Position numbers and translations under genes: made by a program
In this document: piece after piece, positions 1 to 35,500 of the stretch
How the letters are laid out: each line of letters starts with the position of its first letter
Numbering within the stretch: the stretch's first letter is position 1
The notes under the pieces: generated by a model
Databases searched by the model: none
Seen by the model: the letters and a program-made list of their open reading frames with translations, nothing else
Told to the model about the DNA's origin: nothing
Source: Streptantibioticus silvisoli
GTDB taxonomy: Bacteria > Actinomycetota > Actinomycetes > Streptomycetales > Streptomycetaceae
Direction: 5' to 3'
Assembly: GCF_027947535.2 (NCBI RefSeq)
Contig: NZ_JAAGKO020000065.1
Span: 1-35,500, forward strand
DNA: 35,500 bases

Positions 1-126
1 CAGGTCCCTCCGGCGGTGCAGGTCCCTCCGGCGGTGCAGGTCCCTCCGGCGGTGCAGGTCCCTCCGGCGGTGCAGGTCCCTCCGGCGGTGCAGGTCCCTC
101 CGGCGGTGCAGGTCCCTCCGGCGGTG
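1..126. repeat. Seven tandem copies of an 18-bp repeat
   Basis: The unit CAGGTCCCTCCGGCGGTG is repeated seven times without change from the first base of the window, so the array probably continues to the left. One plus-strand frame would read Gly-Pro-Ser-Gly-Gly-Ala repeats and the minus strand Pro-Pro-Glu-Gly-Pro-Ala. I cannot tell whether it is the end of a coding repeat or a non-coding minisatellite. Confidence 0.9.
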
Positions 127-528
127 CGGGTGGGTTCCCGGAGCAGGGGCGGGGGCACCCGGATGGCGGGAGGTGCAGCGGGAGGCGGGACGCTCGGAGA
201 GCGGTGAGATGGCCACTCGGAGAGGACGCGGGGTACCCGGAAAGCACGCGCCCCGGCACGCCGTCCCGGCATCGGGAGGCACGCCGGGGCCACATCTTCC
301 CCCGGAGGCATCAGCAGCGGCGAGCGGTCCCCCGGGCCAACGGCGCAACCGACCGCACCGGCGGAGCCGAGCCGCGAAGCCAACGGCACGGCACGGCACG
401 GCAACGGCAAGCACGCTCCCCCAGCAGCTGCACCGGCGGAGCGACCGGCACCGGCGGAGCCGCCCCCACCGCCAGGGCGACCAACCCCGGCGGAGCCACC
501 CCCGCGGCCAACCGCAACGGAGTGCTCC
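127..528. other. GC-rich stretch with no supported gene
   Basis: Open frames cross this stretch on both strands, but they are Arg/Pro/Ala-rich translations typical of non-coding high-GC DNA, and I recognise no motif. There are short CGGCA-type tandem repeats around positions 385-410. It lies downstream of the DUF5063 gene and may hold its terminator, but I see no clear hairpin. Confidence 0.5.
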
Positions 529-1227
529 CTACCGCAGGCGCAGCCCCAGCGGTACGCCGATCTCCGCGGCCATGACCTGGCCGGCCGCCTCCGCCAGCGC
601 GTCCTCACCGGAGTCGGCGTCGGTGTCGAGGCCGTCCAGCTCGTCGAGCGGCGAGGCCAGCCGGACGTGGGCGACCAGCGACTGGAGGGCGCGCAGGCAG
701 GCGCTGGCGGTGGAGCCCCAGTTGGACAGGTAGGAGAACTGCCACCACCACAGCGCCTCGCTGACCCGGCCCTCGCGGTAGTGCGCCAGACCGTGGGTCA
801 GGTCGGTGACGACGTCGGCCAGGTCGTCGGAGATGCGGCAGGCCACCGGCATGCTGCGCGGCACGTAGGGGTCGAAGACCTCGGAGTAGACGTCTATCGG
901 CTCCAGCAGCGCGGCCAGCCGCTCGCGCAGCTCGTCGGCGTCCGGCTCGGGGCCGGCGTCCGGCTCGTAGCGCTCGTCCGGGACGAAGTCCTCGTGCGCG
1001 CCGAGCCGCCCGCCGGCCAGCATCAGCTGCGAGACCTCCAGCAGCAGGTACGGCACGGCGCTGTCCGGCTCGTCACCCCGGGCGACCTCGCGCACCGCCA
1101 GGATGAAGCTCTCGATCTGGTCGGCGATCTGCACCTCGAAGGCGCCGGGGTCGCCGGGGGCGCGCTCCGGGCGGGGTACCGGCCGGGACCTGCCGAGACG
1201 TGAGGTGGGAACTGCGGTGTCAGACAT
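529..1227 (-). CDS. DUF5063 family protein
   Basis: This encodes 232 residues of unknown function. The core reads as an acidic, helical protein with conserved-looking stretches such as [13 protein letters not shown] and the Trp-rich [16 protein letters not shown] recognise it as the DUF5063 type commonly found beside recR in Streptomyces. The chosen ATG (1227-1225) overlaps the last codons of recR by 8 bases, which implies translational coupling. A longer frame opens upstream, but it would run through recR. The C-terminus is acidic ([12 protein letters not shown]). Its position in a recR operon is the only hint of a role, and no enzymatic motif is visible. Confidence 0.85.
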
Positions 1228-1819
1228 CGAGCAGTCGTCTCCCTTCGAAGGCACGCCCGAGCGTGACCTCGTCGGCGTATTCCAGGTCGCCGCCAACCGG
1301 CAGACCGCTGGCGAGGCGCGTCACCTTCAGGCCCATGGGCTTCACCATGCGCGCCAGGTAGGTGGCGGTGGCCTCGCCCTCAAGATTGGGGTCGGTGGCG
1401 AGGATCAGCTCGGTCACCGTGCCGTCCGCGAGCCGGGCCAGCAGTTCGCGGATGCGCAGGTCGTCCGGGCCGACGCCCTCGATCGGGCTGATCGCGCCGC
1501 CGAGCACGTGGTACCGGCCGCGGAACTCCCGGGTGCGCTCGACCGCCACGACGTCCTTGGGCTCCTCGACCACGCAGATCACCGCGAGGTCGCGGCGCGG
1601 GTCCTGGCAGACCCGGCACTGCTCCTCCTGCGCCACGTTGCCGCAGGTCACGCAGAACCGGACCTTGTCCTTGACCTCCGCCAGCACGTGGGCGAGCCGC
1701 CGCACGTCCGCCGGGTCGGCCTGGAGGATGTGGAAGGCGATGCGCTGCGCGCTCTTGGGCCCCACGCCGGGCAGCCTGCCCAGTTCGTCGATGAGGTCCT
1801 GAACCACGCCTTCGTACAC
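1220..1819 (-). CDS. recR: Recombination mediator protein RecR
   Basis: This is a 199-residue protein of the usual RecR length. The N-terminal helix-hairpin-helix is visible as [17 protein letters not shown]. It is followed by a four-Cys zinc finger ([19 protein letters not shown], about residues 56-74) and a Toprim domain with the motifs [12 protein letters not shown] and [12 protein letters not shown]. RecR acts with RecF and RecO to load RecA on gapped DNA. The gene is part of the minus-strand block dnaX, ybaB, recR, DUF5063, a common bacterial arrangement. All key residues are present and the start at 1819 gives the typical [10 protein letters not shown] opening. Confidence 0.97.
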
Positions 1820-1907
1820 GCCTGCGCCTTCTCTCGTTTTCTACGGACCGTGGCCGGCGGTGCCGGGTGGCCGGGGTGCGGCCGTCGAGTGCGGGGGGTC
1901 GGTGTGC

Positions 1908-2005
1908 CGGGGTGATCGGCATGTCGGGTGATCGGTGTAGCGGGTGATCGGTGTAGCGGGGTGATCGTCGTGCCGGGTGATCGTCGTGCCGGGTGATCGT
2001 CGTGC
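1908..2005. repeat. Short tandem repeats upstream of recR
   Basis: About six imperfect 15-17-bp units of the type GGGTGATCGTCGTGCC or GGGTGATCGGTGTAGC lie between recR and ybaB, inside a 250-base gap without a gene. GTGATC recurs in each unit. It looks like a variable-number tandem repeat. No promoter or RNA structure is evident. Confidence 0.8.
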
Positions 2006-2069
2006 AGAGGTGCAGGTATACGCCGGACGTGATAACAAACCCGTCAGTGACGGGCGTCACGTCGCCGGA

Positions 2070-2408
2070 TCAGAACGGCAGGCCGGGGAAACCGCCGCCG
2101 CCGAGCCCCTGGGCCAGCGGGCCGAGCTTGGTCTGCTGGAGGCTCTGGGCCGCGCTGTTGGCGTCCCGGACCGCGGCGAGGATCAGGTCGGCGAGCGTCT
2201 CGGTGTCGTCCGGGTCGACCGCCTTCGGGTCGATCACCAGGCCGAACAGTTCGCCGGACCCGCTGACCGTGGCCTTGACCAGGCCACCGCCGGCACTGCC
2301 CTCCACCCGCGCGTCCGCCAGCTGGGCCTGCGCGTCCGCCAGGTCCTGCTGCATCTTCTGCGCCTGCTGGAGCAGTTGCTGCATGTTGGGCTGCCCACCG
2401 GGGTTCAC
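2070..2408 (-). CDS. YbaB/EbfC family nucleoid-associated protein
   Basis: This is a 112-residue protein with the family's hallmark N-terminus [20 protein letters not shown] and the core [20 protein letters not shown]. Members form DNA-binding dimers that coat the nucleoid. The GTG start at 2408-2406 is preferred because AGGAG lies 7 bases upstream; a longer in-frame start has no such site. The C-terminus is a Gly-rich tail ([12 protein letters not shown]). It lies between dnaX and recR on the same strand, which is a conserved arrangement. Confidence 0.93.
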
Positions 2409-2529
2409 GACTTCGCTCCTGCCGTACGACAACTGTGCGTAGGGCGAGCCTACGTGCTCATGCGGCGGAGCGCGCTACGCCGGAAGGAGGAACCCTCACC
2501 CGGATGAACCCCTGACGCGGCACGCGCCG

Positions 2530-4794
2530 TCACTCGTTCGGGATCTCCTCCACCACGGTGGCGCCCAGCTCGCGGACCAGCAGGTCGTAGCCGCTGACCG
2601 GCACGCCGTCGAAGTCCGGGTCGTCGTCCTCCGGGATGTCGTCCTCGATCGCCACCCGGGGCGGCTCGGGCGCCGCCGGAGGGGCCGGGGGTGCCGCGGA
2701 CGCCGTCTGCCCGGGCGCCGGGGCGGGCGGCCGGGCCGCCGGGGCCGGCTGCGGCGCCTGGTACGCCTGCGGTGCCTGGGGCGGCGGGGACTGCGCGGGC
2801 GGGGCGGCGGGCGACGGGGTGTGCGGCGCGGCGTACGCCTGCGGGGGCGCCGGGCGGTCGAAGCCGCCGGGCGGAGCGGGCGGGCGGGGCACTCCCCCGC
2901 CGCCGGGGCCGCCGGGGCCGCCGGCGCCGCCGGACGGGTCGACAACCGCCTCGACCTTCCACTCCAGCCGGAACGCCTCGCTGATCGCCTGGCGCAGCAC
3001 CTCGTCGCTGCCACCGCCGACGAAGCTGTCCCGTGCGCCGGGGCTGGCGAAGCCGACCTGGAGCGTGGTGCCGTCGAAGCCGGCGACGTGCGCGTTCTGG
3101 CTCAGCAGGATCCAGGTGAAACGCCTGCGGTTCTTGACCGCCTCCAGGATGTCCGGCCACATCTGCCGCACCCGGTGCGCGTCGCCGCCGACCGGGGCCG
3201 GTCCCGGCGCGGGCGCCGGTGCGGCGGGCGCCGGGGCCGGGGTCTGCGGCGCCGGTGCGGGCGGGGTACCGGCACCGGGCGCGGCGGCCGTCGGCCAGGC
3301 ACCCGGGCGCCGGGCGGCCTCACCGCCGGTCCCCCGGTCCTGCGGCGCCGCGGCGGCACCGGAGGCGTGCGTGCCGGTGGGCCAGGCGCCCGGTGTGTGT
3401 CCGCCGGCCCCCGGCCCCTGCGGGGATGCGGCGGCGGCCGGCGGGGCGTAGGTCTGCGGGGGTTCCGGGGCAGCCGGCGCGGCGTGGCTCTGCGGGGGGG
3501 CCGGGGCGTAGGTCTGCGGAGGGGCGGCGGCCGGTTCGGCGGGGGCGGGGTGGACGGCGGCGCGGGCCACGGCGGCGTTGCCGGGGTGGGCGGCGTCCGG
3601 GTGGGCCGCGGGGGCGGACCCGGCCAGGGTGCCGCTGACCGCCTGGCGCTCCAGGCGGTCGAGGCGGGCGGCGACGGCGCGTTCGTCGTCGTAGGCGGCG
3701 GGCAGCAGGACGCGGGCGCAGATGAGTTCGAGCTGGAGGCGGGGCGCGGTGGCGCCGCGCATCTCGGTCAGGCCGGCGCTGACCAGGTCGGCGGCCCGGC
3801 TGAGTTCGGCGGCGCCGAAGACCGACGCCTGGGCGCGCATGCGTTCCAGCACGTCGGCGGGGGCGTCGATCAGGCCCTTGCCCGCGGCGTCCGGCACGGC
3901 GGCCAGGATGACCAGGTCGCGCAGCCGTTCCAGCAGGTCGGCGGCGAAGCGGCGCGGGTCGTGGCCGCCTTCGACGACCCGGTCGACGATCTCGAACGCG
4001 GCGCCGCCGTCGGCGGAGGCGAAGGCGTCGACGACCGCGTCGAGCAGCGCGCTGTCGGTGTAGCCGAGCAGGGCGGTGGCCATCGGGTAGGTGACGCCGG
4101 ACTCGGCGGCGCCGGCCAGGAGTTGGTCCATGACCGACATCGAGTCGCGCACCGAGCCGCCGCCGGCCCGCACGACCAGCGGGTAGACGCCGTCCTCGAC
4201 CGGGATGGCCTCGCGCTCGCAGACCTCGGCGAGGTAGTCGCGCAGCGTGCCGGGCGGTACCAGGCGGAACGGGTAGTGGTGGGTGCGCGACCGGATGGTG
4301 CCGATGACCTTCTCGGGCTCGGTGGTCGCGAAGATGAACTTCAGGTGCTCCGGCGGTTCCTCGACCACCTTCAGCAGGGCGTTGAAGCCCGCCGAGGTGA
4401 CCATGTGGGCCTCGTCGATGATGTAGATCTTGTACCGGCTGGAGGCGGGGCCGAAGAACGCCTTCTCCCGCAGGTCACGGGCGTCGTCCACGCCACCGTG
4501 CGAGGCCGCGTCGATCTCGATGACGTCGATGGAGCCCGGCCCGTTGCGCGCCAGGTCCTGGCAGGAGCGGCACTCGCCGCAGGGGGTCGGGGTGGGGCCC
4601 TGCTCGCAGTTCAGGCAGCGGGCGAGGATGCGCGCGCTGGTCGTCTTGCCGCAGCCGCGCGGACCGCTGAACAGGTACGCGTGATTGACCCGGTTGTTGC
4701 GCAGCGCCTGCTGGAGCGGGTCGGTGACGTGCTCCTGCCCGATGACCTGGGCGAAGGACTCGGGTCGGTAGCGGCGGTACAGAGCGAGGGACAC
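2530..4794 (-). CDS. dnaX: DNA polymerase III subunits gamma and tau
   Basis: This is a 754-residue clamp-loader ATPase. The N-terminus reads VSLALYRRYRPESFAQVIGQ, followed by Walker A FSGPRGCGKTTSARILA, a four-Cys zinc module (CLNCEQGPTPTPCGECRSC), Walker B YIIDEAHMVT and the sensor region FATTEPEKVIGTI. Residues after about 400 are a very long Pro/Ala/Gly-rich linker. A short conserved tau-like segment follows (QMWPDILEAVKNRRRFTWIL), then a second Pro-rich tail ending in VVEEIPNE. The GTG at 4794-4792 gives the family start. The open frame extends far upstream without homology, so those residues were left out. No ribosome-binding site is obvious. Confidence 0.96.
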   Translation of the reverse strand: MSLALYRRYRPESFAQVIGQEHVTDPLQQALRNNRVNHAYLFSGPRGCGKTTSARILARCLNCEQGPTPTPCGECRSCQDLARNGPGSIDVIEIDAASHGGVDDARDLREKAFFGPASSRYKIYIIDEAHMVTSAGFNALLKVVEEPPEHLKFIFATTEPEKVIGTIRSRTHHYPFRLVPPGTLRDYLAEVCEREAIPVEDGVYPLVVRAGGGSVRDSMSVMDQLLAGAAESGVTYPMATALLGYTDSALLDAVVDAFASADGGAAFEIVDRVVEGGHDPRRFAADLLERLRDLVILAAVPDAAGKGLIDAPADVLERMRAQASVFGAAELSRAADLVSAGLTEMRGATAPRLQLELICARVLLPAAYDDERAVAARLDRLERQAVSGTLAGSAPAAHPDAAHPGNAAVARAAVHPAPAEPAAAPPQTYAPAPPQSHAAPAAPEPPQTYAPPAAAASPQGPGAGGHTPGAWPTGTHASGAAAAPQDRGTGGEAARRPGAWPTAAAPGAGTPPAPAPQTPAPAPAAPAPAPGPAPVGGDAHRVRQMWPDILEAVKNRRRFTWILLSQNAHVAGFDGTTLQVGFASPGARDSFVGGGSDEVLRQAISEAFRLEWKVEAVVDPSGGAGGPGGPGGGGVPRPPAPPGGFDRPAPPQAYAAPHTPSPAAPPAQSPPPQAPQAYQAPQPAPAARPPAPAPGQTASAAPPAPPAAPEPPRVAIEDDIPEDDDPDFDGVPVSGYDLLVRELGATVVEEIPNE

Positions 4795-5112
4795 GCCTAC
4801 GACGATATCGGGACCGACCGACAACCGGCGCCGCCGAGGTCGCCCGCCCGCCCGATCCGGCCCCGCCCGCCACCGCCGGAGCACCGCATCGCCGCAGCCG
4901 GGCCGCCGGACGGACGCCGCCGGACCGGCCCCCGCACCGCCCGCCGGGACCACCTTCTCGCACGCCGCCGGGCCCCCGCACCGCGAGCCGGACCGCGCCG
5001 CAGCCCCCGCCGGAACCGCCCCCTCGCGGCACCCGGGCCACCCCCGAAGCCCCGCCGGAACCGCCCGCACCGCGAGCCGGTCCGCCCCCGCCGGCGGCGT
5101 GGCAACGCCTCC
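4795..5112. other. GC-rich divergent intergenic region, no gene seen
   Basis: This stretch between dnaX (minus) and the cupin gene (plus) consists of GCCGCCGGA/CCGC-type sequence. Open frames run through it in several phases, but none has a recognisable protein. I looked for the conserved SRP RNA loop (GGAAGGAAGCAGC) near dnaX and did not find it. Confidence 0.5.
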
Positions 5113-5141
5113 TTGACGGTCCGCGCCGCCCTGCCTAGCGT
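5113..5141 (+). promoter_or_regulatory. Candidate promoter for a leaderless cupin mRNA
   Basis: TTGACG (5113-5118) is separated by exactly 17 bases from TAGCGT (5136-5141). The ATG of the cupin gene starts at 5149, where transcription from this promoter would be expected to begin. No Shine-Dalgarno sequence precedes the ATG, which fits a leaderless transcript. Confidence 0.6.
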
Positions 5142-5148
5142 CACGGCC

Positions 5149-5688
5149 ATGACCGCGCCGACCGGAAACGACGCCTTCCACCCCGACCTGCCCGACCCGC
5201 CCGGCGGTCCCGCAGGCCCCGGTCCGTCGCGCCGTCGCGTGCACCACGTGCGGGCGGACGCGCTGGACGGCGACACGGCGCAGAGCGGCGGCATGCGGCG
5301 CTTCGCGGCGATCAGCGGCGCGCGGGTGGGGTCGGAACGCATCTGGATGGGGCAGACGCACGTCGCGCCGTCCACCGCGTCCGCCGACCATCACCACGGT
5401 GCGTCCGAGACCGCGATCCACGTGATCAGCGGCCACCCGGAGTTCGTCTTCCTCGACGACGGGAGCGGCGACGGGGCCGACGGCGGGGCTGGAGGTGGCG
5501 CCGGTGCGCCGCGTGAGGTCCGGCTGCGTACCGGTCCCGGGGACTACGTGTTCGTGCCGCCGTACGTTCCGCACCGGGAGGAGAATCCGGATCCGGACGA
5601 GGAGGCGGTCGTGGTGATCGCACGTAGCACACAGGAAGCAATCGTGGTCAATTTGCCTTCGCTATTCACACGAAAGAGCGAATCATAA
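5149..5688 (+). CDS. Cupin-domain protein
   Basis: This encodes 179 residues with a single cupin fold. The metal-site motif begins ADHHHGASETAIHVISGHPEF, and the second cupin motif reads GDYVFVPPYVPHREENPD, so the expected His/Glu ligands are present. Between them lies a Gly/Asp/Ala-rich loop (roughly residues 105-122) that looks like a low-complexity insertion. Single-domain cupins may be enzymes or small-molecule sensors; the substrate cannot be read from the sequence. It lies 209 bases upstream of geosmin synthase on the same strand, but with a separate AT-richer gap, so a shared operon is unlikely. Confidence 0.85.
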   Translation: MTAPTGNDAFHPDLPDPPGGPAGPGPSRRRVHHVRADALDGDTAQSGGMRRFAAISGARVGSERIWMGQTHVAPSTASADHHHGASETAIHVISGHPEFVFLDDGSGDGADGGAGGGAGAPREVRLRTGPGDYVFVPPYVPHREENPDPDEEAVVVIARSTQEAIVVNLPSLFTRKSES

Positions 5689-8502
<2,814 letters not shown>

Positions 8503-8752
8503 GGGCAACGGTTCGCGGTCCCGCGCCGGGGTCGCACGTGGTGTGGCTCCGGCGCGGGGGTTCGCCCGGAGGGCGCGTGCGGGGGGCGTGCGGCGGCGAT
8601 TCGCACGCCGCCGCGGCTCGGTTCTGCCGTAGACGCCGAGCGGGCAACGTCGCCGTGCGCGGTGCGGCGTGAGCGCCTCCGGCCGCCTCGGCGTCCCCTG
8701 GGGTTAAATCGTCTCAAATGCCATTGACCATGCTGGCGAGAGGCGTACTCCG

Positions 8753-9172
8753 ATGGGCCTGAGCATCCGCAACCAGTTCCCCGGCACGATCACCGGCGTC
8801 ACCGCGGGTGAGGCGATGGCGGTGGTGACGACCCGGCTCACCGGCGGCCAGGACCTCACCGCCGCGATCACCCGCGAGGCCGTCGACGCGTTCGGTCTCG
8901 CCGAGGGCACCCGGGTGCGGGCGCTGGTGAAGTCCACCGAGATCTCGCTCGCCACCGGCCCGCTGACCGGGATCTCCATCCGCAACCAGTTCGCCGGCAC
9001 CGTCGACCGCATCACCCGCGGCGAAGCGATGTCCACCGTCACCGTCACCCTCGACGGCACCACCCTCACCGCCGCCGTCACCACCGACTCCGTCCAGGAC
9101 CTGGGCCTCGCGGTCGGCACCTCCGTCGTGGCGCTGATCAAGTCGACGGACGTACTGCTGACGGTGGACTGA
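8753..9172 (+). CDS. Molybdate-binding Mop (TOBE) domain protein, two modules
   Basis: This encodes 139 residues made of two tandem Mop/TOBE modules, each opening with SIRNQF(P/A)GT and closing with AL(V/I)KSTEISLA or ALIKSTDVLL. This is the di-molbindin layout; such proteins bind molybdate or tungstate oxyanions in oligomers and act as cytoplasmic stores. The ATG is preceded by GAGAGG. About 284 bases separate it from geosmin synthase, including an AT-richer stretch (GGTTAAATCGTCTCAAATG) that may be its promoter. No molybdate transporter is visible nearby, so it stands alone. Confidence 0.9.
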   Translation: MGLSIRNQFPGTITGVTAGEAMAVVTTRLTGGQDLTAAITREAVDAFGLAEGTRVRALVKSTEISLATGPLTGISIRNQFAGTVDRITRGEAMSTVTVTLDGTTLTAAVTTDSVQDLGLAVGTSVVALIKSTDVLLTVD

Positions 9173-9460
9173 CGCGTCCGGGGGGGCGCGTCCGCTGGGG
9201 GGCGCGTCCGCTGGGGGGCGCGTCCGCGGGGGTGAGGTGGTCGCTGTGGGTGGGGCGGTCGCCGGGGGCGGGGCGGTCGCCGGGGAGAGGTCGTTGCTGG
9301 CGGGGAGGTCGCCGGGGTGGCTGCGGGCGGCGCGGGCGCTGCGGGCGGGGAGGCCCCTGGGAGCGGTCGCCGGCCGGTCGGCGCGGTCGCTGCGAGCTGC
9401 GGCGGGGGTCAACTCCCTTGGCGGAGGGGCCTCTTCAGGGCGCGTGCGCCACGCAGGCAT
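9173..9460. repeat. G-rich imperfect tandem repeats, no gene
   Basis: Three to four copies of a 17-bp G-rich unit (GGGGGGCGCGTCCGCTG type) lie at 9180-9235, followed by GGGGCGGTCGCCGGGG-type repeats to about 9300. It separates the Mop gene from the left end of the mobile element. Before the element inserted, its right part would have been just downstream of the tetR stop codon. Confidence 0.7.
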
Positions 9461-9462
9461 TA

Positions 9463-9481
9463 GGCACTGTCCTGGCGATCA
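9463..9481 (+). repeat. Left terminal inverted repeat of the transposon
   Basis: GGCACTGTCCTGGCGATCA, exact reverse complement of the right end. Including the flanking TA, the match is 21 bp. The stop codon of the caspase gene (TGA on the minus strand) is the inner three bases. Confidence 0.92.
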
Positions 9482-12400
9482 AGCCAGGCTGATGGGTACG
9501 GACGAGATATCGATCGCGAGGTAGCCCGAATCGGTTCCTGCGATGAGCAGCCCTCGGTGTTCCGCCAGCGCGCGTACATGGTCTTCCAGGGACAACTGGT
9601 GTGCAGTCCTGGTACGCGGGTTCCAGATCCGCACCGTCCCGTCGTCGCCGGCCGATGCGAGGCGGGCGGTGCCGTCGGGTGCGGTGAACGCCGCCACCGC
9701 CCACACCCAGCCGGTGTGGCCGGTGAGGGGCTCGCCGTCCTGGACCGCGGTGGCCGGGTTCCAGATCCGCACCGTCCCGTCGTCGCCGGCCGATGCGAGG
9801 CGGGGGGTGCCGTCGGGTGCGGTGAACGCCGCCACCGCCCGCACCCCGCCGGTGTGGCCGGTGAGGGGCTCGCCGTCCTGGACCCCGGTGGCCGGGTTCC
9901 AGATCCGCACCGTCCCGTCGTCGCCGGCCGATGCGAGGCGGGGGGTGCCGTCGGGTGCGGTGAACGCCGCCACCGCCAACACCCCGTCGGTGTGGCCGGT
10001 GAGGGGCTCGCCGTCCTGGACCGCGGTGGCCGGGTTCCAGATCCGCACCGTCCCGTCGTCGCCGGCCGATGCGAGGCGGGCGGTGCCGTCGGGTGCGGTG
10101 AACGCCGCCACCGCCCACACCCCGCCGCTGTGGCCGGTGAGCTGGAGGTGGAGCTGCCGCTGCTGGACGGCGCCGGCGCTCAGGGTTGGGGGCCATCCCT
10201 GGGGGTGGTGGGTGTGGGTTTCGGCAGGGGGCTGGGTGCCTTGGATGTAGGTGGTGCCAAGTCGGCGCCACCATCGGCGCCAGCCGAGCGTGTCGTTGTG
10301 GTCCTGCTGGCCGGGGCCGCTGTCGTGGGCGTGGTTCTGGAAGAGGACGGTTCCGGCGATGGCGGGCGGTACGTCGTTGGGGGGCAGGCCGCGGTGGAGG
10401 GTGTTGGTGGTGATGCCGGCGAGGTCGAGGGTGTCGAGGACGTCGGGGTGGCCGGCGAGTGCTTGGAGGGCTCCGGCGGTGTGGCCGAGGCGTGCGTGGG
10501 TGATGAGGTGGTGGCGGGTGTAGGGGCTGACGTCCTCGGGCCGGGTGCCGGCGGTGTCACTGTCGGGGTCCCGGGGCTGGAGGGTGCGGCGGGTGTGGCG
10601 GGTCAGGGCTGTGGTGATGGCGGCGTGGGCGGCGGGGGTGTCGGGTGCGGTGGTGAAGTGTTCGGTGAAGGTGCGGTGGGCGAGGCGGTAGACGCTCCGG
10701 CCGTGTTCCTGGTCGAGGGCGAGGTAGGGGGCGGCGTCGCGGACCAGGCCGGGGACGGCGGGGCCGGTGCCGGCCGCGCCGTCGGGGGTGAGGGCGTCGG
10801 CGGTGTGGGTCCAGATGCCGTCCTGGTCGGGTAGGCCGCGGCCCTGGGCGAGGCCGAGGGCCTGCAGGAGGGGGGTGTAGCGGGGGTCGGTGCGGTGGAG
10901 GCGTTCCAGGGCGCGGGTGAAGAGCTGGCGGTGGGTGCGGCCGATCAGGGGGGCAGGGTCGGCCAGGAGCGTGGGGTCGTTGAGGAGTTCGTGGGCGGCG
11001 AGACGCACGTAGAGGAACTGCTGCGGGGTGCCGCCGTCCTGCTGGTGGTCGGTGATGAGCCGGCGGACGGCGACGTCGATGGTCGCCTGGTCGGCATCCA
11101 GGGTTCCGCCCCGGCGGGCGGCGTGGAGTTTGGCGCTCAGGTAACCGGTGAGTGCGTCCTGGTTCTGCGTCACTTTGACGTCCCGCAGGTCGGCTCCGGT
11201 GCGGGGGCGCAGGGCGTCGAGGATGTCGGTGTCGGTGGGGGCGGGCCGGTCGGGGCCTTCGTGGGTGGAGCGGCGGGTGCCGATGATGATGCGGACGTTG
11301 GGGAGGTCGGCGAGGTGGCGCAGGAGGGTGTCGGTGAGGGTGAGGGGCTGTTCGGCCTCGTCGAGGGCGTCGAAGAGCAGGGTCAGTGGTGTGTGCCGGT
11401 GGTGGAGTCGTTCGAGGAGCCGGGCGGCGAGGTCGGCGGGAGGGGTGCCGTCGGCTGCTTCCCGGGCGAGGTCGGGCAGGCCGGCTGCCTGGGCGACGAG
11501 CTGGATGGTTCGGGTGAGGGTGAGGCCGGAGAGGTGGACGGTGAGGTCGAACGGATCGTCCGGGCAGGGGACGCCGGGTGGCAGGCGCTTCAGGTGGCCG
11601 TGGCGGATCAGGACGTCGCGCAGCTGGGTGCTGGTATGGAGGAGGATGTGGCCGAGGAGGGCTGATTTGCCGGCGCCGGCGGGGCCGGTGACGACGAGGG
11701 CGCCGTGGGTGGCGGTGGTCAGCCAGCGGAGGATCTCGTCGCGTTCCTCGGTGCGGCCGTGGAAGTACCAGGCGAGTTCGCCGAGTTCGGCGCCGGAGGC
11801 CTTGGGCAGGAAGTGTCGCTGTTCGTCGGCGGGGAGCCGGTCGATGACGGCCTGGAGTTCGGCGAGCTGGTCCAAGGGCGCGGAGAGGGCGGAAGCTGTG
11901 TCGGGGATCGTGCGGATCAGCTGGTCGCGGTGGTCGTCGACGCTCTCCGCGCGGTAGCCGTGCAGGTCGCGGGCGAGCTGGCTGCCGAGCTCGGCGAGGC
12001 CGATGGTCTTCCGTCCGCGGAAGGTGATGGCCAGGGCGTTTTTCAGGGCGCGGGTGAAGGCGCCGAGTTCGGTGGGGGCCTCGGCGGCGGTGGACAGCAG
12101 TAGGAACCGGTCGACGCGGTGGTGCTCGGCGATGAGGGTGCTGTGCACCTTGCGGGTGAAGTCCTTGGAGAAGCAGGCGTCCAGGACGACGATGGCCCAG
12201 CTGTTCTCCGCATCGGGGTGGAGCCGGCGGCTTCCGATGGCGCGGGCGACTTCCTCCGGGTGGACGCCGTCATCGATGGGGGACGGTGTGCGGTGATGGG
12301 CGAGGTGGGCGGCGCTGCCGTGGCCGACCCAGTAGAGGACCGTGTTGCCGCGGTGGGGAGCGGTGAGCCGTTTCCAGTCGCCGAGCCGCTCCTCGACGGC

Positions 12401-12640
12401 CTGCCGGTCCCGTTCGCCCTCCGGGACTGTCCACGCGTTGACGTGCAGGCCGTAGGGGGCGAGCAGGCCGGCGATCACCTGCACGTGGGTCTCGGTGTCC
12501 AGGTCGGGCAGGAGATCGTGCCGGGTGAAGTTCACCGGGAACAGTTCGATGCTGCCGCCCTCGGGGACCGGTCCGGGCATCTGGTGGCCGGTGCCGGCGG
12601 GAGCCGGGTGGGGCGTGCTGCCCGGGTGGGGGGTGGTCAT
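9479..12640 (-). CDS. Caspase-like protease / STAND NTPase / WD40-repeat protein
   Basis: This 1053-residue protein has three parts. Residues about 30-240 form a caspase-like (peptidase C14) domain with the His in YWVGHGS (H107) and the Cys in VVLDACFS (C156), the complete catalytic dyad. Residues about 290-560 form a STAND/NACHT-type NTPase, with Walker A GPAGAGKS (319-326) and Walker B LTLLFDALDE (419-428). A helical region follows, then four WD40 repeats (about 832-1015) that are nearly identical in DNA. There is no signal peptide, so it should be cytoplasmic. By family analogy, ligand binding by WD40 would release NTPase oligomerisation and activate the protease. It starts 17 bases after the hydrolase stop, so both are probably co-transcribed. 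The stop lies within the transposon end. The function is inferred, not shown. Confidence 0.92.
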   Translation of the reverse strand: MTTPHPGSTPHPAPAGTGHQMPGPVPEGGSIELFPVNFTRHDLLPDLDTETHVQVIAGLLAPYGLHVNAWTVPEGERDRQAVEERLGDWKRLTAPHRGNTVLYWVGHGSAAHLAHHRTPSPIDDGVHPEEVARAIGSRRLHPDAENSWAIVVLDACFSKDFTRKVHSTLIAEHHRVDRFLLLSTAAEAPTELGAFTRALKNALAITFRGRKTIGLAELGSQLARDLHGYRAESVDDHRDQLIRTIPDTASALSAPLDQLAELQAVIDRLPADEQRHFLPKASGAELGELAWYFHGRTEERDEILRWLTTATHGALVVTGPAGAGKSALLGHILLHTSTQLRDVLIRHGHLKRLPPGVPCPDDPFDLTVHLSGLTLTRTIQLVAQAAGLPDLAREAADGTPPADLAARLLERLHHRHTPLTLLFDALDEAEQPLTLTDTLLRHLADLPNVRIIIGTRRSTHEGPDRPAPTDTDILDALRPRTGADLRDVKVTQNQDALTGYLSAKLHAARRGGTLDADQATIDVAVRRLITDHQQDGGTPQQFLYVRLAAHELLNDPTLLADPAPLIGRTHRQLFTRALERLHRTDPRYTPLLQALGLAQGRGLPDQDGIWTHTADALTPDGAAGTGPAVPGLVRDAAPYLALDQEHGRSVYRLAHRTFTEHFTTAPDTPAAHAAITTALTRHTRRTLQPRDPDSDTAGTRPEDVSPYTRHHLITHARLGHTAGALQALAGHPDVLDTLDLAGITTNTLHRGLPPNDVPPAIAGTVLFQNHAHDSGPGQQDHNDTLGWRRWWRRLGTTYIQGTQPPAETHTHHPQGWPPTLSAGAVQQRQLHLQLTGHSGGVWAVAAFTAPDGTARLASAGDDGTVRIWNPATAVQDGEPLTGHTDGVLAVAAFTAPDGTPRLASAGDDGTVRIWNPATGVQDGEPLTGHTGGVRAVAAFTAPDGTPRLASAGDDGTVRIWNPATAVQDGEPLTGHTGWVWAVAAFTAPDGTARLASAGDDGTVRIWNPRTRTAHQLSLEDHVRALAEHRGLLIAGTDSGYLAIDISSVPISLA
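9612..10139. repeat. Four 138-bp near-identical WD40-coding repeats
   Basis: Units recur with exact 138-base spacing (TTCCAGATCC at 9621, 9759, 9897 and 10035), that is 46 residues each. Differences are confined to a few bases, for example TAVQ/TGVQ and the residue pair following the GHT motif. The fourth unit is complete to about 10139, then the sequence diverges into the inter-domain region. Confidence 0.95.
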
Positions 12641-12657
12641 GGGAGGGGCGGCCGGGG

Positions 12658-14190
12658 TCAGGCGTCGGGTGCGGTGACGAGGACGAGCTGGGTGAGGGGT
12701 GTGTGGCGGCCGGTGTCCAGGGTGACCTGGTATAGGTCGGGGGCGTCCGCGGTGAACCGGGCCGACAGGGCTCCGTCGGTGCGGTCGGGGTCGCGGCGCA
12801 GGGTCAGGGGGTGGCCGGGGTGGCTGGTGGTCGCCGAGCGCACACTCAGACTCACGCCGGCTGGGGTGTCCAGTCCAGTGACGGTGAGGGTCAGCGGCTG
12901 TCCGAGGGTCCCGCCGAGGTGAGGGGTCTCCAGGCCGGGCCCGTGGCCGGTGCCGTCGCCGAGGTCGGTGCCCCGGGGGCGTTCCAGTGCGATCCGGCGG
13001 ATCTGGCGCAGGACCTCCTGGTGGCGCATCAGTGCGCCGTGCTGGCCGAACACGTAGGCGGGTGCCGGGGCTCCGGCCTGTGCGGAGGGCAGGTGGACGG
13101 TGCTGTCGCCGGAGGCGTCGCGGCGGGCGGGGATACCGGTGGCCGGGTCCCGCCCGAGTTCACCGTCGTCGCGGATGTCGAAGGCGTAGTAGCGGCCCTC
13201 GACGACCGAGGGGTCGGTGTGCCGTTCCTCCAGGGTCTGGACGGTCGGCTGGGCCTCGCCGACGATCGCCCGATGGCCCGGCAGCGCGAACCAACTCGAG
13301 CGGTGGCGCGCGTGCTCGGCCAGGGAGCGGGCGGCCAAGTGCGGGTCACCGCCGAAGCGGGCGACATGCCCGGGGGTGAGGCGCTCCACGTCCAGGCCTC
13401 GGTCCAGGCAGCGGTAGCCGGGCAGCAGGTCGTGGACACCGGGCAGGGTCGCCGCCATCGCCTGCACCCGGCGCACCACCCGGCCCGGCCTCGCCTGGGC
13501 GTGCAAGAGGTTGAGTGCCAGGACGGACTTCGCCGAACCCAGGAACGGCGTCCCGACGGTGACCACGGCCCGGGTGTCGGCCGCGAGCTCCGGGTCCTGC
13601 TCCAGCGCGGCCCGCACCACCAGCCCGCCCATCGAGTGCGCCACGAACAGCAGCCTCGGCCGCGCCTCGCCGGCCGCCCGCCACTCAGGCACCGCCGCCA
13701 CCCGCTCCCGCCACCGCTCCAGATGCGCACGGGCCGCGCGGGCCAGCAGCGCACCGTTGTAGGAGACCGCCAGGCGCCAGTCGTAGGGGAACGGCGCCAC
13801 CGCCTCCCGGGCCAGAACGACCTTCTCCAACTCCTCGACCGCCTTGCTGTAGGGGTCGAGGCCCTGGAAGACGGGCAGCCACCACGGCCTGGCCAGCAGC
13901 CCGGCCGCCCGGACGCGGGTCAGCGGCGCCCGCCGGGCGGTCTCGGCATCGGCCCCCTGCTCCCGGGTGTCCGCCCGAAGGGCGGCGAACGGGCCCTCCC
14001 CGCTCCGCGCACCGGTCAGCATCCTGAGGTCGACGCCCCACAGCGGGCGGCCCGTCGCGGTGTCCTCCAGGACGCTGCCCATGATGCCCGGCACCACCAC
14101 GCACGCGTCCCGGGTGCGGTCCTCGAATACCGGCACCGCCCCCGCGAACGGAACCCCGCGCACCGACCCGTCGGCCCCCACCATCCCCAT
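12658..14190 (-). CDS. LCAT-like serine hydrolase with C-terminal beta domain
   Basis: This is an alpha/beta hydrolase of the lecithin:cholesterol acyltransferase-like type. Visible are the oxyanion strand VVVPGIMGSVL, the family motif FPYDWRL, the nucleophile elbow VAHSMGGLV (Ser186), the acid in SGDSTVHLPS (Asp362) and the histidine in FGQHGALMRH (His384), so the triad is complete. The last ~90 residues look like a beta-sandwich. No signal peptide is seen, so a cytoplasmic location or action at the inner membrane face is likely. The start is uncertain: ATG at 14190, ATG at 14184 or TTG at 14202. TATTGT lies 8 bases before the ATG at 14190, hinting at leaderless expression. It is followed after 17 bases by the caspase gene. 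Substrate (phospholipid or other ester) unknown. Confidence 0.88.
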   Translation of the reverse strand: MGMVGADGSVRGVPFAGAVPVFEDRTRDACVVVPGIMGSVLEDTATGRPLWGVDLRMLTGARSGEGPFAALRADTREQGADAETARRAPLTRVRAAGLLARPWWLPVFQGLDPYSKAVEELEKVVLAREAVAPFPYDWRLAVSYNGALLARAARAHLERWRERVAAVPEWRAAGEARPRLLFVAHSMGGLVVRAALEQDPELAADTRAVVTVGTPFLGSAKSVLALNLLHAQARPGRVVRRVQAMAATLPGVHDLLPGYRCLDRGLDVERLTPGHVARFGGDPHLAARSLAEHARHRSSWFALPGHRAIVGEAQPTVQTLEERHTDPSVVEGRYYAFDIRDDGELGRDPATGIPARRDASGDSTVHLPSAQAGAPAPAYVFGQHGALMRHQEVLRQIRRIALERPRGTDLGDGTGHGPGLETPHLGGTLGQPLTLTVTGLDTPAGVSLSVRSATTSHPGHPLTLRRDPDRTDGALSARFTADAPDLYQVTLDTGRHTPLTQLVLVTAPDA

Positions 14191-14354
14191 GCCGAACGAC
14201 AATAGAGGAGCACACCCGCCCGGGTACGGGCTTCACCGAAGAAGAACACTCCCGGGCCGTCGTGCGCCGCAACGGCCCTCCTCCCCGACCCGCCACCCCG
14301 GGCACCGGAGCACCTGATGGCACACCGGCGGCCGGGTGGACCGTTGGCAGTGCC

Positions 14355-15266
14355 GTGGAAGCCAGGGGTGATCTGGCCGATGCCCAGTGGGCGCGGATCG
14401 AGCCGTTGCTGCCGGTGAGCAGCGGGCGGTGCGGGCGGTGGCGCGACCACCGGCAGGTGGTGAACGGGGTACTGCACCGGATCCGCACCGGTGTTCCGTG
14501 GCGGGATCTGCCCGAGCGGTACGGGCCCTTGAAGACGGTGCACGAGCGGCACCGTCGCTGGTCGGCGGACGGTACCTGGCCGATGCTCCTGGAGCGCATC
14601 CAGGCCCAGGAGGACGCTGCCGGGACCATCGACTGGGACATTTCGGTCGACTCGACGGTCGTGCGTGCGCATCACCACGCCGCCGGCGCCCTGCACACCC
14701 CGCCACCCGCGCCCGGCACAGGCCGCACCACTGGCCGGTCCGGGGCCGATCGGCCGGCGGGCGGCGGCGGAGCTGCGGGCGAGGCACTCGGCCGCTCACG
14801 CGGCGGCTTCACGACCAAAATCCACCTGAGCGCGGACGGTCGCTGCCGGATCCTGTCGCTGGTCATCACACCGGGACAGCACGCCGACTGCACCCAGTTC
14901 GAACCGGTCATGGACAAGATCCGCGTCTCCAGGCTCACCACGGGCAGACCTCGCACCACGCCGGACAGCGTCAGTGCCGACAAGGGCTACTCCAACCGGC
15001 GAACCCGCCGCTACCTGCGCAGACGCGGTACACCGCACGTCATCCCCGAGAAGGCCGACCAGGCTGCCAATCGCACCCGACGCGGCAGGGCCGGCGGTAG
15101 GCCACCAGGATTCGACCAGGACCGCTACAAGAAGCGCAACACCGTCGAACGAGCGATCAACAGACTCAAGGCTTTCCGCGCCGTCGCCGCCAGGTTTGAC
15201 AAACGTGCCTACGTCTACCTCGGTACCGTCACTGCGGCAGCCCTCGCCATCTGGCTCCGCTCATGA
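14355..15266 (+). CDS. IS5-family DDE transposase
   Basis: This encodes 303 residues from a GTG start giving VEARGDLADAQWARIEPLLP, the usual N-terminus of this group; the frame stays open further upstream without homology. The helix-turn-helix-like region VVNGVLHRIRTGVPWRDLPERYG is followed by the catalytic triad: Asp in DISVDSTVVRAH (D99), Asp in SADKGYSN, and Glu in the signature KKRNTVERAINRLK. All three are present and the frame is unbroken, so the enzyme could be active. The stop codon lies in the right terminal repeat. It diverges from the hydrolase gene across about 160 bases, so the two may share a control region. Confidence 0.95.
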   Translation: MEARGDLADAQWARIEPLLPVSSGRCGRWRDHRQVVNGVLHRIRTGVPWRDLPERYGPLKTVHERHRRWSADGTWPMLLERIQAQEDAAGTIDWDISVDSTVVRAHHHAAGALHTPPPAPGTGRTTGRSGADRPAGGGGAAGEALGRSRGGFTTKIHLSADGRCRILSLVITPGQHADCTQFEPVMDKIRVSRLTTGRPRTTPDSVSADKGYSNRRTRRYLRRRGTPHVIPEKADQAANRTRRGRAGGRPPGFDQDRYKKRNTVERAINRLKAFRAVAARFDKRAYVYLGTVTAAALAIWLRS

Positions 15267-15282
15267 TCGCCAGGACAGTGCC
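15264..15282 (-). repeat. Right terminal inverted repeat of the transposon
   Basis: Exact inverted copy of the left end. The transposase stop TGA is its inner three bases. The outer G together with the flanking TA forms the present TAG stop codon of tetR on the minus strand. Confidence 0.92.
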
Positions 15283-16166
15283 TAGGTCGGGCGGGCCGCG
15301 CAGGCGTTCCGGGCGGCCGCCAGGATCTCCTCCGACAGCGGTGATCCGTGGGTGGCACGGGCGAGCAGCAGGGCACCGACGAGCGTGCTGAGGGTGACGA
15401 GCGCTTCGGGGTCCAGGGGGGCGCCGTCAGCGGGGGCCCGGGCAGCCTCGGCGCCCGCCACCGCGCCGGGGTCGACGGGGGCGCCGTCAGCGGGGGCCAC
15501 CGGGACGACCGTACCGGCACCCATATCCGCTCCGGCGTCGGCGACCGCGTCCGCTCCGGCGTCGGCGACCGCTCCGGCGCCAGCATCCGCACCGCCGCCA
15601 GCAACCGCACCAGCACCCGCACCGCCAGCACCCGCACCGGCACCCGCACCCGCACCGGCACCGCCGCCAGCAACCGCACCGGCACCCGCATCCGCACCGC
15701 CCACCACCGCACCCGCACCCGCACCCCCCTCCCCATGCTCCATGACCCACCTCGCGAAGTGGCGGACGCCCTGCGCGTAGCGGGAGCGGGCCGGGCCGGG
15801 GGCGGAGCGGGCCATGTCGGAGGCGAAGCCGGCCGTGGGGCAGCCGGCGCCGGGGTCGTCGCGGTGGGCGGTGGACAGGTAGTGGGCGATCAGTTCCGCA
15901 CGGGCGGCGCCGGGGTCACCGGGGTGCCGGGCGTCGAACTCGGCCAGTGAGCCGCCGAGTTCGCTGAAGCCCGCCTCGGTGGCCTCCGCCTGGAGCGCGT
16001 CCTTGGAGGCGAACTGCTTGTAGAAGCCGCCGTGGGTGAGGCCGGCGGCCTTCATCAGGTCGGCGACGCTGACGTTGTGCGCGCCCTGCTCCCGGAACAG
16101 GTGGGACGCGGCGGCCACGACCTGCTGCCGGTTCTCCTCCGCCTGCGCACGTGACACCCGGCCCAC
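15282..16166 (-). CDS. TetR-family regulator with a large Gly/Ala/Asp-rich insert
   Basis: This encodes 294 residues. The N-terminal HTH is typical (QQVVAAASHLFREQGAHNVSVADLMKAAGLTHGGFYKQFASKDAL). The ligand-binding domain follows, but between about residues 150 and 245 it is interrupted by a low-complexity stretch of GAGAGAGAGG, ADAGADAVADAGAD and similar. The C-terminal helix VTLSTLVGALLLARATHG then resumes. Without the insert it would be about 195 residues, the normal size. The GTG at 16166 gives MGRVSRAQAEEN; GTG at 16175 is an alternative. It diverges from the SDR gene and probably represses it. The transposon sits exactly at its stop codon without changing the protein. Confidence 0.88.
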   Translation of the reverse strand: MGRVSRAQAEENRQQVVAAASHLFREQGAHNVSVADLMKAAGLTHGGFYKQFASKDALQAEATEAGFSELGGSLAEFDARHPGDPGAARAELIAHYLSTAHRDDPGAGCPTAGFASDMARSAPGPARSRYAQGVRHFARWVMEHGEGGAGAGAVVGGADAGAGAVAGGGAGAGAGAGAGAGGAGAGAVAGGGADAGAGAVADAGADAVADAGADMGAGTVVPVAPADGAPVDPGAVAGAEAARAPADGAPLDPEALVTLSTLVGALLLARATHGSPLSEEILAAARNACAARPT

Positions 16167-16198
16167 CGCGCCCACCGCCCTTCAACCGTTCCATCATT

Positions 16199-16218
16199 TA
16201 GATGCTTAACGTCATCTA
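16199..16218. promoter_or_regulatory. TetR operator candidate 1
   Basis: A 20-bp palindrome, TAGATG-8-CATCTA, lies 33 bases upstream of the tetR start. The same 20-bp layout recurs at 16255-16274, which strongly suggests two binding sites for the divergently encoded TetR protein; this one would give autoregulation. Confidence 0.75.
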
Positions 16219-16242
16219 TGGTACGCGCCACGCCACGCGTCC

Positions 16243-16271
16243 TTGGCGGCTCAATAGATGATGTGTGTAAT
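16243..16271 (+). promoter_or_regulatory. Candidate SDR promoter
   Basis: TTGGCG (16243-16248), 17 bases, then TGTAAT (16266-16271). The second palindrome overlaps the spacer and the -10 box, so binding there would block transcription. Inferred from spacing and sequence only. Confidence 0.5.
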
Positions 16272-16274
16272 CTA
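16255..16274. promoter_or_regulatory. TetR operator candidate 2
   Basis: TAGATG-8-AATCTA, one mismatch from a perfect repeat of the site at 16199-16218 and of identical total length. It lies 36 bases before the SDR start codon. Confidence 0.72.
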
Positions 16275-16310
16275 AAAGGGTAACCACTCGTCCCGACCTT
16301 GGAGAACGCC

Positions 16311-17000
16311 ATGGACCTCACCAGCTCGGTCGCCGTCGTCACCGGTGCCAACCGCGGCCTCGGCCGGCACTTCGCCGCGCAGTTGCTGGAGCGCGGCGCC
16401 ACCGTCTACGCCACCGCCCGGCGGCCGGAGAGCATCGACCTGCCCGGCGCGATCCCGTTGCGGGTGGACGTCACCGACCCGGAGTCCGTGACCCGGGCGG
16501 CGAAGACCGCGGCGAACGCGACGTTCCTGATCAACAACGCCGGCATCTCCACCGGCGCGCGGCTGATCGGCGGCGACCTCGACGACATCCGGCGCGAGAT
16601 GGACACGCACTTCTTCGGCTCGCTGCGCATGACGCGGGCGTTCGCCCCGGTCATCGAGGCCAACGGCGGCGGCGCGGTGCTCAACGTGCTGTCGGTGCTG
16701 GCCTGGGCCCACCCGGCGTCCTTCGGGGCGTACTGCGCGGCGAAGGCGGCGTCCTGGTCGATGACGGACTCGGTCCGCGAGGAACTCGGACCGCGCGGCA
16801 TCCAGGTCTCCGCCCTGCACGTCGGCTACCTGGACACCGAACTGGCCGCCGCGGCCCCCGCCGACCAGAAGTCCGACCCCGCGGTGGTGGCCGCCGCCGC
16901 GCTGGACGGCGTCGCGGCCGGTGCGCCGGAGATCCTCGCCGACCAGCTCAGCCTCACCGTCCGCAAGAACCTCGGCACCCCGCTGACGGCGAACGGCTGA
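16311..17000 (+). CDS. Short-chain dehydrogenase/reductase (SDR)
   Basis: This is a 229-residue classical SDR. The NAD(P)-binding motif reads VVTGANRGLGRHFA (the Arg after Asn and ATARRPES suggest NADP preference). LINNAGIS corresponds to NNAG, the catalytic Ser lies in VLNVLSVLAW, and the Tyr/Lys pair is in FGAYCAAKAAS. All key residues are present. The ATG at 16311 follows GGAGAACGCC; an in-frame TTG 12 bases upstream is less likely. It pairs with the divergent TetR gene, so it is probably induced by a small molecule that the SDR modifies. The substrate is unknown. Confidence 0.93.
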   Translation: MDLTSSVAVVTGANRGLGRHFAAQLLERGATVYATARRPESIDLPGAIPLRVDVTDPESVTRAAKTAANATFLINNAGISTGARLIGGDLDDIRREMDTHFFGSLRMTRAFAPVIEANGGGAVLNVLSVLAWAHPASFGAYCAAKAASWSMTDSVREELGPRGIQVSALHVGYLDTELAAAAPADQKSDPAVVAAAALDGVAAGAPEILADQLSLTVRKNLGTPLTANG

Positions 17001-17018
17001 TCGCCGCGGGGCAACGGG

Positions 17019-17036
17019 CGTACGGCGGGCCGTACG
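17019..17036 (+). terminator. Hairpin after the SDR gene
   Basis: CGTACGGC-GG-GCCGTACG is a perfect inverted repeat 19 bases after the SDR stop, between two convergent genes. No U-run follows, as is usual in Streptomyces terminators. Confidence 0.55.
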
Positions 17037-17195
17037 GGAGCAACGGGCCTACGGCGGCGCATAGTTGGCGCCCCTCCCCCGCCTGGGGCAACGGGTCGGC
17101 GGCGCAAGGTGGTCGGCTACCGCCCGACGCGCACCGCAGCAACAGCCCTACCCCGGGCGGCTGTTGGCGACCGTACGGCGCGCGCGGACCGTCGG

Positions 17196-18026
17196 CTACC
17201 AGTGTGCCGGGCGGTCCAGGCCGGACGGGAGGCGGGTGGCGGCGTCGCCGCGGGCGGCGGTGAGCTGGGACGCGGTGACGAAGAGCGCGTCGGTGAGGTC
17301 GGCGCCGTCGAGCCGGGTGTCGCGCAGGTCGGCGCCGGTGAGGTCGGCGTGCCGCAGGTCGGCGTGGCGCAGGTCGGCGGCCACCAGCAGCGCGCCGCGC
17401 AGGTTGGCGCCGCGCAGGTCGGCCCGGGTGAGGCGGGCGCCGACCAGGTCGGCGCCGCGGCGGTTGGGCCGGCGGCCGGGTACCGCGGCGGCCCGGGCCA
17501 GGTCGCCGGCCCGCGACAGCGCCTCGTTGGCGCCGGCCCGGACGGCGCCGACGTCCAGCGCGGCCAGGTCGGCGGGCGTGCCGAGGGTGCGGCGTTCCAG
17601 GTCGTCGCGGATGCGGCGCAGCGCCGGGTGCACCGGGCGGGCGGCGGGCAGGGCGAGCGCGTGGCTGACGTACCAGAGCAGTTCGTGCAGCTGCCGCATG
17701 ACGGGGAACGCGCCGAACATCTCGCGGGCGACGTCCGGCCCGCCGCGCCAGTCCCGGCCTGCGAACGTCACCTGCGAGACCCGCTGACCGGCGCCGAAGC
17801 AGTCGAACACCACGCAGCCGCGGTAACCGGAGTCGCGCAGCCGGTCGTGGACGCCGCAGCCGAAGTCCTCCCGCAGGTTGCCGCAGGGCCGGCCGGCCGG
17901 CTTGTCGGCGGCGAAGTCGGCCGACGCCGCGAACGGCAGCGCCACGCAGCACAGGCCGAAGCAGTTCGCGCAGTCCGCGCGCAGGTCGTGGTCGGCCAGG
18001 GGCAACGGCTGGCGCTGATCGGACAA
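17196..18026 (-). CDS. Pentapeptide-repeat protein with Cys-rich N-terminal domain
   Basis: This encodes 276 residues. The N-terminal ~100 residues are rich in Cys: [21 protein letters not shown] and [12 protein letters not shown]. That pattern suggests a metal-binding module, vaguely like YkgJ-type Cys clusters. Residues about 185-255 carry pentapeptide repeats of the A(D/N)LRx type ([20 protein letters not shown]), which fold into a right-handed quadrilateral helix. The Cys module plus repeats recurs in Streptomyces as far as I know, with no assigned function. The start is TTG at 18026, the only candidate that keeps the Cys domain, and it has no strong ribosome-binding site. It is convergent with the SDR gene. 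Confidence 0.85.
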
Positions 18027-18151
18027 CGTTACGACTCCGGACTGACGGCACGACGAAGCGGTCCCTCGGAACCTATCCCGCCGGGGGGAGGACCGTTCGC
18101 CCGGTGCGGACGTCGACTCCGGCCGGGGCCCCGGGGAAGGCCGCGGAGGAA

Positions 18152-18235
18152 GCCGAGCGACGAGGCCGCAGGAATGAGCGCCGAGCGACGAGGCCGCAGG
18201 AATGAGCGCCGAGCAGCGAGGCCGCAGGAATGAGA
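18152..18235. repeat. Three tandem copies of a 28-bp repeat
   Basis: Units start at 18152, 18180 and 18208, each containing GAGGCCGCAGGAATGAGC; the third differs by a few bases (GAGCAGCGAGG). It lies directly downstream of the glycosylase-like gene and upstream of the pentapeptide-repeat gene. Repeats of this type are familiar to me from Streptomyces intergenic regions, but I cannot confirm copies elsewhere. Confidence 0.9.
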
Positions 18236-18239
18236 AGGG

Positions 18240-18869
18240 CTAACTCTTCGTACCGCCGGCGGCCTTGTCCGCCTTGTCTGCCTTGTCTGCCTTACTCAGC
18301 TTCGCCGCCCGTTTCGCCTCCTGCTTGAACGCGCGGACCCTGGCCAGCGACTCGGGCCCGGTGATGTCGGCGGCGGAACGGTACGCGCCGGCCTCGCCGT
18401 ACGCGCCGGCGGCCTCGCGCCAGCCGTCGGGGGTGACGCCGTACTGCTTGCCGAGCAGGGCGAGGAAGATCTGCGCCTTCTGCCGGCCGAAGCCGGGGAG
18501 GGCGAGCAGCCGGTCGAGCAGTTCGCGGCCGGTGGAGGCGTCCCGCCAGATCGCGGCGGCGTCACCGTCGTAGTGCTCGACCAGGTGACGGCACAGCGTC
18601 TGGAGCCGCCCGGCCATCGAACCGGGGTAGCGGTGCAGCGCGGGCTTGGCGGACATCAGCGCGGCGAACGCCTCCGGGTCGAAGCCGGCGATCTCGGCCG
18701 CGTCGAGGTCGCTGCGCCCCATCCGCGCCGCGAGCGAGGCGGGCGCGCTGAACGCCCACTCCATCGCCACCTGCTGGTCGAGCAGCATGCCGGTCAGTGC
18801 GGCCAGCGGGCTGCGGCCGAGCAGTTCGTCGGCCTCGGGCGACTGGGCGAGCCGGATGGTGTGTGCCAT
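18240..18869 (-). CDS. HhH-GPD family DNA glycosylase-like protein
   Basis: This encodes 209 residues, related to the base-excision glycosylase superfamily. Recognisable are LAALTGMLLDQQVAMEWAF and the hairpin-turn segment LLALPGFGRQKAQIFLALLGKQYGV. I do not see the catalytic Lys of the EndoIII type, and the Asp that would act in AlkA/EndoIII enzymes is not obvious. It matches a little-studied actinobacterial branch of HhH-GPD proteins. The C-terminus is a short Lys/Asp/Ala repeat (KADKADKADKAAGG). The ATG at 18869-18867 gives MAHTIRLAQSPEADELLG; the open frame extends upstream without homology. Confidence 0.85.
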   Translation of the reverse strand: MAHTIRLAQSPEADELLGRSPLAALTGMLLDQQVAMEWAFSAPASLAARMGRSDLDAAEIAGFDPEAFAALMSAKPALHRYPGSMAGRLQTLCRHLVEHYDGDAAAIWRDASTGRELLDRLLALPGFGRQKAQIFLALLGKQYGVTPDGWREAAGAYGEAGAYRSAADITGPESLARVRAFKQEAKRAAKLSKADKADKADKAAGGTKS

Positions 18870-19149
18870 GCCCCCGATCATCCCGCGCGCCGGGATCGCC
18901 CGCACGCGGGGCGGGCCCGCGCGGCGCGTCATGGCGCACCGGCCGCGGAGGGCGCTGCGGCTCACGTCGCGCCTTCGCCCTCGCCCTCCGCCGGTTCGCG
19001 CCGCGCCGGCGGGCGCCCCGGGCGCGTCGCGTACGCCGTCGTGACACATGCGTGCACCGTTCGTTACCGCCGGGGCGAACCGCGGGGGTGTCCACGGCGT
19101 CATCCGTGGCACGTGGCGTTCCGAGCCACTCCGTAGAAGGGCCGCAGCA

Positions 19150-19848
19150 ATGACATCGATCCTCCGTTTCGCCGGCCGAGCCGTACCGGCGCTGGCGTTG
19201 ACCTGCGTCGTGGCGGTCGGCGTCACGGGATGCGGCCCGGACCAGTCCGGCGGCACCGCGGCGCCCGCGTCCTCCGGGGCCGCCGCGACCACGCCCGGCA
19301 CGACCACCCCCGGAACGACCTCGCCGGGAACGCCCGCGCCGGGTGCCGCCTCCACCGCGCCGGCCGGTGCGGGGGCGACCGGAACCGGCGCGACCTCGAC
19401 GCCGGGAACCGGTGCCGGCCGGTGCGCGACCAGGGACCTTCAGGCAAGCGTCGGGGCCAGCCAGGGCACCGCCGGCAGCACCTACATGGCGCTGGACTTC
19501 AAGAACATCTCGGGCAAGACCTGCACCCTCTACGGATACCCCGGCGTGTCGCAGGCCGGCGGGAGTCCCGTCAACCAGATCGGCCACGCCGCCACCGAGA
19601 GCGACCTCGTCGGCCGCGCCCTGGTCACCCTCGCGCCCGGAGCGACCGGGAACGCGCTGCTGCGCATCGTGGACGCCGGCAACTTCTCCAGCGCCACCTG
19701 CGAACCGACCACCGCCAAGTACCTCCAGATCTTCCCGCCGAGCCAGACCACCCCGATCTACCTCGCCTTCAACTCGCAGGCGTGCGCCGGGTCTTCGCAG
19801 CTCCTGACGGTCAGCGTCATCCGGGCCGGGGTGGGCGACGCGTCCTGA
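19150..19848 (+). CDS. DUF4232 lipoprotein
   Basis: This is a 232-residue secreted lipoprotein. The signal sequence RFAGRAVPALALTCVVAVGVTGC ends in a lipobox (VTGC), so it should be acylated and anchored to the outer face of the membrane. A Thr/Ala/Pro/Gly-rich linker (about residues 30-95) leads to the DUF4232 domain. It contains CATRDLQASVGASQGTAGS, MALDFKNISGKTCTLYGYPGVS and a late Cys pair, which suggest disulfides. DUF4232 proteins are common in Streptomyces and lack a known role. The ATG at 19150 is chosen because it directly precedes the signal; a strong hairpin follows the gene. Confidence 0.92.
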   Translation: MTSILRFAGRAVPALALTCVVAVGVTGCGPDQSGGTAAPASSGAAATTPGTTTPGTTSPGTPAPGAASTAPAGAGATGTGATSTPGTGAGRCATRDLQASVGASQGTAGSTYMALDFKNISGKTCTLYGYPGVSQAGGSPVNQIGHAATESDLVGRALVTLAPGATGNALLRIVDAGNFSSATCEPTTAKYLQIFPPSQTTPIYLAFNSQACAGSSQLLTVSVIRAGVGDAS

Positions 19849-19878
19849 GGCGTGGCTCGAAACACCGGGACACCGGGT

Positions 19879-19913
19879 TGCGGACCGAGGTCGTGACAGG
19901 GCCTCGGTCCGCA
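19879..19913 (+). terminator. Terminator hairpin after the lipoprotein gene
   Basis: A perfect 12-bp stem (TGCGGACCGAGG pairing with CCTCGGTCCGCA) with an 11-base loop lies 31 bases after the lipoprotein stop. Confidence 0.85.
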
Positions 19914-20040
19914 TCACGGGTACCCGTCGTACGAAGACGGGCCCCGGCGCGGCCCTGACGTCGCCGGAGGAGCGGGACCCGGTCCGGACGTCACCGGAGG
20001 AGCCGGACCCGGCCCTGGCACCGCCTCCCGCCGTGGCCGC

Positions 20041-20547
20041 TCAACGGCGAGGGGCGGCCCGGAGCCGGAAGGAGAAGTACGTGGCGTCGGCGTCGACGGC
20101 GTCGCCGTCCGCGCCGGTGACCGACACGGTGAGCAGTCCGGCCGCCGCGGCCAGCTCCTCGAACGCGGTGCGGGTGTACCAGTGCAGCAGCCACGGGCGT
20201 TCCACAACGGTGCTCCGGCCGGCGCGGCGGCGTTCGTAACGCAGCACGGCGGTCTGGGTCCGCGCGGCCTCGTCGCGTTCCTCCGACACCACGGAGAACC
20301 GCAGTTCGGCACCGTCGGCGGCGGTGGCGGTGCGGACCTGGCCGATCCGGTCGGCGGGGGTGGGAGCCGGGACGTGGAGCGGGATCAACGCGGCGCCGTC
20401 GTCGGCCAGATGGCCGCGGATGCGACGGAGAGCGGCTTCAGCGGTGGCGTCGTCCGGCAGCAGGTTGAACGTCGGCAGCCCAACCGGTGCGGTTGACGAC
20501 CCGTTCAGTCCGCACCGCACCGCGTTCGCCCGGTACGAGGCGGTCAT
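20041..20547 (-). pseudogene. C-terminal remnant of a SAM-dependent methyltransferase
   Basis: The readable part, TFNLLPDDATAEAALRRIRGHLADDGAALIPL through the end (YFSFRLRAAPRR), matches the C-terminal half of class I methyltransferases. It covers motif post-I onward and the substrate-side strands, with WLLHWYTRTAFEELAAAAGL typical of the family. The SAM-binding N-terminal half with its Gly-rich loop is missing. The upstream part of this frame lies over the remnant of a different gene on the plus strand, so the gene was truncated at about 20480-20500. It is most likely non-functional. Confidence 0.65.
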
Positions 20548-20575
20548 GCGCCCGTACGTCGACCAGGCCCAGCAC
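20495..20575 (+). pseudogene. Remnant of a flavin-dependent monooxygenase
   Basis: The plus-strand frame reads TAFARYEAVMRPYVDQAQ, which resembles the C-terminal helix of FAD-dependent aromatic monooxygenases. Nothing of the FAD-binding domain precedes it. It abuts the truncated methyltransferase head to tail, suggesting a deletion that joined two degraded genes. The match is short and rests on pattern recognition only. Confidence 0.45.
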
Positions 20576-20689
20576 CGCACCCCACCGCACCGTAAGCCCC
20601 GCACCGTAAGCCCCGCACCCCGCACCGGAACACTCCCCCGCTCACCGTGATTCCGCCCCGGAACGCTCCCCGCTCACTAGGATTCCGCC

Positions 20690-21472
20690 GTGATCGAGGA
20701 CGGCGAATCGATGCGTGGCGGTCTGTCGACGGTGCGGCGGGCGGGCGAGACCATCCTCAGGCCGTGGCGGGTGTGGACCCCCGCGGTGCGGGAACTGCTG
20801 CGGCACCTGGAGCGGGTGGGGTTCGCCGGTGCGCCGCGCGCCCTGGGCGACGGTCCGGTGGACGGGCACGAGGTGGTGTCGTTGCTGCGCGGCGAGGTCG
20901 GGCTGTCCCCGTGGCCGCGGGCGCTGCTCGCGGACGGGGGCGTCATCGCGCTCGGGCGGTGGCTGCGTGACTACCACGACGCCGTGCGCGACTTCCGGCC
21001 CTCGCCGCAGGCCGTCTGGTGCGACCCCGGCGCCCACTGGCGGCCGGGGCTGATCATGCGGCACGGCGACCTCACGAGCTGGAACTCGGTCTGGGCGGAC
21101 GACCACCTGGTGGGCGTCATCGACTGGGACCTGGCCATCCCCGGCGAGGCGTTGGACGACGTTGCCCAACTGGCCTGGTACAGCGTGCCGTTGCGCCTTC
21201 CCGACCGTCAGCGCAGGGTCGGCTACGGCGAGGCCGGCGCGCCGTTGGCCCGGCGGCTGCGGCTGCTGTGCGACGCCTACGGCGCGGACCCGGCCGACGT
21301 ACTGGACGCGCTGGCGCGGTTGCAGCGCGACGAGACGGAGCGGATCACCCGCCTGGGCCCGCTCGGCGCGGACCCCTGGGCGGCGTTCCTGCGGCAGGAC
21401 TTCGTGCCGGACATCGAGGAGGAACGCGCGTGGGCGCTGGCCCGGCGCGCGGAACTGCTCGGCCGCGCCTGA
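20690..21472 (+). CDS. APH-family phosphotransferase
   Basis: This encodes 260 residues with an aminoglycoside/choline-kinase fold. The catalytic loop RHGDLTSWNSVW (HGD...N) and the metal-binding VIDWDLAIPGE are intact. The N-terminal opening GGLSTVRRAGETILRPWRVWTPAVRELLRHLE is the usual nucleotide-binding lobe of this subgroup. Such genes are frequent in Streptomyces; substrates range from antibiotics to small metabolites, and resistance cannot be deduced. The start is GTG at 20690, with only a weak ribosome-binding site. It stands alone, 268 bases before the EamA gene. Confidence 0.88.
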   Translation: MIEDGESMRGGLSTVRRAGETILRPWRVWTPAVRELLRHLERVGFAGAPRALGDGPVDGHEVVSLLRGEVGLSPWPRALLADGGVIALGRWLRDYHDAVRDFRPSPQAVWCDPGAHWRPGLIMRHGDLTSWNSVWADDHLVGVIDWDLAIPGEALDDVAQLAWYSVPLRLPDRQRRVGYGEAGAPLARRLRLLCDAYGADPADVLDALARLQRDETERITRLGPLGADPWAAFLRQDFVPDIEEERAWALARRAELLGRA

Positions 21473-21560
21473 CGCGATCCGCACCCGACGAGATCCGCGC
21501 TCAACGCGATCCGGGGCCGACGCGATCCGGGCCCGACGCGATCCGCACCTGACGTGACCC
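21473..21560. repeat. Imperfect tandem repeats after the APH gene
   Basis: Five to six units of roughly 15-18 bases of the type GACGCGATCCGCACCC follow the stop codon. The rest of the gap up to 21740 contains an AT-richer stretch (CAAATCACCTGTCGGCCGTTGTTAGAG) that probably holds the promoter of the downstream exporter gene. Confidence 0.75.
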
Positions 21561-21740
21561 GCGCGGGACGCGCACGGCTTCGGACGCCTCCGCGCCCGGG
21601 TGGGAACGCGGAGTCGAAATCCACGAATCCTGCCTCGAAATCGCCCGCCGCCTCATCACCCACGGCAACTCAAATCACCTGTCGGCCGTTGTTAGAGTGC
21701 GCGCGGTCCCGTCCTCCACCACAGACGGAGCAGGTGGTTC

Positions 21741-22730
21741 ATGACCGAGGTCGCCGCCACAGCCAGCGAGTCCTTACCGGCAACCGAACCGGGGACCGAG
21801 GCGTCGCGTGGCGGGAAGACGGGTCCGGCCGGCTGGGCGGGGCTCGTTCCGGCGCCGTTCATGGTGCTGGCCGGAATGGTGAGTCTCCAGTTCGGCTCGG
21901 CCTTCGCGAAGCAGTTGTTCGAACGCACCGGCCCGGCCGGGGCGACACTGCTGCGCCTGCTGATCGCCGCCACGCTGCTCTGCCTCTTCTTCCGCCCGAC
22001 GCCGCGACTGCTGCGCGCCCACTGGCGGTTGCTGCTGCCGTACGGGGTGGTGCTCGCGGTGATGCAGTTCTCCTTCTACGAAGCGACCTCCCGGCTCCCG
22101 CTCGGTGTCGTGGTCACGCTGGAGTACACCGGGCCGCTGCTCATCGCGCTCGCCGGTTCGCGCAAGGCGCTGGACGTGCTCTGGGTCCTGCTCGCCGGGA
22201 CCGGGCTGGTCGTCCTGGGCGGCGGTCACGTGGGGACCGACCCCGTCGGAGTGCTCGCGGCCCTGCTCACCGGTACGGCGCTGACCGGGTACATCCTGCT
22301 GGGGTCGGCGGTCAGCCGGGCCACGTCGGGCGGTGCCGGGCTGGCGACGGGCATGGCGGTGGCGTCCGTCGTCGCGCTGCCGGGCTCCTTCGTACTCGGG
22401 CTGCCGCCGGTGGGCGCGCTGCTCGACCCCGAGGTCCTGGCGGTGGCGTTCGCGGTCGCCGTGCTGTCCACGGCGGTGCCGTTCTCGCTGGAGTTCGTCG
22501 TGCTGCGCCGGATGCCGCCCCGGGTGTTCGCCGTGCTCGGCGCGCTGGAACCGGTCATCGCGGTGCTGGTGGGCCTCGTCGTGCTGGGCGAGGCGCTCTC
22601 CGTGCCGCAATGGGCGGCGGTGCTGTGCGTGGTGGTGGCCGCTGTCGCGTCGAACTGGGGGAACCGGGCCGGGCTGCCCGACCCCGCACCGGGTGCGGGC
22701 AGTTCCGCGGGGGAGAGCCGTTCCCCGTAG
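21741..22730 (+). CDS. EamA-family transporter (RhtA-like)
   Basis: This is a 329-residue integral membrane protein with two EamA repeats and about ten hydrophobic segments, for example FMVLAGMVSLQFGSAFAK, VVVTLEYTGPLLIAL and VFAVLGALEPVIAVLVGLVVLGEAL. The last is the family signature of the second repeat. Family members export amino acids or related metabolites; RhtA-like ones export threonine and homoserine. The N-terminal ~30 residues are an extra polar tail. The ATG follows GGAGCAGG. The unknown gene and the cysteine desulfurase lie downstream on the same strand, after a 214-base repetitive gap. Confidence 0.92.
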   Translation: MTEVAATASESLPATEPGTEASRGGKTGPAGWAGLVPAPFMVLAGMVSLQFGSAFAKQLFERTGPAGATLLRLLIAATLLCLFFRPTPRLLRAHWRLLLPYGVVLAVMQFSFYEATSRLPLGVVVTLEYTGPLLIALAGSRKALDVLWVLLAGTGLVVLGGGHVGTDPVGVLAALLTGTALTGYILLGSAVSRATSGGAGLATGMAVASVVALPGSFVLGLPPVGALLDPEVLAVAFAVAVLSTAVPFSLEFVVLRRMPPRVFAVLGALEPVIAVLVGLVVLGEALSVPQWAAVLCVVVAAVASNWGNRAGLPDPAPGAGSSAGESRSP

Positions 22731-22744
22731 CCGACTCACGGACA

Positions 22745-22920
22745 CCTCGCAGAACACGCGCAGCGCAATTCGCCGCAGGGCAGCGCCAGGCAACGCGGAG
22801 CAACGCAGCGCAATTCGGCGCAGCGCAACGCCAGCGCGACACAAAACAAGGCAACGCCAGCGCAACGCAGAACAGCGCAACGCAACGCAACGCAGAACAG
22901 TCGCAGAACAGTCGTCGGAA
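22745..22920. repeat. CGCAA/CAGCGC-rich degenerate repeat
   Basis: The gap between the exporter and the unknown gene is built from degenerate units (AACGCAGCGCAA, CAACGCCAGCGC, GCAACGCAACGC, GTCGCAGAACA). It is purine-rich on the plus strand and much richer in A than its surroundings. Confidence 0.8.
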
Positions 22921-22944
22921 GACGCGGAGAAAAAGGGTCCTCCC

Positions 22945-23730
22945 ATGCCGTCCCCCCACCTGTCCGAGCGAACCGGTCGCACAGCCGTAGACGACCGCAC
23001 AGCCGATGACGACCGCACCGGTCCGGTTCTTGACCACATCAGCCGTAAGCAGCGCTCCGCGACGCTCATCGCCGGAGGCTACTTCGAGTCCGCCGGAGGC
23101 ATCGGCGACTTCTCCCTCAACTCCTTCGCCCTCGGGCACGAGTTGGGCGCGGGCGTCCGCTACCGCCATCGCGGCAACAAGGTGCTCTTCGACGTCATCC
23201 ACAACGATCTGGGGATGGCCTGCGGCACCGACGCCTGCTCCGTGACCGCCGCGCCGGCGGCGATCGACCTCGCCCCGCTGACCGCTGCCGCCGCCACCGC
23301 CGGGGTCACCTTCACCGTCACCCGCGAACGGACCCTGCGCAACCGGGCGGCCCGGTCGATGAAGGAGTGGCTCAAGAACCCGTCCGCGGAACCGCGGTTC
23401 GTCCGGGACGGCGACGACATCCACTACCGCTCCCGCCAGTACGAGAAGGTCCTCGCCGGTGTGGTGAAGGACAACTACGTGGTTCCGCGCTGCCCGTTGA
23501 TCGTCAACGAGTACTTCGTCAAATACTTCGCCCGGTTGCGCCAGTACGCCGACTGCGCACGCGCCTACGTCATCGACATCAATTCGTTCGCCGACAAGGA
23601 CAAGGTCACCAAGGGCGCCGAGATATACCTGCGCAACCACGCGGCCCCCACCGACGAGATCATTCTCGTCTTCGCCGACCCGTCGTGCACCAACGTGGTC
23701 GAAATGGCGCTGTCCGCACGCGATTTCTGA
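22945..23730 (+). CDS. Unrecognised Cys-containing protein next to cysteine desulfurase
   Basis: This encodes 261 residues that I cannot place in a family. The first ~35 residues look disordered (TGRTAVDDRTADDDRTG). The rest is a mixed, folded-looking protein with clear composition: GGYFESAGGIGDFSLNSFALGHELGAG, VLFDVIHNDLGMACGTDACSV, RSMKEWLKNPSAEPRF, PLIVNEYFVKYFARLR and EIILVFADPSCTNVVEMALS. Five Cys residues occur, in ACGTDAC, PRCPL, ADCAR and DPSCTN. No membrane segment or signal peptide is seen. The cysteine desulfurase gene begins 38 bases later, so they are probably co-transcribed and this protein may receive or use sulfur. The start ATG is the first in frame; the ribosome-binding site is poor (GGAGA 15 bases away). 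Confidence 0.8.
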   Translation: MPSPHLSERTGRTAVDDRTADDDRTGPVLDHISRKQRSATLIAGGYFESAGGIGDFSLNSFALGHELGAGVRYRHRGNKVLFDVIHNDLGMACGTDACSVTAAPAAIDLAPLTAAAATAGVTFTVTRERTLRNRAARSMKEWLKNPSAEPRFVRDGDDIHYRSRQYEKVLAGVVKDNYVVPRCPLIVNEYFVKYFARLRQYADCARAYVIDINSFADKDKVTKGAEIYLRNHAAPTDEIILVFADPSCTNVVEMALSARDF

Positions 23731-23768
23731 GTCCGGCACGTAGAACCAGCGAAAACAGGGGAATCTCG

Positions 23769-24920
23769 ATGCGCACCATCTATCTCGACCACCAGGCCAC
23801 CACGCCGATGGATCCCGCGGTCATGGAGGTCATGCAGACCGCCTGCACGCAGTACTTCGCCAACCCCGCCAGCCCGCACGCCGCGGGGGTGCGCGCGTTC
23901 CGCGAGGTGGAGCGGGCCCGGAGCGCGGTCGCCCGGTTCGTGGGAGGGGCGCGCAGCGAGATCTACTTCACCTCCGGGGCCACGGAGGCGAACAACATCG
24001 CGATCAAGGGGATGGCCGACCGATGTCCGGGCGGCCACATCGTGACCGCGGCGACCGAGCACAAGTCGGTGCTCGACACCTGCGCGTACCTGCGGGAAAA
24101 GGGCTGGTCAGTGACCGTCCTGCCGGTCGACGCGCAGGGGCAGGTCACGGCGGACCAGGTGGCCGGCCACCTGCGGGACGACACGGTGCTCGTCTCCGTG
24201 ATGCTCGCGAACAACGAGATCGGCACCATCCAGCCGATCGCGGAGATCGGCCGGGTGACCCGGCAGGCGGGCGTCGCGCTGCACTGCGACGCGACGCAGG
24301 GGGTCGGTTCGCTCGCCGTGGACGTGACCGAACTCGGCGTCGACCTGCTGACGTTCTCCGGCCACAAGATCTACGGCCCCAAGGGCGTCGGCGCCCTGTA
24401 CATCTCCAACCGGCTAACCGACACGGCACCGCTGGCACCGCTCATGCACGGCGGCGGCCAGGAGCGCGGCCTGCGGGCGGGCACGCACAACACGGCCGCC
24501 ATCATCGGCCTCGGCACGGCGGTCACCCTCGTCGAGGAGGTACGGGAGCAGGAGGCACGCCGCCTGGAGAAGCTCCGCCACGCCTTCCTGACCGAGCTGA
24601 CGGCCGCCTCAGGGACGCCCTTCCGGCTGAACAGCGGCACCGGTCCGGACTTCCTGCCCCACACGCTGAACCTGTCCCTGGAGGGGGTCGACGCGCAGGA
24701 CCTGCTGCCGCGCCTCGCCGGCCTCGCCATCTCGACGGGCTCGGCCTGCAACAGCTCCGCCCAGGAGCCGTCGCACGTGCTCCGGGCGATCGGACTGCCG
24801 CCGGAGCAGATCAAGGGCAGCATCCGGCTGAGCTTCGGCCGCTTCACGCAGGAGTCGGACGCGATCGACGCGGCCCGCTACCTGGCAGGGGCGGCGTTGC
24901 CGGAAGGGGCGAGGGGGTAA
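23769..24920 (+). CDS. Cysteine desulfurase, NifS/IscS type
   Basis: This is a 383-residue PLP enzyme that removes sulfur from cysteine to form a protein persulfide. The family start IYLDHQATTPMDPAV, the His in ATEHKSV, the PLP Lys in TFSGHKIYGPKG (K200) and the active-site Cys in STGSACNSSAQEPSHVL (C327) are all present. The extended Cys loop is typical of the class I (NifS/IscS) branch. There is no scaffold protein (IscU/SufU) or other Fe-S gene nearby. Together with the unknown partner this suggests a dedicated sulfur donor rather than housekeeping cluster assembly. ATG follows AGGGGA. Confidence 0.95.
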   Translation: MRTIYLDHQATTPMDPAVMEVMQTACTQYFANPASPHAAGVRAFREVERARSAVARFVGGARSEIYFTSGATEANNIAIKGMADRCPGGHIVTAATEHKSVLDTCAYLREKGWSVTVLPVDAQGQVTADQVAGHLRDDTVLVSVMLANNEIGTIQPIAEIGRVTRQAGVALHCDATQGVGSLAVDVTELGVDLLTFSGHKIYGPKGVGALYISNRLTDTAPLAPLMHGGGQERGLRAGTHNTAAIIGLGTAVTLVEEVREQEARRLEKLRHAFLTELTAASGTPFRLNSGTGPDFLPHTLNLSLEGVDAQDLLPRLAGLAISTGSACNSSAQEPSHVLRAIGLPPEQIKGSIRLSFGRFTQESDAIDAARYLAGAALPEGARG

Positions 24921-24955
24921 GCGGCCCGCCCCGGGGTGCGGGGCGGTTCCGGCGG

Positions 24956-25050
24956 GCGGTGCCGGGGCGCCGGCGCGGCCTCAGAACGGCGGCGGTGCCG
25001 GGGCGCCGGCGCGGCCTCAGAATGGCGGGCGGTGCCGAGGCGCCGGCGGA
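24956..25050. repeat. 36-37-bp tandem repeat after the cysteine desulfurase
   Basis: Units begin at 24956, 24992 and 25029, each with GCGGTGCCGGGGCGCCGGCG followed by CGGCCTCAGAA; the third is partial. Another short repeat (CGTCCCGTTACG, three copies) follows at 25108-25160. Confidence 0.85.
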
Positions 25051-25157
25051 GCACCGGACAGGGACCCCGAACGAGGGGCGCGTCAGGGCGAGTTCGGTCA
25101 CGGCAGGGCACGTCCCGTTACGGCAACCCGCGTCCCGTTACGACGACGCGCGTCCCG

Positions 25158-25364
25158 TTACGGCAGCGCGTCGGTCCGGCGCAGCAGGGTTACCGCGTCG
25201 GCGACGGCCCAGTGCTCGGACCGCCACCCGTTCCGGAAGCGGTCCAGGTCCGTGACCCTGAACTCGACCTGGTCGCCCGACGGCGGCACGCCGAACCACG
25301 AGCCGGTGTGCCGGCCGCGGAACAGCCGCGAGGGGGTGGCCGGTCCCGGTGCGGGATCGGCCAC
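25158..25364 (-). pseudogene. C-terminal remnant of a SnoaL-like (ester cyclase) protein
   Basis: The translation RHTGSWFGVPPSGDQVEF...DRFRNGWRSEHWAV...LLRRTDALP matches the end of SnoaL-like proteins (a loop with GVPP, then a FR.G...EHW strand). The first half of the domain is absent. The only start is a GTG that lies inside a hairpin, so it is probably a decayed fragment. Its DNA now overlaps the probable terminator of the upstream gene. Confidence 0.6.
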
Positions 25365-25370
25365 CCCCTC
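25330..25370 (+). terminator. Hairpin downstream of the cysteine desulfurase
   Basis: GAGGGGGTGGCC (25330-25341) pairs perfectly with GGCCACCCCCTC (25359-25370) across a 17-base loop. It lies 410 bases after the desulfurase stop and may instead belong to the lost gene in this place. Confidence 0.6.
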
Positions 25371-25384
25371 GGGTGGTGGTGCCG

Positions 25385-25500
25385 CCTGACGGATCAGGCG
25401 GTATACGTCCTACGTGCCTGACGGATCAGGCGGTGTACGTCCTACGTGCCTGACGGATCAGGCGGTGTACGTCCTACGTGCCTGACGGATCAGGCGGTGT
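25385..25500. repeat. Four 32-bp repeats, each a small hairpin
   Basis: CCTGACGGATCAGG starts at 25385, 25417, 25449 and 25481, exactly 32 bases apart. Each contains the stem CCTGA-CGGA-TCAGG; in the first copy it extends to an 8-bp stem (CCGCCTGA with TCAGGCGG). The units are joined by a GTACGTCCTACGTG-type spacer. The fourth copy contains the stop codon of the next gene on the minus strand, so the array would form the 3' end of that mRNA. Confidence 0.92.
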
Positions 25501-27388
25501 GCGTGGTGGTGCCGTCGCTCCAGGCGGTGCCGGAGTCGCCACCGCGGGCGGCGTTGCCGCCGGTGGTGGTCGAGGTGTTCCAGGCGCTGCCGGTCCAGCC
25601 GGTCGCACCGGTCCAGCCGGAGTCGCCGGAGGTCACCGTGGCGGTGCCGCGGTCACCGGTGCCGGAGCCGTGGTGGCCGTTGCCCTTGCCGTGCTGGCCG
25701 TGGCCGCCCTGGCCCCAGCCACCGTGACCACGACCACCGTGACCACGACCGCCCTGGCCCCAGCCGCCCTGACCGCGACCACCGTGACCGCGACCGCCGT
25801 GGCCGAGGCCCTGCGTGTCGCCGCCGCCGGCGTTCACCGCGGTGTTGCCACCGGTGCTGCCGGAGTTGCCGCTGTTCCCGCTGGTGCCGGAGGTCGCGGT
25901 GTCGGTGTCCTTGGCGGAGCCGCCGTTGCCGCCGTTACCGGTCGCGCCGGTCACCGCGCGGGTGGAGCCGGACGTGGTGCCGGTGCCGACGCTGCGGGTC
26001 CAGCCCCAGCGCGGCGAGGTGCTGCTCGCGGTCGAGGTGCCCATGGCCCACGCCGCACCGGAGTCGCCGCCGCGCGCTCCCCAACCACCGTTCGTGGCCG
26101 AGGTGTTGCCCGCGCTGCCGGTGTTCCCGGTCGCGCCGGTGCTGCCGGACTTCCCGGAGGTGGCGGTCGCCGTGCTGCCGCCGTTCCAACCGTGCGTACG
26201 GCCCTGGCCCCACTCGGAGGCGCCCCAGCCGGAGCCGCCCTCGCCGCGTGAGTTCGACAGGATGCCGACGTTGACGGCGCGGTTGCCGCCGGTGGAACCG
26301 GAGTTGCCCGAGTTCCCGCTGTTGCCCGACGTGGCGGTGTTGCCCGAGGTGGCCGAACCGCCGTTACCGCCGTTACCGGTCGTACCGCTGGTGGCACCCG
26401 TGGTGTTGGACGACGAACCGCCGTGGCCGCCTTCGTGGCCCTGGCCCTGACCGTGGCCGTGGCCGCGACCACGCTGGCCCCAGCCGTTGTCACCGCGGCC
26501 CCAGCCGCCGGCACGCCAGCCGCTGCCGCCGTTGTCCTGCTGCCAGGAGGTGGCGCGCCCGTCGGCCCAGGCGGCGCCGGAGTCGCCCCCGCGGGCGGCG
26601 TTGCCGCCGGTGGTCACCGAGGTGTTGCCCGCGTCGCCGGTCGCACCGGTCGCACCGGTGTTGCCCGAGTCGCCGGAGGTGGCCGACGCGTCGCAACGCG
26701 CCAGGATGCACAGGTTGCCGGCCGAATTCCCGCCGGTGGCACCGGAGTTGCCGGAGTTCCCGCTGTTGCCCGACGTCGCGGTGTTGCCCGACGTCGCCGA
26801 ACCGCCGTTGCCGCCCTTACCGGTCGAACCGCTGGTGGCACCCGTGGTGTTGGACGACGAGCCGCCGCCGTGGCCGTGCGAGGAGCCGGTGGCCGATCCG
26901 GTGGACTTGGCGCTGCCGGAGTCGCCGCCGCGGGCGGCGTTCCCGCCGGTGGTGGTGGAGGTGTTGCCCGCGCTGCCGGTCTTCCCGGTCGCGCCGGTGC
27001 TGCCGGAGTTCCCGGAGGTGGCGTGCGCGGTGCAGTCGGCCAGGATGCACACGTTGTGCGCCGAATTCCCGCCGGTGGCACCGGAGTTGCCGGAGTTCCC
27101 GCTGTTGCCGGACGTCGCGGTGTTGCCCGACGTCGCCGAACCGCCGTTGCCGCCGTTACCGGTCGAACCGCTGGTGGCGCCGGTGTGGGCGGTGGAGCCG
27201 GACTGCTGGCCGCCGCCGAGCAGGCCGTTGACCGTGCCGGTCAGGGTGCCGGTCAGGGACTGCACCACGGCGGTGTGGTCCGGCGCGGCGGTGGTGTTGT
27301 CCGCGGCCGAGGCGGCGGCGGAACCGAGGAAGACCAGACCGCCGGAGGCGGCGGCGAGCAGCAGCCCGCGCTTGACGTTCACGTTCAT
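25490..27388 (-). CDS. Secreted Gly/Ser/Thr/Asn-rich repeat protein
   Basis: This is a 632-residue exported protein. The signal peptide is MNVNVKRGLLLAAASGGLVFLGSAAASA, and a short unique part follows. After it come about four imperfect ~130-residue repeats with the sub-motifs TGNGGNGGSATSGNTATSGN, SGNSGNSGNSGATGGNSA and TTTGGNAARGGDSG. The first two repeats each carry a CILA(D/R)C-type Cys pair, which may form a disulfide. Later repeats instead carry Trp/His/Arg-rich GHGGRGQGGWGQGG segments. The collagen-like spacing of Gly (every third residue in many places) suggests a polyglycine-II-like surface protein, but this is inference. The ATG at 27388 has AGGGACTTGTC upstream. No sortase motif is seen. 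Confidence 0.9.
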   Translation of the reverse strand: MNVNVKRGLLLAAASGGLVFLGSAAASAADNTTAAPDHTAVVQSLTGTLTGTVNGLLGGGQQSGSTAHTGATSGSTGNGGNGGSATSGNTATSGNSGNSGNSGATGGNSAHNVCILADCTAHATSGNSGSTGATGKTGSAGNTSTTTGGNAARGGDSGSAKSTGSATGSSHGHGGGSSSNTTGATSGSTGKGGNGGSATSGNTATSGNSGNSGNSGATGGNSAGNLCILARCDASATSGDSGNTGATGATGDAGNTSVTTGGNAARGGDSGAAWADGRATSWQQDNGGSGWRAGGWGRGDNGWGQRGRGHGHGQGQGHEGGHGGSSSNTTGATSGTTGNGGNGGSATSGNTATSGNSGNSGNSGSTGGNRAVNVGILSNSRGEGGSGWGASEWGQGRTHGWNGGSTATATSGKSGSTGATGNTGSAGNTSATNGGWGARGGDSGAAWAMGTSTASSTSPRWGWTRSVGTGTTSGSTRAVTGATGNGGNGGSAKDTDTATSGTSGNSGNSGSTGGNTAVNAGGGDTQGLGHGGRGHGGRGQGGWGQGGRGHGGRGHGGWGQGGHGQHGKGNGHHGSGTGDRGTATVTSGDSGWTGATGWTGSAWNTSTTTGGNAARGGDSGTAWSDGTTTHTA

Positions 27389-27607
27389 CGACAAGTCCCT
27401 TTCAGGGAGCGTGATTTCTGGTGGGGGGATGCCCCCGGCCGCTTCAGCGCCGACGCGTGGTCGCGCGGGGCCGGGCAGGGGCGTCGGACTCCGGACGCGC
27501 GTGGGCGTCCATCGGTGTCCGGGGAACGGCTCCGCCATCACCGGCGCGCGGATGGCGCGTCGGCCCGGCGCACGTGACGCCGTACGGGCAGAGCCGGAAG
27601 CAGAGGG

Positions 27608-28735
27608 TCAGCCGGGGCGGCGCGGGCCGCGGCCGTCGAACAGGAAGGCGCCGGGCCGCTCGTCCACCGGCACGAGGGCGTGGCGGGCGGCGGCCGGGGC
27701 CGCGGTGACGTGGCTGTCGCCGAGCCCGCCGGGCACGAAGCCGGGGCCGGCTCCGCCGGAGGCCGCCGCGCCGGCACCGCCGCAGGCCGACCCGGCGGGG
27801 GCTCCGGCGGGGGCGGCGGGAAGGTCGGCCTGCGGCGCGGGGGCCTGGCCGGCCGGCGACACGCGGACCGGGGAGGACGTCGCCGTACCCGCGCCGGTGC
27901 CTCGAGCGGTTGCCCGGGCCGGGGAGGTCGCGGTGGCGGAAGCAGTCGTAGCCGCCGTGGGCGGCGTGGTCGCCGTCCGGTGCGACGGGCCGCCGGCCGG
28001 AGAACCGGGGGAGGCCGGGTACGCGGGGCGGGGCGTGGCGGCCGGCGGAGGAGTCACGCCGACCGCGCCGGTCAACGGGGCCAGGCCGAGGCTGTCGGTC
28101 AACGGCGCGACGACCGGCGCCAGCGAGCCGGTCACCGGCGCCAGCACCGGGCGCGTCAGCGGCGCCACCGCCCGCGCGACGGGAGCCAGCAGGGGCTTCA
28201 GGGGTGCGGTGGCCGGCTTCAGGGGTGCGGTGAGCGGCGCGGTGAGCGGCTTCAGGGTCGCGGTGAACGGTGCGGTGGCCGACGCGGTGGCACGGGTCAC
28301 CGGCGCGAGCGTCTTCACCGCCGAAGTCAGCGGCGGAACCGGCGACTTGGTGACGTCCGCCGGGGATTCGGCGAGGCCGGTCGGCGACTTGGTCGGGCCC
28401 GTCGGCGACTTGGTCACGTCGGCCGGGGACTTGGCGACGTGGGCCGGGGCGTTGGTCACCGGGTGGGTCGGAGGTGCGGCCGGGGTGGTCGCGTGCTCGA
28501 CGGTGTTCACCACACCGGTGAGGAGGGAGGGGAGCAGATCGTGGCCGGCGGCGTGCGGGCCGGTGGTGGAAGTGGCGGCGGTCGGACGGCCGTCGGCGGC
28601 TGCGCTGTGACCGGCCGTCAGCCCGATGCCGAACAGCACCCCCACGAACCCGACCACGAGCAGAGCGCGGTGGCGCAGCACGGCCGCACGGTCCCGGAGG
28701 GCCGTGTCAGCGGATGCCGCCGCCATGTCGCGCAC
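27608..28735 (-). CDS. Secreted Pro/Ala/Thr-rich protein
   Basis: This is a 375-residue protein with an N-terminal hydrophobic segment (ALLVVGFVGVLFGIGLTA) followed by AGHSAAADG, a likely signal peptide or anchor. The rest is low-complexity and probably extended. It contains repeats of SPADVTKSPTG, then APLTAPLKPATAPLKPLLAPV-type units, then a Pro/Ala/Thr/Gly region. The C-terminus is GAFLFDGRGPRRPG. No enzymatic motif is visible. It lies 219 bases upstream of the Gly-rich gene on the same strand, so the two may be expressed together as cell-surface components. The GTG at 28735 is used; ATG at 28726 is possible. The hydrophobic segment is preceded by a relatively long N-terminus. Confidence 0.75.
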   Translation of the reverse strand: MRDMAAASADTALRDRAAVLRHRALLVVGFVGVLFGIGLTAGHSAAADGRPTAATSTTGPHAAGHDLLPSLLTGVVNTVEHATTPAAPPTHPVTNAPAHVAKSPADVTKSPTGPTKSPTGLAESPADVTKSPVPPLTSAVKTLAPVTRATASATAPFTATLKPLTAPLTAPLKPATAPLKPLLAPVARAVAPLTRPVLAPVTGSLAPVVAPLTDSLGLAPLTGAVGVTPPPAATPRPAYPASPGSPAGGPSHRTATTPPTAATTASATATSPARATARGTGAGTATSSPVRVSPAGQAPAPQADLPAAPAGAPAGSACGGAGAAASGGAGPGFVPGGLGDSHVTAAPAAARHALVPVDERPGAFLFDGRGPRRPG

Positions 28736-29418
28736 TCAACCGTCTCCCTCAGTGTGACCGGGACCGCTCGAACTGCTCTCATCGCGTTCTTCGGCACGGC
28801 CGTCCATTCGGATGGGTGAAAAAACTTATGAACTGCCCGCACGCCCCCGAATAGCGCCGTGAACTGCGGCTCCGGCGGGAAAATGTGTCGTGGGGTGGGG
28901 TGTTGCATGGGGGGCGGAGGCGGGGCCGGCGCCGGTGCTGGTGCCTCCGGCGGAGTGGGAAGTTCGGCCCGATGAGGTCGCCTCCGGAGCGGGGGTTCCC
29001 TCCGGGGCGGGTGCGCCTCCGGAGGGGCGTCACTGCGCGGCGGGCACGCCCTGTGCGCCGAGATCCGCACCGCTGCGGTCGGTCGTGGCGTTCACGGACT
29101 CGGGCGTACCGGTCGACGTGAACGCGAGCTGGGGCGACGGGACGTACGCCAGGGCCACGATCGCAACGACTGCAACTATCAGCTGTACACCGGCGGTTCG
29201 CCGGCTCGGCCGGGCGCCGTCACGGTCGCGACGGCGGCGAGCGGATCAGGTGCCGGTGGAGCGTTCGGCGGGTATTCGGCGCATTCTCCGGGGGCCCGAA
29301 CCCGCCCGTCCGCCGGCCCTGGACCGCGGCGACGTCGTCGGCCGCCCGGTGGTCGTCGGGGAGCGACCCGCCCGCGCCGCGGCACGCCGTGTCCCCGCCA
29401 CGCCGCGCCGCCCCGCGT
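28736..29418. other. Long gap without a supported gene
   Basis: The part near 28800-28850 is AT-richer (GGTGAAAAAACTTATGAAC) and probably holds the promoter of the Pro/Ala-rich gene on the minus strand. Further right, open frames give a short protein-like run (VAFTDSGVPVDVNASWGDG, around 29083-29140) that then dissolves, so a gene relic is possible but not supported. Confidence 0.4.
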
Positions 29419-29922
29419 TCAGCCCGTGGTGACCCTGGCCACGAACGCGTTCAGGTTGTCCGACATACGCGCGAGGCGCTCGTCGACGGTGAGGGACTCC
29501 TCGTAGCGGACGGTACGCAGTTTGGGCTGCCGCTTGCCCCGTACGTAGAGGGGACAGGCGAGGTCGGCGCAGATGTACGTGCCGACCGTGTTGCCCTGGC
29601 GTCCCCGGGGGCCGGCCAGGGGGGCGACGAGCAGGGTGACCCCGGAGGAGGCGTGGCCGGTCAGGCAGATCTGGCACATGCTGGACTTCACCGCGCTGGC
29701 CGGGGTCGCGGCGGGGACGCGCAGCGAGATGCCCAGCGGACCCTGCTCACGGGGCAGCACGAGGTGCGCCCGCAGCGGTGCGCCCGGGTCGACCCACCCC
29801 ACGAAGTCCAGCTCGTCCCAGGGCAGTTCGGCGAAGTCGAGCGGCAGCCGCAGCCGGGTCGCCTCACCCTTGGTGCAGTTCACGAAGGATGAGCGGATCT
29901 GTTTCTCAGTGAGCGGTTCCAC
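29419..29922 (-). CDS. FBP-type zinc-finger protein (EF-G-binding family)
   Basis: This encodes 167 residues with the FBP C-terminal treble-clef zinc finger. The Cys pairs lie in SSMCQICLTGH and YICADLACPLYVRGKRQP. The N-terminal part VEPLTEKQIRSSFVNCTKGEATRL is also typical. The domain is related to the FusB/FBP proteins that bind elongation factor G; in actinobacteria its role is untested. The GTG at 29922 starts exactly at the conserved opening. Members are usually single genes, as here. DNA on both sides carries no related gene. Confidence 0.9.
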   Translation of the reverse strand: MEPLTEKQIRSSFVNCTKGEATRLRLPLDFAELPWDELDFVGWVDPGAPLRAHLVLPREQGPLGISLRVPAATPASAVKSSMCQICLTGHASSGVTLLVAPLAGPRGRQGNTVGTYICADLACPLYVRGKRQPKLRTVRYEESLTVDERLARMSDNLNAFVARVTTG

Positions 29923-30102
29923 GAGCGCCGACCTTAATGCGGGTCGCGACCGGCCGCATCCGGATAACGGGGACGTCCTCCGCCGGAGGCACCGCACCGG
30001 AAGCACCCCACGGGAGGCACCGGCACCGTCACCGTCACCCGACGCCACCCCAGAAGCACACTCCCCCGGGGCCATCCCCGCGCCCCGCCGCCGGCACCCC
30101 TC

Positions 30103-30450
30103 TCAAGCCGTCAACCGCAGCACCAGCGCCGCCACCACCGGAGCCGCGTACACCGCCGGGAAGGCGACGTGGGAGTAGTAACGCGCCCGGGCCACCGTGA
30201 TGACCGCGCCGGCGAAGTACAGCGCCAGGCCGATGGCGGCCGCGATCCCGATGGCGGGCGCGGCCAGGCCGACCAGCAGGCCCGCGGCGCCGGCGGCCTT
30301 GGCCGTGCCGAGCCAGGGCCACCACGAGCGGGGGACGCCGTAGTCGGCCATGGGCCGCACGACCCACTCGGCGTGGAAGAAGGTGAAGACGGCCGACAGA
30401 CCGGCCAGGACAGCGGCCAGAACGGTGACGACGACGCAGGCGGTGGACAT
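30103..30450 (-). CDS. DoxX-like membrane protein
   Basis: This encodes 115 residues with four hydrophobic segments: VVVTVLAAVLAGLSAVFTFF, GAAGLLVGLAAPAIGIAAAIGLAL, ITVARARYYSHV and FPAVYAAPVVAALVLRL. The layout and the segment SWWPWLGTAKAAGAAGLLVG match DoxX-like small integral membrane proteins. The function in this group is unknown. The ATG at 30450 follows GGGAGCACCTCCG. Confidence 0.85.
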   Translation of the reverse strand: MSTACVVVTVLAAVLAGLSAVFTFFHAEWVVRPMADYGVPRSWWPWLGTAKAAGAAGLLVGLAAPAIGIAAAIGLALYFAGAVITVARARYYSHVAFPAVYAAPVVAALVLRLTA

Positions 30451-30861
30451 CGGAGGTGCTCCCGTCAGTGGTGGCCGGCGGCGCTCGATCCGGCCGGGGG
30501 TGGTGACTTCGTCACGGCCATGACGCGCGGCGGCGGAGAAGTGTGACGGGAGCGGGAGGCGGGGGCATGGCGGGGAGGCGGTGGCACGTGGCCGGTCACG
30601 TCGGCGGTGGCGGTGGCGGCGACGGCCCGGAGTTCGCGCACCGATGGGCGGCGGCACCGAACTCCCGTTCACCCGGGCGCCGTTGAACACGAGGGCCACG
30701 CCCCGCCGAACGCCACGCCAGGCCACGCAGAACGCCACGCCCCGCCGGAGGCCCCCGCACCCCGCCCCGACCCGTACGACCGGGCCGGAGCGGAGCTGAC
30801 GGAACGCGAGCGGAACGCGGCCGGGAACCCGGACCGGAACCCGGGCGGGAACTCGGGCGGA
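30451..30861. other. Repetitive gap, no gene
   Basis: It contains short repeats such as ACGCCACGCCCCGCCG and GGAACCCGGACCGGAACCCG. Translations are Arg/Pro-rich and unsupported. It lies between the DoxX-like gene and the small secreted protein. Confidence 0.5.
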
Positions 30862-31188
30862 TCAGGTGTTGGGCAGGTCCACCGTGCACTCGATGCCTTC
30901 GAGGTAGACGAAGGTCATGTGCTGGCCGTCGGGGCACCAGCCCTGCTGCGGGTCCACGTCGAACGGGATGCCGTTGTAGATCCCGTCGACGCAGAAGGCC
31001 TTGGCGTCGCTGTTGTAGCCGCCGAAGTAGCCGCCGTTGTCGAAGCACTCGTCGGCGGTGACCGTGGTCGGGGCGGTGGCCGCGGTGGTGGCCGGGGCCG
31101 GGGCGGCGACCGCGGCGGTGGCGGCCGCCAGCGGGGTGAACGCCAGGGAGGCGCCGATCGCCATGACGGCCAGCAAACGGTGACGCAT
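30862..31188 (-). CDS. Small secreted Cys-containing protein
   Basis: This encodes 108 residues. The signal peptide reads MRHRLLAVMAIGASLAFTPLAAATAAVAAPA. The mature part is about 60-70 residues, with four Cys residues in DECFDNGG, AFCVDG, GWCPDGQ and ECTVDLPNT. These probably form two disulfides. The acidic, Tyr/Gly-rich middle (GGYFGGYNSDAK) suggests an extracellular role. The ATG is preceded by GAGGAG. Not recognised as a known family; possibly a small inhibitor or surface protein. Confidence 0.85.
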   Translation of the reverse strand: MRHRLLAVMAIGASLAFTPLAAATAAVAAPAPATTAATAPTTVTADECFDNGGYFGGYNSDAKAFCVDGIYNGIPFDVDPQQGWCPDGQHMTFVYLEGIECTVDLPNT

Positions 31189-31617
31189 CGTAAACTCCTC
31201 GTATTGAGCGGGAATCCGGTACGTTGCCCGGCTCATGCTTCCGGGTCGCCACCGCCGCGCCAACCTCCGCCCGCGCCGCCCATACCGCGATAACTCCCGG
31301 GAAAACACTGCTAGTTGGCGCGGCGCGGCCAATTTTTGGCATAACCGCGAAGCACATCCGGGTCCGCAAGGGCCCGCCGGCCGACCGGGGGCGACAGCGC
31401 CGCCGCGACGGTGAGTGGCGGCCACGCCCCAGCTCGTCCCACCGGAGCCGTCAGCCGCCGGGGCCGGGTCCCGTTTCGCGGGTTCCCGCCGGGCCGGGGC
31501 TCCCAGCGCCTCCGGCGCCCAGCGCCCGGCGCCCGGCGCCTCCAGCGGCTCCACGCGCTCCCCCTCCCGCCGGTCAGGTCTCCGCGTCCCGCCCGTCAGG
31601 TCTCCGCGTCCCGCCCG
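31189..31617. other. Intergenic region with inverted TTGGC motifs
   Basis: There are no supported genes. TTGGC (31315-31319) pairs with GCCAA (31328-31332), followed by another TTGGC (31336-31340). This cluster could be an operator. GCCCGGCGCC-type repeats lie around 31510-31550. Confidence 0.45.
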
Positions 31618-31622
31618 TCAGG
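31573..31622. repeat. 22-bp tandem repeat at the arsR-like stop
   Basis: Two full copies of GTCAGGTCTCCGCGTCCCGC plus two bases, and the start of a third. The array overlaps the stop codon of the ArsR-type gene on the minus strand. Confidence 0.85.
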
Positions 31623-31980
31623 CCTCCCGGGTCCTGCCGGCCTGCGCGGTCGCCGACGCGAGCAGCGCGTCCAGCAGTCCGGGGAAAACCGCGTCCAGAT
31701 CGGCGCGGCGCAGTTCGTTGACCTTTGCGGTGCCCTGGTAGCGCTGGGTGATCACACCCGCTTCGCGCAGTACGCGGAAGTGATAGGTCGCGGTGGACTT
31801 GCTGCACGCGAGCCCGATCTCCCCGCAGGCCGCCGCGGCGTCGGCGGCCAGCGCCTGGATGATGCGCAGTCGCATCGGGTCGGCACAGGCGTGCAGTACC
31901 TCCTCGAGCCGGATGTCGGCCGGCTCGGGATGGTCCAGCTGCCGGCTCGGGGTTGCTGCGCTGGTGCTGCGAAGAGGCAT
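31618..31980 (-). CDS. ArsR-family transcriptional regulator
   Basis: This is a 120-residue winged-helix regulator. The core reads LEEVLHACADPMRLRIIQALAADAAAACGEIGLACSKSTATYHFRVLREAGVITQRYQGTAKVNELRRADL. The HTH recognition helix lies in SKSTATYHFRVLREAG. No obvious metal-binding Cys pair is present beyond isolated Cys residues, so the inducer may not be a metal. It diverges from the old-yellow-enzyme gene. The shared region contains three palindrome-like sites with TCGTAG half-sites, so it probably represses that enzyme and itself. Confidence 0.92.
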   Translation of the reverse strand: MPLRSTSAATPSRQLDHPEPADIRLEEVLHACADPMRLRIIQALAADAAAACGEIGLACSKSTATYHFRVLREAGVITQRYQGTAKVNELRRADLDAVFPGLLDALLASATAQAGRTREA

Positions 31981-32000
31981 GGGGCCGAGTCTACTGCGAC

Positions 32001-32080
32001 GAGTCTCGTAGTTCTACGAATCTCATAGTTCGACGACTCTCGAACCTCGATGTACGATAAATCTCGTAGTACGGCAATCA
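32001..32080. promoter_or_regulatory. ArsR operator cluster
   Basis: TCGTAG-TT-CTACGA (32006-32019) is perfect. TCATAG-TT-CGACGA (32023-32036) has the same layout with mismatches. TACGA-6-TCGTA (32053-32068) reuses the half-site in the opposite order. Three sites between divergent ArsR and OYE genes suggest cooperative binding. Confidence 0.7.
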
Positions 32081-32180
32081 TCGCACTCACCAGTGCCGCC
32101 CAGGCCGTCTCCCTGAGGGCCGTCTCCCCGAGGGCCTACCTGAGGGCCTACCTGAGGGCGTCTCCACGAGAGGCATCGCC

Positions 32181-33241
32181 ATGAGCCAGTTGTTCGAGCC
32201 CTACCGGCTGCGTTCGTTGACCATCCCCAATCGGGTGTGGATGCCGCCGATGAACCAGTACAGCGCGGCGTCGCAGGGGCCGGACGTAGGAGTCCCCACC
32301 GACTGGCACGTCGCGCACCAGGGCGCCCGCGCGGCCGGCGGGGCCGGCCTGATCCTGACCGAGGGCACGGGGGTGAGCCCGACCGGCCGGACCACCCCGT
32401 ACGACCTGGGCATCTGGAGCGACGCGCAGCTTCCCGGGTTCCGGCGGATCACCGGCCTGCTCACCTCGCTGGGTGCCGTGCCCGGCATCCAGCTGTCGCA
32501 CTCCGGCAGCAAGGGGTCGACCGACCGCCAGTGGCTGGGGAGAAGGCGGCTCGGTCCGGAGCAGGGCGGCTGGCGGCCGGTCGGCCCCGACGAACTGGCC
32601 CTCGCCGACATCGACCGGATCGTCGACGAGTTCGCCGCGGCGGCGCGCCGCGCGGCGGCGGCCGGGTACCAGGTGGTCGAGCTGCTGGCCGGGCACGGTT
32701 ACCTGATCCACCAGTTCCTGTCGCCGGTCAGCAACCACCGCACGGATTCCTACGGCGGCTCGTTCGGGAACCGGACCCGGTTCGCCCTCCGTGTCGTGGA
32801 CGCCGTGCGTGCCGTCTGGCCCGACGGCCTCCCGCTCTTCGTCCGCGTCTCCGCGACGGACTGGCTCACCGAGAACCCCTCGGACGATCGCGAGGGCTGG
32901 ACCGTGGACGACACCGTTCGCCTCGCGAAGGCGCTGGCCGGCCGCGGCGTGGATCTGCTGGACGTGTCGAGCGGCGGCATCGTTCCCGACGCGAAGATCC
33001 CGGTCGGCCCCGGCTACCAGGTCCCCCTCGCCGCGCGGGTGAAGGCGGAGAGCGGAGTGCCGGTCGCCGCCGTCGGCATGATCACCGACCCCGACCAGGC
33101 CGCCAAGATCCTCGCCAACTCCGAGGCCGACGCGATCCTGATCGGCCGCGAACTCCTGCGTCACCCGTCCTGGCCCTCGACGCCGCCGGGACACTGGGAG
33201 CCGAGCCGCGCATCCCGCTCCCGTATCGCCGCGCGTACTGA
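32181..33241 (+). CDS. Old yellow enzyme (YqjM-like) with a 3' frameshift
   Basis: This FMN-dependent ene-reductase has a barrel fold. Motifs are HSGSKGSTDRQW, VELLAGHGYLIHQFLSPVSNHRTDSYGGSFGNRTRF (His pair for substrate and FMN binding) and AVGMITDPDQA...DAILIGRELL. The usual Cys of the MCQYSA motif is Asn here (MPPMNQYSA, N25). The start ATG follows GAGAGG. After GRELLRHPSWP the reading frame is off: the next frame continues with LDAAGTLGAEPRIPLPYRRAY and stops at 33241, the normal ending. One C is probably missing in the run at about 33170-33176, a real frameshift or a sequence error. The unshifted frame would add about 130 foreign residues. Confidence 0.82.
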
Positions 33242-33465
33242 GCCGCCGCCGGGTCGCCGCGCTCGCGTCGGAGGCAGCGATTTCCGCGCCGGTGCGACCG
33301 GATACGCCGAAGGCGCCGACGCCTCGCGCGGCGGCGTGAGGAGCACCGGCGTCCCGGAAACGATCTGGGCCCGCGCCAGAAGCGGTGTGGTAGCTCCTGC
33401 GGCGAGCGGGGCCGGGCCGGCTGGGTCGACGGGGCGTGTTCGACCCGATTCCTGGGAGGTACCCC

Positions 33466-33537
33466 GTGCACATCCCGAGACTGCGCACCCTCGCCGTGAC
33501 CGGCGCCACCACGGCCCTCGCCGTAGCTTCCTGGTAA
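33466..33537 (+). pseudogene. Orphan signal-peptide-like relic
   Basis: A well-placed GGGAGG is followed by GTG and VHIPRLRTLAVTGATTALAVASW, then a TAA. It reads as the beginning of a secreted protein without a body. It may be the leftover of a lost gene; a very short peptide gene is less likely. The surrounding 33242-33881 otherwise has no supported gene. Confidence 0.45.
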
Positions 33538-33610
33538 GGGCGTTGAGGAAATCGGCGCCAAGCGTCAAGCCGGTGACCCCGGCCGGCCCCGGGGTTCCGG
33601 GGTTCCGGGG

Positions 33611-33645
33611 GCCGGTGACACGGTTCTCATGACCGTGCCACCGGC
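33611..33645. terminator. Strong imperfect hairpin
   Basis: GCCGGTG-A-CACGGT pairs with ACCGTG-C-CACCGGC across a 7-base loop, with one mismatch. It lies between the relic and the next secreted protein and could be a terminator or an operator. Confidence 0.6.
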
Positions 33646-33881
33646 CGGCGCTGCCGCGGCACGGAACGCACGGGACGGCGCGGTCGGCCCCGCACACCGG
33701 CCCCCGGCCCACCCGCTCCCCGCCCCCGGCACGCAACTCACCCCCTCACACCCGATCTTGGCTCCGTCCATCGAGGCGTTCGGGCGACTCGGCGTGCCGC
33801 TACGGTGTGTTACCGCCGACATCCTTCATGATCACGGTGAGTGCCGCACACAGCGGCCGAGTTCACCGATGGAGGAACCCG

Positions 33882-34187
33882 ATGAAACGCGCCATGAAGA
33901 TGCTGGGCGCCCTCGCCGCTGCCGCGACCGTCGCGGTGGCCGTCCCCCAGTCCGCCCTGGCGGCCGGGGGCGTGCTGGTCGTCAACGGAACCGTCTACGA
34001 GAACCCGCAGGGCTGCTACGAGTCGGAACTGTGGCCGCTGCGCGTGGAAAACCGCACCGACCAGCCCGTCATCATCTTCAGCGGCCCCGGCTGCTCGGGC
34101 GAGGAACTCCGCGTCGTTTTCCCGGGGCAGCACGCCGTCGCCGAGTTCGGCCAGAGCGTCTCGGTTCCCGACCCGAACGGCGACTGA
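33882..34187 (+). CDS. Small secreted protein
   Basis: This encodes 101 residues. The signal sequence MKRAMKMLGALAAAATVAVAVPQSALA is followed by a mature ~75-residue part. It has two Cys residues (QGCYES and GPGCSGEE), a likely single disulfide, and a beta-rich pattern: GGVLVVNGTVYEN, WPLRVENRTDQPVIIFSG and EELRVVFPGQHAVAEFGQSVSV. No family was recognised. A clear GGAGG lies 7 bases before the ATG. A very strong hairpin follows the gene. Confidence 0.87.
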   Translation: MKRAMKMLGALAAAATVAVAVPQSALAAGGVLVVNGTVYENPQGCYESELWPLRVENRTDQPVIIFSGPGCSGEELRVVFPGQHAVAEFGQSVSVPDPNGD

Positions 34188-34206
34188 GCCGAACGCCTGC
34201 GACCTC

Positions 34207-34258
34207 GTCCGCTGCCGGTGGCCGGGCCTGCCGACCGGCACGGCCACCGGCAGCGGAC
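34207..34258 (+). terminator. Strong terminator hairpin
   Basis: A perfect 18-bp stem (GTCCGCTGCCGGTGGCCG with its complement at 34241-34258) and a 16-base loop lie 19 bases after the stop of the small secreted protein. Confidence 0.9.
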
Positions 34259-34458
34259 ACGTGCGTCTCCCGTAGCGGACGTTGAACAGCAGACCGGCAC
34301 CAGACGCGCCGCCGGAAACGGCGCCCCGCACACCGGCGTTCGCGATACGCCACCCGCACGACCCAACCCCACCGCACCCCATCCCACCCCGCCGTGCCGC
34401 ACCCCACCGCGCCGCGAAGATCCGTGGCCGAACGACAGCGGCACCCGTTCCCGCGCCC

Positions 34459-35007
34459 CTACGCCCCGGGGTCGCGCAGGCCGACCGCGTCGTGTCGCCA
34501 GAACGGTTCCGCGTAGACCAGCGTTCCCGTCATCCACGGCTCGTACCCCGGGAGCCCGATGACCTGGAAGGCGGCGTCCGGGATGCGCAGGGACGGCTTG
34601 CGGAAGCCCTGGCCGCCGCCCGGGGCGAACCCGAAACGGGAGTAGTAGCCCGGGTCGCCCTCCAGGAAGACGAGCGGAACGGGCCGCTCGGCGAGGATCT
34701 CCAGTCCGCGTCGGACCAGGGCCGAGCCGATACCGCGTCCTTGGTGCCCGGGCAGTACGGCCAGCGGGCTGAGCACCTGCACCTCGACCAGTTGACGCGG
34801 GGCGTCGAGCAGGCTGCGGGTGAACATGACGTGCCCGGCGATCTTTCCGTCGTACTCGGCGACCAGCGACAGGCCGTCGGCCGGCGTGACGGTGTCCCGC
34901 AAGGTGTCGACCAGGTCGGCCACCACGAGGCCGTGGTCCCCGAACGCCCGCAGGTGGACGTCCCGCACGGGCTCCCGGTCGCTCGGAAGTTCTTCACGCA
35001 GCTCCAT
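34459..35007 (-). CDS. GNAT-family N-acetyltransferase
   Basis: This encodes 182 residues. The acetyl-CoA-binding motif reads VLPGHQGRGIGSALVRRGLEIL (Q-x-x-G-x-G/A). It is preceded by the beta strand GHVMFTRSLL and followed by PLVFLEGDPGYYSRFGFAPGG, typical of the YhbS-like branch. Such enzymes acetylate small amines or proteins; the substrate is unknown. The ATG at 35007-35005 gives the expected opening MELREELPSDREPVRDVHLRAF. No partner gene is adjacent in the window. Confidence 0.93.
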   Translation of the reverse strand: MELREELPSDREPVRDVHLRAFGDHGLVVADLVDTLRDTVTPADGLSLVAEYDGKIAGHVMFTRSLLDAPRQLVEVQVLSPLAVLPGHQGRGIGSALVRRGLEILAERPVPLVFLEGDPGYYSRFGFAPGGGQGFRKPSLRIPDAAFQVIGLPGYEPWMTGTLVYAEPFWRHDAVGLRDPGA

Positions 35008-35083
35008 GCCCGCAGGGTAATGACCCCTCCCGCCGCATCGCACGCCGTTTGGCTCCGCCGGGCAACACCGATCTGACGCAACG

Positions 35084-35500
35084 TCAGCTGCCGCGCACCG
35101 GAACGATGTTCAAGCCCCGCGCCCCACGCCCCGCGCCCACCGCACCCCCCGGATCACGGATCGCGGATCGAAGCCCCGACGCCGGTCGCCCCCGAGCTCC
35201 GAACTCCGAACTCCGAGCTCCAGGCTCCGGGCTCCGGGCTCCGGGCTCCAGGCCCCGGGCCCCGACGGTCGCCCCGGCTCCAGGCTCCAACGGTCGCCCC
35301 GCCCCCGCCCCGCCCCGCACCCCCGCACCCCCCCCCGCCCCCCCCCCTCCCCCCCCCCCCCCAGAAACCCCCCCCGGGACAATCCACCACCGGACACGCC
35401 ACCACCGCGACAATCCACCCCCCGACAATCCACCCCCCGGCAAGCAACCACCGGCCCGCAAGACCCCAGCGGCACTGAACCGCAGACCGAACACCGGGAT
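35084..35500. repeat. Low-complexity right end with CTCCGGG repeats and a poly-C tract
   Basis: GCTCCGAACTCC/GGGCTCC-type heptamer repeats occupy about 35195-35290. Cytosine runs, including one of more than ten bases around 35350, follow. ACAATCCACC-type repeats end the window. No gene is seen; the homopolymers make the assembly here less reliable. Confidence 0.8.

Follow-up and report, generated by a model that had tools for sequence, protein, structure and literature searches.

A 5.8-kb unit of Streptantibioticus silvisoli, probably an IS5-family transporter IS with NLR-like cargo

Does the insertion sequence (IS) at this locus carry the two large genes beside it as cargo, or does it only adjoin them? 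The window, i.e. the whole stretch of DNA that was analysed, is one whole contig of 35,500 bp from Streptantibioticus silvisoli, whose draft genome (8.7 Mb, 130 contigs) is the one genome covering its genus here. It contains a 5.8-kb unit with inverted ends that are perfect over 19 bp (GGCACTGTCCTGGCGATCA at 9463-9481 on the plus strand and at 15264-15282 on the minus strand, 19/19); because TA lies outside both 19-bp ends, the match comes to 21/21 when it is counted, and the TA that flanks the unit on both sides also belongs to the inverted repeat. Short terminal inverted repeats with TA borders are present both in this unit and in its IS relatives. Both the transposase and the WD40 gene terminate in a stop codon made up of the inner three bases of the adjoining end. 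A sequence-only reading of this DNA had described perfect 19-bp ends with TA outside each, two large passenger genes inside and an intact IS5-type DDE transposase at the right end, and all of this is borne out (Table 1), the passengers being a hydrolase gene and a caspase-like/NTPase/WD40 gene on the minus strand, and the transposase an open reading frame with a score of 269.2 bits against the NCBIfam model transpos_IS5_3 (NF033580, cut-off 110).

Table 1. Features of the S. silvisoli unit (positions in the window) and passenger-carrying relatives of its IS
Feature	Position or loci	Strand	Basis
Left end, TA + 19-bp inverted repeat	9461..9481	+	21/21 inverted match to right end
Passenger 2, caspase-like/STAND NTPase/WD40 protein, 1053 aa, stop codon in left end	9479..12640	-	Pfam AAA_16, NPHP3_N, WD40; motifs
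Passenger 1, LCAT-like serine hydrolase, at most 514 aa, AHSMGG motif, start codon uncertain	12658..14202	-	Pfam LCAT; alignments of 7 and 8 relatives
IS5-family transposase, single open frame	14262..15266	+	NF033580 (transpos_IS5_3), 269.2 bits
Expected site of a plain-copy inner left end, not recognisable (9/21)	14314..14334	+	Comparison with plain relatives
Right end, 19-bp inverted repeat + TA	15264..15284	-	21/21 inverted match to left end
Nitroreductase-carrying 1.76-kb IS relatives	L046, L048, L049, L050, L184 (partial L104)

In the draft genome the end sequence occurs at 13 sites with at most 3 mismatches (the two ends of the unit with 0, one site with 2 and ten with 3), and a backwards control of the same search gave 0 sites. 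No second copy of the unit was found there. Exact 21/21 copies of the end are also present in two other genomes, G061 and G302 (L100 at ~8336; L101 at ~6974); no transposase of the S. silvisoli lineage was found beside these solo ends, and in G302 a 54% transposase lies 4.3 kb away.

The transposase, which also matches Pfam DUF4096 and DDE_Tnp_1, is a member of the IS5 family by virtue of a DDE transposase score above the curated cut-off, and its true start is likely the GTG at 14355. The label "IS427 group" rests on the ends, the TA and the frameshift anatomy; the S. silvisoli transposase is in one frame only, without the frameshift two-frame layout that is common, though not universal, in that group and that is seen in the plain relatives G014 and G208. 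Its best matches beyond S. silvisoli, among 394 genomes of the family, have 80-81% identity over ~915 bp, and the transposase lineage is under purifying selection (dN 0.146 and dS 0.825 against G131).

Whether the passengers lie inside the element depends on its left end. In G014 and G208 the left end is found 56 bp upstream of a reference point in the start of the transposase, and at the equivalent distance in S. silvisoli (14314) 9 of 21 positions agree, a level reached by 9.5% of the 21-mers of the region. A decayed inner end had been suspected in the unit by eye and was rejected, 9/21 being not above chance. When the two ends themselves are set aside, no 21-mer from 9000 to 15800 comes closer than 6 mismatches, the best one lying at 14061 within the hydrolase gene. 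No second inner end is therefore recognisable, in agreement with the sequence-only reading, which had seen none near the transposase; that reading had also named a 1-kb copy of the same IS as an observation that would speak against capture, and none was seen in the genome, where the best other match to the IS is 67%. Comparison with the plain relatives suggests that an inner left end was once present in the unit.

The passenger genes are thus located between the ends of a single IS without a second usable inner end, which is the anatomy of a transporter IS, and not between two IS copies as in a composite transposon, there being one transposase and only 21 bp at the left. We consider the unit to be probably a transporter IS of an IS5/IS427-like kind with NLR-like cargo. 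An IS5-family (IS427-like) element, normally of ~1 kb, would have come to use a second end beyond the neighbouring gene pair and would have lost its own inner left end, leaving the transposase with two 21-bp ends 5.8 kb apart, roughly sixfold the customary length, and TA at each border; the transposase would then have moved the whole unit, and may still do so.

The relatives of this IS offer a measure of how such a change might occur. Ends were measured at 22 related transposase loci, half of which (11/22) have an inner left end and are plain IS, 985-1019 bp long, while four are elements of 1759-1762 bp with a nitroreductase gene in the same layout, two show other end pairings (2322 and 2336 bp), and five lack a readable end. 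The nine best transposase loci (L044-L052) comprise three plain and four nitroreductase elements, one unit from G068 and one locus without a readable left end. With a fifth copy found beyond the four among the measured loci, complete nitroreductase elements number five in four genomes (G337, on two contigs, G344, G385 and G131), and G385 holds an additional partial copy. The passenger (227 aa; Pfam PF00881, 102 bits in the one copy tested) is divergent from the transposase, and its stop codon, at element positions 35-38, lies immediately inside the left end. The copies are 88-97% identical to one another, and no other common stretch of more than 300 bp was found between the five loci; as the copies lie in differing surroundings, this group of IS does carry passengers and, on the evidence of the copies, would also move them. 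The inner left end of three copies retains 13, 11 and 12 of 21 positions (chance of such matches in the S. silvisoli window region 0.0005, 0.0156 and 0.0043, respectively), and that of the remaining two retains 4 ungapped, or ~14 with a one-base gap in a by-eye count. Around the G385 copy L049 the sequence forms a perfect palindrome, with the element at its central TA. In Streptomyces sp. NBC_00455, a plasmid has an annotated nitroreductase gene adjoining such a transposase, with a right end found and a left end not found at that locus. The S. silvisoli unit can be placed in a series running from the plain IS, through the nitroreductase carrier with a half-decayed inner end, to the 5.8-kb unit without an inner end, a natural series that would show how an ordinary IS can be turned into a carrier of cargo.

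A different history would make the unit the remnant of a composite transposon: the genes would originally have had an IS copy on either side, of which the left was later deleted except for its outer end and the right no longer has its inner end. An arrangement of this kind is found in G068, where a 2.3-kb unit (L093, 5949-8270) consists of one IS and an inverted piece of a second around two other genes, presumably cupin and TetR genes to judge from their translations; one inner end of this unit is preserved at 16/21. At the left end of S. silvisoli and of the two genomes with the best-preserved corresponding ends (G009 and Kitasatospora griseola, see below), however, no IS sequence beyond 21 bp was recognised, and we consider this history unlikely. 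Such a remnant may no longer move as a unit, and differs from a transporter IS mainly in its history.

The gene pair itself is found in at least seven other genomes among the 394 of the family, and G180 has a further, partial match of 413 bp. All cargo counts are lower bounds, as the search of the family listed only part of its matches, scoring no more than one or two candidates per genome in most cases, and two short peptide patterns served for the protein scan. An alignment scan of 84,980 species genomes gave at least 43 hydrolase loci, six of them at 64-82% identity (K. griseola, K. paracochleata, Kitasatospora sp. SolWspMP-SS2h, K. phosalacinea, and Streptomyces sp. CBMA156 and SPB162), followed by Actinomadura soli at 37%. 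The seventh genome with the pair, G009, has its hydrolase split over two frames. Among viral contigs, 19 stretches matched a peptide pattern, with no hydrolase relatives among them. The distant protein of A. soli ends at about the same alignment point as the WD40 gene product, and the IS end therefore coincides with the gene's natural 3' end.

At the stop codon of the WD40 gene, a left end is preserved to differing degrees. G009 has an end of 20/21 with TA, without a transposase at the cargo locus, and K. griseola an end of 17/21 together with a dead transposase remnant; a check for the same ends and cargo at other loci thus recovered these two partial counterparts and no intact copy. K. paracochleata retains the inner 9 bases of the end only, and K. 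phosalacinea the inner 6, a weak match in which three bases are the stop codon, and after which the sequence is presumably the end of another IS. No end was found at this point in CBMA156 and SPB162, while the SolWspMP-SS2h contig stops before the WD40 stop codon, leaving any end there unreadable. Four of the seven other loci thus have at best a short piece of the end. In the flanks beyond the cargo, the eight loci have nothing of more than 120 bp in common apart from the transposase remnant in K. griseola and a stretch of 857 bp that K. paracochleata and K. phosalacinea share at differing relative positions. A CRISPR array suspected beside the G009 cargo was rejected, there being only two 27-bp repeats, 114 bp apart.

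The surroundings in S. silvisoli comprise a two-domain terpene synthase gene (5898-8468, Pfam Terpene_syn_C_2) and a double TOBE-domain gene (8753-9172) to the left of the element and, to the right, a gene for a TetR-type regulator (15282-16175, minus strand) with a long Gly/Ala-rich repeat, whose stop codon is formed at the right border of the element. A left-flank search of 120 relatives matched 40, and among the matches listed only the TOBE region of the query was covered; in 19 non-self flank loci (1.5 kb on each side) neither TetR nor terpene synthase was matched at E ≤ 1e-5, and no empty site was found. Cargo genes at this locus without the transposase or ends, the other observation that the sequence-only reading had named against capture, were not seen: no cargo relative was found here, though the neighbourhood is too poorly conserved in relatives for a proper comparison.

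In K. griseola the gene pair is 79.4% identical to that of S. silvisoli over 4638 bp, and the transposase fragment (a 291-bp piece, truncated on both sides and no longer open) lies directly beside the hydrolase gene in the same orientation as in S. silvisoli. It scores 260 bits against the S. silvisoli transposase (79.1% over 306 bp) versus at most 122 bits against 26 other IS loci, to which its identity over at least 300 bp is 66-69%, with higher values for shorter pieces (L062, 85.9% over 92 bp). The two group together with local support 1.000 (FastTree, 21 sequences), and both have lost the AAAGGGG frameshift stretch and neighbouring bases, which are kept in seven other IS compared. On common columns the S. 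silvisoli transposase is 80.1% identical to K. griseola, 78.4% to L051 and 77.8% to L047; since it is nearly as close to the plain IS, the grouping rests on the nearness of K. griseola to S. silvisoli and on the shared deletion. That cargo and transposase have diverged to an equal degree carries little weight by itself because a dead fragment keeps no clock, and such a fragment and a selected operon run on different clocks. The plainest reading, suggested by these comparisons, is that a single unit, inherited or transferred as such, would now occupy unrelated positions in two genera; that a rare IS lineage inserted twice next to the same gene pair is conceivable but less likely.

These copies bear on a further alternative, in which an ordinary IS beside the pair lost its left end, the left repeat is the leftover of another insertion, and the pair was spread by plasmids or recombination. 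Most other copies of the pair are indeed without a transposase and full ends, and distant relatives of the hydrolase are present on 25 plasmid records (20 of them Streptomyces; 33-44% identity among the 20 matches listed). The end nevertheless occupies one identical position in the WD40 gene of S. silvisoli, G009 and K. griseola, and the fragment in K. griseola belongs to the transposase lineage of S. silvisoli, so a coincidence of neighbours appears distinctly improbable. An assembly artefact at one junction, conceivable in a draft genome where the window is a whole contig and four near-identical 138-bp WD repeats may be collapsed, is scarcely credible, given that the left junction agrees with the independent G009 and K. 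griseola assemblies and that the right end is in its usual place after the transposase, as in the plain relatives.

The transporter IS reading thus retains the first part of the original proposal, that the pair was captured by an IS and moves as cargo: the pair is bounded by two ends of one IS, K. griseola has the pair with a worn end and a related remnant, and the nitroreductase relatives provide a parallel, while movement of the unit is something we infer. Its extension, that capture by an IS explains the spread of such systems among actinobacteria, is not sustained, most of the seven other loci being without complete ends or a transposase.

As for the cargo, the hydrolase gene and the large gene follow one another on the minus strand 17 bp apart and likely form one operon. 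The hydrolase scores 40.5 bits against Pfam LCAT (cut-off 21), and a PDB sequence search matched ~50 of its residues to a lipase (E 6.8e-6) and to group XV phospholipase A2 (E 0.0032); its predicted structure has a mean pLDDT of 55.9, too low to use. The large protein matches AAA_16 (38.5 bits, cut-off 32.6), NPHP3_N (31.4 bits, cut-off 24.8) and WD40 above their cut-offs, and is a STAND/NLR-like NTPase, with an NTPase domain above cut-off and a WD40 repeat sensor; a PDB sequence search with its residues 1-808 gave no match. The putative caspase assignment is based on the motifs YWVGHG and DACFS, present with GPAGAGKS in relatives and in the S. silvisoli translation, and on a weak match to the EACC1-associated caspase model of NCBIfam (27.7 bits, below the family cut-off of 140); no caspase family is listed in the Pfam results for the passengers, and neither matched a PADLOC model at E ≤ 0.01. 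Compared with K. griseola, dN and dS are 0.109 and 0.300 for the hydrolase, and 0.228 and 0.438 for the first 800 residues of the large protein.

At 9608-10141 lie four WD units of 46 aa (138 bp) that are 95-96% alike in DNA. This number, against 11-14 units in six relatives, reflects either contraction or collapse in assembly. In 74 filtered units from six proteins with at least 6 units each, positions 4, 5, 6, 8, 27 and 44 vary most (entropy 1.9-2.1 bits) and positions 17-19, 31, 32, 34 and 36 are near-invariant (≤0.2 bits), a pattern that would fit a diversifying sensor. In each of the three plasmid records examined among those with a distant hydrolase relative (L149, L150 and L151, all Streptomyces), the LCAT-like hydrolase gene diverges from a separate ATP-binding gene and from a WD40 gene, the latter annotated as "benzoate transporter" in two, and is accompanied by an XRE regulator in 3/3 and a RES-domain gene in 2/3; Pfam NTPase and WD40 matches were confirmed in the two cassettes tested.

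The caspase-like motifs, NTPase and WD40 repeats together resemble NLR-like conflict proteins, and by this analogy the cargo could be a conflict module with the WD40 repeats as sensor, the NTPase as the assembling part and the caspase-like domain as effector, which might act together with the hydrolase or upon it to arrest or kill the cell, a role that we find plausible yet somewhat doubtful. More tentatively still, one IS5-type lineage in Streptomycetaceae may repeatedly make neighbouring genes its cargo, by recruitment of a distant end and decay of the inner end, and may in this way have given rise to an immunity transposon by which a complete NLR-like module is carried between genera. If so, one small transposase and two 21-bp ends would provide a minimal vehicle for moving NLR-like modules in multicellular bacteria.

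Among known systems, the cargo is closest in theme to the NTP-dependent conflict systems of multicellular prokaryotes, which, in the available part of PMC7159879, likewise combine a caspase-like domain, a STAND-type NTPase and an alpha/beta hydrolase partner. It differs from the systems described there in that vWA, MoxR and VMAP parts are not in its Pfam results, the EACC1-type caspase model is far below cut-off, and there is no PADLOC match. The element shares with the IS427 group an IS5-type transposase, TA borders and, in its plain relatives, a two-frame frameshift transposase. According to the available part of PMC3281130, IS427 elements mostly have 2-bp repeats, its IS427 rows give lengths of 832-865 bp, and a single-frame transposase is represented by one natural mutant; the S. 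silvisoli unit, in contrast, is 5.8 kb long with a single-frame transposase. IS1648 of plasmid SCP2 has ends that differ from those of S. silvisoli at 3 and 5 of 21 positions, and a length of 955 bp. The nitroreductase relatives share a passenger that is divergent from the transposase and ends just inside the left end, and a decayed inner left end, but carry a single 227-aa gene in 1.76 kb and occur in repeated copies. Transporter IS (tIS), described in the available parts of PMC9330008 and PMC7986276 as IS derivatives carrying passenger genes, likewise have one IS-type transposase and passengers between one pair of ends. These parts name no IS5-family example with such cargo, and a literature search, with most subscription journals outside its scope, found no report of an IS5-family element with such genes. 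Compared with the tIS described there, the S. silvisoli unit is set apart by 4.8 kb of NLR-like cargo and by ends acquired at the 3' terminus of a cargo gene.
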